Below are positions 1-64,000 of a stretch of DNA of 64,000 nt, piece after piece. How positions within the stretch are numbered: the stretch's first letter is position 1; each line of letters starts with the position of its first letter. The position numbers and the translations under genes were made by a program. Under the pieces are notes generated by a model, which had not been told where the DNA came from, did no database searches, and saw only the letters and a program-made list of their open reading frames with translations. Source of the stretch: Desulfitobacterium metallireducens DSM 15288 (GTDB lineage Bacteria > Bacillota > Desulfitobacteriia > Desulfitobacteriales > Desulfitobacteriaceae); assembly GCF_000231405.2 (NCBI RefSeq), contig NZ_CP007032.1, positions 1,426,001-1,490,000 of the forward strand. Reading direction: 5' to 3'.

Positions 1-226
1 TGCAGTATATCAAGTCCAAATTACCGGATTTGCTGCGTTTTTCCTCGAAGGTGTATCAGGAAATGGTACTGACTCAATCATTACGGGTCGTTTCATAAAA
101 ACTTTAATCACCAGTGGAAAGACTGGGGGAACTCTGGCCGAGCTTCTTAAACAAGAAGAAGATATGAAAAGCGGAACCTCTGGTATAGATTATGGCCTCT
201 ATGCACCCAAACTCGTTGCGAATTAG
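1..226 (+). CDS. TadE/TadG-like pilus assembly protein, C-terminal part
   Basis: This is the last 74 codons of a gene that begins before the window. The open frame runs from base 2 to the TAG at 224-226. The readable tail contains a GFAAFFLEGV segment and a GRFIKTLITSG segment. I recall such endings in the putative Flp pilus-assembly TadE/G-like proteins of Clostridia, which are membrane-anchored minor pilin or scaffold proteins. The position just before cpaB, with the stop only 14 bases before the cpaB ATG, fits the usual order of a tad locus. The family call rests on this short tail and on context. Confidence 0.6.
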   Translation, partial: AVYQVQITGFAAFFLEGVSGNGTDSIITGRFIKTLITSGKTGGTLAELLKQEEDMKSGTSGIDYGLYAPKLVAN

Positions 227-240
227 GAGTGAACATAAAT

Positions 241-975
241 ATGCATCGAAAAGGTTTTTTACTACTTGCTTTGATCTGTGGTCTTATTGCGTCGGGCTCA
301 ATTTATGTTTTCTTAAGTGGGACGCGATCAGGTCCTCAGGAAACTTTAAAGTCACTAGTGATTACTAAAAGTAGTATTCCGGCACGTTCAATCATCAAAG
401 CGGAGCAGCTCACGACAAAGGAAATTCCGAGTCAGGCATATCCAGTGGGTGGTGCTTCTTCCATTGAAAGCGTGGTTGGCTCTGTTGCCTTAGTTAATTT
501 AACAGCAGGTGATTCTATTGTTAATTCTGTCATACAACACTCTACAAGTAATGTCACAAATTATTCAGGGTCCATTGCACTTACCGTTCCTGACGGTAAA
601 AGAGCGGTAGCCATTCCGATTGGGCTTGTGAGTGGGGTAGGGTTTATGGTTAAACCCGGAGATCATGTGGATATTCTCGTAACGATGGATATTAAAGAAC
701 CCCCTGGAAACGGTCAAACCTATACTAGTTTAGTTGCTCAAGACGTACTGGTCTTAAGTAACGGGGAAAGCTCATCTTCTGATAAAACAAAGGTAGAAGT
801 GAAATCCTATACTCTTGCCCTCACCGTACCTCAAGCAATGGCTGTAACCTTAGGGAGTGAAAAAGGAAGTATCCGTTTATTATTAAGAAATCCAGTCAAT
901 ACCGATCAGCGCTCTGATACACCTTTTACAGCAAACAAATATCTCGATCCAAATTACTTCACTCTTTATAAATAA
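241..975 (+). CDS. cpaB: Flp pilus assembly protein CpaB (RcpC/SAF domain)
   Basis: CpaB is a periplasm-facing or wall-facing component of the Tad/Flp type IVc pilus machine. The protein (244 aa) starts with a short basic end and one membrane segment (about residues 5-26). A SAF-type domain follows (about 38-100), then an RcpC-like domain with the GDHVDILVT stretch. A GTG at 229 would add four residues. I chose ATG 241 because AGGAG at 225-229 lies 11 bases before it but overlaps the GTG. The gene opens the cpaB-cpaE-cpaF-tadB-tadC run, and the next start is 13 bases after its stop. Confidence 0.88.
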   Translation: MHRKGFLLLALICGLIASGSIYVFLSGTRSGPQETLKSLVITKSSIPARSIIKAEQLTTKEIPSQAYPVGGASSIESVVGSVALVNLTAGDSIVNSVIQHSTSNVTNYSGSIALTVPDGKRAVAIPIGLVSGVGFMVKPGDHVDILVTMDIKEPPGNGQTYTSLVAQDVLVLSNGESSSSDKTKVEVKSYTLALTVPQAMAVTLGSEKGSIRLLLRNPVNTDQRSDTPFTANKYLDPNYFTLYK

Positions 976-988
976 AGGAGGACTATGA

Positions 989-2230
989 ATGAAGCGTATA
1001 GGGGTCCTCATTGTTGATGATATCAGTGATACCCGAGAAAGTGTAAGACGTCTTCTCCAATTTGAGACAGATATTGAAGTCATCGGGGAAGCGGGCGCAG
1101 GCTCTGAAGCTCTGCGCCTAGCGGAAAGCTTACATCCCGACATTGTACTTATGGATATCAATATGCCAGACATGGATGGAATTCGAGCAACTGAATTTCT
1201 TTCCTTGCGCGTTCCTGATTGTGCAGTAATTATAATGTCAGTTCAAGAGGAGCAAGACTATCTCCGACGCGCAATGATGGCAGGAGCTCGCGAATATATT
1301 GTCAAGCCTTTCACAGGGAGTGAATTGTCGAGTACTATTGCCAGAGTCTATGAAATTGAGAGCCGTAAACGCGAGGCTCTCGGGAAACAGCTAGAGGCGC
1401 CGATAGTTACTCCGGAGAAAACCCGAAAAGGTCAGATTATTTCCTTCTTCAGCACAAAGGGAGGAGTCGGTAAAACGAGCTTAGCAACAAACTTAGCCGT
1501 CGAGCTAGCTCGCTCAGGAAAGTATAGAGTACTTCTGATTGATTTGAACTTACAATTTGGGGATGTTTGTGCCTTTTTGAATTTAGCTCCTAAACGTAGT
1601 ATTGCCGATTTAGCTCAGTCGGGTTCTCTTCAATATAGTGAAATTCAGTCCTTTTTATTGACCCATTCTACAGGAATCCAAGTGCTTGCGGCACCTACTC
1701 GTCCCGAATATGCCGATTTTGTTAGCGTCGAACAGGTTGAACAAATTCTTCAAGAAGTTAAATCCCATTTTGATTTTATTATTTGTGATACGGTGAGTCG
1801 TTTCGATGAATTTAGTATGCTTAGTCTTGATCTTGCAGAAACAATCTTTCTTATTGTCGGTATGGACGTCCCCGCACTTAAAAATGCTAAGCTAAGTTTA
1901 GAAACTTTGGAAGGTCTTCATTATATGGACAAAATCAGAGTCGTTCTCAATCGCTCCGGTAAAGAAATGGGACTTGATCTGAAAAATGTGGAAAAAGCAT
2001 TGAATATCAAAGTCGATTTTGCAATACCGAGCGATGGTAAATCAGTACTTACTGCGCTTAATCAGGGTATTCCTTTTGTTAATTCCCATCCACAAAGCAA
2101 AGTAACAGAGGGAATCCGAATCATTGCACAGACTTTAACCCGCCAATCCTCTCAGGCAAATGATAACGCCACTCCAATTGAAAATAATTGTAAAGGTTTT
2201 TGCCGAATACGCCGCGCATTTGGCCTATAG
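989..2230 (+). CDS. cpaE: Tad pilus protein CpaE: receiver domain fused to MinD/ParA-like ATPase
   Basis: CpaE/TadZ proteins place the Tad secretion machine in the cell. Here residues 1-125 are a full response-regulator receiver: the acidic pair D10-D11, the phospho-acceptor D56 in the VLMDINMP motif, and K106 in the VKPF motif are all present. From about residue 148 a deviant Walker A ATPase begins, with KGGVGKT at 157-163. In many CpaE proteins the receiver is degenerate; here it looks functional, so pilus assembly could be phosphorylation-controlled. AGGAGG at 977-982 supports ATG 989 over an out-of-frame ATG at 985. Confidence 0.88.
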   Translation: MKRIGVLIVDDISDTRESVRRLLQFETDIEVIGEAGAGSEALRLAESLHPDIVLMDINMPDMDGIRATEFLSLRVPDCAVIIMSVQEEQDYLRRAMMAGAREYIVKPFTGSELSSTIARVYEIESRKREALGKQLEAPIVTPEKTRKGQIISFFSTKGGVGKTSLATNLAVELARSGKYRVLLIDLNLQFGDVCAFLNLAPKRSIADLAQSGSLQYSEIQSFLLTHSTGIQVLAAPTRPEYADFVSVEQVEQILQEVKSHFDFIICDTVSRFDEFSMLSLDLAETIFLIVGMDVPALKNAKLSLETLEGLHYMDKIRVVLNRSGKEMGLDLKNVEKALNIKVDFAIPSDGKSVLTALNQGIPFVNSHPQSKVTEGIRIIAQTLTRQSSQANDNATPIENNCKGFCRIRRAFGL

Positions 2231-2242
2231 GAGGATTAAACC

Positions 2243-3592
2243 ATGTCGTTACTTAAACGTTTAGAAAAGGAAAAAATTATTGTCGAAGATCCTGTTCAAG
2301 AATTGAGAACGAATCGTCCTGTACAACTGCTTGATCCGTGGAAAGATTTTAAAAACCAGGTTCATCATGAAGTTATTCAAGCTTTGGACACCCCAGAAAC
2401 TGAAAACTTGGAGGTTGAAACTCTTCGCCCGATTGTTGAAGAGATTTTTGAAAAGAAGATAGAGCTTCAAGGCATTACCATCTCTCGGAGTGATCGTCAA
2501 CGGCTTATTCAACAAATTTTGGATGAGATTCTTGGATTTGGTCCAATTACACCACTTTTGAATGATCCTGAAGTTAATGAAATTATGGTTAACGGTCCCA
2601 GTCAGATTTATGTTGAACGTAAAGGAAAATTAGAACTCGCTCCAATCACCTTTTATGATGACCAGCATGTACTCCATATTATCGAAAAGATTGTCGCACC
2701 ACTCGGTCGGAGAATTGATGAAAGCCAACCTATGGTAGATGCCCGTTTACCTGATGGTTCGCGGGTTAATGCTATTATTCCGCCCCTGGCTCTCAATGGA
2801 CCAACATTAACCATTCGAAAATTTGCTAAAGACCCTTTCAAAGTTGAAGATTTGATTCGCTTTGGTACTTTGAACCAAGAGATGGCTCTATTTATTGAGG
2901 CCTGTGTTACTTCGCGACTCAATATTATTGTTTCTGGAGGAACAGGGTCTGGTAAAACGACGACGTTAGGAGTGCTGTCAGGGTATATTCCAGAAGATGA
3001 GCGAATTATTACTATCGAAGATGCGGCAGAATTGCAACTTCGGCAAGCTCATGTCGTAACCTTGGAAACACGTCCCCCTAACATTGAGGGTAAAGGGGCA
3101 ATTACGATTCGTGATCTTGTTCGAAACTCTTTGCGGATGCGACCCGAGCGGATTATCGTTGGCGAGGTAAGAAGCGGTGAAGCCCTGGATATGCTTCAGG
3201 CTATGAATACGGGGCATGACGGCTCACTTACCACGGGACATGCTAATACTCCACGGGACATGCTGTCTCGTCTCGAGACCATGGTTCTAATGGCGGGGAT
3301 GGAACTACCTGTACGTGCTATCAGGGAACAGATCTCCAGCGCTATTGATGTTATCGTACAGCAAAGCCGTTTGCGGGATGGCAGCCGCCGCATTACCCAT
3401 ATTACTGAAGTTCTTGGAATGGAGGGAGATGTCATTGTTCTCCAGGATATTTTCCGCTTTGAGCAAACGGGTGTCGACAAACAAGGCAAAGTCCAAGGCT
3501 ATTTCCGTGCAACCGGTATTCGTCCTCATTTTATGGAAAAATTATTAGTAGCAGGACAGGCTCTGCCGGAGAATCTTTTCAGTAATGAATAA
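2243..3592 (+). CDS. cpaF: Tad pilus assembly ATPase CpaF (TadA)
   Basis: This is the cytoplasmic hexameric secretion ATPase that drives Flp pilus assembly. It has 449 aa, the usual size. An N-terminal helical domain (about 1-95) precedes the type II/IV secretion ATPase core. Walker A is GGTGSGKT at 232-239. The Asp box follows as TIEDAAEL, with [13 protein letters not shown] and the [13 protein letters not shown] His box further on. AGGAGG lies 8 bases or so before the ATG, and the gap from cpaE is 12 bases, so the two are co-transcribed. Confidence 0.93.
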
Positions 3593-3613
3593 ATGTCATG
3601 AGGAGGAAGCTAC

Positions 3614-4576
3614 ATGCCCATTTTTCCACTTAATGTATCCCTCTGGGTTGCAGCAGTTTCCATCTTTTTAACCATTTATCTTTTGATTCTAGCTTTTAGT
3701 TATCGAAATGAAACACTTGAAGAACGCTTGAAACGTTTTACCGCCTTACGGACAACCAACAATTCAACTGTTACCAAAGAAAAAACATTGAAAGACTTAC
3801 TTACTCATCTAGGGGAATTTACCCCAAAGCGTTGGCGAGCAAAGCTTGATCGTGAACTCATGCAAGGAGATATTCCTCTTCGTGGAGGTGAATTTCTTGT
3901 TCTCCAGGAATTATTAGCCCTATTATTATTTTTAGTTTCTATTTTACTGACGCATTTGCTTAGTATTAGTCTTCTTTTTTTAGTCTTAGGAGGATTCTTT
4001 CCACGTTTATATTTAATGAACGCGCAAAAGAAAAAAAGAAAACAGTTTGATAATCAACTTGCGGATTCACTCCTTATTTTGGCTAATTCCCTACGAGCTG
4101 GATTTAGTTTACTTCAGGCCATGGAAATGGTGAGTCAGGAAATGCCTAACCCAATTTCTGGTGAGTTTAAAATAACCCTTCGTGAAATGACATATGGTAC
4201 TTCGACAGAAACAGCACTTAGCAATCTGGCTGAACGAGTGGGCAGTGATGATCTCGATCTTCTTGTCACTGCAGTGTTGATTCAACGACAGGTTGGTGGA
4301 AATCTTGCTGAAGTATTGGTTAATATACATTCCACTATCGCTGATCGAATCCGTATCCAGCAAGAAATAAAAACCTTAACTGCACAAGGACGAATGTCTG
4401 GCTATGTAATTGGTGCCCTGCCCTTTGGTATAGCTGGAATCCTTAGCGTAATTAATCCGAGTTATTTGAAACTCCTGTTTACAACATCTTTAGGCTTAGC
4501 TCTGCTTGCCACGGGCTTGATTTCTCAATTCATTGGTTTTCTCATTATCCGTAAAATTATCGCAGTTGAAGCGTAA
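3614..4576 (+). CDS. tadB: Tad pilus inner-membrane protein TadB
   Basis: TadB is one of the two GspF-like platform proteins of the Tad machine. The protein (320 aa) has a membrane segment near residues 8-27, a hydrophobic pair around 95-135, and C-terminal segments near 255-315. The GspF/T2SF core is recognisable in the stretch with DSLLILANSLRAGFSLLQAM (about 155-175). It sits 21 bases after cpaF with the RBS GAGGAGG and is followed by tadC, which is the normal order. Confidence 0.88.
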   Translation: MPIFPLNVSLWVAAVSIFLTIYLLILAFSYRNETLEERLKRFTALRTTNNSTVTKEKTLKDLLTHLGEFTPKRWRAKLDRELMQGDIPLRGGEFLVLQELLALLLFLVSILLTHLLSISLLFLVLGGFFPRLYLMNAQKKKRKQFDNQLADSLLILANSLRAGFSLLQAMEMVSQEMPNPISGEFKITLREMTYGTSTETALSNLAERVGSDDLDLLVTAVLIQRQVGGNLAEVLVNIHSTIADRIRIQQEIKTLTAQGRMSGYVIGALPFGIAGILSVINPSYLKLLFTTSLGLALLATGLISQFIGFLIIRKIIAVEA

Positions 4577-4615
4577 CCTTTTAACGCAATCTAATAAAGG
4601 GAAGGGTGTGAGACT

Positions 4616-5521
4616 GTGTTTGAATCCCTAATCATTCTCGGGACCTTCGGTTTTGTTTTCTTCACGATTCTCGCACTCTTTGCTGGAGAACGTGTAAAAA
4701 AGCCACAGGAACGAATTATGCACGTGCTTGGCAGAGAAGAGCAAAGCGAAGCGTTTCCGCCTCTAAAAGAGCGAGTCCGTTTAATGATTCTAAAGCTTAC
4801 AGTGTTTTTTCCATATCGCCGTTCTAAAGATCCAAAAGGACAAAATAGCCGGGATACCAATTCAAGCGGCTCAAGAGATAAAGAAGATGGGGAGAACGTT
4901 AAGGGTCTGCAATATGGATTGGGCTTGTTGCTTGGCTTAGTTATTTTAGTCCTTTCGATTCTCCTTCGGACCAGTACAATCATGCGTCTAGGAGGCTTTG
5001 TCCTGGGTTTCTTGATTGGATATTTATTTCCTAAAAGTTGGTCAAATGCCCAAATGAAGAAGAAACAGCTCGAGATCGAAAGATCTTTACCCGATGTTCT
5101 TGATCTTTTAACCGTTAGTGTGGAAGCAGGACTCGGCTTTGATGCGGCCTTGTTAAAGGTGGTTGAAAAGCAAAAAGGGGCCTTAGCTGAAGAATTTTTA
5201 AAAGTCCTTCAGGAAATAAAAATGGGGCGCCCACGTCGGGACGCCCTTAGAGATTTGAGTAAACGTAATCCGATTGAAGATTTGAGTAATGTTGTAGCTT
5301 CTTTGGTGCAAGCAGACCAACTGGGGATTCCCATCGCAGGAGTTCTTCGCAACCAGTCTAAACAAATTCGTCAGAAGCATCGGCAGAGAGCGGAAGAAAA
5401 AGCCCAAAAAGCTCCCGTTAAGATGATGATCCCCCTTGTTTTTTTCGTTTTCCCGAGCGTATTTATCATCATTCTTGGACCGGCCGTAATTCAGATTATT
5501 GATATGTTTTCAAAGCAATAA
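4616..5521 (+). CDS. tadC: Tad pilus inner-membrane protein TadC
   Basis: This is the second GspF-like platform protein (301 aa). It has an N-terminal membrane segment and a polar, charged linker (about 60-95). Two adjacent membrane segments follow at about 100-140. The T2SF core carries ERSLPDVLDLLTVSVEAGLGF (about 153-173), and a C-terminal membrane anchor comes last. Start is GTG 4616, 39 bases after tadB. It is the last clear tad gene; no flp pilin or prepilin peptidase gene follows inside the window. Confidence 0.88.
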   Translation: MFESLIILGTFGFVFFTILALFAGERVKKPQERIMHVLGREEQSEAFPPLKERVRLMILKLTVFFPYRRSKDPKGQNSRDTNSSGSRDKEDGENVKGLQYGLGLLLGLVILVLSILLRTSTIMRLGGFVLGFLIGYLFPKSWSNAQMKKKQLEIERSLPDVLDLLTVSVEAGLGFDAALLKVVEKQKGALAEEFLKVLQEIKMGRPRRDALRDLSKRNPIEDLSNVVASLVQADQLGIPIAGVLRNQSKQIRQKHRQRAEEKAQKAPVKMMIPLVFFVFPSVFIIILGPAVIQIIDMFSKQ

Positions 5522-5604
5522 TTCGAATTGACCTAAACGATTAATCATAAATTTAAAATGGAATAGAAGTCAATTTATAAAAGAAAGAAGGGAGAGGTTA
5601 GGTC

Positions 5605-5964
5605 ATGACTACAGTCAGTCTCGAAAATTTTCGCACAGGTGAGACAATTGCCTCTTCCGTAATGTATGCTGATTCGTTTTGGCCTCGCTTACGTGGATTG
5701 CTTGGACGATCCCCCTTAAAGCCATATGAAGGATTATGGCTGATCCCTTGTCAGCAAGTTCATATGTTCGGGATGAAGTATTCTTTATCCATTTGGTTTA
5801 TTAACTCCCGGGGAGAAGTTTGTTATATTCTTGATCAGTTAAAGCCAGGTAAGATTTCTCCACACATCAAGGAAGCGTCCTCAATTCTTGAACTTCCTGT
5901 AGGATGGGCTCAGAAAACGGGGACGCGAGTAGGAGATGTTTTAATTCAGTCGGTTAATCATTAA
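5605..5964 (+). CDS. DUF192 family protein
   Basis: The 119-residue protein matches the pattern of DUF192 (COG1430): SFWPRLRGLLGR near residues 25-36, then CQQVHMFGMKYSLSIWF, and a C-terminal GTRVGDVL. Family members are small beta-rich proteins of unknown function. They often sit beside tad/pilus genes, as here. No signal peptide is visible. The RBS AGGGAGAGG precedes ATG 5605. Its last 11 bases overlap the end of the convergent aminopeptidase gene, so the two transcripts must run into each other. Confidence 0.8.
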   Translation: MTTVSLENFRTGETIASSVMYADSFWPRLRGLLGRSPLKPYEGLWLIPCQQVHMFGMKYSLSIWFINSRGEVCYILDQLKPGKISPHIKEASSILELPVGWAQKTGTRVGDVLIQSVNH

Positions 5965-7276
5965 AAAACTGTTTGAATACCGTACTCATGGCGAGATGAT
6001 CCTTTACTCCGCCCAATTCTCGTATAGAGTGCATGCCTAGAAGTGGATTTCCTACATCAACCGAGCGAATATCCAGGTGCGTTGTTGAAATTGGACCGAT
6101 AGTTGAGCCTCCTCGTTCATCAGAGCGATTAACAAAGAGTTGGACGGGTACTTTAGCTTCTTCACAGATTCCATGGAAAATAGAAGTACTCTCACCATCT
6201 GAGGTGTAGCTTAAATTTGCACTGAGCTTAATTACGGGGCCTCCATTCAAAACAGGCCTATTCACTGGGTCATGCTTCTCCACTACATTGGGGTGTAGAG
6301 CATGGGCCATATCCGCGGAAACCATGAAGGATTGCGCAAGTGCTTGATAGTATTCTTCGCGGTTTTTCCCGAGAGCCAGCATAATCCGTTCTAATACGGA
6401 AGCAAGCAGAGGAGAGGCAGCACCTTGTTTCGAGGTGCTGCCGACCTCCTCATTATCAAAACAGGCTAATATAGGAGTCGTTTCATTACTCTCTGTTTGG
6501 GCTAGTGCCCAGGTCCCGGCATGAACCATTGCTAAATCATCAAGGCGACTGCTTGAAATGAATTCTTGGTTCAGTCCGATAATACTTCCGTTTTCATTTT
6601 CATAAAGAACAATATCAAAATCAATAATGTTCTCTGGAGAAACCTGTAATAGCTTTGAAAAATAATTAATGAGAACGTTTTCCTTTCCTAGAGCTTCTCC
6701 CTGCATGCCTAAAAGTGGAAGAAGGTCTTTTTGTTTATTTAGTGCAACTCCCTCATTTACTTTACGATTCATATGAATCGCAAGATTCGGAATGGTGAGC
6801 AGGGGGCTAGGACTTTGAAAAAGTAAACTTTGCGGATGATAAGGAGATTTTCCTTTAAGTACGACCCGTCCAGCCAAAGCAAGGGGACGATCAAGCCAGG
6901 TGTTTAAAATCGGTCCTCCGTAAGTTTCAACATTGAGCTTAAGATATTTTCCCTCAACCGAAATAATGGGCGAAGGTTTTAGACGAAAGGTAGGACTGTC
7001 CGTATGTGTACCGAGAATATGAAAGCCCGATTTTTCGGGTGTTGACTCACCCAGGATGAAAGCAATTAAAGCTGAGCCATTTCGGCTTACAAAATACTTT
7101 CCTTTTGGAAGGAGTGCCCACTTTTCCTCGAACGTTAATTCCGTGAATCCTAAAGGGATCAATTGTTCCTTTACGCTTCGAACCGCGTGAAAAGGGGAAG
7201 GACTGGTTTTGATAAACTTCAACAGATCTTCGGCATGTTTAATTTCGTCTTTAGAAATTAGAATTGGGCTAAGCAT
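5954..7276 (-). CDS. M18 family aminopeptidase (aspartyl aminopeptidase type)
   Basis: This is a cytoplasmic dinuclear-zinc aminopeptidase of family M18 (440 aa). Metal and catalytic motifs are visible in order: GTHTDSPTFRLKP near residue 85, then ACFDNEEVGS near 265, SADMAHALHP near 315, and a late GMHSIRE. On the minus strand AAGGAG lies 10 bases before ATG 7276; a TTG at 7297 would put the RBS inside the coding region. A promoter with a 17-base spacer lies just upstream at 7319-7347. M18 enzymes remove N-terminal, often acidic, residues from peptides. Confidence 0.9.
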   Translation of the reverse strand: MLSPILISKDEIKHAEDLLKFIKTSPSPFHAVRSVKEQLIPLGFTELTFEEKWALLPKGKYFVSRNGSALIAFILGESTPEKSGFHILGTHTDSPTFRLKPSPIISVEGKYLKLNVETYGGPILNTWLDRPLALAGRVVLKGKSPYHPQSLLFQSPSPLLTIPNLAIHMNRKVNEGVALNKQKDLLPLLGMQGEALGKENVLINYFSKLLQVSPENIIDFDIVLYENENGSIIGLNQEFISSSRLDDLAMVHAGTWALAQTESNETTPILACFDNEEVGSTSKQGAASPLLASVLERIMLALGKNREEYYQALAQSFMVSADMAHALHPNVVEKHDPVNRPVLNGGPVIKLSANLSYTSDGESTSIFHGICEEAKVPVQLFVNRSDERGGSTIGPISTTHLDIRSVDVGNPLLGMHSIRELGGVKDHLAMSTVFKQFFND

Positions 7277-7318
7277 AAATATTACACTCCTTTTCAATCA
7301 ATAAACGCTTCATGGTTC

Positions 7319-7347
7319 ATCATAATTCTATTTTTACGGTGAGTCAA
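7319..7347 (-). promoter_or_regulatory. sigma-A type promoter for the M18 aminopeptidase
   Basis: Read on the minus strand: -35 TTGACT (7342-7347), a 17-base spacer, and -10 TATGAT (7319-7324). It points into the M18 gene, whose ATG is about 43 bases downstream of the -10. Confidence 0.72.
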
Positions 7348-7518
7348 AACGGCTTTTATTTAAATATAAAGGAATTTTAAACATTTTTAGGCATTATCAG
7401 AAAATCCTTCTTGATGCAGGAAAAAATGTTAAGGAAAGCGAAGGTGGATTAAAGAAGCAATGGGTAATTAAAAACAGGTAAATAAATTTGAAATGAATTT
7501 CTTAAGGAGAATCTATAG

Positions 7519-8337
7519 ATGGTTGAGTTAACGACTCTTGAGGGCTCTGATTTATCGCTTTTAACGGAAACTTGGAATCGGTGCTGGCAAGGTTATTTTT
7601 ACGAAATGTTTTTTAATGAAGAGAATCTAAGAATTTGGATCGAGCATGGGCAGATTAAGCTTAACCATTCAATTGCTCTGAGAGAGCATGGAAAGATAGT
7701 AGGTTTCACCTTTCTGAGTCAAACGGATTATGAGGGTTGGATCGCCGGAACTGCCATTGATCCACAATATCGGGGTAGAGGACTTTTTGCGCCCATGCTT
7801 CAAGCTCAAATCAATTTAGCTAGATCTATTGGGTTGAGAAGGATCTATCTTGAGGTACTCTCCCGAAATTATGCCCAATATACTTATAAATCTCAAGGTT
7901 TTCGTTTTGTTCGCGATCTTCATCTTTATCGTTTAACGCCGGGCACAATTAAATTAGATCATGCCCGAAGCCCATACATCAATTTTCAAAGTGTTGACCT
8001 ATCTGCTTATTTTTTGACCCGGAAAAAAGCAGGTTTTATTCCCTCATGGCAAAGGCGCGCTCATTATCTCAAACGCTACACTTCGATCAACGCTTGGCTC
8101 AATTCACAAGAGACCGCTGGAATGTTATATGGAGGTGTGGAAGGAAAAACTCTACTTGATGCCTGGGCTGCCTACGACGATGCTGCCCAAGAATTGCTCT
8201 CGTTTCTCAATGAACATAATTATGGAGAATTCTCACTGAACAATCAACCTCAGGATTCTGTAATGCGCATGTTAACCTTTGCGGGAATTCATCCGACAGA
8301 TCTCTTATATGAGATGATCTGTGAATTTGATCGCTAG
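7519..8337 (+). CDS. GNAT family N-acetyltransferase, two-part
   Basis: The protein (272 aa) has a GNAT fold in residues 1-145. The acetyl-CoA loop motif R-G-x-G appears as PQYRGRGLFAPML near residues 75-90, preceded by the beta-strand AGTAIDP. The remaining 120 residues do not show a second acetyl-CoA motif and may be a substrate-binding or degenerate GNAT-like half. The RBS AAGGAGA lies before ATG 7519. The acceptor substrate cannot be told from sequence. It stands alone, with about 240 non-coding bases before it. Confidence 0.8.
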   Translation: MVELTTLEGSDLSLLTETWNRCWQGYFYEMFFNEENLRIWIEHGQIKLNHSIALREHGKIVGFTFLSQTDYEGWIAGTAIDPQYRGRGLFAPMLQAQINLARSIGLRRIYLEVLSRNYAQYTYKSQGFRFVRDLHLYRLTPGTIKLDHARSPYINFQSVDLSAYFLTRKKAGFIPSWQRRAHYLKRYTSINAWLNSQETAGMLYGGVEGKTLLDAWAAYDDAAQELLSFLNEHNYGEFSLNNQPQDSVMRMLTFAGIHPTDLLYEMICEFDR

Positions 8338-8433
8338 AGTCTCGTAACTTAAACATTCAAACAAATTCAACACAAGAAATATTATAAGAATAAAATAAAA
8401 ATAAATTTAAATTTGAATTAAATTCTAGAATGC

Positions 8434-8462
8434 TTGATTTTCAAAGCCAATAATGTTATACT
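8434..8462 (+). promoter_or_regulatory. sigma-A type promoter of a short transcription unit
   Basis: -35 TTGATT (8434-8439), 17-base spacer, -10 TATACT (8457-8462). Transcription would start near 8469 and end at the terminator at 8675-8716, giving an RNA of roughly 245 bases that carries only the 33-codon ORF. Confidence 0.75.
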
Positions 8463-8511
8463 ATTTAAGAGTGAATGAACCAATTATTTACAGTTAGAGA
8501 GGAGGAAATAT

Positions 8512-8613
8512 ATGAGTGAAAATGAAAAAATCATGATTGAAGCAATTCTTGCTTCTGTTGGACTAGAGCCAATTAGAGTTCATGAGTCGGGAAAACCCAA
8601 AAAAATCTCCTAG
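8512..8613 (+). CDS. small ORF, 33 aa, unknown
   Basis: A 33-codon frame begins at ATG 8512 right after a very strong RBS (GAGGAGG at 8499-8505) and ends with TAG at 8611-8613. The peptide is rich in charged residues, starts MSENEKIM and ends with a lysine-rich PKKIS tail; it has no membrane segment or cysteine. The promoter upstream and terminator downstream make it an independent unit. I do not recognise the product. It could be a real small protein or part of a dual-function small RNA, since about 60 non-coding bases remain before the terminator. Confidence 0.6.
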   Translation: MSENEKIMIEAILASVGLEPIRVHESGKPKKIS

Positions 8614-8674
8614 AAAGGATCTGGTAACGTGCCATTAACCCAGGCCAATACAAATGAGCGATTCTTCAGAGAGT

Positions 8675-8716
8675 AAAACGAGTTCCTAACATCTACGTTA
8701 TGGAACTCGTTTTTAT
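8675..8716 (+). terminator. rho-independent terminator
   Basis: The stem AACGAGTTCC pairs with GGAACTCGTT across a loop of about 15 bases and runs into a T-rich tail from 8709. It ends the short unit that starts at 8434. Starting the next gene at an ATG at 8700 would put this terminator inside coding sequence. Confidence 0.82.
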
Positions 8717-8843
8717 TTTTATATTATGCATTATTTATGCTGTCCCTTCATATCTTAGGGGTTACAGGGAAAATGTTACCGTCTCATCTTCGATTTATGA
8801 TATACTACGATTAATAATTTTCTTCGTAGAAAGGGATGGCAGG

Positions 8844-9719
8844 ATGTTTACTCAAGACAATGCAACTCCAAAACACAAGATTGCAATAGTTACGGATAGT
8901 GCTTGTGACCTTAACCCTGATATTATTCAGCAATATGGGATTCAAGTTTTACCCTTACATATTATTTATAATGATCGTGAATATAGAGATCGTGTCGATA
9001 TTTCACCTCAAGAAGTTTATGACCACTTAGAAGAAGAAGTCCCGAAAACATCGTTACCCTCTCCGGCTGAGATTTATGAACTTTTTAATCGGTTACATGA
9101 TCAAAACTTTACACACGTTTTAGCAATTCATCTCTCCAGTGGTCTAAGTGGAACCTACCAAACAGTATCTACAATTGCTGAGGAATTTAAGGATATGGTT
9201 ATTGAGGTTGTCGATTCCAAAACTCTCTCCTTTGGTCTTGGCTTTTCTGTTCTAGAGGCGGCTAGAGAGATTCAACGCTCCTTTAATTTTGAAAAGGTTA
9301 AGACTGTGGCTAAAGAAGTCGTCGAGAATATGAAAGCCTACTATGTCGTCTCAACTTTGGAATACCTGAAAAAAGGAGGGCGTATTGGCTATGTTGCGGG
9401 TACGCTTGGAGAGTTACTTCATATTAAGCCGATAATCTCGATCAATTCGGAAGGTAAATATTTTACAGTAGCTAAAGTGCGGGGACGAGAACAATCTCTT
9501 CGTAAGTTAGGTAGTATCCTGAAAGAACATGTCTGCGATACAATTTCGAACGTAGCTATTGTTCATGGTGGAGCTGAAAAAGAGGCAAGGGATCTTGAAA
9601 AAGCAGCTTTGGAACATCCGAATATTCAAGAAGTATTCTTCGGTCAAATCAGTCCAGCACTCGGAGTGCACACAGGACCAGGTTTAGTTGGAGTTCTGGT
9701 CTATCCGGTCGTAGGTTGA
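8844..9719 (+). CDS. DegV family fatty-acid-binding protein (first of two)
   Basis: DegV (FakB-type) proteins bind a fatty acid and, with the kinase FakA, let it be phosphorylated for phospholipid synthesis. The protein (291 aa) shows the family pattern: IVTDSACDL near residue 17, HLSSGLSGTYQ, and VSTLEYLKKGGRIG. It ends with the HTGPG motif. An upstream ATG at 8700 is open in frame but would translate the terminator, so I chose ATG 8844 with GAAAGGGA upstream. A second DegV gene lies at 23074. No FakA homologue is in the window. Confidence 0.87.
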   Translation: MFTQDNATPKHKIAIVTDSACDLNPDIIQQYGIQVLPLHIIYNDREYRDRVDISPQEVYDHLEEEVPKTSLPSPAEIYELFNRLHDQNFTHVLAIHLSSGLSGTYQTVSTIAEEFKDMVIEVVDSKTLSFGLGFSVLEAAREIQRSFNFEKVKTVAKEVVENMKAYYVVSTLEYLKKGGRIGYVAGTLGELLHIKPIISINSEGKYFTVAKVRGREQSLRKLGSILKEHVCDTISNVAIVHGGAEKEARDLEKAALEHPNIQEVFFGQISPALGVHTGPGLVGVLVYPVVG

Positions 9720-9798
9720 GCGTGTAGATAATTACCAGTCTATTAGTCCACTTAAAGAAGTGAAATATTTTTTAGTTTCATAACGAAGGAGTAACAAG

Positions 9799-11559
9799 AT
9801 GATTCAGGAACGCTATAAACTTTGGTCTGAACATTCCTATTTTGATCTTGAAACACGTGAAGAACTGAGGGCATTAACGGATCTTTTAGAGATTGAAGAC
9901 CGTTTTTATATGGATCTTGAATTTGGAACAGGTGGATTGCGCGGTATTTTAGCAGCAGGTACGAATCGGATGAATATTTATGTCATACGCAAAGCGACCC
10001 AGGGTCTAGCGGATACAATTCGCGAATATGGCAAAGTGGGGATGGCTAAAGGAGTGGTCATTGCTTATGATTCGAGGCGCTTTTCTTTTCGCTTTGCCCA
10101 AGAAGCGGCCTTGATTCTCGCTAAGAATGGCATAAAGGTTTATCTCTTTGACGCTTTACGACCGACTCCTGAACTTTCGTTTGCCGTCCGTTATCTGCAA
10201 GCTCAAGCAGGAATTGTAATCACGGCTAGTCACAATCCTAAGGAATACAATGGGTATAAAGTTTATTGGGAGGATGGGGGACAGGTTCCACCTGCTCAAG
10301 CCGATCGAATCTCCGAGCATATTTCAGCTCGCGAAAGTTGGGTGGATTTAGAACCCCTATTAGAAGAAGACGCGCGGGCTCAAGGTTTGTTGATTACGGT
10401 TGGGGAAGAAATTGATCAAGCTTATCTCTCTCAAGTTAAAGATTTGTCTCTCTATCCTGAACTTGCTCAAGAAGAAGGCTCAACACTTAAAATCGTTTAT
10501 TCACCATTACACGGAGCTGGAAATGTCCTCGTCCGAAGGGTACTAAACGAACTGGGGTATACCTCTGTTTTTGTCGTTCCTGAGCAGGAAAAGCCGGATC
10601 AGAATTTTTCCACAGTGCCATATCCTAACCCTGAAATTCCGTCGACCTTCGATTTAGCACGACACTATGGAGAACAACAACAGGCTGATTTGCTTTTAGC
10701 GACTGACCCCGATTCAGATCGATTAGGCGTTGTTATTCGTAATCAAAAGGGGAAATATGAGCAATTAACCGGTAACCAAATTGGTGTTCTCTTGGCCTAT
10801 TACCTCATCAGCCAGAAGAAGGCTTTAGGCATTCTCTCTCCTAAAGCGACTCTTATTAAGACTATCGCTTCAACTGACTTAGCCGATGCATTAGCCTTAG
10901 ACCTTGGAGTCCAAGTTGAGAATGTTCTGACTGGCTTTAAATTTATTGCTGAAAAGGAAAAAGAGTTGGAAGAAAAAGGTCAGGGTGATTTCCAATTTGG
11001 TTTTGAGGAAAGTTACGGCTTTTTAGCTGGACATTTCGTCCGGGATAAAGATGGCGTCATTGCAGCCATGTTGGTTGCAGAAGCTGCGCTTTATTATAAG
11101 CAAAAAGAGCAGTTCACCTTACTACAGGTCCTCGATAAAATCTATCAGAAGTATGGCTATTATCATGAAGCTCAAACTTCAATTACCTTAAAGGGTAAAG
11201 AAGGCAAAGCAGAAATGGAACAAATTATGGCTGGCTTACGGCAGTCTGAGATTCATTCCTTTGCAGGTATTCCCCTTGAGCGAATTGACGACTATGAGTT
11301 ACGAATAGGTAAGCGATTAAGTGGAGATGTTCCAGACAAAACGTATGTTTTAACGTTACCTCAGTCAAAAGTGCTTCGCTATGCCTTTACCGGGGGTGGC
11401 TTTGTCATGGTTCGCCCTTCTGGAACCGAACCTAAAATAAAATTTTACTTCTCTATTCGTGGAACTCAGCCTAAAACAGTAGAGAAGACCCTTGTTCAAG
11501 TAAGAGAAGATCTCTTGGCAAAGGTTAGTCAGATTCTAGGAAAATCGCTAAATCATTAA
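9799..11559 (+). CDS. phosphohexomutase (phosphoglucomutase/phosphomannomutase family)
   Basis: The protein (586 aa) belongs to the alpha-D-phosphohexomutase family, which interconverts sugar 1- and 6-phosphates. The catalytic phosphoserine loop is TASHNPKEYNGYK near residues 141-153. The metal-binding loop is ATDPDSDRLG near 300, and the sugar loop GFEESYGF lies near 398. The C-terminal phosphate loop VRPSGTEPKIK is near 535. Its length and N-terminus (FGTGGLRG) fit the PgcA-type phosphoglucomutase of Firmicutes. The RBS is GAAGGAG. It is followed by its own terminator. Confidence 0.9.
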   Translation: MIQERYKLWSEHSYFDLETREELRALTDLLEIEDRFYMDLEFGTGGLRGILAAGTNRMNIYVIRKATQGLADTIREYGKVGMAKGVVIAYDSRRFSFRFAQEAALILAKNGIKVYLFDALRPTPELSFAVRYLQAQAGIVITASHNPKEYNGYKVYWEDGGQVPPAQADRISEHISARESWVDLEPLLEEDARAQGLLITVGEEIDQAYLSQVKDLSLYPELAQEEGSTLKIVYSPLHGAGNVLVRRVLNELGYTSVFVVPEQEKPDQNFSTVPYPNPEIPSTFDLARHYGEQQQADLLLATDPDSDRLGVVIRNQKGKYEQLTGNQIGVLLAYYLISQKKALGILSPKATLIKTIASTDLADALALDLGVQVENVLTGFKFIAEKEKELEEKGQGDFQFGFEESYGFLAGHFVRDKDGVIAAMLVAEAALYYKQKEQFTLLQVLDKIYQKYGYYHEAQTSITLKGKEGKAEMEQIMAGLRQSEIHSFAGIPLERIDDYELRIGKRLSGDVPDKTYVLTLPQSKVLRYAFTGGGFVMVRPSGTEPKIKFYFSIRGTQPKTVEKTLVQVREDLLAKVSQILGKSLNH

Positions 11560-11606
11560 TTTAGTTTATTGTGATTTTTAAAAATGAATATGTATTGAGT
11601 ATCTTG

Positions 11607-11639
11607 AGTAAAACATCTAATTGGTGTTTTACTTTTTTT
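11607..11639 (+). terminator. rho-independent terminator after the phosphohexomutase
   Basis: A 9-base stem, AGTAAAACA with TGTTTTACT, has a 9-base loop and is followed by a run of Ts to 11639. Confidence 0.85.
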
Positions 11640-11664
11640 ATGATCAATTAATGTTAATTAAATA

Positions 11665-11681
11665 TCTGACCTTTATTGACC
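11665..11681 (+). promoter_or_regulatory. CtsR-type heat-shock operator
   Basis: The 17 bases TCTGACCTTTATTGACC are a direct heptad repeat with a 3-base spacer. Compared with the reverse complement of the known CtsR box (TTTGACY-NTN-TTTGACY), 12 of 14 heptad positions and the central T agree. The second heptad covers the -35 box of the dnaJ-clpB promoter, where a bound repressor would block RNA polymerase. ClpB is a classical CtsR target in Firmicutes. The ctsR gene itself is not in this window. Confidence 0.72.
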
Positions 11682-11704
11682 TTCATGTTTCAAAATACTA
11701 TAAT
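11676..11704 (+). promoter_or_regulatory. strong sigma-A promoter of dnaJ-like/clpB
   Basis: -35 TTGACC (11676-11681), exactly 17 bases, -10 TATAAT (11699-11704). The start site would be near 11711, about 38 bases before the dnaJ-like ATG. Confidence 0.85.
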
Positions 11705-11748
11705 GAAGTTAATCGATAATATTTAAATGAAAAAAGGAGGGATGACTT

Positions 11749-12738
11749 ATGGATTTTAAAGATTATTATTCTATTCTTGGGGTACCTAAAGATGCTGATG
11801 ATAAAACCATTAAAAAAGCATACCAGAAGCTGGCGAAAAAATATCATCCAGATGTCAACCCTGGTAATAAAGAGGCCGAGGAAAAGTTTAAAGAAGTAAC
11901 AGAAGCTTATCAAGCGATTGTTGATCCAGAAAAACGGCGTAAATATGAAGATGTGCGCCAAAACTACGAATCATGGCAAAAAAATGGGGGCCAAGGTAAT
12001 TATGACTGGACTCGTTGGCAATCACAACCAGACCAAGAAAGTTATTCACGGACAATGAGCCCCGAGGAATTTGCTGAGATGTTTGGAGATCTAGGCTGGG
12101 GTGGAAACTCTTCCAGTTCGGGCGGCGGTTTCTCAGATTTCTTTTCAACCCTTTTTGGTATGGGCGATATAGAGCAGGGTACAAGACGTGGACACCACGC
12201 AGGTTTTGCGACTACTCAAGCGGCGGGGCGGGATCGAGAACTCGAAGTCAGCATTTCACTGGAAGAAGCGTATCACGGAACAACACGTGTAATCGATACT
12301 GGAGGAAAACGCATTCAGGCGAAAATTCCTCAAGGAGTTCGCACAGGATCAAAAGTCCGTCTTGCGGGGCAAGGAAATGTAGGATTAGGAGCTGGAGCGA
12401 AGGGCGATCTTTATCTTATTATAAATGTTAAAAATCACCCAACTTATTCAAGGGATGGAAATGATTTAATAACAAAGAGGCCGATTGAATTTTACCAGGC
12501 AATACTCGGTGGCGAAATCAAGGTCAAGACGTTAAATGGAGATGTCACGCTCAAAGTACCCCCTTACACCCAAGGTGATACTAAATTTAGGCTAAAGGGC
12601 AAAGGAATGCCTCATCTTGAAAATCCCAAGCAGTATGGTGATCTTTATGTCAAAACTCGACTAACTCTCCCGGCTAATCTAAGTGAGAAAGAAATTTCAG
12701 AACTCAGAGATTTAGCTGTTAGATATCAGCATCTCTAG
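11749..12738 (+). CDS. DnaJ-like co-chaperone (CbpA type, no zinc finger)
   Basis: This J-domain protein (329 aa) stimulates the DnaK ATPase. The J domain is residues 1-70, with the HPD tripeptide at 33-35. A Gly-, Ser- and Phe-rich linker follows (about 85-145), then the two-barrel DnaJ C-terminal substrate-binding region. The CxxCxGxG zinc repeats of classical DnaJ are absent, so it is a CbpA-like type. It is the first gene behind the CtsR-type operator and lies 21 bases before clpB, so both should rise together under heat or protein-folding stress. Confidence 0.9.
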   Translation: MDFKDYYSILGVPKDADDKTIKKAYQKLAKKYHPDVNPGNKEAEEKFKEVTEAYQAIVDPEKRRKYEDVRQNYESWQKNGGQGNYDWTRWQSQPDQESYSRTMSPEEFAEMFGDLGWGGNSSSSGGGFSDFFSTLFGMGDIEQGTRRGHHAGFATTQAAGRDRELEVSISLEEAYHGTTRVIDTGGKRIQAKIPQGVRTGSKVRLAGQGNVGLGAGAKGDLYLIINVKNHPTYSRDGNDLITKRPIEFYQAILGGEIKVKTLNGDVTLKVPPYTQGDTKFRLKGKGMPHLENPKQYGDLYVKTRLTLPANLSEKEISELRDLAVRYQHL

Positions 12739-12759
12739 TAGAAAGGTTGTGATTGATTT

Positions 12760-15351
12760 ATGGCTTTTGATACCAACCGTTTCACTCAGAAGTCACAAGA
12801 AGCGATTATTAATGCGCAAAATATGGCAGAACGTAATGGCAATAGTGAAGTTGAGCCAGAGCATCTTCTATTAGCTTTATTGGAACAAGAAGACGGGGTT
12901 GTCTCCCAAGTTCTCACAAAGCTTAAGCTTGCCGTGGGAGCTTTGGAACAAAAAACGCGTGAGACAATCAACCGCTTTCCACGGATAAGTGGAGGGAACG
13001 TGCAATTAACGATATCTTCTCGTTTAAGAACTACCCTTGTCTCAGCCCATGATGAAATGGCTATCTTTAATGATGAGTATGTTAGTACTGAGCACATACT
13101 GTTAGCCCTACTAAGTCGAGCGGGTGGTGCAGTTGAGCAAATTCTTAAAGAAGCAGGTCTTACTCGTGAAAAACTCCTTCAAGCTTTACGTGAAGTACGA
13201 GGAACACAACGAGTGACAAGTCAAAACCCAGAGGGCACTTATCAGGCCTTAGAGCAATATGGACGAAATCTTGTGGAGCAAGCACGCAGAGGTAAGCTTG
13301 ATCCTGTGATCGGACGGGATGAAGAAATTCGTCGAGTGATTCAGATTCTCTCACGGCGGACCAAAAACAATCCGGTTCTTATCGGCGAGCCGGGTGTCGG
13401 TAAAACGGCAATTGTTGAGGGCTTAGCCCAGCGGATCGTACGTGGTGATGTTCCGGAATCAGTGAAAGATAAGAAGCTTATTGCTTTAGATATGGGTTTA
13501 CTGATTGCAGGAGCCAAATATCGAGGCGAATTTGAGGAACGTCTGAAAGCGGTACTCAAGGAAATCCAGGATCATGAAGATGTCATTCTCTTCATTGATG
13601 AATTACACACTGTGGTGGGTGCAGGTGCTGCTGAAGGCGCTATGGACGCCAGTAATATGCTTAAACCAATGCTGGCCCGTGGTGAACTTCGCTTAGTTGG
13701 GGCCACAACCCTCGATGAATATCGTAAGTATATTGAAAAGGATGCAGCTTTAGAACGTCGCTTCCAACCCGTTGTTGTAGATGCACCCAGTGTTGAAGAT
13801 ACAATTTCAATTCTTCGCGGTTTGAAGGAACGCTACGAAAGACACCATGGAGTGCGCATAACGGATGGGGCAGTTATCGCAGCAGCAGTCCTCTCTGACC
13901 GCTATATTAGTGATCGCTTCCTCCCGGATAAAGCGATTGATTTAATCGATGAAGCAGCTGCCAGCCAGCGTATGGAAATAACGAGTGACCCATTTGAGCT
14001 GGATCAGATCAAGCGACGGGTCCTCCAATTGGAAATAGAACGTGAAGCCCTTAAAAAAGAAAAGGATGAAGCAAGTAAAGAGCGGTTGACTAAAATTGAA
14101 GAAGAGCTCGCCAATCTTAAAGAACAAAAGAGTGGATTAGAAGCCCAACTCCAAGGAGAACGAGAAATCTTAGCTCAAATTAAACAACACAAAGACGAAC
14201 TGGATCAAGCTCGTACCAAGATGGAACAGGCTCAACAAGTGTATGATTATAATAAAGCAGCAGAGCTTCAATATGGTATTATTCCACATTTAGAAAAAGA
14301 ACTGAAGGAATTAGATGAGCAGTTAACTGGGCGAAAAAATTCCTTGCTTAAGCAGGAAGTCGATGAACAGGATATTGCCGAAGTTGTTTCTAAATGGACA
14401 AATGTTCCGGTTACGAGACTTCTCGAAGGAGAAATGGCTAAGCTTGTGCATATGGAAGACAGGCTTCATCAACGCGTTGTTGGTCAAGATGAGGCTGTCG
14501 TGGCTGTTTCTGATGCAGTTAGACGTGCACGTGCAGGATTGCAAGACCCTGATCGTCCTTTAGGATCCTTTCTCTTCCTCGGGCCCACGGGAGTGGGAAA
14601 AACTGAACTGGCGAAAGCCTTAGCTGAATTTCTATTTGATGACGAACAAGCTATAGTTCGAATCGATATGTCAGAGTATATGGAAAAGCATACAGTTTCA
14701 CGGTTGATTGGAGCTCCTCCAGGGTATGTTGGCTATGAAGAAGGAGGGCAACTGACTGAAGCAGTACGGCGTAAACCCTATAGTGTGGTTTTATTTGATG
14801 AAATTGAAAAGGCACACCGAGATGTGTTCAACGTACTTCTTCAGCTACTCGATGACGGCCGTTTAACTGATGGTCAAGGGCGGGTAGTCAATTTTAAAAA
14901 TACGGTTGTTATCCTAACAAGTAATATTGCCAGCCCAGCAATCCAAGAAATGAACCGTTCATCAGCTGGGCAAGAAGAAATCAGAACCCGTGTCACTGAA
15001 GAACTGAAAAATTACTTTCGCCCAGAGTTTCTGAATCGTCTCGATGATATCATTGTTTTTAATCCGCTCGGGCAAGAGCATATCGGTAAGATTGTTGAGA
15101 TTCAGCTTCAGCAACTTCACGATCGTCTTGCCGAACGCAAGTTAATCATTAAGCTGAGTGACAAGGCCCGAGGCCAGATTGCTCAAGAAGGTTATGATCC
15201 CATCTATGGGGCACGACCACTCAAACGTGTTATCCAGCAACGACTTCAAAACCCACTAGCAATGAAACTTTTACAAGGCGAATTCAAGGAAGGACAGCAA
15301 ATTCATGTGGATTTTAATCCTGAAGGTCATTTCATTTTTCGTTCCCTGTAA
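12760..15351 (+). CDS. clpB: ClpB disaggregase
   Basis: This is a full-length (863 aa) Hsp100 protein that, with DnaK/DnaJ, pulls proteins out of aggregates. The order is: N-terminal Clp repeat domain (1-150), first AAA+ module with Walker A GEPGVGKT at 209-216, and the long coiled-coil middle domain (about 410-530) that separates ClpB from ClpC. The second AAA+ module follows, with GPTGVGKT near 605, then the C-terminal domain. No IGF/IGL loop for a ClpP partner is evident, in line with ClpB. It shares the dnaJ-like gene's promoter. Confidence 0.95.
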
Positions 15352-15436
15352 TAGACGATTTAATAGATCAGCATCTCAATCAAATTATTGATCCCTTTTT
15401 GGGGATTAGGTATTTCAATTCTATTTATTGACTAAT

Positions 15437-15466
15437 CCTGGCAGTTGCATGAGAGCAATTGCCAGG
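15437..15466. other. strong hairpin without a T tract, downstream of clpB
   Basis: The 297 bases between clpB and the next small ORF hold one clear structure. CCTGGCAGTTGC pairs with GCAATTGCCAGG (12 pairs, one G-T) across a 6-base loop, ATGAGA. Neither side continues into a T run, so it is a poor intrinsic terminator. It may protect the clpB mRNA end or act with a termination factor. Confidence 0.5.
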
Positions 15467-15648
15467 ATAATTATGATGATTACAATATTTCATTGATATT
15501 CTCTATGAAATTTATTGTAAAAATATCAGTGAGGGTAGAGTTAAAGAAGAGATGGATTAACTTGCAGTCTTGAGTTTCTCAGTATAAACTAATACTTGAA
15601 ACCTTTTTCATAAATAGGACTTTATTAACTGGGAGAAGGATGTGACTT

Positions 15649-15801
15649 ATGCAGAGGAACAAGTTTGAAATGTTTCTTTTTATCCTCGTTATTGTTTTCA
15701 TTTTTTTCTCGGGCCAACTTGAGCCAGCAATTACCATGACCATTACCGGAATCTTACTCGGCATCATTTTTATTTATCGGGCCCGCTCTAAAAAAAGGTA
15801 A
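15649..15801 (+). CDS. small membrane protein, 50 aa
   Basis: This frame starts at ATG 15649 after the RBS AGAAGGA and ends at 15801. The product has two hydrophobic segments: about residues 8-21 (FLFILVIVFIFF core) and 28-43. They are separated by a short polar turn and followed by a basic RARSKKR tail, which by the positive-inside rule is cytoplasmic. I do not recognise a family. A terminator follows at 15904. Confidence 0.65.
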   Translation: MQRNKFEMFLFILVIVFIFFSGQLEPAITMTITGILLGIIFIYRARSKKR

Positions 15802-15903
15802 ATCTTTTGGTTACTTTGCCCAATCATGAATTCTCTAGCAATAGAAACAGTAACTTCGGTGATTGGTGTTGGAAAGAATAAAAGGGTAAGCAACAATGAC
15901 AAC

Positions 15904-15936
15904 AAAGGCTTGGCAAAAATATGCCAAGCCTTTTGT
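15904..15936 (+). terminator. hairpin terminator
   Basis: AAAGGCTTGGCA pairs perfectly with TGCCAAGCCTTT (12 pairs, 6-base loop AAAATA) and is followed by a short T-rich stretch. It closes the small membrane protein unit. It also makes an in-frame ATG at 15921 an unlikely start for the next gene. Confidence 0.7.
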
Positions 15937-15962
15937 CTCAATTTGAGATGGAGGGGAGAACC

Positions 15963-16325
15963 ATGTGGTCTTTTCTAGTCAGTGTAAATAGCGAGATGGA
16001 AGCTGATATTATCAATGGAATTCTAGAGGAAGCCAATATCCCTACGCAGAAAAAGTACCCCGGTGACTTAAAAGCCTCTTACGGAATCATTAACGGAGTC
16101 GAAGTTTGGGTTCCTAGTAATTCTCTTGAACTGGCTCAAGCATTGCTTGCAGCATTACCCCAACAGTTAGAAAGTTTGACCCCTTTCACCGAAGACGCTG
16201 GAAACGAACTTAACTCCTCTGCGAATGATTCGCCTAAGGCGAGATGGCGCTGGCTTTACAAATCTATCCTCATCTGTTTTATCTTAATTTTATTTGTCCT
16301 TTTTTATGGGTTTTCGCGAGGGTAG
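15963..16325 (+). CDS. DUF2007-like protein with C-terminal membrane anchor
   Basis: The protein (120 aa) begins with a small alpha/beta domain. Its pattern (MEADIINGILEEANIP, later GVEVWVPSNSLELAQALL) resembles DUF2007, a putative signal-transducing ACT-like fold. A polar linker and one membrane segment (about residues 98-116) follow, ending in a short basic tail. ATG 15963 follows GGAGGGGAGA; the longer frame from 15921 would start inside the terminator stem. The gene converges on the DivIVA gene with 15 bases between stops. Confidence 0.68.
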   Translation: MWSFLVSVNSEMEADIINGILEEANIPTQKKYPGDLKASYGIINGVEVWVPSNSLELAQALLAALPQQLESLTPFTEDAGNELNSSANDSPKARWRWLYKSILICFILILFVLFYGFSRG

Positions 16326-16340
16326 ATCTTGATACCATAA

Positions 16341-16841
16341 CTAGAGCTCTAACGTTTGACGAAGAAGTTCGAGTTGAGCAGATGCCTTCTCCATCCGTAT
16401 TTCAAGCGCTTCTTTTTCCAGTGTAAGTTCGGATACCTGGTCTTGTAACTGATTCAGTGACGCTTCAGTTTTTATCTCTTCTTCTTTAAGTTCAGCTACC
16501 CTCTGCTCAGCTCGTTGAGTCGACTCATGTAAAAGAGTTTCGACCTCGTTCTTAGCGTTTTCTAAGAGCGTTTGAGCATCCTGTTCAGCATTATCTTTAA
16601 CTTGACCGGCGACACGTTGTGCACTGAGCATAGCGTCTCGAAGGTCTTTTTCCATACCTTCATAGGACTTTAGACGATTACCCCATTCTGCGTTTTGTTC
16701 ACGCAAACTATTGATTTGTAAGCGAAGTTCGCGATTAGAAGCGTTAGCTTCATCTAACTTATGTTGAAGTTCTGCATAAGCATTGTCCACTTCATCTGGG
16801 TCATATCCACGCATAATCTTTCTAAAATTAAGAGATTCCAT
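16341..16841 (-). CDS. DivIVA-domain protein
   Basis: The protein (166 aa) begins with the DivIVA membrane-binding motif: NFRKIMRGYDPDEVDNAY, residues 5-22. The rest is almost all coiled coil, rich in Glu, Gln, Leu and Ala with heptad spacing. Such proteins sense membrane curvature at septa and poles and recruit division, wall or sporulation partners. It is shorter than SepF-linked DivIVA and may be a GpsB- or DivIVA-like paralogue. The RBS AAGGGG lies 10 bases before the ATG on the minus strand. Confidence 0.85.
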   Translation of the reverse strand: MESLNFRKIMRGYDPDEVDNAYAELQHKLDEANASNRELRLQINSLREQNAEWGNRLKSYEGMEKDLRDAMLSAQRVAGQVKDNAEQDAQTLLENAKNEVETLLHESTQRAEQRVAELKEEEIKTEASLNQLQDQVSELTLEKEALEIRMEKASAQLELLRQTLEL

Positions 16842-16863
16842 TATACATCAGCCCCTTATGCGA

Positions 16864-16893
16864 ATTTTATTATTATGTATAAAAAATATGCAA
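16864..16893 (-). promoter_or_regulatory. possible promoter of the DivIVA gene
   Basis: Read on the minus strand: -35 TTGCAT (16888-16893), 18-base spacer, -10 TAAAAT (16864-16869). The region is very AT-rich, so a chance match is possible. Confidence 0.42.
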
Positions 16894-16909
16894 TATCATT
16901 ACCTTATTC

Positions 16910-16927
16910 AGTTTATCATGATAAACT
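16910..16927. promoter_or_regulatory. perfect 18-base palindrome, candidate operator
   Basis: AGTTTATCATGATAAACT reads the same on both strands over all 18 bases. It lies in the divergent gap between the DivIVA gene and the small coat-F-like genes, just upstream of the possible DivIVA -35. I cannot name a regulator for it. Confidence 0.6.
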
Positions 16928-16937
16928 TTTTCAGGAT

Positions 16938-16951
16938 AGCAAAATTTTGCT
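16938..16951. promoter_or_regulatory. perfect 14-base palindrome, candidate operator
   Basis: AGCAAAATTTTGCT is fully self-complementary and lies 10 bases after the 18-base palindrome. The centres of the two are about 26 bases apart. Confidence 0.5.
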
Positions 16952-17043
16952 TTTAAAATCGAAGTCTGTAACTCCGTGTATAAATAATAGAATATTTACG
17001 CATCCTGTAAGTGAAGTTTAAATCTAAAAAGGGGGATAGGGCA

Positions 17044-17253
17044 ATGCAATATAATGAGGCTGAGACAAAAACTATCTTAGATGAAGGTATGATAACACGT
17101 AGCTTAATTGAAACAGAAGTCTCCATGAAAAAATGCCAGCTTTATAATGAAATGGCCACCGATCCTGCGGTCAAATCCTTTTTTAAAGACCAAGCTAAAG
17201 GACTTGAAAATGTCATGGGCTTCTTTAAAAATGGGATAAGTGATTTGAAATAG
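17044..17253 (+). CDS. small helical protein, coat-F-like
   Basis: A 69-residue protein predicted to be two amphipathic helices. The stretch ILDEGMITRSLIETEVSMKK followed by CQLYNEMATDPAVKSFF resembles half of the ferritin-like spore coat protein F (CotF) pattern; this is a resemblance, not a firm assignment. ATG 17044 follows AAAAGGGGGATAGGG. An upstream in-frame start at 17011 would lie before the RBS. It is 16 bases before a second protein of the same size and type, so the two probably act together. Confidence 0.6.
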   Translation: MQYNEAETKTILDEGMITRSLIETEVSMKKCQLYNEMATDPAVKSFFKDQAKGLENVMGFFKNGISDLK

Positions 17254-17269
17254 GGAAGGAGAGAATGGC

Positions 17270-17467
17270 ATGAATATGTTTACCGATCTGGATATGCTCT
17301 ATGATTATGAAAAAGACGTCGCTAGCGCTGCAGCTGGTTATATGACCTTTGCTACACGGGCCCATCATGATGAACTTCGTGATCGTTATCTACGTCTGGC
17401 TAATGAAGCAACGAATGCTCATTCAAAAGTTAGTAAACTAATTACGAAAACCGGAGGAATTGCTTAA
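17270..17467 (+). CDS. small helical protein, coat-F-like partner
   Basis: The 65-residue product is again mainly two helices (about 4-30 and 34-58). The central sequence reads AAGYMTFATRAHHDELRDRY. The RBS AAGGAGAG lies before ATG 17270. Together with the preceding gene it could form a split four-helix, ferritin-like unit; the HH and E/D residues might bind metal, but no clear di-iron motif is visible. The pair ends at a bidirectional terminator. Sporulation role is inferred only. Confidence 0.55.
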   Translation: MNMFTDLDMLYDYEKDVASAAAGYMTFATRAHHDELRDRYLRLANEATNAHSKVSKLITKTGGIA

Positions 17468-17499
17468 ACTAAGTCAGATTTAAGTTAAAGTGCAAAGAA

Positions 17500-17546
17500 G
17501 AAAAACGTGGGATTTTATTTGACTATCCCACGTTTTTCTTTCTTTT
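17500..17546. terminator. bidirectional terminator
   Basis: GAAAAACGTGGGAT pairs with ATCCCACGTTTTTC (14 pairs, 11-base loop). T runs follow on both strands. It serves the small-protein pair on the plus strand and the sigma factor gene on the minus strand. Confidence 0.92.
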
Positions 17547-17554
17547 GGAAATGA

Positions 17555-18175
17555 TTAGCCTGCAATTTGACGTGAACGGTAGGCGATTGTTTTACGGCGA
17601 ATTCTTTGGATCGCATTGTCCAAAGATTTGGGATTCAAGCCTAAATGCTTCGTGACTTCACGTTGCTTCATACCTGCTAGAAAATGATAACGAAATACAG
17701 TGAGTTCCAAGCCCGAAAATTCACTCGTCAATTCATGTAGGAAGGAACGTGCTTCATCAGCCGCAACAATTCGCGACTCAGGGTTCTCGATATTAGGAAT
17801 AATGTTGAGAAAACTTTCATCTTGATCCTCAGATAGAGTATTATTCAGAGAGAAGGCATTATTTAAATTCAAGTGTTTTTGTCTGTTATAGGCTCGTAAG
17901 CAATCAATCAGCTTTCGTTTAATGACCATACGTACGAAATGTAAGAAAGGAATCTTTGAGCTCGGATTATACGACATAATTGCCTTATATATTGCAATGC
18001 GGCCTTCTTGAAGTAAGTCTTCATAATCCGCTCGTGGTAAAAAATATTTGCAGGCAATTTTTCGAACCTCAGGCTCATAATCTTCGATGAGCTGATTCAT
18101 TAAAAATTGATTTCCAGAGCGCGCAGCTTCAAGTTTTTGGTTATCTTGCTCAATCTTATCATTTAGTGAAGTCAA
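17555..18175 (-). CDS. sigma-70 family sigma factor, SigH-like
   Basis: The protein (206 aa) has a region 2 with YEDLLQEGRIAIYKAIMSY (core-binding) and a following basic RKLIDCLRAYNRQKHL. A linker follows, then a region 4 helix-turn-helix with MKQREVTKHLGLNPKSLDNAIQRIRRK. The layout and the RQKH-L-LN segment resemble SigH, the early-sporulation/post-exponential sigma factor. It is not certain this is the main SigH, which usually lies near the ribosomal and secE genes. Its promoter appears to lie inside the terminator of the rib operon. Confidence 0.8.
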   Translation of the reverse strand: MTSLNDKIEQDNQKLEAARSGNQFLMNQLIEDYEPEVRKIACKYFLPRADYEDLLQEGRIAIYKAIMSYNPSSKIPFLHFVRMVIKRKLIDCLRAYNRQKHLNLNNAFSLNNTLSEDQDESFLNIIPNIENPESRIVAADEARSFLHELTSEFSGLELTVFRYHFLAGMKQREVTKHLGLNPKSLDNAIQRIRRKTIAYRSRQIAG

Positions 18176-18193
18176 TTGCGCTCATCTCCTCGT

Positions 18194-18253
18194 AAAAAAA
18201 TACCCTACCTAAAGAGTCTAAAAAATATGCACTCTTTTGGCAAGGTATTTTTT
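18194..18253 (-). terminator. terminator of the riboflavin operon
   Basis: On the minus strand an outer stem pairs AAAAAATACC with GGTATTTTTT, and an inner stem pairs ACTCTTT with AAAGAGT. The transcript ends in a run of Ts. It lies 40 bases after the ribH stop and directly before the sigma factor gene. Confidence 0.82.
18215..18243 (-). promoter_or_regulatory. promoter embedded in the rib terminator
   Basis: On the minus strand: -35 TTGCCA (18238-18243), 17-base spacer, -10 TAGACT (18215-18220). Both boxes lie in the arms of the terminator hairpin. The -10 is about 40 bases before the sigma factor ATG at 18175. Confidence 0.6.
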
Positions 18254-18294
18254 GTGGACATTTACCCTAAATATTACATAAATTCCTTATTATC

Positions 18295-18756
18295 TTACAG
18301 CTGTTTCAATAAGTTAGCAGTTTCAATTGCGGTTACAGCAGCATCGTAGCCTTTGTTTCCACCTTTGCTCCCTGCCCGTTCAATAGCTTGGTCAATGGAG
18401 TCAGTCGTCAATACGCCAAAGATGACAGGGGTATGTGTTGACAGACCAACGTTGGCAACTCCTTTACTTACTTCAGAGCTGACGTACTCAAAGTGAGGAG
18501 TCGCCCCACGAATAACAGCCCCTAAACAAATCACAGCATCATAGCGCTTGCTTTCTGCAAGTTTCTGAGCAACTAAAGGTATTTCGAAGGCTCCTGGCAC
18601 CCAGACAAGCTCAATATCTTCTTCTGAAGCTCCATGCCGATTCAATGCATCCAATGCTCCGCCAACAAGTTTACCTGTGATAAACTCGTTAAAACGTGCT
18701 ACAACAATACCAAATTTCAAGCCCTCAGCGATCAAATTTCCTTCATAAGTTTTCAT
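18295..18756 (-). CDS. ribH: 6,7-dimethyl-8-ribityllumazine synthase
   Basis: RibH joins the ribityl-aminopyrimidine with dihydroxybutanone phosphate to give lumazine, the step before riboflavin. The protein is a normal 153 aa. Recognisable parts are [16 protein letters not shown] near residue 16, [10 protein letters not shown] near 53, and the phosphate-binding [14 protein letters not shown] near 83-96 with the catalytic His. It is the last gene of the rib operon. Confidence 0.95.
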
Positions 18757-18824
18757 GGTTAATCATCCTTTCATATCTCTCTTTTTGATCATCTATTAAA
18801 GAGTTGAGTATTACACTCAATATG

Positions 18825-20027
18825 TTAACGAACCTCATGTAAAATATGGCCCATCTTTGATTTCTTAGTTGTCATATAGCGTTCGTTTTCGGCTTTAAGC
18901 GGGATTTCAATCGGTACGCGATCGATAACTTCTAAGCCGTATGCTTCAAGACCCACAATTTTACGGGGATTGTTCGTGAGTAAACGTAATTCTTTAATTC
19001 CTAAATCGGCGAGAATCTGGGCTCCAACACCATAATCTCTTAGATCGGCAGGAAACCCAAGCTCAAGGTTAGCTTCAACTGTATCCTTTCCTTCTTCCTG
19101 AAGCTTATAAGCTCGTAATTTATTGAGTAAACCGATTCCACGGCCTTCTTGGCGCATGTAAAGAAAGACCCCGCGTCCTTCAGTTTCAATAGCTTCCATC
19201 GCAACAGCTAATTGGTCTCCACAGTCACACCGACGTGAATGGAAAACATCACCGGTTAAACATTCCGAGTGGACACGAACTAAGACCGGTTCTCCATCAT
19301 CGACTTTGCCTTTAACTAAAGCCATATGCTCTTGACCATCCAATAAGCTGCGATATCCAACCGCTTCGAAATCCCCGAAATCCGAGGGAAGATGGATGCT
19401 CTGTACACGCTCAACGAGGAGTTCCGTTCTGCGACGATAACGAATTAATTCTTCAATCGTTACGATTTTTAACTCATGTTTCTCTGCAAACTTCATTAAC
19501 TCAGGTACTCTAGCCATCGTTCCATCATCATTTAAAATCTCACAAATAACGCCTGCGGGTTGTAAACCGGCTAGACGGGCTAGGTCAACTGAGCCTTCTG
19601 TATGCCCTGCGCGTACTAGAACGCCGCCATCGCGAGCTCGTAATGGGAAGATGTGCCCCGGCTGATGAAGATTTTCAGGTTTACTTTTGGGATTGGCCAA
19701 AACGGATACGGTCTCAGCGCGCTCAAAGGCTGAAATTCCAGTTGTACTTTTATCACTATCGACACTGATAGTAAACGCTGTTCCTTTTGGATCGGTATTA
19801 TGAGCAACCATTTGATCTAAATTTAATTCAGTAAGCCGTTCACCGGTCATGGGCACGCATACGAGTCCGCGAGCATTCGTAACCATAAAATTAATGGCTT
19901 CAGGTGTTACTTTCTCTGCCGCCATCACCAAATCGCCTTCATTTTCTCGGTCTTCATCATCCACGACGATAATCATACGTCCTTGACGAATTTCTTCAAT
20001 AGCTTCCTCAATTGTGCTAAATTCCAT
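18825..20027 (-). CDS. ribBA: bifunctional DHBP synthase / GTP cyclohydrolase II
   Basis: This protein (400 aa) makes both precursors of the pathway. The N-terminal half (about 1-200) is 3,4-dihydroxy-2-butanone 4-phosphate synthase with [14 protein letters not shown] and [16 protein letters not shown]. The C-terminal half is GTP cyclohydrolase II with the zinc loop [17 protein letters not shown] and [17 protein letters not shown] 20027 is preceded by AGGGAG at a spacing of 8; a GTG at 20036 lies too close to that RBS. It lies between ribE and ribH. Confidence 0.95.
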
Positions 20028-20055
20028 TACAATCACTCCCTGTACATTTTAAATT

Positions 20056-20706
20056 TTAAAGAAACCCATGTTGGGCTAAAAATTCCACGGATATGTCCTT
20101 GCGGACTTCTAGAGCAGGTTGACTTCCTAAAAATTGAGCAACATATTTACCAATTAAATCAGTCTCAAGATTTACTCTTGAGCCTACTCCTTTAAATCCT
20201 AAGGTGGTTTCCTGACGCGTATGGGGAATCAAGGAAACGGAGAAACTGCGTTGATCGACCTTTACAATAGTTAAGGAGATTCCGTCGATGGAAACAGATC
20301 CTTTGGGCAAAATGTATTGAAGCAGGGAAGGGGAGGCTTTAATCTCAAAAACCTCGGCAATTCCGATTTTTGTTTTCTTATAAATAGTCCCTATTCCATC
20401 AACATGCCCACTTACTAAATGTCCTCCCAAGCGTGTTGAGAGCTGTAACGCTCGCTCAAGGTTGACTTGACTGCCCCGGACTAATTCATCTAAATTGGTT
20501 TTTTGTAAAGTCTCCGCCATCACATCCACTGTGAACTGAGTTTCCTGGAGTTTTACAACAGTTAAGCAGACACCGTTGACGGCGATGCTATCCCCAATTT
20601 GCGTCTCTATTAATACTTTGTGGGCATTAATGGTCAAGTAGGCTGCATCAGGCAGAATCTGAAGATCGGCTACTGTTCCCAGTTCTTCAATAATTCCAGT
20701 AAACAC
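20056..20706 (-). CDS. ribE: riboflavin synthase alpha chain
   Basis: This enzyme dismutates two lumazines to riboflavin. The protein (216 aa) has the expected two similar barrels: MFTGIIEELGTV starts the first, and the second repeats at about residue 97 with the LGGHLVSGHVDGIG motif at the join. Both halves carry IGDSIAVNGVCLTV / KGSVSIDGISLTIV. The RBS AAGGAGGTGA is strong, and the gene starts 12 bases after ribD. Confidence 0.95.
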   Translation of the reverse strand: MFTGIIEELGTVADLQILPDAAYLTINAHKVLIETQIGDSIAVNGVCLTVVKLQETQFTVDVMAETLQKTNLDELVRGSQVNLERALQLSTRLGGHLVSGHVDGIGTIYKKTKIGIAEVFEIKASPSLLQYILPKGSVSIDGISLTIVKVDQRSFSVSLIPHTRQETTLGFKGVGSRVNLETDLIGKYVAQFLGSQPALEVRKDISVEFLAQHGFL

Positions 20707-20718
20707 GAAATCACCTCC

Positions 20719-21849
20719 TTAATCTTCAGCTGTATAAGATTTTTGCACTTGTGCTCGGACTCTAAGATCTCCTGTCTCTAGACTAATTTCCTCGATATCG
20801 AGCGGGATTGCTTTAGACATCTTATCAATTCTAAGGCCAGATAAGGGAGAAGGACCTTTTCCACCTATCAATTTTGGGGCAATGAAGAAATCAACTTCAT
20901 CCACTAATTCAGCTTGAAATAAGGCTCCTGCTAAGCCTCCGCCGCCTTCAAGCAAAATGCTGTTCCACCCTCTGGTCACAAGGTCAAGCAATAGTTTTTT
21001 TAAGGGGACGTGCCGTGCTGTAGGATATTGCCAGACTTCAACTTGAGGCAAATTATTTAGATGCTCGATTTTGGTAGGAGAAGCGGCTTGGGAGGTTGCG
21101 ATAATACAAGTTGCTGAAGAAAGAGGGGAAAGGACTTGTGCTTCCAGCGGAATTTTTAGAGATCCATCAACGATGACTCTGACAGGATCACGTCCTTCTG
21201 GTAATCGACAGGTGAGAGCTGGATCATCTTTAACTACTGTTTCGCTTCCTACAAGAATAACATCGAGTTGATTCCTTAATTCGTGTGCATAGAGGCGTGA
21301 AGATTCACTACTGATCCAGCGTGAATCACCAGTCTCAGTTGCGATCTTTCCGTCTAGTGTTGAAGCTACTTTATAAACAAGATAGGGGAGACCGGTTTGG
21401 ATTGCTTTGAGAAAAGGCTGGTTTAATTTTTCAGCTTCAGCAGCACATAACCCCACTTCGACTTGAATTCCTGCTTCCCGTAGACGATTGATGCCTTCGC
21501 CACTCACGTGCGGATTAGGATCTTGCATAGCGATAACGACTCTGTGAATTCCTGATTTAACTAGGGCATCCGCACAGGGGGGAGTTCTGCCAAAATGTGA
21601 GCATGGCTCTAGGCTTACATAAGCGGTTGCATCCTTGGTTTTTTCGCCAGCTTGCCTCAAGGCATGAACTTCTGCATGAGGGGTGCCTGCTTTATGATGG
21701 AATCCTTCTCCAATAATCTCGTTATTCTTTACAATAACACAACCGACTAAAGGGTTTGGACTGGTTTTTCCGATCGCTTGAGCAGCCAGTTGTAAAGCAC
21801 GGCGCATATAGTTTTCATCATTTGCATTAAAATTTGGTATGTCAATCAT
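20719..21849 (-). CDS. ribD: bifunctional pyrimidine deaminase/reductase
   Basis: RibD performs the deamination and side-chain reduction of the pyrimidine intermediate. The protein (376 aa) has an N-terminal deaminase domain with the zinc site HAEVHAL near residue 59 and PCSHFGRTPPCADAL near 84. The C-terminal reductase domain contains DGKIATETGDSRWIS and LLEGGGGLAGALF. It is the first gene of the operon, behind the FMN riboswitch. Confidence 0.95.
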   Translation of the reverse strand: MIDIPNFNANDENYMRRALQLAAQAIGKTSPNPLVGCVIVKNNEIIGEGFHHKAGTPHAEVHALRQAGEKTKDATAYVSLEPCSHFGRTPPCADALVKSGIHRVVIAMQDPNPHVSGEGINRLREAGIQVEVGLCAAEAEKLNQPFLKAIQTGLPYLVYKVASTLDGKIATETGDSRWISSESSRLYAHELRNQLDVILVGSETVVKDDPALTCRLPEGRDPVRVIVDGSLKIPLEAQVLSPLSSATCIIATSQAASPTKIEHLNNLPQVEVWQYPTARHVPLKKLLLDLVTRGWNSILLEGGGGLAGALFQAELVDEVDFFIAPKLIGGKGPSPLSGLRIDKMSKAIPLDIEEISLETGDLRVRAQVQKSYTAED

Positions 21850-21933
21850 GGATCTTCCCTCTAAATCATTATGATTTCAATCTAAGTTTAGTTTGTAATA
21901 ATTTAGGTTTCCCCGTTTGGCTTAAATAAATAG

Positions 21934-21962
21934 AAAAGCACCCGAAAAACCTCCGGGTGCTT
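21934..21962 (-). terminator. regulatory terminator of the FMN riboswitch
   Basis: On the minus strand AAGCACCCG pairs with CGGGTGCTT and is followed by a T-rich tail. It lies about 50 bases after the riboswitch aptamer and about 85 bases before the ribD ATG, the standard place for the expression platform. Confidence 0.85.
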
Positions 21963-22011
21963 GACGCACAAACCTAAAAAAGAACATAAAGACACAGAAA
22001 TACTGTGCTAG

Positions 22012-22120
22012 CTCCTCTTTCCATCCAGACTATACTGTCGGCTCTGGACTTTCACCAGATCAGCCTTTCGGCTCGCGGGCTTTACCGCCGGTAAGGAATT
22101 TCACCTGTCCCCAGAGGGTA
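22012..22120 (-). ncRNA. FMN riboswitch (RFN element)
   Basis: The minus strand carries the conserved RFN blocks in order: GGACAGGTGAAATTCC, ACCGGCGGTAAAGCCCGCGA, GGTGAAAGTCCAGAGCCGAC and AGTCTGGATGGAAAGAGGAG. The closing P1 stem pairs CCTCT (22113-22117) with AGAGG (22014-22018). With FMN bound, the downstream terminator should form and shut off ribD-ribE-ribBA-ribH. Confidence 0.96.
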
Positions 22121-22141
22121 TTATCATTTGAAATTGTTTAT

Positions 22142-22170
22142 ATCATACTCTAAATCATGTTGAAATTCAA
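22142..22170 (-). promoter_or_regulatory. promoter of the riboflavin operon
   Basis: On the minus strand: -35 TTGAAT (22165-22170), 17-base spacer, -10 TATGAT (22142-22147), about 15 bases before the start of the riboswitch. The -35 box overlaps the last codons of the upstream GNAT gene. Confidence 0.75.
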
Positions 22171-22700
22171 CTGTGATTGAAAAACTCTGAACGAAGCAAA
22201 CCAAAAATCACGGCATCGTGATATTGTCCTTCTACAAAATGGGCATCTCTCAGCTTTCCTTCTAAGACAAATCCCAGTTTTTCATAAGCTTTAATTGCGC
22301 GTAGATTGCCATCCCAAGTATCTAGACTGAGACGATGAAAATTCCATTGCCCAAATAAAAAATGAAGGAAAGTTTTAAGCGCGTCAGTACCGTATCCTTG
22401 TCCCCAATGATTCTTATCTCCAATCACGATGAAAAGTGTAGCCGATTGGGCAGGAATATTTACTTCGCGAAAACCAAGTGTACCGATAAGTTCGTGTTGT
22501 AAATTGGTAATCGCATAACGATGTTCATCTGAATCTGGATCAAAAAAGCGACCTTCGAGTTCATCCTTGCTTAGTAGAGTATTAAGAGGCCAAGCTCCAC
22601 TTGACCAAAGATTGACTTCTTGGTCATTATACCATTGATAAAATAATTCAATATCGTCTGAATCAAGAGGACGAATCAATGTTTTATGACCTTTTAACAT
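22167..22700 (-). CDS. RimJ/RimL-type GNAT N-acetyltransferase
   Basis: The protein (177 aa from this start) has the RimJ/RimL pattern: LIRPLDSDDIELFYQWYND at the start, then SATLFIVIGDKNHWGQGYGTDALKTFL. The acetyl-CoA loop is WGQGYGTDAL near residue 90. NLRAIKAYEKLGFVLEGKLRD follows near 130. ATG 22700 is preceded by GGGTGAT; an ATG at 22721 is possible but has no RBS. Substrate is unknown; relatives acetylate protein N-termini, amino acids or antibiotics. It follows tRNA-Pro on the same strand. Confidence 0.82.
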   Translation of the reverse strand: MLKGHKTLIRPLDSDDIELFYQWYNDQEVNLWSSGAWPLNTLLSKDELEGRFFDPDSDEHRYAITNLQHELIGTLGFREVNIPAQSATLFIVIGDKNHWGQGYGTDALKTFLHFLFGQWNFHRLSLDTWDGNLRAIKAYEKLGFVLEGKLRDAHFVEGQYHDAVIFGLLRSEFFNHS

Positions 22701-22736
22701 GCAATCACCCATATTCATCAAAGTAGATATACAACA

Positions 22737-22765
22737 AAGGGTTTCCTCATCATGAGAAAACCCTT
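22737..22765 (-). terminator. terminator after tRNA-Pro
   Basis: On the minus strand AAGGGTTT pairs with AAACCCTT, with an inner CTCAT/ATGAG stem, followed by TTTGTTGT. It separates the tRNA from the GNAT gene. Confidence 0.68.
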
Positions 22766-22774
22766 AACTAACAA

Positions 22775-22851
22775 TGGTCGGGGCGACAGGATTCGAACCT
22801 GCGGCCTCTTGGTCCCGAACCAAGCGCGCTACCAAGCTGCGCTACGCCCCG
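22775..22851 (-). tRNA. tRNA-Pro (anticodon CGG)
   Basis: Read on the minus strand, the 77-base gene opens with CGGGGCG and ends with the matching CGCCCCG, discriminator A and an encoded CCA (22775-22777). The D arm carries GCGCAGCTTGGTAGCGC. The anticodon loop is TTCGGGA with anticodon CGG, and the T arm has GGTTCGAATCC. It reads CCG proline codons. Confidence 0.95.
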
Positions 22852-22868
22852 TTTATCGAACGTGTTTT

Positions 22869-22897
22869 ATATTAACAAACGGCAGGCATACTGTCAA
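22869..22897 (-). promoter_or_regulatory. promoter of tRNA-Pro
   Basis: On the minus strand: consensus -35 TTGACA (22892-22897), 17-base spacer, -10 TAATAT (22869-22874), about 18 bases before the tRNA 5' end. Confidence 0.85.
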
Positions 22898-22969
22898 GTA
22901 TCCTTTTTAATCTCTACATGATTTCAACCTGTTTTTAAAATCTCTTGACTTAAGGCTTTTCTGCGTTTA

Positions 22970-22998
22970 TTGCAGGAGAACTGTTTTTTAGTTATACT
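22970..22998 (+). promoter_or_regulatory. promoter of the second DegV gene
   Basis: -35 TTGCAG (22970-22975), 17-base spacer, -10 TATACT (22993-22998), about 75 bases before the coding start. Confidence 0.7.
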
Positions 22999-23073
22999 AC
23001 TTAGGGTGATATTTTTTAAATAGAAATTTTTATAAAGTGTACAAATAGAATACTTATAGTGGAGGATACATTT

Positions 23074-23934
23074 TTGCGTAAAACTGCCATTGTTATGGAT
23101 TCGACAGGATATCTGACTCCGGATATTCTTGATAAAAATAATATTTTGATCGTCCCTCTGACCGTAACAATTAAGGATGAAAGTTTTCCTGAAAATGAAC
23201 TTTCTAACGAGAAATTTTTCATTAAATTAGGTAAAGGGACTTCAATGACCTCACAACCTTCAGTGGGTGCGTTCCTCCAAACTTATCAAGCCTTGATTAC
23301 TGCAGGATACAAGGAAATTGTAAGTATCCATTTATCACGAAAAATTAGTGGTACGATAACTACTGCTCAAATGGCACGAGAATTACTTCCTGATGTTCCT
23401 ATAGAAATATTCGATTCGGGTTCTTCAGCTTTAGGATTAGGACTTCTTGCTTGGGCCGCTACAGAGTGGGCTGATATAGGTCTTAGTGCCTCAGATATCA
23501 TTAATCAGCTATCCAAATTAAAATCACAAACAGAGCTATATTTTATCGTTGATACACTGGAATATCTGCAAAGAGGCGGGCGAATCGGAGGAGCATCAGC
23601 GTTATTTGGAACTTTATTCAAAATTAAACCTATTCTCTACTTTAATGTTTCTGGTGAAATCGATGTGTTTGAAAAGGTTCGAACTAAGGGAAAAGCTTGG
23701 CAGAGAGTTTTTAAAGAGTTCGAACGAGCAAATTCCTTAGGAGTATCTTACCGAATTGCAGTAATGCACGTCGGTTTACCTGAAGAGGCAAAAGAAATTG
23801 CTAAGGCACTTAAGGAGAAATATCCAGCCCATGAAATCCGCGTGTTTGAAGCTGGACCTGTGATAGCTACTCATGTCGGACCTGGAGCTTCTGGGCTAGC
23901 CTTTCATCCTTGGCCGATGTCAACGAGAATTTAA
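23074..23934 (+). CDS. DegV family fatty-acid-binding protein (second)
   Basis: The protein (286 aa) has the DegV layout: IVMDSTGYLTPDI at the start, SIHLSRKISGTITTA near 90, and VDTLEYLQRGGRIGG near 160. The C-terminal THVGPGASGLAF holds the fatty-acid carboxylate site. TTG 23074 is chosen because GGAGGA (23061-23066) lies 7 bases before it; a GTG at 23059 would overlap that RBS. It differs clearly from the DegV at 8844, so the two probably bind different fatty acids, as known for FakB1 and FakB2. Confidence 0.87.
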   Translation: MRKTAIVMDSTGYLTPDILDKNNILIVPLTVTIKDESFPENELSNEKFFIKLGKGTSMTSQPSVGAFLQTYQALITAGYKEIVSIHLSRKISGTITTAQMARELLPDVPIEIFDSGSSALGLGLLAWAATEWADIGLSASDIINQLSKLKSQTELYFIVDTLEYLQRGGRIGGASALFGTLFKIKPILYFNVSGEIDVFEKVRTKGKAWQRVFKEFERANSLGVSYRIAVMHVGLPEEAKEIAKALKEKYPAHEIRVFEAGPVIATHVGPGASGLAFHPWPMSTRI

Positions 23935-24003
23935 TCTGGCTTATATTCTATTGGATAGAGAGTTTATATATTATTTTAAAACATGGATTAAAATGAAAAT
24001 GTG

Positions 24004-24042
24004 AACACCTTTTTAAGTTATACGTTAAAAGGTGTTTTTTCT
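24004..24042 (+). terminator. terminator of the second DegV gene
   Basis: AACACCTTTT pairs with AAAAGGTGTT around a loop near GTTATACG and ends in a T run. Confidence 0.85.
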
Positions 24043-24232
24043 TTCTATTATCGACATGAAAAGATAAGTAGTCTGAAGATTATTGTATATATGTAATTTT
24101 CAGAATTATTTGAGTATAGTTTCACAAAGAAGGATTATTAAAAACAATCGACGAAACTATTTAACAGTGAAATACAACGATTCACTCGAAAAAATATTCC
24201 ATTGAAGGTTAACAATTAAATTTTCTGAATCT

Positions 24233-24261
24233 TTGCAGGATTTAGTGAACTTTAATAGAAT
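24233..24261 (+). promoter_or_regulatory. candidate promoter of the acs operon
   Basis: -35 TTGCAG (24233-24238), 17-base spacer, -10 TAGAAT (24256-24261). It lies about 118 bases before the first gene. It is the best sigma-A match in the region, and the -35 equals that of the second degV promoter. Confidence 0.6.
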
Positions 24262-24378
24262 AAACTTAAAATGGGATTTTTGCTATAAAAAGGAGTAATG
24301 AGAGAATATAAGAGCATGCAATTATATGTTTGAAATATGCATGATTTCATGATTCATAAGAATAGGAGATGATCCCAA

Positions 24379-25155
24379 TTGAAGATTGCTATTTCAGGAA
24401 AAGGTGGGGTCGGTAAAACGACCTTTGCTGCAAATTTGGCCTTTTGGTTAGCAAAACGAGGTATACAGGTTCTTGCCGTTGATGCTGATCCTGATGCGAG
24501 TTTGGGTACAGTTTTAGGCATCTCAGATGATATATTAGCAGACTTAAAGCCGATTGTTGATATGAAAGAACTTATTGAAGAACGAATGGGGGGGAGTGGC
24601 GCTTTCTATCCTCTCAATCCTAGGGTTGATGATATTCTTGATGATTACTCGATTTTATTAGGGGATCCTGTAGGATTGATTCGTTTTTTTAGGATGGGAA
24701 ATATCAAAGGTGGCGGAACCTCATGCTATTGTAAAGAAAATAGTTTTCTTCATGCACTTGTGAATTCCTTAATCTTAGGCGAAGATGACACGGTTATCTT
24801 AGATATGGGAGCAGGGATAGAGCAATTGACTCGAGGTACAGCCCAAGGGGTAGATATCCTCGTTATTATAACAGAAGCCAGTACAGTCAGTGTACATACC
24901 GTTAAGGTCATCCAAAACTTAGCGTTAGAATTAGGAATTCCTAAAGTTGTCGTCGTCGGTAATAAAATCCGCAATGTTAAGGAAGAACAACTTTTGCAAA
25001 GCCAATTTTCGGCGGAGACATTGTTGGGCCTTATTCCTTTTAGCGAGGAATTGCTTGATATGTCTGTCAACACTGGCTCGGCCGGTTTTCCTACTGGTAC
25101 CCCAGGTTTTCAACTAGAAAACATTTACAAAAACATTATTTCAGAGGGGAGATGA
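24379..25155 (+). CDS. cooC: CooC-type nickel-insertion ATPase for CODH (first copy)
   Basis: CooC is a dimeric MinD-family ATPase that matures the nickel site of carbon monoxide dehydrogenase. The protein (258 aa) opens with the deviant Walker A KGGVGKT (residues 8-14). It has the AVDADPDASLG Walker A' region at 33-43 and the nickel-binding CxC motif as C116-Y-C118. Start is TTG 24379, with AGGAG at 24364-24368; an ATG at 24369 is out of frame. It leads the acs operon and lies 82 bases before acsA. Confidence 0.88.
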   Translation: MKIAISGKGGVGKTTFAANLAFWLAKRGIQVLAVDADPDASLGTVLGISDDILADLKPIVDMKELIEERMGGSGAFYPLNPRVDDILDDYSILLGDPVGLIRFFRMGNIKGGGTSCYCKENSFLHALVNSLILGEDDTVILDMGAGIEQLTRGTAQGVDILVIITEASTVSVHTVKVIQNLALELGIPKVVVVGNKIRNVKEEQLLQSQFSAETLLGLIPFSEELLDMSVNTGSAGFPTGTPGFQLENIYKNIISEGR

Positions 25156-25192
25156 GGAAGTCCGGTTTTAGATTCCAATTTTATGAGTTCAT

Positions 25193-25218
25193 TCTGAGTG
25201 AGTAATCTGAGTGAGTAA
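25193..25218 (+). repeat. 13-base perfect tandem duplication before acsA
   Basis: TCTGAGTGAGTAA occurs twice back to back (25193-25205 and 25206-25218), ending only a few bases before the acsA RBS AAGGAGGAGG. It looks like a slip-strand duplication in the cooC-acsA spacer. Confidence 0.85.
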
Positions 25219-25237
25219 AAAGGAGGAGGTTTGAATT

Positions 25238-27256
25238 ATGCCCAGATATCGGGATTTAACACACACTGCCCGACCATCGGATGCACCGCGTGTGATCGAA
25301 CCAAAAAATCCCTTGCGCACCATTGACCAAGGTGCTCTGGAAATGCTCAAAGTAGCGCAAGAGCAACATATTGAAACTGTTTTTGACCGTTTTGTTGCTC
25401 AACAACCTCAATGTGGATTCGGATATAAAGGAGTTTGTTGCCGGATCTGCTTAGCCGGTCCTTGTCGAGTGAAAACTGAAGAAGGCCCAGGTAGTAAAGG
25501 AATTTGCGGAGCTACAGCTTATACGATTGTTTCACGAAATTTAGTTCGAATGATCGCAGGAGGGGCAGCTTCCCACTCTGAACATGCTCGCCATGTTTTA
25601 CACACCGCTCACGCTATGGTCGAAGGGAATGCACCAGATTACGAAATAAAATCACCAGAAAAGCTTCATAAATTAGCTTCCAAGCTTGGTGTTTCTATCT
25701 TGAATCGTGAAGATCAGGAGATCTTTAAAGATGTGACTGAAATTGCTTACGAAGATTTTGGACGATATCAAGACCGGCCACTCGCTTTCCTAGAAAGTTT
25801 ACTTATTGAGCAACGCCGCAATAAATTCAAACACACAAATGTTATGCCACGTTCAATTGATGGCACCGTAACCGAGCTCATGGCTCAAACGGCAATGGGT
25901 GTAGATAATGACCCTGTCAATCTTATTTTCGGAGGCATTAAAGGCGCTCTTTCTGATTTGGGCGGAGAATATATCGGGACTACTTTAAGTGACATTCTTT
26001 TTGGTGTTCCAGAGCCGATTGTATCGGAATCTAACCTTGGGGTCATTGATCCTAAGATGGTGAATATTGCTGTTCATGGTCATAATCCAGTTCTCAGCGA
26101 AATGGTCGTTACAGCTGCTCGCAAGATGATAGATGAAGCTAAAAAAGTGGGAGCAGAGGGTGTGAATATTGTCGGGATTTGCTGTACTGGAAATGAACTG
26201 TTAATGCGCGAAGGAGTATATTTAGCAACTTCTTCAGCTTCCCAGGAAATGGCGATTTTAACAGGCGCACTTGATGCGATGGTTGTTGATATTCAATGTA
26301 TTTATCCATCTGTTCAACAAGTGGCTGAGTGTTTCCACACAAAGATAGTAACCACTGAAGCTATCATGAAAACTCCTGGGGCACAGCATATCGCGTTTAA
26401 TGCAGAAACAGCAATGGAAGATGCACAGAAGCTGGTTCGAATTGCAATTGAAGCTTATAAGAATCGGGATCCTCAAAAAATCTCAATTCCCAATGAGCGT
26501 CATAAACTTGTCGCCGGTTTTAGCCTTGAAGCTTTAACGAATATTTTCTCCAAGATCAATCCTAATCGTCCAATTTCAGTCCTCACTGACGCTATTTTGA
26601 ATGGTCAACTAAAAGGGGTCGTTCAAATGGCAGGCTGTAACAATCTCAGACGTCCTCAGGACGAATCCCATATTGCTATTCTTAAGGAACTTGTGAAGAA
26701 TGATGTCCTCGTGGTAGCAACTGGGTGCTCAGCTGGAGCAATAGCGAAAGCCGGGTTAATGAGCCCAGCTGCTGTTGATGCTTACGCAGGAGAGGGACTG
26801 AAAAGTTTTCTTAAGACTCTAGAAAATGCCAATCCGCAACTTAGCACAGGCCTACCTTTGGTCTTCCATATTGGCTCCTGTGTTGACAATAGCCGGGGTA
26901 TAGACCTCGTTATGGCGATGGCTAATGAGCTTGGTGTTGATGTTCCGAAAGTTCCTTATGCTGCGTCTGCTCCTGAAGCCATGCATGAGAAGGCAGTAGC
27001 GATCGGTACCTTCGGTGTGGCCATGGGTTTACCAGTTCATGTTGGAGCTATGCCATTTATTGAAGGAAGCGATATTGTCTACGGAATTACTACTCAGATT
27101 GCCCATGATGTTTTTGGCGGTAATTTTATCTTTGAGATGGAGCCACAAGAGGCTGCTAAAAAGATTCTTGATGCTTTAGAATATCGAACTTGGAAACTCA
27201 GAGTTCATAAACAAGCTTCTGAAAAATTCGATACTCAAATCGCTCAAGGTTGGTAA
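25238..27256 (+). CDS. acsA: carbon monoxide dehydrogenase, catalytic subunit (AcsA/CooS)
   Basis: AcsA reduces CO2 to CO for the acetyl-CoA synthase, or oxidises CO, at a Ni-Fe-S C-cluster. The protein (672 aa) has the B/D-cluster cysteines C59, C67, C68, C71, C76 and C90. All C-cluster ligands are present: H282 (GHNP), C316 (CCTGNE), C354 (DIQCIYPS), C467 (AGCNNLR), C497 (TGCSAG) and C548 (GSCVD). These sit at nearly the same positions as in the Moorella ACS-associated enzyme, so it is intact. AAGGAGGAGG precedes ATG 25238, and acsB follows after 19 bases. Confidence 0.96.
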   Translation: MPRYRDLTHTARPSDAPRVIEPKNPLRTIDQGALEMLKVAQEQHIETVFDRFVAQQPQCGFGYKGVCCRICLAGPCRVKTEEGPGSKGICGATAYTIVSRNLVRMIAGGAASHSEHARHVLHTAHAMVEGNAPDYEIKSPEKLHKLASKLGVSILNREDQEIFKDVTEIAYEDFGRYQDRPLAFLESLLIEQRRNKFKHTNVMPRSIDGTVTELMAQTAMGVDNDPVNLIFGGIKGALSDLGGEYIGTTLSDILFGVPEPIVSESNLGVIDPKMVNIAVHGHNPVLSEMVVTAARKMIDEAKKVGAEGVNIVGICCTGNELLMREGVYLATSSASQEMAILTGALDAMVVDIQCIYPSVQQVAECFHTKIVTTEAIMKTPGAQHIAFNAETAMEDAQKLVRIAIEAYKNRDPQKISIPNERHKLVAGFSLEALTNIFSKINPNRPISVLTDAILNGQLKGVVQMAGCNNLRRPQDESHIAILKELVKNDVLVVATGCSAGAIAKAGLMSPAAVDAYAGEGLKSFLKTLENANPQLSTGLPLVFHIGSCVDNSRGIDLVMAMANELGVDVPKVPYAASAPEAMHEKAVAIGTFGVAMGLPVHVGAMPFIEGSDIVYGITTQIAHDVFGGNFIFEMEPQEAAKKILDALEYRTWKLRVHKQASEKFDTQIAQGW

Positions 27257-27275
27257 GGAAAGGAGGAACTGTCCA

Positions 27276-29456
27276 ATGTCCATGGAGCAAATTTATGAAG
27301 ACGCTATTAAAGACCCTTCACAAGAGCCTAAAAAACTGTTACGCAAAGCTTATGACGGTACAATTACTGCCATGACTTATGCTGAAATTCTGCTTAATCG
27401 CGCCATCAAAGATTACGGTAAGGAACAAAGTATTGGTTATCCTGACACCGCGTATAACTTACCGGTTATTACTTGCCTATCCGGACAAAAAGTTACAACC
27501 TTAAATGAACTCGTCCCTATTCTTAACCGGATGAGGAATCAAGTGAAAACAGGGCTAACTTTCGAAAATGCACGTCTCTGGGGGGAATCTGTCCTCTATG
27601 CTGCAGAAATTATTGAAGTCCTCCATTACTTACGTGGGGATGAGCCTAAAGTAGCGCCCTGGACTGGTTTCTTAGGTGATCCTATTGTCCGTAAACATGG
27701 GATTAAGATGGTTGACTGGACAATACCTGGTGTTGCTGTCATTCTCGGTCGGGCTAAAGATTCTAAAGCAGCCAAAAAGATCGTGGATAATCTTATGGGA
27801 AAAGGGTTTATGATTTTTCTTTGTGATGAAATCATCGAGCAACTTCTTGAAGAGAACGTCAAGATTGGAGAAGATTATATCGCTTTCCCCTTAGGAAATT
27901 TCACATCAGTTATCCATGCTGTAAACTATGCTTTCCGTGCTGGCTTGGCCTTCGGCGGAATCCCAGCAGGTGAACGTGAACAACACCGTGACTATCAGCG
28001 TCGTCGTATTCGGGCTTTTGTTCTTAGTCTCGGTGAATTAGATGATGTCAAAGTAGCCGCATCAATGGGAGCAATCTTTATGGGTTTCCCTATTCTTACC
28101 GATCAAGAATTGGGAAGTGACATGCAAATACCAGATTGGTATATTTCCGAGCCTGATTACGAAAAAATAGTTCCACTCGCACTTGAGGTTCGAGGAATTA
28201 AGCTAACGAATATTGAAGTTCCGATTCCAGTTAACTTCGGGCCTGCCTTTGAAGGAGAGACTATTCGTAAAGGTGATACTTATGTCGAGTTCGGCGGTGG
28301 AAAAACAACAGGCTTTGAGCTTGTTCGCATGGTTGCCCAAGATGAAGTCGAAGATGGTAAAATCACGGTTATTGGACCTGAAATTGATTCAGTGCCAGAA
28401 GGAACCCGCTTACCCCTTGGTATTATGGTGGATATCTACGGTCGTAAGATGCAAGAAGATTTTGAAGGTGTTCTTGAGCGCCGCATCCACTACTTTACAA
28501 ACTATGGAGAGGGTATATGGCATGTCGCGCAACGGGATCTCTGCTGGGTTCGTATTTCGAAAGATGCACGTGCTAAGGGCTTCTTAATGAAACACATTGG
28601 AGAACTTCTCCTCGCTAAATTTAAACAAGAATTCCCAGCTATCGTGGACCGTGTTCAGATCACCATTCTTACCGATCAAGCTGCCGTTAATGAGAATATA
28701 GTCAAGGCTCGGGAACGCTATCGTATTCGTGATGCTCGTCTTAAAAGTTTAACTGATGAAAGTGTTGATACCTTCTATTCCTGCCTCCTTTGTCAGTCCT
28801 TTGCACCAAATCATGTTTGCATCACAACTCCTGAACGGGTTGGCCTGTGTGGCGCAGTCAGCTGGCTTGATGCAAGAGCAGCTTATGAAATTACGCCGAC
28901 CGGACCCAACCAGCCAATTCCTAAAGGACCGGCGATAGATGAAGTTAAGGGTATGTGGCAAAGTTGTAATGATTATCTTCGTCCTGCTTCTAACAATACG
29001 TTAGACGAAGTTAACCTCTATACGTTAATGGATAAACCAATGACCTCCTGTGGCTGTTTTGAAGCGATTATGGCAATTGTTCCAGAAGTTAATGGCCTCA
29101 TGATCACTACTCGTGAACATAGTGGTATGACTCCATGTGGTATGACCTTCTCAACCCTAGCAGGAACCGTTGGCGGTGGCTTGCAGACTCCTGGGTTTAT
29201 GGGTATCGGACGTTCATATGTTGTCAGCCGTAAATTTATTCCTGCTGATGGTGGTATTGCACGCATTGTCTGGATGCCGAAAGAACTTAAGGAGTTCCTG
29301 CGTGAAGATTTTGTACAACGATCCATCGATGAAGGTCTGGGCGAAGATTTCATCGATAAGATTGCCGATGAAACCATTGGGACAACGGTCGAAGAAATTA
29401 TGCCTTTCCTTGAGGAAAATGGGCACCCGTGCTATTCGCTTGAACCTTTAATGTAA
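27276..29456 (+). CDS. acsB: acetyl-CoA synthase, alpha subunit of CODH/ACS
   Basis: AcsB condenses CO, the methyl group from the corrinoid protein and CoA into acetyl-CoA at the A-cluster. The protein (726 aa) is full bacterial length and includes the N-terminal domain that binds CODH. The cubane ligands are C503, C506, C515 and C525. The dinickel site is C592-G593-C594. All are three residues below the Moorella numbers, so the protein is collinear and complete. AGGAGG at 27261-27266 is 9 bases before ATG 27276; a second ATG two codons later is less well placed. Confidence 0.97.
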   Translation: MSMEQIYEDAIKDPSQEPKKLLRKAYDGTITAMTYAEILLNRAIKDYGKEQSIGYPDTAYNLPVITCLSGQKVTTLNELVPILNRMRNQVKTGLTFENARLWGESVLYAAEIIEVLHYLRGDEPKVAPWTGFLGDPIVRKHGIKMVDWTIPGVAVILGRAKDSKAAKKIVDNLMGKGFMIFLCDEIIEQLLEENVKIGEDYIAFPLGNFTSVIHAVNYAFRAGLAFGGIPAGEREQHRDYQRRRIRAFVLSLGELDDVKVAASMGAIFMGFPILTDQELGSDMQIPDWYISEPDYEKIVPLALEVRGIKLTNIEVPIPVNFGPAFEGETIRKGDTYVEFGGGKTTGFELVRMVAQDEVEDGKITVIGPEIDSVPEGTRLPLGIMVDIYGRKMQEDFEGVLERRIHYFTNYGEGIWHVAQRDLCWVRISKDARAKGFLMKHIGELLLAKFKQEFPAIVDRVQITILTDQAAVNENIVKARERYRIRDARLKSLTDESVDTFYSCLLCQSFAPNHVCITTPERVGLCGAVSWLDARAAYEITPTGPNQPIPKGPAIDEVKGMWQSCNDYLRPASNNTLDEVNLYTLMDKPMTSCGCFEAIMAIVPEVNGLMITTREHSGMTPCGMTFSTLAGTVGGGLQTPGFMGIGRSYVVSRKFIPADGGIARIVWMPKELKEFLREDFVQRSIDEGLGEDFIDKIADETIGTTVEEIMPFLEENGHPCYSLEPLM

Positions 29457-29498
29457 TGCGAATTTAATTCTAACTATAGTATGTTTCCCGAATCTTTA

Positions 29499-29536
29499 CC
29501 CCTCTGCTTTAGACCTTTTCACGAAAAGCAGAGGGG
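29499..29536. other. intercistronic hairpin between acsB and acsC
   Basis: CCCCTCTGCTTT pairs perfectly with AAAGCAGAGGGG (12 pairs, 14-base loop). No T run follows (AATATC), so it is unlikely to be a complete intrinsic terminator. It could mark an RNA processing or stability point that sets AcsB apart from the corrinoid protein genes. Confidence 0.75.
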
Positions 29537-29569
29537 AATATCAAATCAGAAGAAAGGGGTAACCGTCAC

Positions 29570-30898
29570 ATGGGATTAACTGGACTAGAAATTTATAAAC
29601 AGCTTCCTAAGAAAAACTGCGGGGAATGCGGAACTCCAACTTGTCTAGCTTTTGCGATGGCTTTAGCCGCGGGTAAAGGTGCCTTAGAGACATGTCCATA
29701 TGTAACTGATGAGGCTCGTGAAAATCTTGCTTCTGCCTCTGCTCCACCAATTAAAGCAATTAAGTTCGGAAATGAATCTGTTCTTGGTGATGAAACGGTT
29801 CTATTCCGTCATGACAAAACGTTCTATCATCCAACAACTTTACTTATTAAAGTTTCGGATAAGCTTACAGACTCTGAAATTGAGGCGAAAGTCCAAGAAA
29901 TTGAAGGCCTAGAGTTTGACCGGGTTGGATTACACTACAGTATTGATGGAATTGCAGTGGTGAATGAATCTAGTGATCAAGACCGTTTTAGCCAAGTCGT
30001 TGAGAAAGTCGCTTCGGCTACTTCGCGTTCATTGATGGTTCTTAGTGAAAATCCGGATGCTTTAAAAGCTGCTGTACCTGGAATTGCTTCTCGGAAACCG
30101 TTAATTGGTCCAGCAACCTTTGAAAATTATGAGGCTGTAGTAAACTTCGCGAAGGAGCAAAAAGTACCTGTAATCCTCAAGGCTGATGGTTTGGACGCTT
30201 TAAATGAATTGGTTGAAAGTGCTCAAAAACTGGGGTACAAAGAATTTGTTCTTGACCCGGGTTCGCGTAGCACGAGCCAAACTTTGGCTAACCTAACCCA
30301 TTTACGGCGGCTAGCTATTAAAAAGAAATATCGTCCGTTTGGTTATCCAGTAATTGCCTTCACTGGCAAAAATGAACCGTTAGATGAGATTGCAGAAGCC
30401 TCAGTATATGTGGCTAAATATGCAAGTGCCATAGTCTTAAAAACTTCTATTAAAGCACATATTCTTCCGCTTATGGCGCTCCGCCAAAATCTATATACTG
30501 ATCCGCAAAAACCAATTCAAGTTGAGCCCACGCTTCACGTGATCGGAGATGTTAATGAGAATTCTCCTGTCTATGTGACGACTAACTTCTCGCTGACCTA
30601 CTACAGCGTTGAAGGAGAAGTTGAATCCAGTAAAATTCCAAGTTACATCCTTCCGATTGATACGGATGGAACTTCAGTCCTAACGGCTTATGCAGCCGGT
30701 AAATTCGAACCGGAAAAAATTGCGGATGCTTTAGCTGCCAGTGGTGTTGCGGAAAAGGTTAATCATCGTAATTTAATCATACCGGGGGCAGTTGCTGTTA
30801 TTTCTGGAAAGCTCCAGGAAAAATCGAGCTGGAAAGTTGTTGTTGGGCCTCGTGAGTCGAGTGGTATTATTTCCTTCGTCCGAACCATGCAAGGTTGA
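29570..30898 (+). CDS. acsC: corrinoid iron-sulfur protein, large subunit
   Basis: AcsC carries the [4Fe-4S] cluster and, with AcsD, the cobamide that shuttles the methyl group from AcsE to AcsB. The protein (442 aa) begins with the cluster motif: C17, C20, C25 and C42 (NCGECGTPTC ... ETCPYV). A TIM-barrel domain follows, and the C-terminal cobalamin-binding domain contains NLIIPGAVAVISGKL. It starts 113 bases after acsB, beyond the hairpin, with its own RBS AGAAAGGGG. Confidence 0.95.
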   Translation: MGLTGLEIYKQLPKKNCGECGTPTCLAFAMALAAGKGALETCPYVTDEARENLASASAPPIKAIKFGNESVLGDETVLFRHDKTFYHPTTLLIKVSDKLTDSEIEAKVQEIEGLEFDRVGLHYSIDGIAVVNESSDQDRFSQVVEKVASATSRSLMVLSENPDALKAAVPGIASRKPLIGPATFENYEAVVNFAKEQKVPVILKADGLDALNELVESAQKLGYKEFVLDPGSRSTSQTLANLTHLRRLAIKKKYRPFGYPVIAFTGKNEPLDEIAEASVYVAKYASAIVLKTSIKAHILPLMALRQNLYTDPQKPIQVEPTLHVIGDVNENSPVYVTTNFSLTYYSVEGEVESSKIPSYILPIDTDGTSVLTAYAAGKFEPEKIADALAASGVAEKVNHRNLIIPGAVAVISGKLQEKSSWKVVVGPRESSGIISFVRTMQG

Positions 30899-30985
30899 CC
30901 AGGTTTAAATTATATGTAGTGGATTAGAAAGAAAGCAGATAAGACTGCCAAAAGAGGGATTAGAATAAACAGGGGAGGGAAAGTC

Positions 30986-32896
30986 ATGGCCCAATATCAA
31001 ATCACATTCATGCCAGAAAATAGAGCCATTGAAATTGAGGCAGGAACCTCCCTGCTCAAAGCGGCTTCCAAAGCCGAAATCTATATTAAATCAGGCTGTG
31101 GCGGCGCTGGAACATGCGGAGCTTGCAAAGTTACGGTTGTTTCTGGCGAAGTCGAAACGACTGGAACAGGAAATTTGAACCCAGATCAAATTGCTCATGG
31201 TGTGCGTCTAGCTTGTCAGTCCTTTGTGCAAGGTGATTTAACAGTAGAGGTACCACCAGAATCTCGCCTTCAGGAACATCAGGTACTGATGGGAGATGTT
31301 AAAAAAGGGATTTTACAGGAATCTACAAACGACATCCTTGACAAATATGGGCATAAACCATTAGCGAATAAAATCAGAGTTCAGCTTCCTGAACCCACGT
31401 TAACAGACAATGCGAGTGATTGGGCCAGGCTATCTGTGGAACTCAAACGGAACCTTCCTTATGAAAAAAATATTGAGATACCATTATCGGTCTTACGTGA
31501 TTTGCCCGAAATTCTTCGTCAAGCGAACTGGGATGTTTCCCTTACCTTGACTGATTTGGACGACAAGTACACGATAACTCGGATCGAACCAGGAAATGAG
31601 CAACCACCGTATGGGTTAGCCATTGATATCGGTACAACTACTGTTGTTGTTTACCTTGTTAATCTTAAAACGGGTGCGATTGAGGATAAACAGGGAACAT
31701 ACAATAAGCAAGCTAAATTCGGTGATGATGTCATTTCCAGGATTGTCTATGCCGTTGAGACACCTGATAGTATGCAAGAGATTCACCAAGCTGTAATCGA
31801 CACTATAAATGAACTAACGGACAAATTGCTTGCACGTCAAAACTTAATACAGGCCGATCTAACAGCAGCAGTTGTAGCTGCCAATACTACAATGACCCAA
31901 CTATTCCTTGGGATAAACCCACGATATCTTCGTTTAGAACCATATATTCCTACAGTTAGTCTTACACCCTCTGTTCCAGCAAGAGAACTCGGCCTACATA
32001 TCCTGCCTGAGGCCTTAGTTCATTCCTATCCGTCTGTTGCCAGTTATGTAGGCGGAGATATTGTCTCAGGTGCTCTCATTACGGATATGGCGAATAAGGA
32101 GGAGGTTACTCTCTTTATTGATATTGGCACAAATGGTGAGATTGTACTCGGAAATCAAGACTGGCTCGTTTCCTGTGCTTGTTCGGCCGGTCCATGTTTT
32201 GAAGGTGGCGGAATTAATTTTGGGATGCGTGCCATGTCGGGCGCAATCGAGCGAGTTGAAATCGATCCTGAAACTTTGGACGTGAATCTTACTGTTGTAG
32301 GGCGAATTCTTCCTGTCGGGATTTGTGGATCTGGACTGGTAGATTGCTTAGCGAAAATGCGTAAAGCAGGAATTATTGATCGAGCGGGTAATTTTCAGCT
32401 TGAACGCTCTTCCTATTCAGCACGCTTACGTCAAACGCCAGATGATAAAGAATTTGTCCTTGCTTGGGCGCATCAAGCTGGTGGGGATAAGGATATTGTC
32501 ATTACGGAAAATGATGTTAAGAATCTGATCCGGGCAAAAGGCGCTATCTATGCGGGTATTCGATCTTTGCTACAAATGGTGGCTATGGACATTGATTTGA
32601 TTGATCGGATTGATATCGCTGGTGGCTTTGGAAACTACCTCAATGTTCCTGACTCGGTTCAAATTGGTTTACTTCCTGACTTGCCAGCCGAGAAATATGA
32701 ATTTATTGGTAACTCTTCTGTTAAAGGGGCTTGCTTAGCCTTGTTATCACAAAAGGCCTGGCGCGAAGCGGCTGACTTAGCGCGGAAAATCACGTATGTA
32801 GAGCTCTCCATCGGGACTACTTTTATGGATGAGTTTGTATCAGCCCTTTTCTTGCCTCATACTGACTTGTCCCTATTCCCTACGGTTGAAGGATAA
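30986..32896 (+). CDS. acsV: reductive activator of corrinoid proteins (ferredoxin plus ASKHA ATPase)
   Basis: This protein (636 aa) uses ATP to return accidentally oxidised Co(II) of the corrinoid protein to Co(I). The N-terminal plant-type [2Fe-2S] domain has C38, C44, C47 and C77 (GCGGAGTCGAC ... LACQSF). A linker domain precedes the DUF4445/ASKHA ATPase, with the phosphate loops AIDIGTTTVVVYL (near residue 213) and LFIDIGTNGEIVLG (near 375) and a C-terminal DIAGGFGNYL. It sits between acsC and the second cooC, typical for acs operons. The symbol follows common use for this activator. Confidence 0.88.
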   Translation: MAQYQITFMPENRAIEIEAGTSLLKAASKAEIYIKSGCGGAGTCGACKVTVVSGEVETTGTGNLNPDQIAHGVRLACQSFVQGDLTVEVPPESRLQEHQVLMGDVKKGILQESTNDILDKYGHKPLANKIRVQLPEPTLTDNASDWARLSVELKRNLPYEKNIEIPLSVLRDLPEILRQANWDVSLTLTDLDDKYTITRIEPGNEQPPYGLAIDIGTTTVVVYLVNLKTGAIEDKQGTYNKQAKFGDDVISRIVYAVETPDSMQEIHQAVIDTINELTDKLLARQNLIQADLTAAVVAANTTMTQLFLGINPRYLRLEPYIPTVSLTPSVPARELGLHILPEALVHSYPSVASYVGGDIVSGALITDMANKEEVTLFIDIGTNGEIVLGNQDWLVSCACSAGPCFEGGGINFGMRAMSGAIERVEIDPETLDVNLTVVGRILPVGICGSGLVDCLAKMRKAGIIDRAGNFQLERSSYSARLRQTPDDKEFVLAWAHQAGGDKDIVITENDVKNLIRAKGAIYAGIRSLLQMVAMDIDLIDRIDIAGGFGNYLNVPDSVQIGLLPDLPAEKYEFIGNSSVKGACLALLSQKAWREAADLARKITYVELSIGTTFMDEFVSALFLPHTDLSLFPTVEG

Positions 32897-32941
32897 ACTA
32901 CATCCTGACAATTCTTACAAAAAGCTTGGAGGTATATTAAT

Positions 32942-33700
32942 ATGGCAAAATACGTAGCCGTTGCAGGAAAAGGCGGGGTAGGAAAAACAACATTCACAGC
33001 CCTTTTGCTTAGACAAATTATAAATAACAATCGTGATATTTCTATCTTAGCTGTTGATGCTGATCCAAATGCCAACCTAAATGAAGCCCTTGGGCTCGAA
33101 GTTACAGCGACAATTTCTGATCTCTTGGAAGAGACGAAAAATCCTAAAGCGATCCCAGCAGGGATGCCAAAAGATGTGTTCGTTGAATACAAACTTCAAC
33201 AAACACTTGTGGAATCACAAGATATTGATCTTTTGGTCATGGGCGGACCGCAAGGCCCGGGTTGTTACTGTTATCCCAATGATCTTCTTCGAAAATACTT
33301 AGAGAATTTGGGAAGTAACTATGACCTGATTGCCATTGATACCGAAGCAGGTTTAGAGCATATCAGTCGTAGAACGATTCCGCATGTGGACATGATGTTT
33401 GTTATTAGCGATTCTTCAGCTCGTGGAATTCGCTCCGCTGGACGTGTTCATGATTTAATTAAAGGTTTGCATTCGGCAGTGGGTGAAGTTTATTTAGTAG
33501 TTACTAAAACTTCAGATAATAGTTTGGATGCGCTTTCTGAAGAAATTGCGAAAACCGGACTCAAGTTAATCGGTGAAATTCCACTTGATTCTTCGGTCGT
33601 GGAACTTGATTTAGCAGGGCAAGCCCTCTACAATCTTCCCGATGACTCAAAAGCAGTTCAAGCGGTGCAGAAAATCCTTGAACGAACTCAAATTTTTTAA
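32942..33700 (+). CDS. CooC/AcsF-type nickel-insertion ATPase (second copy)
   Basis: A second MinD-like maturation ATPase (252 aa) has the P-loop KGGVGKT at 10-16, [15 protein letters not shown] at 37-51, and the CxC motif C108-Y-C110 within [10 protein letters not shown]. It differs from the first copy, which suggests a split of duties: one for CODH and one for the A-cluster, as proposed for AcsF. The RBS is GGAGG, and its stop lies 58 bases before acsD. Which copy serves which enzyme cannot be read from the sequence. Confidence 0.87.
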
Positions 33701-33758
33701 TGTACCAGATTGCTTCTTAAACTCCGAATTCAAAAAGGCTAGAGAGGAGAGAAATGCG

Positions 33759-35541
<1,783 letters not shown>

Positions 35542-35574
35542 TTTCTTATAGAAAGAAGTTAAATTTTTATAATT

Positions 35575-35625
35575 CGAAGATACCTGCTCTCGAATCACGG
35601 GAGTAGGTATTCTTCGTTTTTTATT
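35575..35625 (+). terminator. terminator of the acs operon
   Basis: A long stem, CGAAGATACCTGCTCTCG against CGGGAGTAGGTATTCTTCG with one bulge and two wobble pairs, has a short AATCA loop. A six-base T run follows. Confidence 0.93.
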
Positions 35626-35698
35626 TAATGTTTGTATCATACAATCCTGACAAATCGCATAGCTATCAAATTAGAATAGCTAGCGGAGGTGGACAAAC

Positions 35699-36613
35699 AT
35701 GGAGACCTATTTCAAAGAAAATACAGATGTCCAAGCATGGGTTGATTTATTGATTGAAAAGATTTTTACCGTATGCCTGCTCAATGGTTCTGATGCCGAT
35801 TCGGAATTTTCACGAGGAAGGCAGGCTGCCAATAGGATAGCTGGCATTCTTCAAGGCCTTTCTGATTTTCCTGAAGATACACTGAAGGAAGGAATTCGCC
35901 AACTTGTAGAGCAACGTCTTCCAGACCCTCGCGTGATCGATAACTTTCCTCAGTTCTATCGTCTGATGGAGGATATGATTAAATCAGGATTACCAAACGT
36001 ACAAACTAGTGAAGTTGAATCGGATATACCCGATTCAGCGCTTTCTGAAGAAACACCAAGTTCAAAAATCAAACTCACGCGAAGACCTGAGAAAACAGAG
36101 AACTATTCTCAAGTAATTATTCCCGAAGTTGCTGTTTTCGATAATGAGAATTGTGTTGCTATCAATGTTTTTGCAGGATTTTCTCCCCTTACCCCACCTA
36201 ATGAGCCTATTCCTTCAATTCTTCCTGAACCGAAAATTGCTTCCTCTGAAGCAGGACTTACTTTAATTGAAACAGAAATTCCTCCTAAGATAGAACGTGT
36301 TAAATCGTACCCGGTCGAAGGCGAACAATTATTAATGATCCTCAAAAAACTTTATCCTGAAATGCAACCCCTTTGGAATATAAATATAGATGAAATTCCG
36401 ATTTTTATACAAATTGATAACCTTGCCTTTTTAATTTCCAAGGAAAACTTCTCCGAAACAGAGGACATGAAAAAAAGATTGGAGAAACAAGGCTTGACAG
36501 TAATTATTTGTCAACAAGAAGACCTATTTTATTCTAGGCGCTTAGAACGTTTCATCCGTCAAGCATTGCGGAAGTCGGTAAATGCGAAGACTTCTTCATC
36601 CTTTTTAAGTTAA
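35699..36613 (+). CDS. unknown protein (304 aa) upstream of degSU
   Basis: I do not recognise this protein. Residues 1-100 are mostly helical, with a central GRQAANRIAGILQGL segment. Residues 100-190 are a Pro/Ser/Glu-rich, probably flexible linker. The last 95 residues form an alpha/beta unit (IFIQIDNLAFLI, then LTVIICQQEDLFYSRRLERFIRQAL). No signal peptide or membrane segment is visible, so it should be cytoplasmic. The RBS GGAGGTGG precedes ATG 35699. It lies 68 bases before the DegS-like kinase in the same direction and may be part of that signalling unit. Confidence 0.7.
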   Translation: METYFKENTDVQAWVDLLIEKIFTVCLLNGSDADSEFSRGRQAANRIAGILQGLSDFPEDTLKEGIRQLVEQRLPDPRVIDNFPQFYRLMEDMIKSGLPNVQTSEVESDIPDSALSEETPSSKIKLTRRPEKTENYSQVIIPEVAVFDNENCVAINVFAGFSPLTPPNEPIPSILPEPKIASSEAGLTLIETEIPPKIERVKSYPVEGEQLLMILKKLYPEMQPLWNINIDEIPIFIQIDNLAFLISKENFSETEDMKKRLEKQGLTVIICQQEDLFYSRRLERFIRQALRKSVNAKTSSSFLS

Positions 36614-36681
36614 AAGGTAGGATTCCTAAAATTGCTGTCGAATACTATAAATTATATTAACACTTGAAATGAGGGACGACA

Positions 36682-37821
36682 GTGGCAGACCGCTTGGGTG
36701 AGATTATGAAGAAAACCTTATTGGCTATCGAAACAGGAAAAGAGGAAATTTTCAACATTGCTGAATCATCAAGAACAGAAACGCAACGCCTAACCCAAGA
36801 ACTTGCCCGGCTCCGGATGGACATTTCAGAAACAATCAAACAAGTGGACCAGTTTCAAAAAGTAGATCGTAAGATGCGTCAACAGTTAATGGAAGTAAGT
36901 CGGGACTATAAAAAGTTTACTGAAAAAGAAATGATGGAAACCTACGAAAATGCTAAAGAGACCCAGGTTCAATTACAACTTCTCGAAGCAAAAGAATTAC
37001 AATTACGTACGCGTCGCGATGATATAGAACGTGCTTTAAGGCAAATGATGATAACGATTGAGCGAGCAGAGAATTTAATGAGTCAGGTCAGTCTAGCCAT
37101 TAATCTTCTTCAAAGTGGAATTGACGAAATGACCCAAGATCAGAATTTAGAAAAACGCCAAGAAGTTGCTCTTCGAATTATTATGGCCCAAGAAGAAGAG
37201 CGACGGCGTGTTGCTCGCGAAATTCATGATGGACCAGCTCAAAACTTGGCCAATATTGTTTTGCGTTTAGAAATTACGGAAAAACTATTAGAGCTTGATC
37301 CAAAACAAGCTAAGAATGAACTTCATGATTTGAAGGCGCTTGTCCGCTCGAACTTACAGGATATTCGCAGAATCATTTTTGATCTTCGTCCAATGGCACT
37401 TGATGACCTTGGAATAGTTCCCGCATTACGTCGTTTTATGGATAATTTCCAATCAACTTATGAAATTGAATGTGAATTTAAAGTGAATGGGCGGGAGCAT
37501 CGTTTGCTTCCAGCGATGGAAGTTGCGATCTTTCGCCTGATTCAAGAAGCAATGACCAATGTTGCGAAGCATGCGCATTCTGAAAAGGTTAAAATTGAAA
37601 TTAACTTTAAAGAGGATATAACGATTGCACGAATCATTGATTTTGGTCAAGGATTTGATTTCGATGCAGTGTTAGATAATCCCGGTGAACATTTTGGACT
37701 TATCGGAATGAAGGAAAGGGTAGAAATGTTTTCTGGACATTTTTCCATTATATCTCCCTCTGGGGTAGGCACGACGATTGAATTATCAATCCCCTATAAA
37801 AAAGAGGAGGAAATGGAATGA
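36682..37821 (+). CDS. DegS-like cytoplasmic sensor histidine kinase
   Basis: The kinase (379 aa) has no membrane segment. A long coiled-coil sensor region (about 1-155) precedes the HisKA_3 dimerisation domain. The phosphorylated His is H182, in EEERRRVAREIHDGPAQNL. A HATPase domain follows with LIQEAMTNVAKHAH (N box) and FGLIGMKERVE. This layout is that of DegS, which receives signals in the cytoplasm. GTG 36682 follows GAGGG. It overlaps the response regulator gene by 4 bases (ATGA), so the pair is translationally coupled. Confidence 0.9.
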   Translation: MADRLGEIMKKTLLAIETGKEEIFNIAESSRTETQRLTQELARLRMDISETIKQVDQFQKVDRKMRQQLMEVSRDYKKFTEKEMMETYENAKETQVQLQLLEAKELQLRTRRDDIERALRQMMITIERAENLMSQVSLAINLLQSGIDEMTQDQNLEKRQEVALRIIMAQEEERRRVAREIHDGPAQNLANIVLRLEITEKLLELDPKQAKNELHDLKALVRSNLQDIRRIIFDLRPMALDDLGIVPALRRFMDNFQSTYEIECEFKVNGREHRLLPAMEVAIFRLIQEAMTNVAKHAHSEKVKIEINFKEDITIARIIDFGQGFDFDAVLDNPGEHFGLIGMKERVEMFSGHFSIISPSGVGTTIELSIPYKKEEEME

Positions 37822-38456
37822 TAAGAGTAGTAATTGCTGATGATCATCCGCTCCTCCGTGAAGGATTAAGACGAATTCTTGAATTCGAAGAAGGAATCCA
37901 AGTTATCACTGAGGTAGGCGATGGGCAAGGAGCTATAAATATTGCCCGGTCACAAAAATTTGATGTTCTGCTTATGGACTTAAATATGCCAGGGGTCAAT
38001 GGCTTAGAAGCCTGTCGTGTCATACGACGTGAACACCAAGAAATTGGTATTCTTGTACTTACAGTTGATGATTCTGATGAAAAAGTCTTTCAAGTTCTTC
38101 AGCTCGGGGTTGCTGGATATTTATTGAAAGATGTGGAGCCCAAGACCTTGGTCGAATCGATATTTAAAGTCAATAATGGTGAACCCATTCTCTCTCCAGC
38201 AGTAACGGGTAAACTTTTAGGACAATTATCGCATCCTCCTCAATATAAACAAAATTATGGACTGAGTGACAGGGAATTAGAAATTCTGACCTATGTTGTA
38301 AAAGGAGCTTCAAACAAAGAAACTGGACAAGCTCTTTTTATAAGCGAAAAAACAGTGAAAAATCATCTCTCCAGTATTTTTCGTAAACTCGAGGTAGAAG
38401 ATCGTACCCAAGCTGCTTTAAAAGCGATCAAGCTTAAGCTAGTAAGTTTGGATTAA
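37818..38456 (+). CDS. DegU-like response regulator (NarL/FixJ family)
   Basis: The protein (212 aa) has a receiver domain with acidic pair D8-D9 and phospho-acceptor D54 (LLMDLNMPG). A LuxR-type helix-turn-helix follows near residues 148-205 (LSDRELEILTYVVKGASNKETGQALFIS, then KTVKNHLSSIFRKL). It is the direct partner of the DegS-like kinase. Target genes are unknown. The acs operon ends about 2.3 kb upstream and is a possible but unproven target. Downstream it is followed after 33 bases by the beta-CASP protein gene. Confidence 0.92.
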   Translation: MIRVVIADDHPLLREGLRRILEFEEGIQVITEVGDGQGAINIARSQKFDVLLMDLNMPGVNGLEACRVIRREHQEIGILVLTVDDSDEKVFQVLQLGVAGYLLKDVEPKTLVESIFKVNNGEPILSPAVTGKLLGQLSHPPQYKQNYGLSDRELEILTYVVKGASNKETGQALFISEKTVKNHLSSIFRKLEVEDRTQAALKAIKLKLVSLD

Positions 38457-38489
38457 CATTTTCTTATTGTAATGGAGGATTATTTATTG

Positions 38490-40166
38490 ATGAAGATTAG
38501 TTTTTTCGGCGCTGCTCAAGTTGTCACGGGCTCATCTTATCTGATTGAACTGAATGGATTCCGACTCCTCATAGATTGTGGGTTATTTCAAGGAAACAAA
38601 ACGCTTAAAGAACTGAACTACAATGATTTTCCGTATAACCCAGCTGATATTGATGCTTTGATTTTAACTCATGCACATACCGATCACTCCGGACTTATTC
38701 CCAAGCTAATTAAATACGGCTTTAAAGGGAAAATCTGGACGACATTGGAGACGGTTAAACTCTGCTCAGTTATGCTTCCAGATAGTGGACATATTCAAGA
38801 AATGGAAGTTGAACGTCTCAATCGCAAACGTAAACGTGCTGGTTTAGAATTATTAACTCCTATCTATACCTCAGATGAGGCTCTCGAAGCTATTCGCTTT
38901 TTTCAACCTGTTAATTATCAAGACACAATCGAATTAGCCCCAGGAGTATCTTTCACACTCTATGATGCGGGACATATTCTCGGATCTGCTCACATCTTTC
39001 TTGAAGTTGAAGAACCGGGCTTCCATAAAAAAATCGTCTTTTCTGGGGATATTGGTAATCAGAATCAACCTTATATTCAGAACCCTCAGATCCTTAGTGA
39101 TGCGGATATTGTCGTCATGGAAACAACCTATGGTGCACGCTTGCATAATGAAAAAGCTAACCGAACTGAACAGTTAGCTAATGTCATCCGTTCTTCTCAT
39201 AAGTTAGGGGGAAATCTGATTATCCCTGCCTTTGCAATTGAGAGAACTCAAGATCTTTTATATTATATTCACGAACTTCAGACATCAAATGAAATCCCAA
39301 TTCTGCCCATCTATGTTGATAGCCCTCTCGCTATTTCTGCAACAAAAATTTTTCAAACAAATTCTGCTCATTTTGATGCTGAAACGCAGGCCCTTCTTAC
39401 TAAGGGTGATAGTCCGCTCATGATGTCAAACCTTCATTTTAGTCAAACAACAGAAGACTCGATGGACTTGAATGAGATTGAAGGTGGAGCCATTATTATT
39501 GCAGCCAGTGGTATGGCTGACGCAGGGCGGATTAAACATCATTTAAAACATAATCTTTGGCGTGAAAACGCCACAGTCCTTTTTGTTGGTTATCAGGCAG
39601 AGGGTACTTTAGGACGGCGAATTATTGAAGGGGCTGATGAAGTCACAATTCATGGTGAAAAGGTCGCAGTTCGGGCGCGGATTATGAGGATCGAGGGTTT
39701 TTCTGCGCACGCGGATCAAGCGGAATTGATGGATTGGCTTGCATGTTTAGGTACTCAAGCTGAAAAAATTATTTTGGTGCATGGCGAACTTGACTCACAA
39801 AACGTATTTTCTGAGCTTGTCGAGAAGAAGTTCGGTAAGAAACCAATGATCCCACAACTTGGTGAAACCTTCTCTTTTAAAGCAGAAAACATGGAGCGTA
39901 TTTTACCTGACTATCCCTGGTTGCGCTCTCTACCAGTTGCTTCTCCCAATGTCAATCCTCCAGAAGATAAATCTCCAACGCTTTCTCCAAATAAGTCTGA
40001 ACGTAGAGTTTCTCAAGCACTGGTTAATAGGGCTTATCTTCGCTTACGACATAAATTAAAAGCATTAATCGATCAGGGACAAAGAACGCATCATTTAGAT
40101 CAGGTCCTCGCACAATTAGATGCTATTTCTCGTTGGTTGGATGATCAACAGCCGAAGAAACATTAG
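38490..40166 (+). CDS. beta-CASP metallo-beta-lactamase fold RNase-type protein
   Basis: The protein (558 aa) contains the metallo-beta-lactamase metal motif HAHTDHSG near residues 57-64, [10 protein letters not shown], and SGDIGN near 187. The beta-CASP motifs appear as [23 protein letters not shown] and [11 protein letters not shown]. These mark RNA-processing nucleases of the YSH1/CPSF73-like bacterial group (COG1236), distinct from RNase J. The last 70 residues are a lysine-rich extension. ATG 38490 is chosen because GGAGGA lies 10 bases before it; an ATG at 38472 overlaps that RBS. Confidence 0.88.
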
Positions 40167-40178
40167 AATAAAATTTTC

Positions 40179-40772
40179 TTACAATATTGCAGCGAAGTCG
40201 GACGATTGTCGCTTAATTCCTGAGAGAAATCTTAACATTTCTTCTCTACGTTTTACAGCTAGACGTCGTCCTGCTTTAGTATAGACTTTATTAGGTAATG
40301 CTTCAGCAAAGGTCCGAGCTCGTTCAAGTGCATCTTCAGGTGTTCGTATTAAATCATCATGCCCGATCAAGCTGAATAACTTCATCAGTCCAATATTTCC
40401 TAAATTATCTAAGATATCGGCATCTCTTAGATAAATGGCTTCATCGCTTCGACCCGGTTCGGAATAATACATATGCGTTTCAATTGCTTCAAGGACGATT
40501 GGAATTTTAGTGGAAGGAAAGGCCATGCGTTGTAAGAGATTACTTGCTACTCCTTTCGAACGGAGAGTATGATCCATATTAGGCCGTGCATATGCTGGAT
40601 ATCTTCCTGTATCATGGAGCATGGAAGCTATATATAGGATTTCTTCATCAAGAGACAAGTGCTGGGAGAGGTCTTTACTCAAAAGATAGACCCTGGTACA
40701 ATGTTTGAGGCCCCATGCAGAGTGAGCTCCAGATTTTTCGAAAATATGTAATATGTCTTCTCTTTGACTCAT
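40179..40772 (-). CDS. HD-domain phosphohydrolase
   Basis: The protein (197 aa) has the HD metal motif: an early His (GLKHCTRVYLLS), SMLHDTGRYP near residue 52 and a later His/Asp set (IETHMYYSEPGRSDEAIYLRDADILDNLG). HD proteins hydrolyse phosphate esters such as nucleotides. The exact substrate is not clear. It converges on the beta-CASP gene with only 12 bases between the stops and no terminator. Confidence 0.85.
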   Translation of the reverse strand: MSQREDILHIFEKSGAHSAWGLKHCTRVYLLSKDLSQHLSLDEEILYIASMLHDTGRYPAYARPNMDHTLRSKGVASNLLQRMAFPSTKIPIVLEAIETHMYYSEPGRSDEAIYLRDADILDNLGNIGLMKLFSLIGHDDLIRTPEDALERARTFAEALPNKVYTKAGRRLAVKRREEMLRFLSGIKRQSSDFAAIL

Positions 40773-41012
40773 GTGACAAACCTCCTCGTTAACCTTCTTT
40801 GAAGTTATACGCTAAAGGAACACAAAATACCTCCCAAAATTTAGAAAATAAATCTCGTGTATATTGCAAAACGAGGGCATTTTTTTGCGTTCTTCATAAT
40901 TATCGTCATAAATCGCTTTTAATCGAAAGGATTAGTGTAATAGATACCGAATTTCAATTAGGTGCTCTTTGTAAATTTTGCTGATCGCTACAGTCTTTGA
41001 GGAGTGAATTAG

Positions 41013-41759
41013 ATGTCTAAAGTCAATGTATATGGGAGTTTTATGCAAGCTCTTTTCTTTTCAAACACGGTCTCTGTTCCAAAGTACTTTCTCTCGCATT
41101 ATTCTAAATTAGGATTGAGCAACGAAGAAGCGATGCTTATTATTCATATCTTTGGGGAAGCTGATACATCGAAGGTTTTGAATCCTGAAGACATTGCTCA
41201 ACGAATGAATCTTGAGCTGGCTCATGTGGAAAGGATTCTTGCTAATCTAACTAAACAAAGTTTCTTGGACATCGAAAGGCGCTGGGATTCTACGGATAAA
41301 GTCTGGTATAATGGGTATAATTTCGTAGGACTGATTGATGAATTAGCTGAATGCTGGGCTATTGAGCAGGTTAAACAATTTGAAGAAGAACAAAAACAGG
41401 CTAACCAAGGTCAATCCTATTCAGACCCTTCCTTAGAACATTTAATGCGTGCTTTTGAACAAGAGTTAGCTCGTCCTTTGACGGAAATTGAATGTAACTT
41501 TATCCGTGATTGGCGAGCTACACAGTTCACGGAAGAAATGATTTTAGAAGCGTTAAAGAGGGGGGTCAGTGCTGGAATTCGCAACTTTCGGTATATCGAC
41601 TCCATTTTAAGAGAGTGGGAAAAGAAGGGCCTTCGCACACGAGCTGAAGTAGAAGCTGATGATGTTTACTTTCAAACGCGTCAAGAAAGTAAAGGAAAAA
41701 CTAAGGCAAAAACCGTGCGAAAAATTCAGCCGGATAAATATGAGAACTTTTATCTCTAA
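41013..41759 (+). CDS. DnaD-domain replication initiation protein
   Basis: The protein (248 aa) starts with a winged-helix DnaD N-terminal domain (FFSNTVSVPKYFLSHYSKLGLSNEEAMLI). From about residue 148 it has the DnaB/DnaD tail domain, with LEHLMRAFEQELARPLTEIE and RYIDSILREWEKKGLRT. Such proteins remodel origin DNA and recruit the helicase loader. RBS TGAGGAGTG precedes ATG 41013. The gene is followed 22 bases later by a DnaI/DnaC-type loader, so the two form a primosome unit. Confidence 0.88.
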   Translation: MSKVNVYGSFMQALFFSNTVSVPKYFLSHYSKLGLSNEEAMLIIHIFGEADTSKVLNPEDIAQRMNLELAHVERILANLTKQSFLDIERRWDSTDKVWYNGYNFVGLIDELAECWAIEQVKQFEEEQKQANQGQSYSDPSLEHLMRAFEQELARPLTEIECNFIRDWRATQFTEEMILEALKRGVSAGIRNFRYIDSILREWEKKGLRTRAEVEADDVYFQTRQESKGKTKAKTVRKIQPDKYENFYL

Positions 41760-41781
41760 CTTCTAAGAGAGGAGGAAGAAC

Positions 41782-42600
41782 GTGAAAAGTCTTAAAGAGC
41801 TTATGCAAGATGACTATCTTGCCGATCTAAAAAAGCGGAGGGAGACAGCCCAGATTTCCGAGTCAGCTTCACCGCTTACAAAGTCAGAGTTCAAATGCCC
41901 GATCTGCTATGATCGGGGAATTATTGTTCAAGATGATGTTGCTTATCCATGTTCCTGTATGCAACAAAAAAAAATGGAAAATCAATTTCGTCACGCACGC
42001 ATGGCTAGGGGATTGATCAATTGCCGATTCGAAAACTTTCGCCAGGAATACTACCGATCTTTAAATTCTCAGGATCGTACCTATTTTGAAAATGCTAAAA
42101 AAGCACTTTTAGCTGCCCAAGAATTTGTGCGTCAATGCTTACAAGACAAACATGGATTAGGAATCCTTTTTACAGGTCCGGTTGGGTCTGGTAAGACCTT
42201 TTTAGCCGCCTCGATAGCGAACGCTTTAATGGAAAAGGAAAAGCAGGTATTATTTCTTGTTGTTCCAGATCTTCTCGATGAATTAAGAGCAACCTATAAA
42301 TCAGAAGCAAATGAAATTGATCTTTTAGATACTGCTCGGGAAATCCCTATTCTTATTCTAGATGATCTAGGAGCGCATAATTATACAGAATGGACCCGTA
42401 ATCGAATATATTCAATTATTAACTATCGATTAAACGAAGAATTACCCACCGTAATTACAAGCAATCTTCCCCTCGAGGATATGGAAGAGCATCTTGGCGC
42501 TCGTACAACTTCAAGACTAATTCAATCTAGTCGTATTTTTAGACTCAATGTTGATCAGGATATTCGGTGGATTAAATATCAAGAGCGTGAAAAAAGATAA
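41782..42600 (+). CDS. DnaC/DnaI-like helicase loader ATPase
   Basis: The protein (272 aa) begins with a Cys-rich zinc-binding segment: CPIC and then CSC (residues about 39-60), as in DnaI. The AAA+ core has Walker A GPVGSGKTFLA near 132 and Walker B LILDDLGAHNYTEW near 192; an Arg-finger region TSRLIQSSRI follows near 247. It loads the replicative helicase together with DnaD. Start is GTG 41782 behind GAGGAGGAAG. Confidence 0.88.
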   Translation: MKSLKELMQDDYLADLKKRRETAQISESASPLTKSEFKCPICYDRGIIVQDDVAYPCSCMQQKKMENQFRHARMARGLINCRFENFRQEYYRSLNSQDRTYFENAKKALLAAQEFVRQCLQDKHGLGILFTGPVGSGKTFLAASIANALMEKEKQVLFLVVPDLLDELRATYKSEANEIDLLDTAREIPILILDDLGAHNYTEWTRNRIYSIINYRLNEELPTVITSNLPLEDMEEHLGARTTSRLIQSSRIFRLNVDQDIRWIKYQEREKR

Positions 42601-42612
42601 AAATATTTTCTT

Positions 42613-42650
42613 AAAGTATGCATGTCTGACAAGGACATGCATACTTTTTT
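42613..42650 (+). terminator. terminator of the dnaD-dnaI-like unit
   Basis: AAAGTATGCATGTC pairs with GACATGCATACTTT (14 pairs, 7-base loop), then a T run. Confidence 0.93.
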
Positions 42651-42681
42651 CTAAGAGAATAATTTATGGAGGTGGCTAGTC

Positions 42682-43272
42682 ATGGCCAAAATTATTGCGA
42701 TCAATCGTAAATATTTAACTCTGACCCTGAGCGCACTGTTGATTTGCTTCATTGGGATCGCTGGAGTGACGCTTTGGAAAACAGCTAACGCGAGTACAAC
42801 AAAGACGAACATGGTTCCTGAGGTGAAAATGTTAGGATTGGCCGTAGAACCAGCTTCCCTCACACAAGATTTAACGTACGGTTCCGTAACACTGAAAGGG
42901 AGTCAAGTCATCACGAGTAAAACGTTTGATTTTATTGTAACTGTCCAAAATACAACGGGACAAACAATGTCTAACATTCCGGTCGAATTAGAAGTTTCTC
43001 TCATTGGGGATGAGAAGCAAAAGGTAAGCAAGCTCGGAAATCTTCCTTCCCTTGAACCTGGTGCAACAGCCCGTGTAGCTTTTCGCCAAGTGAAAGCATT
43101 AGGAGATGCTCAAGGGAAAAGCGCAACTGCAGGACAACATAAAATTACCTTAAGGGTAAAACCAAATGCAGCTGGAGGAGTGAATCAGGTCACCGAAGCA
43201 ACATTCTATTTTAATGTGGATACAGCCGCGAAAGCTCCTAAGTCCGCTAACTCTGCAGCCAAAAGTAACTAA
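42682..43272 (+). CDS. exported or membrane-anchored protein with Ig-like domain, unknown
   Basis: The protein (196 aa) has an N-terminal basic end and a hydrophobic segment (about residues 12-32), followed by an ANA-S possible signal peptidase site. The rest is beta-rich: FDFIVTVQNTTGQTMSNIPVELEVSLIG, LEPGATARVAFRQV, and HKITLRVKP. This is the pattern of CARDB/Ig-like domains that occur outside the cell. An Ala/Ser/Lys tail ends the protein. RBS GGAGGTGG. It stands alone between two hairpins. Function unknown. Confidence 0.72.
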   Translation: MAKIIAINRKYLTLTLSALLICFIGIAGVTLWKTANASTTKTNMVPEVKMLGLAVEPASLTQDLTYGSVTLKGSQVITSKTFDFIVTVQNTTGQTMSNIPVELEVSLIGDEKQKVSKLGNLPSLEPGATARVAFRQVKALGDAQGKSATAGQHKITLRVKPNAAGGVNQVTEATFYFNVDTAAKAPKSANSAAKSN

Positions 43273-43317
43273 TCCTGTGCTATTGAAGATCAATCATAAT
43301 CTCGTAACCGTCATACT

Positions 43318-43346
43318 GATATGCTCCCCTTGACAGGGAGCATATC
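43318..43346 (+). terminator. hairpin, possible terminator
   Basis: GATATGCTCCC pairs with GGGAGCATATC (11 pairs, 7-base loop). The T-rich stretch only begins about 18 bases later (GGTTTTATTTTTT), so termination may be partial. Confidence 0.55.
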
Positions 43347-43469
43347 ATATAACGGGTGCGGGGTTTTATTTTTTACTGACCAAATATATAGATTTTGTTA
43401 CAGATAGCATAAGTGCAAGCATAGTTAACTTAATTCCAGGGTTATAATATTCAAGGAGGTGTAGTTACC

Positions 43470-44192
43470 TTGGAAATTTTAGCAGATTTACATACCCATA
43501 CAATAGCTAGCGGGCATGCCTATAGTACACTCTCTGAAAATGTTTCTGCTGCCGCGCGCAGAGGAATAAAACTTCTCGGGATGACAGACCATGGCCCAAG
43601 CATGCCCGGGGCACCCGATTTATATTACTATGGTAATTTTTCAATTATTCCTCAGATGCTCTCCGGAGTTCGAATCCTGCCAGGGGTTGAAGCAAATATA
43701 ACCAGTCATGAAGGTGAATTGGATATTCCTCTCCGTTACTTAAAACAAATGAGCATAGTTTTAGTTGGTCTGCATGTGATCTGTTATCCTGGCGGAAACT
43801 CTGAACAGAACACTGAAGCATATTTAAAAGCGATGTCAAATCCGTTTATCGATGTTATGGTACATCCTGGACGTCCAGAGTTTGCAATGGATTTGGAAAA
43901 AATTGCTTATACATCTGCACAGTTAGGAGTACCCGTGGAAATCAACAATAGTTCCTTGAGTTCTGAGAAGGGTGGCGCTTGGAGCAACTGTCATTATTTT
44001 GCCCGCAACGCTGCAAAATATGGCTGCCCAATTGTTTTAGGAAGCGATGCACACTTTTGGGATCGAGTGGGAGGATTAGACCTTGCGCTCGAGCTGGCTG
44101 CAGAGGCTGGGATAAGAGAAGAACAGATCTTAAATTATTCACCAAGTCGGATTTTATCTTATCTCGAGCAACGGAGAAGACATAGATGTTAA
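43470..44192 (+). CDS. PHP-domain phosphoesterase (YcdX-like)
   Basis: The protein (240 aa) opens with the PHP metal motif ADLHTHTIASGHAYST (residues 5-20). TDHGPSMPG follows near 40, PGVEANI near 72, HPGRPEF near 130 and LGSDAHFW near 192. The GHAYST sequence is typical of the YcdX subgroup of trinuclear zinc phosphatases. Start is TTG 43470 behind AAGGAGGTG. Substrate unknown. Confidence 0.88.
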   Translation: MEILADLHTHTIASGHAYSTLSENVSAAARRGIKLLGMTDHGPSMPGAPDLYYYGNFSIIPQMLSGVRILPGVEANITSHEGELDIPLRYLKQMSIVLVGLHVICYPGGNSEQNTEAYLKAMSNPFIDVMVHPGRPEFAMDLEKIAYTSAQLGVPVEINNSSLSSEKGGAWSNCHYFARNAAKYGCPIVLGSDAHFWDRVGGLDLALELAAEAGIREEQILNYSPSRILSYLEQRRRHRC

Positions 44193-44297
44193 ATCGGTAG
44201 ATTACCTTCTAGCACACTCTTCTTGATATATCCATATATTGTCATAGATGAAACGTAGTTTAACTCAAACATCAATTAGAGGAAGGAGGGAAAATAT

Positions 44298-45005
44298 ATG
44301 AATTCTGGGAATCCTTCCATTGATCAAGGATCATTTACCCCCATCAATATGGGGATTTTTATCTCCGTGCCCCTTAGTAGTGCAGAAGGTAGTCCAGGTT
44401 TGGCCTATAGACAGCCTCTATTGACAGGCCATATCTTTTCCTCGGCAGGCGTATTAATTGGTGCCGAATTTTTTTTGTTGTTAGCAAAGTATATTTTCAA
44501 ACTCGAGTCAATTCCGATTTGGGATTTGGCAAATCAACAAATCATCGAAATGCCTATCAATGAATTGCAAGAATTTTTGGAAATTCTCAACGTAAATGAA
44601 AAAGATTCTACACCATCAACTTCCTTATCTACAGGTTCCTCTAACAGAGCGGTATCTTCATTAGGTTTTCCTGCTGGCTCTCGAGGGTTTATTTCACCAC
44701 TGCCTCCAGAGGCGCCTTTAGTCGTTTCTGTATATATAACTTCAGATTATACTAATAATCTTTATTCTCCAAATCTTTGGATTCTTGTTCCTTTGATTGC
44801 CTTTCCTGGTTTACGAGGTGCATTGCCAATATTAATTTTAACCTTGCTTGGAACAATATTTGTGCGTACAGTTGTAGCTCCAGAAACAACAGGTGCAAAA
44901 CCTTTACCTAAACAGGGTGATCAGTCAAATTCATCCCTAAAATTTAGTTCAGAAGAATTGTTGCAGATTCTCAGCCGTTTTGGTAAATATTTTAGCTCTA
45001 ATTAA
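44298..45005 (+). CDS. unknown membrane-associated protein (235 aa)
   Basis: I do not recognise this protein. The N-terminal 50 residues are Gly/Pro/Ser-rich and then hydrophobic (GVLIGAEFFLLLAKYIF, about 53-69). A helical part with PINELQEFLEIL follows, then a Ser/Gly/Pro-rich middle (about 100-145). A long hydrophobic stretch, LWILVPLIAFPGLRGALPILILTLLG (about 160-186), comes next, with a charged tail. It has a good RBS (GGAAGGAGGG). It is the first of three collinear genes ending with an ANTAR regulator. Confidence 0.6.
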   Translation: MNSGNPSIDQGSFTPINMGIFISVPLSSAEGSPGLAYRQPLLTGHIFSSAGVLIGAEFFLLLAKYIFKLESIPIWDLANQQIIEMPINELQEFLEILNVNEKDSTPSTSLSTGSSNRAVSSLGFPAGSRGFISPLPPEAPLVVSVYITSDYTNNLYSPNLWILVPLIAFPGLRGALPILILTLLGTIFVRTVVAPETTGAKPLPKQGDQSNSSLKFSSEELLQILSRFGKYFSSN

Positions 45006-45006
45006 T

Positions 45007-45035
45007 TTGTTCGTCATAACAATTTATAGTACAAT
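45007..45035 (+). promoter_or_regulatory. possible promoter of the membrane protein-ANTAR pair
   Basis: -35 TTGTTC (45007-45012), 17-base spacer, -10 TACAAT (45030-45035), starting right after the stop of the upstream gene. Confidence 0.5.
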
Positions 45036-45097
45036 GAGCAGGGTGTTAAAATAATGTAGAGAAAATCAAGTTAAAGTAAAAGGACGTGCAACGTTTC

Positions 45098-45727
45098 ATG
45101 CAATTACGACTACAAAAACCATATGGTAGAGAGCAAATAGCTGCGTTAATAATTTATTGCTGTATAGCTCTTACCCTTTTTTCTGTAATAGGTGTTCGAG
45201 CTTTGGAAGTTCAAGCTATTAATATTGAAGCGGTTGACCGCGCTCTCTATACTGTAATTACGCAAAAGGGACCCGTAAATGTTGAATCTAATGACGTTTT
45301 AAGAATTGAAAGAACATATACAAAAGCAGCTGTTACAGGTGCACCTGTAGAAATTGATAAAATCTATACGACTAAAGGGTTTATTTATTCTTCCTCAACG
45401 GATTATTATTATGAAAATACACGCCAACTCATAAACTCTGTTGACTTCGATGGTCTTGCAATGTGGGAACGTGAGAATACAACATGGCAGTCGGTGCAAC
45501 CTTATGCTTATGCAATCGGCACGCCTAAATCATTGATACCTTGGTTGTTTTTCTTGCTTTCTATTCAATATTATATGTTAAGCATCGGAGGATTAGCTCT
45601 CATAATTTTAACCTTCCCATTACCATGGAAAGAACTGAAGGAAGAAAATAGAGATAAACGACTTAGCAAACAACCTCAAGAACAAGACTTTAGTTCTGAG
45701 GAACAGCTGAGTTCGGCAGCTAAGTAG
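45098..45727 (+). CDS. unknown membrane protein with extracytoplasmic domain
   Basis: The protein (209 aa from this start) has two membrane segments, about residues 13-36 and 145-172. Between them a domain of roughly 105 residues should face outside (IERTYTKAAV, GFIYSSSTDYYYENTRQL). A charged cytoplasmic tail rich in Glu, Lys and Gln ends it. The start is uncertain: AAAGGA at 45078-45083 is 14 bases before ATG 45098 but only 2 before GTG 45086, which would add four residues. No family recognised. The ANTAR regulator starts 11 bases after its stop, so they are probably co-expressed. Confidence 0.65.
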   Translation: MQLRLQKPYGREQIAALIIYCCIALTLFSVIGVRALEVQAINIEAVDRALYTVITQKGPVNVESNDVLRIERTYTKAAVTGAPVEIDKIYTTKGFIYSSSTDYYYENTRQLINSVDFDGLAMWERENTTWQSVQPYAYAIGTPKSLIPWLFFLLSIQYYMLSIGGLALIILTFPLPWKELKEENRDKRLSKQPQEQDFSSEEQLSSAAK

Positions 45728-45738
45728 TCACATCTATT

Positions 45739-46311
45739 ATGAAACGAGCCTTAATAATCGGAAATTCACGACAAATATCAGAACTTAAAACAATAATTCC
45801 TTTGGCAGATTACCAGGCGATTGCTACGACGTCCAATGGAATTGAGGGTTTACGTCTCCTTCACCGCTTTGAACCTGACTTAGTCATAATGACTTGGAAC
45901 ATTCTTGGCCTGAGTACTTTTGATTTATTGCAAAATATTGTTTCGCAAAGACTTTGTCCTGTTATGGTCGTCATCTCACAAGAGGATATAAGTGCCTTGC
46001 CTGAAATTGTAAAATTAAACCCACATTATGTACTTGTTCAACCTCTTCGCGCATTTGATTTAATAACAGGCGTTCTCTATATCGAACACCTTTTTTTACA
46101 AGAACAAGAAACGCTTAAGAAAATTACTCGTTTAGAGAATGATCTAAAATTACGTAAAGTTCATTATCAAGCCCTCCTTATGCTTATACAAGAAAAAGGA
46201 TATGACGAAAAAACAGCTTATCGAAAGATGCAACAATATGCGATGTCGAAAAGAAAAACTTTATATTCTGTCGCCATGGAAATAATTAAAGGAAACTGGT
46301 TACCAGAATAA
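45739..46311 (+). CDS. ANTAR RNA-binding antiterminator with degenerate receiver
   Basis: The protein (190 aa) has the fold of a receiver domain (1-118) but not its chemistry. The N-terminal acidic pair is replaced by GN in LIIGNSRQ, and the phospho-acceptor Asp is Thr52 (LVIMTWNILG). A coiled coil leads to an ANTAR domain (about 125-186), recognisable as ALLMLIQEKGYDEKTAYRKMQQYAM followed by SVAMEII. ANTAR proteins bind twin hexaloop RNA hairpins to prevent termination. Activation cannot be by standard Asp phosphorylation. No cognate hairpin pair is evident nearby. Confidence 0.85.
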   Translation: MKRALIIGNSRQISELKTIIPLADYQAIATTSNGIEGLRLLHRFEPDLVIMTWNILGLSTFDLLQNIVSQRLCPVMVVISQEDISALPEIVKLNPHYVLVQPLRAFDLITGVLYIEHLFLQEQETLKKITRLENDLKLRKVHYQALLMLIQEKGYDEKTAYRKMQQYAMSKRKTLYSVAMEIIKGNWLPE

Positions 46312-46338
46312 AAAAAAGAGCCCGATGGCTCTTTTTTT
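46311..46338. terminator. bidirectional terminator between ANTAR gene and gap
   Basis: AAAAAAAGAGCC pairs with GGCTCTTTTTTT (12 pairs, CGAT loop), giving a T run on both strands. Confidence 0.93.
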
Positions 46339-46355
46339 GTACTATTAGGATAGGA

Positions 46356-47360
46356 CTATAATTGATTTCCAACCCATTCAACTAAGTCTACAACTCGGCA
46401 GGAATATCCCCATTCATTATCATACCAGGCAAGAACTTTTAATAAATTATCTTCCATAACCATAGTGGATAATCCGTCTACTGTTGTAGAAACGGAACTG
46501 CCATTAAAGTCACTGGAGACAAGCGGAAGCTCTGTATAATCCAGGATGCCCTCCAGAGCGCCACGACTTGCATCTCTAAAAACAGCATTTACCTCTTCTT
46601 TGGTGGTAGCTTTTTCAATTTCAACGACTAAATCCACTACAGAAACGTTGGGAGTAGGGACTCTCATTGCGAATCCGTTGAGTTTTCCTGCTAGTTCTGG
46701 GAGGACTAAAGAAACAGCTTTAGCTGCACCCGTAGTCGTAGGGATAATATTCATACCAGCAGCTCTTGCACGGCGAAAATCTTTATGCGATACGTCTAAT
46801 ATCTTTTGATCATTAGTATAGGAGTGAACTGTCGTCATGAATCCCCGTTTAATGTGAAAGGTTTCATTCAGTACTTTAGCCACGGGAGCTAAGCAGTTTG
46901 TAGTACAGGATGCATTTGAAATCACATGATGGATCATGGGGTCATAAGTTTTTTCATTGACTCCCATGACGATGGTGATATCTTCCTCCTTGCCAGGAGC
47001 ACTTATGACGACCTTCTTCGCTCCATTTTTAAGATGCTTTCTACATGCGGGGCCATTATTGAATTTTCCACTGGCTTCAATAACAACATCAACTCCTAGG
47101 TCTCCCCAGGGAATATCAGCGGGATCAGTATGAGAAACAACCTTAATCAGGTGATCATTGATTAGAAAGCCGCCCTCAGTATATTCAATTTTTCCAGGGA
47201 AAACACCATGAACAGAATCATATTTAAGTAAGTGGGGGAGGATTTCCCCTGAAGTTCGGTTATTAACTGCCACAATTTCTACATCCTTGCGCCCACTTGC
47301 TACTCTAAGAACATTCCTTCCGATTCGACCAAATCCGTTAATACCAACACGAATTGCCAA
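46356..47360 (-). CDS. gap: glyceraldehyde-3-phosphate dehydrogenase, probably NADP-capable
   Basis: The protein (334 aa) is a type I GAPDH with the Rossmann motif GINGFGRIGRN at 7-17 and catalytic C152 in SNASCTTNC. Two features are unusual. The Asp that normally binds the NAD ribose is Asn34 (AVNNRTSG). The usual LDLPHKD segment reads LDVSHKD, with Ser in place of Pro. These are positions known to switch NAD enzymes towards NADP. TTG 47360 follows AAGGGGTG; a GTG at 47369 overlaps that RBS and would add MRS. No pgk or tpi gene is next to it. Confidence 0.93.
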   Translation of the reverse strand: MAIRVGINGFGRIGRNVLRVASGRKDVEIVAVNNRTSGEILPHLLKYDSVHGVFPGKIEYTEGGFLINDHLIKVVSHTDPADIPWGDLGVDVVIEASGKFNNGPACRKHLKNGAKKVVISAPGKEEDITIVMGVNEKTYDPMIHHVISNASCTTNCLAPVAKVLNETFHIKRGFMTTVHSYTNDQKILDVSHKDFRRARAAGMNIIPTTTGAAKAVSLVLPELAGKLNGFAMRVPTPNVSVVDLVVEIEKATTKEEVNAVFRDASRGALEGILDYTELPLVSSDFNGSSVSTTVDGLSTMVMEDNLLKVLAWYDNEWGYSCRVVDLVEWVGNQL

Positions 47361-47402
47361 TGATCGCACCCCTTTTCTTTTAGTGGTATTTCTTGCATAG
47401 AT

Positions 47403-47431
47403 ATCTTAGCATTTTTTTGAGTATGACACAA
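47403..47431 (-). promoter_or_regulatory. possible promoter of gap
   Basis: On the minus strand: TTGTGT (47426-47431), 17-base spacer, TAAGAT (47403-47408), 43 bases before the TTG start. The -35 matches the consensus only partly. Confidence 0.4.
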
Positions 47432-47570
47432 TTATTTTTTATGCATTACTTTATTCCTTAAGTGATTTTATTGTGACATACTTTAGGACTGATTTTTTTG
47501 ATTATACAAACTTTTTATTCGAGTCTAAATGAGGTAAACTAAAGCTATTAACGTCAAGGAGGATTTGAAA

Positions 47571-47999
47571 ATGCAAGTTAAAGTTAGAAATATTAAAGGA
47601 ATGCATTTTGAAGGAGAAGGACAATCAAAAATCCGTACCCAAATCGATTCAAGTGTAACGAACGGTGGAAGTGGTATAGGATCGAGCCCGATGGAAATGG
47701 TACTCATGGCTATAGCAGGTTGTAGTGGTATGGATGTTGTATCCATTTTGGAGAAAATGCGTATTCACTATCAACGCTTTGAAATTACCGTCCAGGGCGA
47801 CCGAGCAGCTGAGCATCCAAGGGTTTTTACGGATATCGAAGTTGAATATCAATTTTGGGGCGAAGGGCTTGAAGAGGAGCATGTTCAACAAAATTTAAAG
47901 CGAGCTATTGATTTATCCGTGGAAAAATACTGTAGCGTTGCCAACATGATTGACAAAGTTGCTAATTTAACGTACAAATTGGAAATCAACCCAAAATGA
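47571..47999 (+). CDS. OsmC/Ohr-family protein
   Basis: The protein (142 aa) has the OsmC fold. The first reactive-site region reads AIAGCSGMDVVSILEKMR (about 46-63), holding the Cys expected to attack peroxides. A second Cys lies in VEKYCSVANMI near 123. Family members detoxify organic hydroperoxides or handle sulfur species. ATG 47571 follows AAGGAGG at the normal distance; a TTG at 47565 is too close. The stop codon lies within a 12-base tandem repeat. Confidence 0.88.
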   Translation: MQVKVRNIKGMHFEGEGQSKIRTQIDSSVTNGGSGIGSSPMEMVLMAIAGCSGMDVVSILEKMRIHYQRFEITVQGDRAAEHPRVFTDIEVEYQFWGEGLEEEHVQQNLKRAIDLSVEKYCSVANMIDKVANLTYKLEINPK

Positions 48000-48014
48000 A
48001 GGCCAAAATGAAGG
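47991..48014 (+). repeat. 12-base tandem repeat over the osmC stop codon
   Basis: CCAAAATGAAGG occurs twice in tandem (47991-48002 and 48003-48014); the first copy contains the osmC stop. A further copy of AAAATGAAGGCC lies at 48082-48093, inside the leader of the next gene. Confidence 0.85.
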
Positions 48015-48035
48015 GAATTTGATAATTATGAACTA

Positions 48036-48064
48036 TTGAATGAATATAGCTCATTTGCTATACT
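48036..48064 (+). promoter_or_regulatory. sigma-A promoter of the glycosidase-like gene
   Basis: -35 TTGAAT (48036-48041), 17-base spacer, -10 TATACT (48059-48064). The start site would be near 48071, only about 17 bases before a terminator hairpin. Confidence 0.72.
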
Positions 48065-48087
48065 AATGTGTATCGATGTTGAAAATG

Positions 48088-48123
48088 AAGGCCGCACTCA
48101 TATCAAGGCGGCTTGTTTTTTTG
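48088..48123 (+). terminator. terminator in the leader (possible attenuator)
   Basis: AGGCCGC (48089-48095) pairs with GCGGCTT (48108-48114), seven pairs including one G-T, across a 12-base loop. Seven Ts follow (48116-48122). It lies between the promoter at 48036 and the coding start at 48181. Confidence 0.68.
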
Positions 48124-48180
48124 AGTAGATTTAAGAATAAACTATTTATATCAAGAAATAGAGGAGAAAAGGAATTTAAT

Positions 48181-49161
48181 ATGAAAAAAAGGAAAATGAG
48201 GACTCAAAAAATCCGTTGGAAGATGATTATTTCCTTTATTGCATTTAATCTTGTTTGCGTAACTATCCTCGCTCCCTTTATTGTTTTTTGGGGACCCTTC
48301 GAAGCGATAAAAGTAATGGCGGTTGGCTCTATTGCAACTTCTCGACATCCGCAGGTTGTTCAACTTTTTCTTTCTGAAGAAAAAATTAGTGAAATCATGC
48401 ATACGTATGATTCTGCTGGTGCATCAACGGGTCTAAATGTTGAGACCGCTCAAGTGATGAATGATCCATCCTCAGGTATAACGATTGAGGATATAAAGGG
48501 TCAGAATTTCAAAGGAAAAGTGATGCTCATTAAAGATCCGACGCGGATCAAGGTTGCAGTGACTCAGGAAATTGGAGTTGCTGGTGAACGATTGAGTGAT
48601 TTCGTTAAGGATACCAATGCTGTTGCTGCAATTAACGCGGGGGGCTTCTATGACCTCAATGGAAAAGGAAATGGAGCTTTTCCTGATGGGCTAACAGTTC
48701 ATAATGGAGATATTGTTCACAACAATGTCGATAATAATCAAGTCAATCTAATAGCGCTTGATAAGAAAGGCCAATTGACAATTGGGGATATGTCAGCCGA
48801 TCAAATTGCTCATAACAACATTCTAGAAGCCGTAACTTTCGGACCCAATCTTGTGGTTAATGGTCAACCTGTAGTTTCTGGAGACGGAGGGTGGGGGATA
48901 GCTCCACGAACTGGTATCGGCCAAAAAGCGGATGGGACAATAATCTTTGTAGTAATTGATGGTCGACAACCTACTTGGAGTATTGGCGCAACTTTACGCG
49001 ATATGATGAACGTCTTTATCGAGTATGATGCCGTGAATGCGGTTAATTTAGATGGTGGATCTTCTTCTGAGATGGTTTATAATGGTAAGGTCATGAACAA
49101 ACTCTGGAATGTATTTGGAGAACGTTATCTTCCAACAGCTTTTGTTGTGTTGCCAAAATAA
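48181..49161 (+). CDS. exported phosphodiester glycosidase-like protein (NAGPA domain)
   Basis: The protein (326 aa) has a basic N-terminus and one membrane segment (about residues 14-37). A NAGPA/phosphodiester glycosidase domain follows (exopolysaccharide-biosynthesis type). Signature stretches are AAINAGGFYDLNGKGNGAFPDGL, FGPNLVVNGQPVV, PRTGIGQKADGTIIFVVIDGR and the final AVNLDGGSSSEMVYNG. Such enzymes trim sugar-phosphate linkages, likely on wall or capsule polymers. ATG 48181 follows GGAGAAAAGGA; the frame is open upstream but would translate the terminator hairpin. Confidence 0.85.
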   Translation: MKKRKMRTQKIRWKMIISFIAFNLVCVTILAPFIVFWGPFEAIKVMAVGSIATSRHPQVVQLFLSEEKISEIMHTYDSAGASTGLNVETAQVMNDPSSGITIEDIKGQNFKGKVMLIKDPTRIKVAVTQEIGVAGERLSDFVKDTNAVAAINAGGFYDLNGKGNGAFPDGLTVHNGDIVHNNVDNNQVNLIALDKKGQLTIGDMSADQIAHNNILEAVTFGPNLVVNGQPVVSGDGGWGIAPRTGIGQKADGTIIFVVIDGRQPTWSIGATLRDMMNVFIEYDAVNAVNLDGGSSSEMVYNGKVMNKLWNVFGERYLPTAFVVLPK

Positions 49162-49201
49162 CCCTCTGAGGTAAAGAAGGAATTGAAAAGGGGAAACACT
49201 C

Positions 49202-50494
49202 GTGAAAAAAAAGCTTCGAATGATCGTGAGCTGGACCCTCGTGTCCTTAATGCTACAAATTCCAACTTATTATTTGTTAAATCGTCAAATTGAAAAAGTG
49301 ATGACTCCACCCGAAACACAGGTGGTTGTTCGCACTTTAAAAACGAATATTCCAGGTAAGTCCTTTGAAAATATGCAGATTTCCTATGCTAAGGATTATA
49401 TCGCCTATGAAGATGATGGTGTGCTGAAGGTTTACAACCTCGAACAAGAAAAGCAGATATTCTCAAAAGCAGCACCAGGTAATGACAAGAATTTAGGAGT
49501 TCTCTATTTTCAATGGTTGCCAGATCGAAATACTTTAATTTACTTTTATGCTCGAAAGAATCCTAATCCTGTGACGACTGAAGTTGTACCGGTGGACCCT
49601 ACACCAAACTCGCAATCAACTACGTCTGAGAGTTCAGGTACTCAAAATACTGCCCGTACACAATCCAATCCTTCGACGCAAGCTACAAATTCTAATACGA
49701 TTAAGACAGAGGATCCGCATCAAGCTTCTACAGTACCTACAAAACCTGCTCAACAGCAGCGAGTAGTTACACGCTATAATAATCCTCAAATAACCGATCT
49801 TTATACGTTAGAATTACCAGAGAGTAGTGACACGACGACTCAGCCAGATGATCGATTTAATGAGAGTATCAATAGTTTCCCTACTGGCGGAAAAATTACC
49901 AATATGGTCGTCTCAACGTTTACTAATCTAATGTATCTGACCATTAAGAGTGGCACAAATCTTCAACTGATGGAAATTGATGTTATGAAAAATGTAAGAA
50001 ATTTAAATCGTTCAGCTGAAGTTATTACAGAAACTGCTGCTTCTGATAAATTTGGAACGCTTTATATTGAAAGCAAAATTGGAAAATTAAAGACGATTCA
50101 AGCGCTTGAGGGTTCGAAACGCCAAACTATTTCTGACGATGAAAAGGAGACAATTCTCGGAAATCGGGAGGGTACCCTTTATCTTGGTAAGATTGAGGGT
50201 AATAATCTTGTCCAAATTCGCGCAGCAGCTGAGAACGCAGATTCTGCAAAGCTAGAATTTAAGACGGTGTGGGAAGGATCAATCCCCTTCGAAAATTCTA
50301 AAGTTATTATTGGTATAAATAAACAGATTGTGATTTACTCTAATCAAATAGCCAATATCATTCAAAGTGATGGTCAACAAAAGCAAGTAAACTTATCAGG
50401 AAAAGAGAATTTTATCTCCCAAGATGGTGCAGAACTTGTAGAACTTACTCCTAATGGAAATACAACGGATATTGAGCTTAAACCTCTTGAGTGA
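49202..50494 (+). CDS. unknown exported protein, beta-propeller-like
   Basis: The protein (430 aa) has a short basic start and a membrane segment (about residues 9-23), so the bulk should lie outside the cell. Residues 50-115 read like propeller blades (DYIAYEDDGVLKVYNLEQE, then LGVLYFQWLPDRNTLIYFY). A Ser/Thr/Gln-rich spacer (about 125-175) follows. More blade-like repeats come next (ITNMVVSTFTNLMYLTI, GTLYLGKIEGNNLVQI). I do not know the family. GTG 49202 lies 40 bases after the glycosidase-like gene, so a joint role in envelope polymers is plausible. Confidence 0.7.
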   Translation: MKKKLRMIVSWTLVSLMLQIPTYYLLNRQIEKVMTPPETQVVVRTLKTNIPGKSFENMQISYAKDYIAYEDDGVLKVYNLEQEKQIFSKAAPGNDKNLGVLYFQWLPDRNTLIYFYARKNPNPVTTEVVPVDPTPNSQSTTSESSGTQNTARTQSNPSTQATNSNTIKTEDPHQASTVPTKPAQQQRVVTRYNNPQITDLYTLELPESSDTTTQPDDRFNESINSFPTGGKITNMVVSTFTNLMYLTIKSGTNLQLMEIDVMKNVRNLNRSAEVITETAASDKFGTLYIESKIGKLKTIQALEGSKRQTISDDEKETILGNREGTLYLGKIEGNNLVQIRAAAENADSAKLEFKTVWEGSIPFENSKVIIGINKQIVIYSNQIANIIQSDGQQKQVNLSGKENFISQDGAELVELTPNGNTTDIELKPLE

Positions 50495-50517
50495 CTTGTG
50501 AGACGGCAATAATCATT

Positions 50518-50570
50518 AAAAAGGGTCATCCCTGGAAGGTTTTATTTCTGGGAATGTCCCTTTTGTCTTT
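50518..50570. terminator. terminator between convergent genes
   Basis: AAAAGGG with CCCTTTT and an inner CCC/GGG form the stem. T-rich tails lie on both strands. It serves the exported protein gene (plus) and the UPF0182 gene (minus). Confidence 0.75.
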
Positions 50571-50590
50571 TGATGCATTTATCAGTTCAT

Positions 50591-53359
50591 TTATGGATCA
50601 GTACCAGATGAGGGTTCAGGTTGTAAAGACTTCAATTGGGTTTCCAGTTGATCTAAGATTCCTCGAAGTTGGTTCATTTGCTCTAAAATATTTGCGACAT
50701 CAACAGGTCCCATGGTCGAGGAATTCGCAGCGAGAGCTGGAGTTTGCATCGAAACGGGTGTTGAGACACTGTTGCCTGCTTTCAGTTGAGGAACATCTGG
50801 TCCAAAAATTTGCGTTAGAGCCTCTCCCAAGGTTTCTGTCATGACCAGCTTATCTTCATAGACCATGATTACCCGCTTCATTTCAGGAATGCTTCCACCT
50901 TGAGTAGCTTGCAGGTAAATAGGTTCGATATAAATGAAGTTTCCTTGAACAGGTAATACCAGAAGATTACCTCGGATAACATTCGAACCTTGTTGATTCC
51001 AAAGCGCTAGTTGTTCCGAAATATCAGGATCTTGGTCGATCCTTGATTCGACTTGGAGAGGTCCATCGACCTCGGTGTTTTTCGGAAGTTTATACAAAAG
51101 GAGTTCTCCGTAATGATCATCATCCATGCGGGCTGCCATCCAGGCGATCATATTATTGCGTGTGTTAGTACTACTAGAAGCGGGAGTAAACGGTAACATT
51201 AAAACGTACTCGGATTGTCCGGTGCCGGGAATTTGGAGTATCGTATAATAAGGATCAATGTCATGAGGTTGAGAACTGAAAAGTTCTTTAGAGATATCCC
51301 AAGCGTCCTCTTTGTTGTAAAATACTGTAGGGTCAGTCATATGAAAGTTCTTTAGCATATTGCTTTGAATGGTAAATAAAGTTTCTGGATAACGCAAGTG
51401 AGATTTTAGGCTTGGGGGCATCTGGGATAAACTTTTGAATACTCCCGGAAATATTTTCTGATAGGTTTGTAAAATGGGTTCCTGAGGACTGATAGCGTAA
51501 AAATCAACAGTTCCATCATAAGCATCAACCACGATTTTAACGGAATTGCGGATGTAATTTAGATTAAGATTAGAATTAGTATAGTTACTTGAGTAAGGTA
51601 AGGCATTTGATGTAGTATAAGCGTCGATAATCCATTTGAGGCGTCCTTGATCGATGATAAGATAAGGATCAGGGTCGTATTTTAGAAAAGGGGCAAGTTT
51701 TTGGACACGTTCTATGATGTTTCGATGTAATAAGATCCGACTTTGGAAGTTGACTTCATTGGCCAAATAGAAGCGAGCGGTTCCATGTTTGAGTGAAAGC
51801 ATTAATTTATTAAATGGAGTTAAATGAATTCCCGTTATGCCCTCATAGTTGCTCTCTGCGTTCATATTCCCTTGCGGATAATCAAATTCTTTGATAGTAG
51901 TGTTTACAACCACCCAATCATTGGTCAATTCTCCATAATAAATACGCGGTTCTTTAAGATAAAACTCAGGGTGCACTGTGTTTGGCGGAACATCCTTAAT
52001 CGCGAAACTTGGAAGGCCTTCAGTGGTAACTTCATTGGCAAAAGAGGCAGCAACTCCATAACCGTGAGTATATTTAAAACGAAGATTAACAAATGTCTTA
52101 GCATTGCTATCCAAATCGTCAGTGGATAGTTCTCGAGCAGAAAGCATAACTTGTCGATTCTCTCCCTCGATGGGATAGCGATCAATGTCAATATCATTGA
52201 ACTTATAATAAAGTCTGATTCCCTGCTTTTGAGTAAAAGTTTTGAGTAAGGGACGGGGATCATTGAGACGAATATTGTTCAGGGTGGCTTGTTCGTTATT
52301 GAGGACTAGAGATGTCAATGGTACATCCCCTTGATAATTCTGCTCTTGAATTAAATCCAAACCATAGCCAAAACGGGTCATCGCAATTTCATTTTGAATA
52401 TATGGGGTTTCCTTTGCTAATTCATTCGGTATGACGATAAAAAACTGGATCAAAGTAGGATACACTCCATAGAGAAGGGAGCCGGCGACAATGAGGGAGA
52501 CAAGAGGAACAGTTAAGAGTCTTACTTCATGTAAAAAGAGAGCAAAGAAGGCGGCCAGAAAGCCGAGATTGCTTAATACGACAAGAAAGTTTAAGACGGG
52601 TAAATTAGCCGTTAAATCAGTATAGCCTGCACCGACCACATGGCCGTGCTGTGAATAGAGGAGTTGATACTTATCTAAATAGTAGCCAAATGCTCTAAGA
52701 ACAAACAGCACAGAAAATAATAAAGCGAGATGACGCCGTGCTACAGAACTAATACCTATAGCATCTCGTTTCCAAAATTTTAAAGTGTGAAAATGTAAAA
52801 CACCAGTTACTGTATAAAATAGCGTAGTGAAAAAAGTAAGAATAAAAAAGGGGCCATAGAAAGCGTTATAAATCGTTTGAAGAAAGGGTAATTGGAAAAA
52901 GTAGAAGCCTAAATTCTTTCCAAAGACAGGGTCCTCTTGACCAAAAGGGGTATATTTTATAAAAGAAAGAACTTCCAGCCAACCCGTAAATCCTGCGATA
53001 AAACTTACTCCGAAACTGACCAAAGCGGAAATAACAAGTAGCCATATCGTGACACGTTTTTGGCTTAAATGATAAACTGGACGGTCCATTTCATGTACTA
53101 CTCGAAGGCGATTTCTCAGCTTTTCGGTAACAAAGGTCAAAATAGAATGACGAATCGAGAAGAGTGTCCCTGCAATAAAGAGGAAGAGAATCGTCCCATT
53201 TACAATTTGAATAAGTGCTTTACTTAGGAGTGGAGTCCAAAATAGTTGCTCATAGCCCAAATCTTTAAACCACAACCAATCTTCATATAAGCCGCTCGAA
53301 GCTGTTAAAAATATGATCAGAAAAACAACTCCAACGATAATCCTTATAATACGGCTCAA
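50591..53359 (-). CDS. UPF0182 family integral membrane protein
   Basis: The protein (922 aa) matches the UPF0182/COG1615 layout. Seven or so membrane segments fill the first 320 residues (starting IIVGVVFLIIFLTA). A large extracytoplasmic domain follows, with typical stretches such as HPEFYLKEPRIYYGELTNDWVVV and YVLMLPFTPASSSTNTRNNMIAWMAARMD. The function is unknown in all species. A Pro/Gln/Ser-rich, partly coiled tail ends it. On the minus strand AAAGGAGG precedes ATG 53359. It diverges from trxB. Confidence 0.92.
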   Translation of the reverse strand: MSRIIRIIVGVVFLIIFLTASSGLYEDWLWFKDLGYEQLFWTPLLSKALIQIVNGTILFLFIAGTLFSIRHSILTFVTEKLRNRLRVVHEMDRPVYHLSQKRVTIWLLVISALVSFGVSFIAGFTGWLEVLSFIKYTPFGQEDPVFGKNLGFYFFQLPFLQTIYNAFYGPFFILTFFTTLFYTVTGVLHFHTLKFWKRDAIGISSVARRHLALLFSVLFVLRAFGYYLDKYQLLYSQHGHVVGAGYTDLTANLPVLNFLVVLSNLGFLAAFFALFLHEVRLLTVPLVSLIVAGSLLYGVYPTLIQFFIVIPNELAKETPYIQNEIAMTRFGYGLDLIQEQNYQGDVPLTSLVLNNEQATLNNIRLNDPRPLLKTFTQKQGIRLYYKFNDIDIDRYPIEGENRQVMLSARELSTDDLDSNAKTFVNLRFKYTHGYGVAASFANEVTTEGLPSFAIKDVPPNTVHPEFYLKEPRIYYGELTNDWVVVNTTIKEFDYPQGNMNAESNYEGITGIHLTPFNKLMLSLKHGTARFYLANEVNFQSRILLHRNIIERVQKLAPFLKYDPDPYLIIDQGRLKWIIDAYTTSNALPYSSNYTNSNLNLNYIRNSVKIVVDAYDGTVDFYAISPQEPILQTYQKIFPGVFKSLSQMPPSLKSHLRYPETLFTIQSNMLKNFHMTDPTVFYNKEDAWDISKELFSSQPHDIDPYYTILQIPGTGQSEYVLMLPFTPASSSTNTRNNMIAWMAARMDDDHYGELLLYKLPKNTEVDGPLQVESRIDQDPDISEQLALWNQQGSNVIRGNLLVLPVQGNFIYIEPIYLQATQGGSIPEMKRVIMVYEDKLVMTETLGEALTQIFGPDVPQLKAGNSVSTPVSMQTPALAANSSTMGPVDVANILEQMNQLRGILDQLETQLKSLQPEPSSGTDP

Positions 53360-53504
53360 AATTAGACCTCCTTTGATATCAGACTTGATATTGTGCCCAA
53401 TTTGAAATGTTTTAATATAATTACGTTTATATTCTTCTGGTGGAATGAAAATACCTTCATCAAAGGCTGGAGTAAATATATCCTCTTTATTTTTTTGGCA
53501 ACTA

Positions 53505-53513
53505 TGTTATACT
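53505..53513 (+). promoter_or_regulatory. extended -10 promoter of trxB
   Basis: TG-T-TATACT (53505-53513) is an extended -10 element. The -35 position holds only TTTATT (53486-53491, 16-base spacer). Transcription would start inside the palindrome at 53518-53534. Confidence 0.6.
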
Positions 53514-53517
53514 AGAG

Positions 53518-53534
53518 ATACCCATATGGGGTAT
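53518..53534. promoter_or_regulatory. CsoR/CstR-like operator before trxB
   Basis: ATACCCATATGGGGTAT has perfect 6-base arms (ATACCC/GGGTAT). It closely resembles the pseudo-palindromes bound by the CsoR family, including the copper sensor CsoR and the persulfide sensor CstR (TACCC...GGGGTA core). It begins 4 bases after the -10 box, so a bound repressor would cover the start site. No csoR-type gene is in the window. Confidence 0.6.
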
Positions 53535-53559
53535 AAACTATCAACTGGGAGTGTTTGCT

Positions 53560-54474
53560 ATGTATGATGTCCTAATTATAGGAGCGGGTCCAGCAGGACT
53601 GACCGCTGCAATTTATTCCGCCCGCGGTGGATTAAAGACGGGTATTATTGAAATGGGAATGCCTGGAGGACAGGCTGCATCGACTGAAAAAATTGAAAAT
53701 TATCCGGGATTTCCAGAAGGAATCGGCGGCTATGAACTGATGAATAAATTCCATCAACAAGCGGAAGCCTATGGTGCTGAATTTATATTTGAGGAGGTTC
53801 AAACGTTTGAACTTCAAGCATCTGTTAAAAAAATCCATACGGATTCTAAATCTTTAGAGTCCAAGACCGTAATCATCGCTGCAGGTTCAAAACCACGTTC
53901 TTTGAATATTCCTGGAGAAGATACTTTTCATGGCCGAGGCGTTTCATACTGTGCAACTTGTGACGGCGCTTTTTTTAGAGGTAAAAAAGTAGTCGTGATA
54001 GGTGGAGGTGACTCAGCTTTAGAAGAAGGAACTTATCTTACTAAATTTGCTGATGAGGTGACCATTGTTCATCGACGTGCAGAATTTCGTGCAGCCCAAA
54101 TTGCGGTAGAACGTGCTAAAAATAATTCTAAAATCAAATTTGTTTATAATTCGATTCCCGAAGAAATATTAGGAATTGACCATGTTGAAGGGATAAGAAT
54201 ACGAAATCTTCAAACAGAAGAAACGACGATCTTGCCTGTAGATGGAGTATTCGTTTATGTTGGGACAGAACCCAATGATAAATTTATTCAAGGAGAACTT
54301 GAAGTCGGAGAGAGGGGCTATATAAAAACAGGAAATCTTCTCCAAACGAATATCGAGGGCGTTTTTGCCGCAGGTGATATTCGTGATACCCCTTTGCGTC
54401 AAGTTGCGACTGCCGTTGGAGATGGTGCTCTTGCAGCTGTTGAAGTCGAAAAATACTTGGCCCACCAGAAATAA
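53560..54474 (+). CDS. trxB: thioredoxin reductase
   Basis: TrxB passes electrons from NADPH to thioredoxin. The protein (304 aa) has the FAD motif GAGPAG at 8-13 and the redox pair C131-A-T-C134 (SYCATCDGAFF). The NADPH site is GGGDSALEEGTYL with VHRRAEFRA, the usual HRRxxxR pattern for NADPH. The closing FAD motif is GVFAAGDIRDTPLRQ. ATG 53560 lies 8 bases after GGGAG; a GTG at 53551 overlaps the RBS. It stands alone between its operator and a terminator. Confidence 0.95.
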   Translation: MYDVLIIGAGPAGLTAAIYSARGGLKTGIIEMGMPGGQAASTEKIENYPGFPEGIGGYELMNKFHQQAEAYGAEFIFEEVQTFELQASVKKIHTDSKSLESKTVIIAAGSKPRSLNIPGEDTFHGRGVSYCATCDGAFFRGKKVVVIGGGDSALEEGTYLTKFADEVTIVHRRAEFRAAQIAVERAKNNSKIKFVYNSIPEEILGIDHVEGIRIRNLQTEETTILPVDGVFVYVGTEPNDKFIQGELEVGERGYIKTGNLLQTNIEGVFAAGDIRDTPLRQVATAVGDGALAAVEVEKYLAHQK

Positions 54475-54490
54475 TAAGGCATTTAAAGTA

Positions 54491-54524
54491 AAAGGCACTG
54501 TAAAATACAGTGCTTTTTATTTTG
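54491..54524 (+). terminator. terminator of trxB
   Basis: GCACTGTA pairs with TACAGTGC around an AAA loop, then TTTTTATTTT. Confidence 0.9.
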
Positions 54525-54617
54525 ATTTTCACAATACACTATAATGCTAAATTTTAACATTATGTTTCAGATATTTCAAAATGTTTTAATATATTAGAAT
54601 TTCCTGGCCAGAAATGC

Positions 54618-54646
54618 TTGTATTTTTCACAAGTTTGTACTATCAT
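54618..54646 (+). promoter_or_regulatory. promoter of the etf/fix operon
   Basis: -35 TTGTAT (54618-54623), 17-base spacer, -10 TATCAT (54641-54646), about 68 bases before etfB. Confidence 0.6.
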
Positions 54647-54713
54647 TTATTGTGTTAACGTTTAAGAAGAAGTTCACAAGTGATCAAGACAGAAGGATGA
54701 GGAGGGAGCTAGT

Positions 54714-55547
54714 TTGCATTTCGTAGTCTGTTTAAAGCAAGTACCGGATACTTCCGAAGTACGGATTGATCCCGTGACGAATACGCTTATGCGCCAAGGT
54801 GTGCCTTCGATTATTAACCCTTATGATGCACATGCATTAGAAGAAGCCATTCGTCTAAAAGAAAAAGTGGGAGGGAAAGTTACCATCGTGAGCATGGGGC
54901 CCCCGCAAGCCCTCGAAGCTTTGAAAAAAGGGATGTCCTTCGGAGCGGATAGAGCAATTTTGCTCAGTGACAGAGCTTTTGGTGGCTCTGATTCATTAGC
55001 TACCGCTTATATCCTATCAAACGCAATTGGAAAAATTCATGAAGAGGACCCGATCGATCTCGTTTTTGCAGGAAAAGAAGCAATTGATGGTGACACCGCA
55101 CAAACAGGTCCCGGAATTGCGCAACGTTTAGGTTTTCCTCAAATTACGTACTCTATTAAGGTACGCGAGATTACAGAAACAACAATTACAGTTGAACGTA
55201 AAACTGAGGGCGGGCGTCAGGTTGTCGAAGCTCAATTGCCTGCGCTTCTTACCGTCGAGAAAGAGCTTAACGATCTTGGTTACGCCTCTTTGCCGAATAT
55301 GATGAATGCAGCTAAATATGAACCTGAAATCTGGAGCGCTCAATCATTAACGTTTGATGCGACTCAAATGGGTCTTAAAGGATCGCCAACGAGTGTAGTA
55401 CGTATTTTTGCACCCCCAGTTCGTTCCGGTGGAGAAAAAATCGACGGTACTAAAGATCCATCAGGTACTGCAAATGCACTTGTAGAGACCTTATTTAAAG
55501 AAAATATTATTTCAGATCGCCCCCTAGCGAAGGGAGGAAAAATCTAA
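54714..55547 (+). CDS. etfB: electron transfer flavoprotein beta subunit (FixA-like)
   Basis: The protein (277 aa) starts MHFVVCLKQVPDTSEVRIDP, the EtfB/FixA signature. It has the EtfB nucleotide-binding pattern AILLSDRAFGGSDSLATAYIL, with GKEAIDGDTAQTGPGIAQRLG near residue 118. TTG 54714 follows GAGGAGGGAG. Its stop overlaps the start of etfA by one base (TAATG), so the subunits are translationally coupled. With EtfA, FixC and FixX it should form a membrane-linked, possibly electron-bifurcating complex. The electron donor is unknown. Confidence 0.92.
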   Translation: MHFVVCLKQVPDTSEVRIDPVTNTLMRQGVPSIINPYDAHALEEAIRLKEKVGGKVTIVSMGPPQALEALKKGMSFGADRAILLSDRAFGGSDSLATAYILSNAIGKIHEEDPIDLVFAGKEAIDGDTAQTGPGIAQRLGFPQITYSIKVREITETTITVERKTEGGRQVVEAQLPALLTVEKELNDLGYASLPNMMNAAKYEPEIWSAQSLTFDATQMGLKGSPTSVVRIFAPPVRSGGEKIDGTKDPSGTANALVETLFKENIISDRPLAKGGKI

Positions 55548-56827
55548 TGGCTGTTATTATTGACAAGGCTAAATGTATCGGATGCGGTGCATGTACAGTA
55601 GAATGTCCCTTTGAAGCACTTGATCTGGTGGATGGATTAGCCGTAGTTGATCCGGAAAAATGTAAAGATTGTACCAAATGTACTAAAATATGCCCTGGAG
55701 ATGCACTCAGCATGCCGGAACGAGCCGATAAGCCTAAGGCAAAATCTTCTGAAGCCTCAGCAGAACAACCGGTTCAAGAGAAGAAAGTCGTAAAAACTGC
55801 ACCGGTAGCTGGTGGGGATGTTTGGAGTGGCGTTTGGGTCATTGTTGAATATTTAAATGGAAATGTTTCTGGAGTATCTTGGGAATTGCTTGGTGAAGGA
55901 CGAAAGCTTGCAGATGCGCTTGGATGCGAACTGGCTGCTGTGGTTACAGGCTATCAGGTAGAGCATGTGATCAGCGAAGCATTTGCTTATGGAGCTGAAA
56001 AAGTTTATATCGCGGATAATTCAGTGCTCAAGGATTATCGTACTGAACCATATGCCGATGCAATTGTCAAACTTGTTCGAAAATATCAACCGGAGATTAT
56101 CCTTTGCGGTGCAACCTCGATGGGACGTGACGTTTTCCCAGCAGTTGCTACTCAAATGCAGACAGGCTTAACTGCGGATTGTACGGTTCTAGAGATTGAT
56201 CCTGAAACCAAGCTGTTAAAAATGACACGTCCAGCCTTCGGTGGAAACATTATGGCGACAATTCAATGCCGTACTCATCGTCCCCAAATGTCAACTGTAC
56301 GTCCTCGCGTTATGGCAATGCCAGAACGGGTTGAGGGACGCGAAGGGACTATTGTTAGGGAAGAATTAGCACTTAATGATGCTGATTATCGTACGAAAGT
56401 AGTTGAATTTATCTCTGCTACAGCAAAGAGTGCTTTCTTAGATAAAGCTGAAATTATCGTTGCAGTCGGACTCGGTGTTGGCTCACAGAAAAACATGGCT
56501 GTTGTTGAAGAACTTGCTGATGCGATTGGTGGGACGATAGCGGGTACTCGTGGTGCTGTTGAATCCGGTTGGATTTCGCATGATCAACAAGTGGGACAAA
56601 CAGGGGTCACTGTACGTCCTAAAGTTTATATTGCCTTGGGAATCTCTGGTGCAATCCAACATCTGGTTGGAATGCAAACATCAGACTATATTATAGCTGT
56701 TAATAATGATCCAGATGCTGCGATTTTCAATGTCGCAAACTACGGGATTGTTGGTGACCTTCTCCAAGTGGTGCCTGCCTTAACAGCTGAATTTAAAAAG
56801 CGCCTGCAAAACGGTGCAGCGAAATAA
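55547..56827 (+). CDS. etfA: electron transfer flavoprotein alpha subunit fused to a 2[4Fe-4S] ferredoxin
   Basis: The protein (426 aa) opens with a ferredoxin domain: C10, C13, C16, C20 and C39, C42, C45, C49 form two classical CxxCxxCxxxC sets. After a charged linker (about 58-85) comes EtfA/FixB, with CGATSMGRDVFPAVA near 185. The FAD site is in GTRGAVESGWI, GQTGVTVRPKVYIALGISGAIQH and IIAVNNDPDAAIF. Ferredoxin-fused EtfA proteins are typical of acetogens and related anaerobes and give an extra electron path next to the flavin. Confidence 0.93.
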   Translation: MAVIIDKAKCIGCGACTVECPFEALDLVDGLAVVDPEKCKDCTKCTKICPGDALSMPERADKPKAKSSEASAEQPVQEKKVVKTAPVAGGDVWSGVWVIVEYLNGNVSGVSWELLGEGRKLADALGCELAAVVTGYQVEHVISEAFAYGAEKVYIADNSVLKDYRTEPYADAIVKLVRKYQPEIILCGATSMGRDVFPAVATQMQTGLTADCTVLEIDPETKLLKMTRPAFGGNIMATIQCRTHRPQMSTVRPRVMAMPERVEGREGTIVREELALNDADYRTKVVEFISATAKSAFLDKAEIIVAVGLGVGSQKNMAVVEELADAIGGTIAGTRGAVESGWISHDQQVGQTGVTVRPKVYIALGISGAIQHLVGMQTSDYIIAVNNDPDAAIFNVANYGIVGDLLQVVPALTAEFKKRLQNGAAK

Positions 56828-56839
56828 GGAGGGGCAAAC

Positions 56840-58132
56840 ATGGAAAACTTTGATGTGATCGTCGTCGGTGGCGGTCCTGCTGGCCTGTCTGCCGCAATTA
56901 GTGCTGCAAAGGCAGGCATGAAAACTGTAGTTATTGAACGTGGTGATTATCCGGGTACGAAAAACGTAATGGGTGGAGTGCTTTATACTGAAGCAACAGC
57001 AGCAGTTATTCCTGAGTTCTGGAAAGATGCTCCACTTGAAAGACCTATTGTTGAACAACGTTATGGACTTTTAAGCGGTGACGAAATTGTCACTGCCGCT
57101 TATCGCAATCCGGCTTGGGGTCAAGAACCTTATAATGCGCACAGCGTACTTCGGGTGAAATTTGACGGCTGGCTTGCGAAGCAGGCAGAAAAAGCAGGGG
57201 TCATGATCATTCCTGAGACGGTCGTTGAAGATCTCCTTTATAAGGGGGATCTGGTAGTTGGTGTACGTACAGGTCGTGCTGAGGGAGATCTCGGCGCCAA
57301 GGTCGTAATCTTAGCTGAAGGAGCTAATAATTTTATTGCCCGCAAAGCAGGTTTAGCTCAGGAACTTCAACCGGATAAAGTTGCAGTCGCGGTTAAAGAA
57401 ATTATTAAACTTCCCGAGGAGAAAATTGAAGACCGCTTCTGCCTCGAGCCAGGGCAAGGGGCGACGATTGAATTATTTGGTGGCTCGACAGACGGTATGA
57501 TGGGAACTGCTTTTATTTACACCAATCAAGATTCAATATCGATTGGCGTCGGGGTTCTTCTTAACCAACTTATCGAGAAAAAGTGGACGCCAAATGATCT
57601 TTTGGAAAACCTTAAAGCGAAGCCTTATGTTAAGCGGTTGCTGCAGGGCGGTGAAACGAAAGAATATCTTGCGCACTTACTTCCTGAGGGCGGTTATAAA
57701 TCTATTCCGAAGTTGTACCGTCAAGGTGTTCTCGTTGCAGGGGATACAGCAATGCTCGTTAACGGAATACATCGTGAGGGCTCGAATTTAGCCATGACTT
57801 CTGGCCGAGTTGCTGGTCAAGTGGCCGCAGAAGCTATCAAATCAGGAGATATTAGTGCCCAAGGTATGAGCGTTTATGATAAGAGACTTCGCGACTCTTT
57901 TGTGGTTAAGGATCTTCATACCTACCGTAATCTTATGACTTTATTAGATAGCAACCCACACTTCTTGCAAGTATATCCAGAAATAGCTGCAAATGCTATG
58001 CATAAGTTCTTCACTGCGAACGATACACCGAAGGGTGATGTCTTTAAGCAAATTATGAAAAACGCTTTTGAACATCGTTCAAAAGGTGCTATGTTTGGAG
58101 ATCTCTTTAAAGCTTGGAGGGCACTGAAATGA
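56840..58132 (+). CDS. fixC: FixC-like ETF:quinone oxidoreductase flavoprotein
   Basis: The protein (430 aa) has an N-terminal FAD motif VVGGGPAGLSAAI (residues 8-20). DYPGTKNVMGGVLY follows near 33, and VAGDTAMLVNGIHREGSNLAMTSGRVAG near 295-322. These are the marks of FixC and the ETF-QO family. It would take electrons from EtfAB and pass them, with FixX, towards menaquinone. RBS AAGGAGGGG, 12 bases after etfA. Its stop overlaps the fixX start (ATGA). Confidence 0.92.
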   Translation: MENFDVIVVGGGPAGLSAAISAAKAGMKTVVIERGDYPGTKNVMGGVLYTEATAAVIPEFWKDAPLERPIVEQRYGLLSGDEIVTAAYRNPAWGQEPYNAHSVLRVKFDGWLAKQAEKAGVMIIPETVVEDLLYKGDLVVGVRTGRAEGDLGAKVVILAEGANNFIARKAGLAQELQPDKVAVAVKEIIKLPEEKIEDRFCLEPGQGATIELFGGSTDGMMGTAFIYTNQDSISIGVGVLLNQLIEKKWTPNDLLENLKAKPYVKRLLQGGETKEYLAHLLPEGGYKSIPKLYRQGVLVAGDTAMLVNGIHREGSNLAMTSGRVAGQVAAEAIKSGDISAQGMSVYDKRLRDSFVVKDLHTYRNLMTLLDSNPHFLQVYPEIAANAMHKFFTANDTPKGDVFKQIMKNAFEHRSKGAMFGDLFKAWRALK

Positions 58133-58407
58133 AATTAGATGACAAATTATATTTGGTGCGCTTTAATACTGACAAGCAAAATCATATCAAAATAGCTGAT
58201 AATGATGTATGTCTTAAATGTCAGGATAAGCCCTGTACTCGTGTATGTCCAGCTCATGTTTATGACTGGGACGAAGAAGAAACCCGCATTTCAGTAGGAT
58301 ATGAAGGGTGTTTAGAATGTGGTACTTGCCGCATTGCCTGCCCTACTAACAATATTCTGTGGCAGTATCCACGAGGCGGTTTCGGAGTATCCTGGAAAAA
58401 CGGTTGA
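58129..58407 (+). CDS. fixX: FixX-like ferredoxin
   Basis: The protein (92 aa) is a small ferredoxin-like subunit. Cysteine groups occur in DVCLKCQDKPCTRVCPAHVYDW and in GCLECGTCRIACP near the end, matching FixX, which carries one or two [4Fe-4S] clusters and docks on FixC. ATG 58129 overlaps the fixC stop; GGAGGG lies at the usual distance inside fixC. An earlier in-frame start at 58114 would lie on that RBS. It ends the four-gene operon. Confidence 0.92.
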   Translation: MKLDDKLYLVRFNTDKQNHIKIADNDVCLKCQDKPCTRVCPAHVYDWDEEETRISVGYEGCLECGTCRIACPTNNILWQYPRGGFGVSWKNG

Positions 58408-58433
58408 TTCTATTTATTGTTGCTAATAGCAAT

Positions 58434-58477
58434 GGGGTTGTTACGCTATGAACTCTAAGTTCAAACGTAGCAACCCC
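58434..58477 (+). terminator. large hairpin ending the etf/fix operon
   Basis: GGGGTTGTTACG pairs with CGTAGCAACCCC (one G-T), with an inner TGAACT/AGTTCA stem. The tail TTGTAGGTTT has few Ts, so this may be a barrier or stability element rather than an ideal intrinsic terminator. Confidence 0.6.
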
Positions 58478-58565
58478 TTGTAGGTTTATACGACTGTATT
58501 CAAGGAATTTTTGACAGCTTAAGTCTTGCCCTTTAAAATGGTAACTATAAGCTTAAGTGCTAACC

Positions 58566-59543
58566 ATGACTAGAGAGGAGACGGCGCATATCTATCAGCA
58601 GATTTTATATAACCTTGGTTATGATGGCTGGTCAATTGAGACTTTAAGCTCGGGTTGGTACACCGCAAAGAAAGAAAATCGCGGGCTGCTCTTTTGGTCT
58701 TATCAGACTAACCAGCTTATTTCACAAGTTCCTATTGATCCTGAAGTGAGGGAATGGGAAGCCTTTGTTTTCTGTCCAGAAGGATTAAGCTCTCAGGATC
58801 TTGAACAACCCGTTCTTAAAAACATCCAAGCCTGGTTCATCGATCTCCAAACTGGACTCGCATTTCCGTATCCCCCAAATCCAAAGCAAAAAACAATAGA
58901 TTGGCTTCTTACTTACTTGACAATCAATAATCAGGCTCATCCTTCATACATTGGGACTACTGAGAGAGATAAATACTTCGAATTTTTTCGAACTAACAAA
59001 TTTGTGCCCTATGTTACGATTATTTTAGCTGCGATCAATATTATCGTTTTTAGCTTGATGACCTTGGCGGGTGGTTCAACTAATACAAAAAATCTTATTT
59101 TATTTGGTGCAAAAGTTAATGAACTGATTCTTCAAGGACAAGTTTGGCGTCTTTTTACAAGTATGTTTATTCATATTGGATTTCTGCATCTTGCCTTTAA
59201 TATCTACGCCTTATGGATACTGGGTTCCTTTAGTGAGGAACGTTTTGGACGTTGGCGCTTTCTTTTTATTTATTTATTGAGTGGACTAGCTGGTTCTGTG
59301 ACCAGTTTTCTTTTCACAGACGCACTTTCTGCCGGAGCTTCCGGAGCTATCTTTGGAATTTTAGGTGCCTTGGTCCCGTATAGTTGGAAAAACCCCCGAT
59401 TATGGAAGTCTGGGTTTGGAAAAAACCTCGTTGTTATTATTGCTATCAATTTAGGAATAGGATTAATTCAACCCCAGATTGATATTTATGCTCATCTAGG
59501 GGGGTTGCTTATTGGATTAGCTATTGGTTTTTTATTTCCATAA
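58566..59543 (+). CDS. rhomboid family intramembrane serine protease
   Basis: The protein (325 aa) has a cytoplasmic N-terminal domain of about 145 residues. A rhomboid core follows, with membrane segments from about 150 to 324. Catalytic Ser259 lies in GASGAIFG and His310 in YAHLGGLLIG; the HxxxN oxyanion region is present as HLAFNIYALWILG near 208. The long soluble front part resembles the YqgP/GluP type. The start is uncertain: ATG 58566 lacks a good RBS, and a GTG lies at 58557. Confidence 0.88.
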   Translation: MTREETAHIYQQILYNLGYDGWSIETLSSGWYTAKKENRGLLFWSYQTNQLISQVPIDPEVREWEAFVFCPEGLSSQDLEQPVLKNIQAWFIDLQTGLAFPYPPNPKQKTIDWLLTYLTINNQAHPSYIGTTERDKYFEFFRTNKFVPYVTIILAAINIIVFSLMTLAGGSTNTKNLILFGAKVNELILQGQVWRLFTSMFIHIGFLHLAFNIYALWILGSFSEERFGRWRFLFIYLLSGLAGSVTSFLFTDALSAGASGAIFGILGALVPYSWKNPRLWKSGFGKNLVVIIAINLGIGLIQPQIDIYAHLGGLLIGLAIGFLFP

Positions 59544-59595
59544 AATACATTTCTACACTCCGCATGCTTTTACGGTTCGAGGAGAAAATAGAATT

Positions 59596-59661
59596 GTAGC
59601 TCACAGTTCTTAGCGAGGTGGTATTTTTGGATACTATCGATAGTTAAGAAAAGTGAGCTAC
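59596..59661. repeat. long imperfect inverted repeat upstream of the penicillin-binding protein
   Basis: GTAGCTCAC (59596-59604) matches GTGAGCTAC (59653-59661). Nested inside, TTCTTA (59607-59612) matches TAAGAA (59645-59650). The central part holds the 12-base palindrome ACTATCGATAGT (59633-59644). No T run follows. It could be a structured RNA or a DNA-binding region; its right arm lies at the -35 position of the next promoter. Confidence 0.6.
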
Positions 59662-59678
59662 TTCGTTGCTCCTGAACA

Positions 59679-59687
59679 TGCTATAAT
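59679..59687 (+). promoter_or_regulatory. extended -10 promoter of the penicillin-binding protein gene
   Basis: TG-C-TATAAT is an extended -10 with a perfect consensus hexamer. No good -35 is present, as is common for this promoter type. The start site would be near 59694. Confidence 0.6.
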
Positions 59688-59748
59688 CAAAATGATTAAG
59701 TTATTTTGTAGCTAAATAGAAAGATGTTTGAGAGAGAGTGGAACAGAT

Positions 59749-61797
59749 TTGAAAACTCCCAAGAAAATGATACGTAAAAAGAGATACTTTACACGTGAAA
59801 AATTCGTTTATCTATTTTTATTTGCATTTGTGTTTTCGATTATCAGTAAATTAGTCATGATGCAGGTTGTTCAGGCATCCGACCTTAAGGCTTTAGGTAT
59901 TGAACGGCGTACACAAGATCAGAGCATTCAGCCTGAACGAGGACAAATATTGGATGCTCAAGGGCATGTACTTGCTCAAAGTATTCCGGCTAAGAAAGTC
60001 TATGCGGATCCAAGAACCTTGAATGCACTTATAGCTGATGGTAAGGACTATGACAAGCAGGATATTGCGAATAAGCTCGGGGACATTCTTGGAGTAAATA
60101 GTACAGACATCTTGGATAAATTGAATAAAGATCTTGCTTGGGTTAGCTTAGCCCATCAAGTAGATTTAGAAAAGGTCGAGAAAATTCAAGCATTAAAGAT
60201 TCCTGGTGTCGGCTTTGAAGACGAACAGAAACGGGTTTATCCCATGGAAACACTGGCCTCTTCTGTTTTAGGAATTGTTAATCTTGAAGGACACGGAGCT
60301 GAAGGGGTTGAAGCGTACTATGATAAAGATCTTTATGGGACTCCCGGTTATACCTCGCAGCAACAAGATTCTGGATTATCGTCCGTATTAGAAACTATAC
60401 ATAATAGTGGAACTCCTCAAAAAGGCGCTAATTTAACAATGACACTTGACTCAACGATCCAATATTTAGTTGAACAACAACTTGATGATTTAGCCAAAAC
60501 GACAAAAGCAAACCGAATTTCAATTCTAGCCATGGATCCTATGACTGGAAAAGTCTTAGGTATGGGGTCGCGTCCTAATTTTAATCCAAATGACTATAAT
60601 CAAACTAATCCAGAAAATCGTAAGAACCTAAGTACGAGTATGTCTTATGAACCCGGTTCTACTTTTAAAATTATAACGGGTTCAGCTGCCCTTGAAGAGG
60701 GAGTTATAACCCCTGATGAAAAATTTGAGGATCCTGGATATTACAAAGTCGGTTCTCGTGTGATTACAAATTGGGACTCAGATACCTCAATTCATGGCTG
60801 GCTAGATTTTACCCAAGGCATGGAACTATCTGATAACGTTGTCCTTGCCCAAGTTGGAATGAAGTTAGAGATAACCCCTTTTTATACCTATCTCAAGGCC
60901 TTCGGGTTTGGAAGCAAAACGGGAATTGATCTTGCTGGGGAAGAAAGTGGATTACTTGTACCTCAGGATCAGGCAAGACCGATTGATCTCGCGACAATGT
61001 CCTTTGGGCAGGCCAACCTAGTCACCCCTATCCAGCTCTTGTCTGCAATCTCTGCTGTTGCTAATGGAGGAACCCTCTATCAACCCTATGTTGTCGATAA
61101 AATTGAGTACCAGGATGGCACAGTGAAACAAAACAACCCAACACCCGTTAGAAAAGTCGTTTCTAAAACGACAGCAGACCAAATGACCAAGATTCTTGAA
61201 AAGGTCGTGGATGAAGGGACCGGACGTCTCGCACAGATTCCGGGTATTCGCGTGGCTGGGAAAACTGGAACGGCACAGAAAGTGGACCCTAAGACTGGAG
61301 GATATTCAACGACTGATTTTATTGCTTCATTTGCAGCCTTTGCGCCTGCAGATAATCCCAAAATTGCAGTACTTGTAACCATTGATACTCCACGTGGAGA
61401 TAGCCACCAAGGAGGAACCCTCGGCGGGCCTCGAGCTAAAGCTATTATTGAAGGGGCTTTACAATATTATGGAATTCCTGTTGCTAAGGAAACACAGAGC
61501 ATAGTCTCTACTTTGCCTGTTCAGAACTTTGTTCGTCCTATGCCTCAACCGTTTACTCCTGTTCGTCAACCTCTTGCAGGGGAGACAGTCATACCTGACG
61601 TGACGGGCTTAACTCTTCGTCAAGCTGGAGATGTGCTTGCAAAAGCTGAACTTCATTTTAGCTTCTCTGGAACCGGCCTAGCTCTATCTCAAAATCCTGC
61701 TCCTGGTCAAGTGGTTAACAAAGGCTCAACAGTCGAGATAAAGTTTTCACCCCTGAATGATTTAATAAATCCAGTTCAAGAGGAGAATTCACCCTAA
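59749..61797 (+). CDS. penicillin-binding protein, SpoVD/PBP2-type transpeptidase with PASTA domain
   Basis: This class B transpeptidase cross-links peptidoglycan. Near the N-terminus is one membrane segment (FVYLFLFAFVFSIISKLVM). The dimerisation domain follows with RTQDQSIQPERGQILDAQG. The transpeptidase motifs are SYEPGSTFK (SxxK), SDN in MELSDNVV, and KTGTA in VAGKTGTAQKV. One C-terminal PASTA domain starts at VIPDVTGLTLRQAG. The layout fits SpoVD, the sporulation cortex enzyme, but no mur/mra genes are adjacent. The start is unclear: TTG 59749 with AGAGTGG before it, or TTG 59728. Confidence 0.88.
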   Translation: MKTPKKMIRKKRYFTREKFVYLFLFAFVFSIISKLVMMQVVQASDLKALGIERRTQDQSIQPERGQILDAQGHVLAQSIPAKKVYADPRTLNALIADGKDYDKQDIANKLGDILGVNSTDILDKLNKDLAWVSLAHQVDLEKVEKIQALKIPGVGFEDEQKRVYPMETLASSVLGIVNLEGHGAEGVEAYYDKDLYGTPGYTSQQQDSGLSSVLETIHNSGTPQKGANLTMTLDSTIQYLVEQQLDDLAKTTKANRISILAMDPMTGKVLGMGSRPNFNPNDYNQTNPENRKNLSTSMSYEPGSTFKIITGSAALEEGVITPDEKFEDPGYYKVGSRVITNWDSDTSIHGWLDFTQGMELSDNVVLAQVGMKLEITPFYTYLKAFGFGSKTGIDLAGEESGLLVPQDQARPIDLATMSFGQANLVTPIQLLSAISAVANGGTLYQPYVVDKIEYQDGTVKQNNPTPVRKVVSKTTADQMTKILEKVVDEGTGRLAQIPGIRVAGKTGTAQKVDPKTGGYSTTDFIASFAAFAPADNPKIAVLVTIDTPRGDSHQGGTLGGPRAKAIIEGALQYYGIPVAKETQSIVSTLPVQNFVRPMPQPFTPVRQPLAGETVIPDVTGLTLRQAGDVLAKAELHFSFSGTGLALSQNPAPGQVVNKGSTVEIKFSPLNDLINPVQEENSP

Positions 61798-61863
61798 AAG
61801 TACAACTTTGATGGAGGATAAGGGTAGTATAAAAGAGTATAAAGAAAAAATGGAGGAATTAGG

Positions 61864-63267
61864 ATGCGTCTAGATCAAGAAATTGATGAATTGAAAGAAG
61901 AACTGATTACGGCTGTCCAAAAATGTATCCAATTAGACAGTGTGAAAGACTTAGAAAAAGCGGGTCCAGGTGCACCGTTTGGAATTAAAATTCAACATTG
62001 CCTAGAGTGGACACTTGCATTGGGTGAAAAATTAGGATTTGCAGTTCATAATTTTGAGGGCTATGCGGGACATATTGAAATGGGAGAAGGAAAACTCCTA
62101 GGAATTCTAGGTCATTTAGATGTCGTTCCTGCAGGAGATGGGTGGTCTGCACCTCCTTTTAGCGGTCAAATTGGGGATGAAAGAATTTACGGTAGGGGAG
62201 CTACTGATGACAAGGGGCCAAGCTTGGCAGCTTTATTTGCGATGAAAGCAATTAAGAATGCAGGACTTCCTTTAACTAAACGGGTCCGTCTGATTCTAGG
62301 GACGGATGAAGAATCGGGTTGGGCAGATATGGATTACTACAAGCAGCATTCAGATCTTCCCGAAATAGGATTTGCACCTGATGCTGAATTTCCTCTTATT
62401 CATGCTGAAAAAGGGATTCTCCATCTTGAATTATCAAAGGAATATGATCAATTACCCCATGTGCTTCTGGTTCAAGGCGGCGAACGCGCTAATGTAGTTC
62501 CTGACCTTTGTCGAGTCACTCTAAAAGATTTGAATTTTCAAGAAGTTACAACTCAATTAAATGACTTTAATTTTCCAGAAGGGGTAACCGCGCATATCGA
62601 GTCTCATTCAAATGCCTCGCCGCTTCAGATTGTATTCCAGGGGGCTGGAGCACATGGAAGTATGCCACAAAACGGAAAAAATGCTGTACTTTATGCCTTG
62701 CGCTTTTTAGAAACATTGCCCTTAAACTATGAAGAACTACATCTCATTAACTGGTTGAATCAATATCCGGGAACAGGTTTTGGCGGGGAAGGCTTTGGCA
62801 TCACTTTAAGTGATGAACCTTCGGGTAAACTTTCCTTAAACTTAGGAATTATGAATTTGACCTCAGATAAAATCTCCTTTGTCATCGATATTCGCTATCC
62901 AGTAACTTTTAAAGAGGCGGACGTGCTTAAACCCATAAAACAAATTGCTTCAGCTAAAGGTTTTATAATAAGAATCGACGAGAATCAGAACCCACATTAT
63001 GTTCCTAAAGATAGCCCCATCGTAACCGCATTGTTAAGCGCATATACCAATGTGACGGGTAACGAAGGTGAGGCCTTCGCCATCGGTGGAGGAACTTATG
63101 CCAAGGTAATGCCTCAAGGGGTTGCCTTCGGTCCAACATTACCTGGGGAACCCGAAATTATCCATTGCCCAGATGAATATATCACGATTGATAATTTGAT
63201 CTTAACGACGAAAGTCTATGCACAGGCTATTTTAAACCTTGCTTTAGATCCAAATTATCGCGACTAA
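61864..63267 (+). CDS. pepV: M20 family dipeptidase PepV
   Basis: The protein (467 aa) is a dinuclear-zinc peptidase of family M20. The metal sites are GHLDVVPAGDGW near residue 82 and YGRGATDDKGPSLAAL near 110. LGTDEESGWADM near 143 and PDAEFPLIHAEKG follow, with a later His in GGGTYAKVMP. Length and motifs fit PepV, a cytoplasmic dipeptidase for unspecific dipeptides. ATG 61864 follows GGAGGAATTAGG. It is followed by another peptidase gene, so this end of the window serves peptide use. Confidence 0.9.
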   Translation: MRLDQEIDELKEELITAVQKCIQLDSVKDLEKAGPGAPFGIKIQHCLEWTLALGEKLGFAVHNFEGYAGHIEMGEGKLLGILGHLDVVPAGDGWSAPPFSGQIGDERIYGRGATDDKGPSLAALFAMKAIKNAGLPLTKRVRLILGTDEESGWADMDYYKQHSDLPEIGFAPDAEFPLIHAEKGILHLELSKEYDQLPHVLLVQGGERANVVPDLCRVTLKDLNFQEVTTQLNDFNFPEGVTAHIESHSNASPLQIVFQGAGAHGSMPQNGKNAVLYALRFLETLPLNYEELHLINWLNQYPGTGFGGEGFGITLSDEPSGKLSLNLGIMNLTSDKISFVIDIRYPVTFKEADVLKPIKQIASAKGFIIRIDENQNPHYVPKDSPIVTALLSAYTNVTGNEGEAFAIGGGTYAKVMPQGVAFGPTLPGEPEIIHCPDEYITIDNLILTTKVYAQAILNLALDPNYRD

Positions 63268-63391
63268 CTAAAAAACTTATTTCCTTTTATGAATGAAACG
63301 CATTTCGCCCTTTTATAAATAAATATAGAAGGGCTATCTTATATATCTATTTATAATGATTAGTATTCTGTTTCTTAGGAAGGTGAAGACC

Positions 63392-64000
63392 GTGGAAAAT
63401 GAACGTGTTCAACATGCCAAGGAATTTTTAAAGAAACTATCAGAACATCATGGCGTTTCCGGATATGAACGCACAATCGCTCCTCTTGTTATTCAAGAAT
63501 TTCAGACCATTGCTGAGGAGGTTCAAATCGATCGTTTCGGGAATATTTATGCTCACAAAAACGGAGAAGTGGGGCGTTATAAAATAATGCTCGCAGCACA
63601 TATGGATGAAATTGGTTTAATGGTCAAAAAAATTGATCCTCGAGGCTTTTTGCGGTTTACCACAGTTGGGGGAGTAGATCAACGAACTCTTCTTTCTCAG
63701 GAAGTTATCATTCATGGCCGTCAACCCATCCCCGGAGTTATTGGTGCTATGCCTCCTCATCTAGTACGTGAAGATGGTGACAAGGCAGTAAAAATTGAAG
63801 ATATGGGAATTGATGTTGGACTTTCTTTTGTGGAAATCCAAAAAATGGTCCAAATTGGAGATGTTATTACGCTCAAACGGACTCCTCTTGAACTGCTTGG
63901 GGGACTTCGTGCCGGAAAATCCTTAGATGATAGGGCCGGGGTAGTTGTCATGCAGATCTGTCTTCAGGAGCTTGACCGTTTACATCATGCACACGATGTT
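63392..64000 (+). CDS. M42 family aminopeptidase, N-terminal part
   Basis: The gene runs off the window; 203 codons are visible. The metal site HMDEIGLMVKKID lies near residue 70, and SLDDRAGVVV near 180, both diagnostic of family M42 (the cobalt- or zinc-dependent aminopeptidases once annotated as endoglucanases). The domain inserted between the two motifs, with TTVGGVDQRTLLSQEVIIHG, is the usual PDZ-like/tetramer part. GTG 63392 follows AGGAAGG at a good distance. It is the second cytoplasmic peptidase in a row after pepV. Confidence 0.88.
   Translation, partial: MENERVQHAKEFLKKLSEHHGVSGYERTIAPLVIQEFQTIAEEVQIDRFGNIYAHKNGEVGRYKIMLAAHMDEIGLMVKKIDPRGFLRFTTVGGVDQRTLLSQEVIIHGRQPIPGVIGAMPPHLVREDGDKAVKIEDMGIDVGLSFVEIQKMVQIGDVITLKRTPLELLGGLRAGKSLDDRAGVVVMQICLQELDRLHHAHDV

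Follow-up and report, generated by a model that had tools for sequence, protein, structure and literature searches.

The element described here lies on the forward strand between an osmC-like gene and a gene of the NAGPA family of phosphodiester glycosidases, within a 64,000-nucleotide stretch of DNA that was analyzed as a whole (the window). The NAGPA product, a putative sugar-phosphate-cleaving enzyme of 326 residues, starts at an ATG 58 nt past the T tract of a hairpin and is preceded, at about 48162, by a ribosome site of the AGGAG type. The coordinates of the features are collected in Table 1. In addition, the window contains a gene for an ANTAR-domain response regulator at 45739-46311 (+), 1.7 kb upstream, and an FMN riboswitch at 22009-22122 (-) (Rfam RF00050, 110 bits). 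Our literature search found no transcript mapping for this bacterial group, and nothing tying the NAGPA enzyme family to Desulfosporosinus.

Table 1. Features at the osmC-NAGPA intergenic region and its flanks, in window coordinates.
Feature	Positions	Strand	Basis or remark
osmC-like gene, upstream	47571..47999	+	Pfam PF02566, E 1.6e-19
Extended -10 promoter, sigma-A type	48036..48064	+	sequence; promoter scan; recurrence upstream of NAGPA (42 loci, 8 genera)
Short leader, inferred start to hairpin foot	48071..48088	+	sequence differs between genera; without antiterminator
Terminator hairpin, AGGCCGC/GCGGCTT	48089..48114	+	sequence; folding; stem pairing over 25 relatives
Seven-T tract of the intrinsic terminator	48116..48122	+	sequence
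Ribosome-binding site region of NAGPA, AGGAGAAAAGGA	48162..48173	+	sequence
NAGPA-family phosphodiester glycosidase gene, behind the terminator	48181..49161	+	Pfam PF09992, E 2.2e-47
Next gene, 430 aa, without Pfam family	49202..50494	+	likely member of the NAGPA operon

Direct reading of the sequence places the -35 element TTGAAT at 48036-48041 and the -10 element TATACT at 48059-48064, separated by a 17-nt spacer that ends in TGC. A simple sigma-A weight matrix that gives credit for an extended -10 ranked this site 7th among 127,930 positions on both strands of the window, and a generic scan picked it up at 9/12 plus TG. Two sites in the window fit the strict pattern TTG-N17-TGnTATACT, as compared with 0.05 in shuffles. 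Based on the position of the -10 element, RNA synthesis would be expected to start near 48071.

The hairpin that follows has the arms AGGCCGC (48089-48095) and GCGGCTT (48108-48114), then a G and the seven Ts, and the terminator lies about 50 bases past the start signal of the promoter. Under a definition fixed only once the hairpin had been seen (at least five G-C pairs followed by at least six Ts), its GCCGC/GCGGC core with the T tract is the sole perfect stem in the window, where 0.1 would be expected from shuffles. The folding energy (-11.6 kcal/mol, z about -1.7) alone would not prove a hairpin, and the terminator rests on conservation. The generic scan missed it on account of its loop, which exceeds 8 nt. 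A pattern search found a single copy in the genome, which rules out a dispersed repeat. An open reading frame from 48076, in frame across the hairpin into NAGPA, was rejected, as it has no ribosome site and is absent in relatives. The initial annotation had described a promoter, TTGAAT-17-TATACT, followed at once by a hairpin with seven Ts and a glycosidase-like gene, with a very short leader. Direct reading, ranking and conservation all bear out this arrangement, the very short leader included.

The conservation of the leader among relatives, which that annotation had proposed as a check, was found. The gene order osmC, intergenic region, NAGPA is common to many Desulfitobacteriaceae, and TTG-N17-TG[CT]TATACT, with a constant spacing of 17 nt, precedes NAGPA homologues at 42 loci in eight genera of the family. 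The promoter is also kept where osmC is not the upstream neighbor: at L064 the promoter region follows an ANTAR gene instead, and at L018, L021, L023, L113 and L117 no osmC lies within the stretch read. The hairpin, GCCGCA-loop-TGCGGC with its T tract, stands between promoter and NAGPA at 33 of the 42 loci, while genus g6 has merely a weak hairpin there. Its stem sequence is nearly invariant across seven genera. Over 25 relatives the stem pairs in 98% of the cells, against at most 47% for slid versions; two pairs are altered on both sides and three never vary, so that the covariation is no more than modest, a level that shuffles can reach. The leader and loop sequences of the short transcript vary across genera, and the terminator alone is conserved. 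Among the non-Desulfosporosinus representatives without the small membrane-protein gene discussed below, the leaders before the hairpin measure 8-50 nt, with 8 nt in g3 (the genus names of g5 and g7 are probable). We judge from these comparisons that the recurrence of promoter and terminator is not due to chance; the pair is ordinary in kind, though unusually well conserved.

The loci that have lost the hairpin indicate which gene the promoter serves. Six of them (L018, L021, L023, L113, L117 and L122) form one well-supported Desulfosporosinus clade in which NAGPA directly follows the same promoter, and 48036-48064 is therefore best taken as the promoter that drives the NAGPA operon. The hairpin was also lost separately at L112 and L115, again with the promoter directly before NAGPA. 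In G035, a further copy directly precedes a homologue, judged by eye from its translated start, of the gene at 49202-50494, with no terminator between. The same promoter was observed at L181 (1582-1700), directly before the homologue of this window gene and without an intervening terminator. A separate Desulfosporosinus branch of NAGPA (L004, L006, L007 and L061) has a conserved upstream block of its own, TTTTTCATCTTGCTTTAATCTTTG.GTGGTAAAATAGCAT, which differs from the 48036-type promoter.

The initial annotation had further held that full NAGPA transcripts need read-through of the hairpin, a claim that would have been overturned by a second promoter located at 48123-48181. The generic scan saw none on the + strand of this interval. 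With the weight matrix, the best score between hairpin and NAGPA was 3.5, below the 5.3 that 85-nt blocks reach on average with their best site, and thus no credible promoter was found there. Another promoter would have too little room in g3, g4, g8, g9 and several Desulfosporosinus, where only 8-37 nt separate the end of the T tract from the aligned NAGPA start; these starts are approximate, and the true ones could be as much as about 15 nt downstream. The need for read-through is supported to this extent. The exceptions are three loci of the Desulfitobacterium group (L003, L008 and L016), where 185-234 nt follow the hairpin and contain promoter-like sites scoring 9.5-13.7, so that NAGPA may be served by a second promoter at these loci. 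Judged by position, the element can be classed as a leader with a promoter-proximal intrinsic terminator, that is, an attenuator: the window holds an upstream promoter on the same strand, a G+C-rich stem with a T tract, and no further promoter between this terminator and NAGPA.

We favor, with moderate confidence, the explanation that the NAGPA-operon promoter and its leader terminator act together as a passive attenuator holding output at a low, fixed level, with the hairpin serving as the osmC terminator as well. The promoter at 48036-48064 would drive the NAGPA operon, and the hairpin with its T tract (48089-48122) would be an intrinsic terminator inside the 5' leader of that operon. Most RNAs started at about 48071 would then terminate near 48122 at a length of about 50 nt, leaving the read-through fraction to supply the NAGPA mRNA. 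The osmC mRNA would end at the same site. The terminator would be fixed and leaky, with constitutive read-through and no switch. A leaky leader terminator of this kind, doubling as the end of osmC, is the most economical mechanism, although the near-invariant stem exceeds what a passive terminator needs.

Ending the osmC mRNA is likely to be a second, mundane role of the hairpin. No terminator other than the hairpin at 48089 follows osmC in this genome, and the same holds for the genera that lack the small membrane-protein gene (g1, g3, g4, g5 and g9), whereas the osmC of Desulfosporosinus usually has its own terminator. Moreover, the hairpin is lost only at loci where osmC has moved away or owns another terminator, as would be expected if it is retained in part to insulate osmC.

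These observations also suit a different explanation, which we regard as possible yet rather unlikely. The promoter and terminator would once have flanked a small membrane-protein gene (smp); here smp would be gone, the hairpin would be kept only for osmC, and any effect on NAGPA would be incidental. The smp gene, which encodes a membrane protein of about 91 residues without Pfam family, still sits between promoter and hairpin in Desulfosporosinus (the probable genus of g7) and g8. It is single-copy or multicopy in Desulfosporosinus (L010, L013, L128, L144, L145 and others), and relocated copies carry the same promoter, suggesting that the promoter may originally have served smp. Either the two signals once framed smp or smp may have been inserted between them, and the tree gives no preference. 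Most of the relocated copies read lie behind this same promoter, TTGATAG...TTTTGTTATACT, and several have a different terminator, AGAAAAGGAACGCC... However, the promoter is intact in at least five genera without smp, and so must still be used by something. The hairpin also survives at the Desulfosporosinus loci L014, L025, L026, L031 and L109, where smp has been lost from this place and osmC has its own terminator. In addition, stem identity averages 0.78 for this hairpin, well above the 0.58 of the osmC terminators in those strains; it is the higher of the two in 136 of 153 non-independent pairs. The persistence without smp and the better-conserved stem speak for more than insulation.

Less probable still is a conditional attenuator, in which a protein or RNA acting in trans would bind the stem, or modify RNA polymerase, and relieve termination under some condition. 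The stem, nearly invariant over the seven genera and unique in the genome, is consistent with such control, as is the regulator gene at 45739-46311, which is of the ANTAR type, a family of antiterminators. NAGPA lies directly behind the ANTAR gene in g6 and in genomes of family f3; the ANTAR-NAGPA link may accordingly be older than the insertion of osmC. On the other hand, an ANTAR target, sought because of this nearby gene, was rejected, since the dual hexaloop hairpins are absent in every leader tested, and the g3 leader has just 8 nt. Pairing of leader segments with the 5' arm does not exceed that of shuffled leaders, and the genes suggest no signal or cofactor. A reiterative start like that of pyrG was discarded, as the relatives share no start sequence. 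The Rfam search returned nothing near gathering score for any riboswitch, T-box or other leader family, in line with the initial annotation, which had noted no known riboswitch. Given the short leaders and the lack of antiterminator pairing, ANTAR motif and Rfam family, conditional control of NAGPA by its leader is not supported. The attenuation proposed at the outset thus stands by position (promoter, terminator, gene); as conditional control it falls short, with no alternative structure in the leader and a hairpin that is also the sole osmC terminator. The more specific idea that a trans-acting antiterminator recognizes the GCCGCA/TGCGGC stem, making the element a family-wide minimal attenuator whose leader is barely more than a terminator, strikes us as speculative and improbable.

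A small RNA gene, with the 50-nt transcript as its product and NAGPA transcribed otherwise, is very improbable: promoter and terminator are self-contained, and a further promoter-like site lies ahead of NAGPA at the three Desulfitobacterium-group loci, but sequence is conserved no further than the terminator, neither leader nor loop being kept across genera, and at hairpin-less loci the promoter runs straight into NAGPA, which leaves little support for the tiny RNA once suggested here.

Under the favored explanation of a fixed, leaky leader terminator, the locus presents a promoter-terminator pair kept over long evolutionary time before a gene without a visible switch. Relatives that differ in having or lacking the hairpin and the inserted gene form a natural series through which it can be asked whether promoter-near leaky terminators are kept for the level of expression or merely for insulating neighbors.

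Known systems resemble this leader in part. At pyrG, a special start sequence builds the antiterminator. The pyrG gene of B. subtilis, a short-leader intrinsic-terminator attenuator of Firmicutes governed by CTP-sensitive reiterative transcription (cited in PMC4448216), is similar in having a terminator just behind the promoter and a gene expressed by read-through; in contrast, the initially transcribed sequence is not conserved at the NAGPA leader and an antiterminator was not found there. In the ANTAR-controlled leaders of EutV, NasR and AmiR, the terminator is preceded by two adjacent hairpins with hexanucleotide loops bearing A1 and G4 (PMC3369931). The NAGPA locus shares with them a terminator in the leader and an ANTAR regulator gene nearby, but lacks the paired A1/G4 hairpins. 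Finally, RNA-seq of Streptococcus agalactiae revealed 11 attenuators without Rfam family (PMC4448216), in which, as we propose for NAGPA, transcription stops prematurely at an intrinsic terminator in the 5' leader. Those attenuators were seen experimentally and have leaders of >75 nt, whereas the NAGPA element, predicted from sequence and conservation, places its terminator within the first 55 nt of the transcript.
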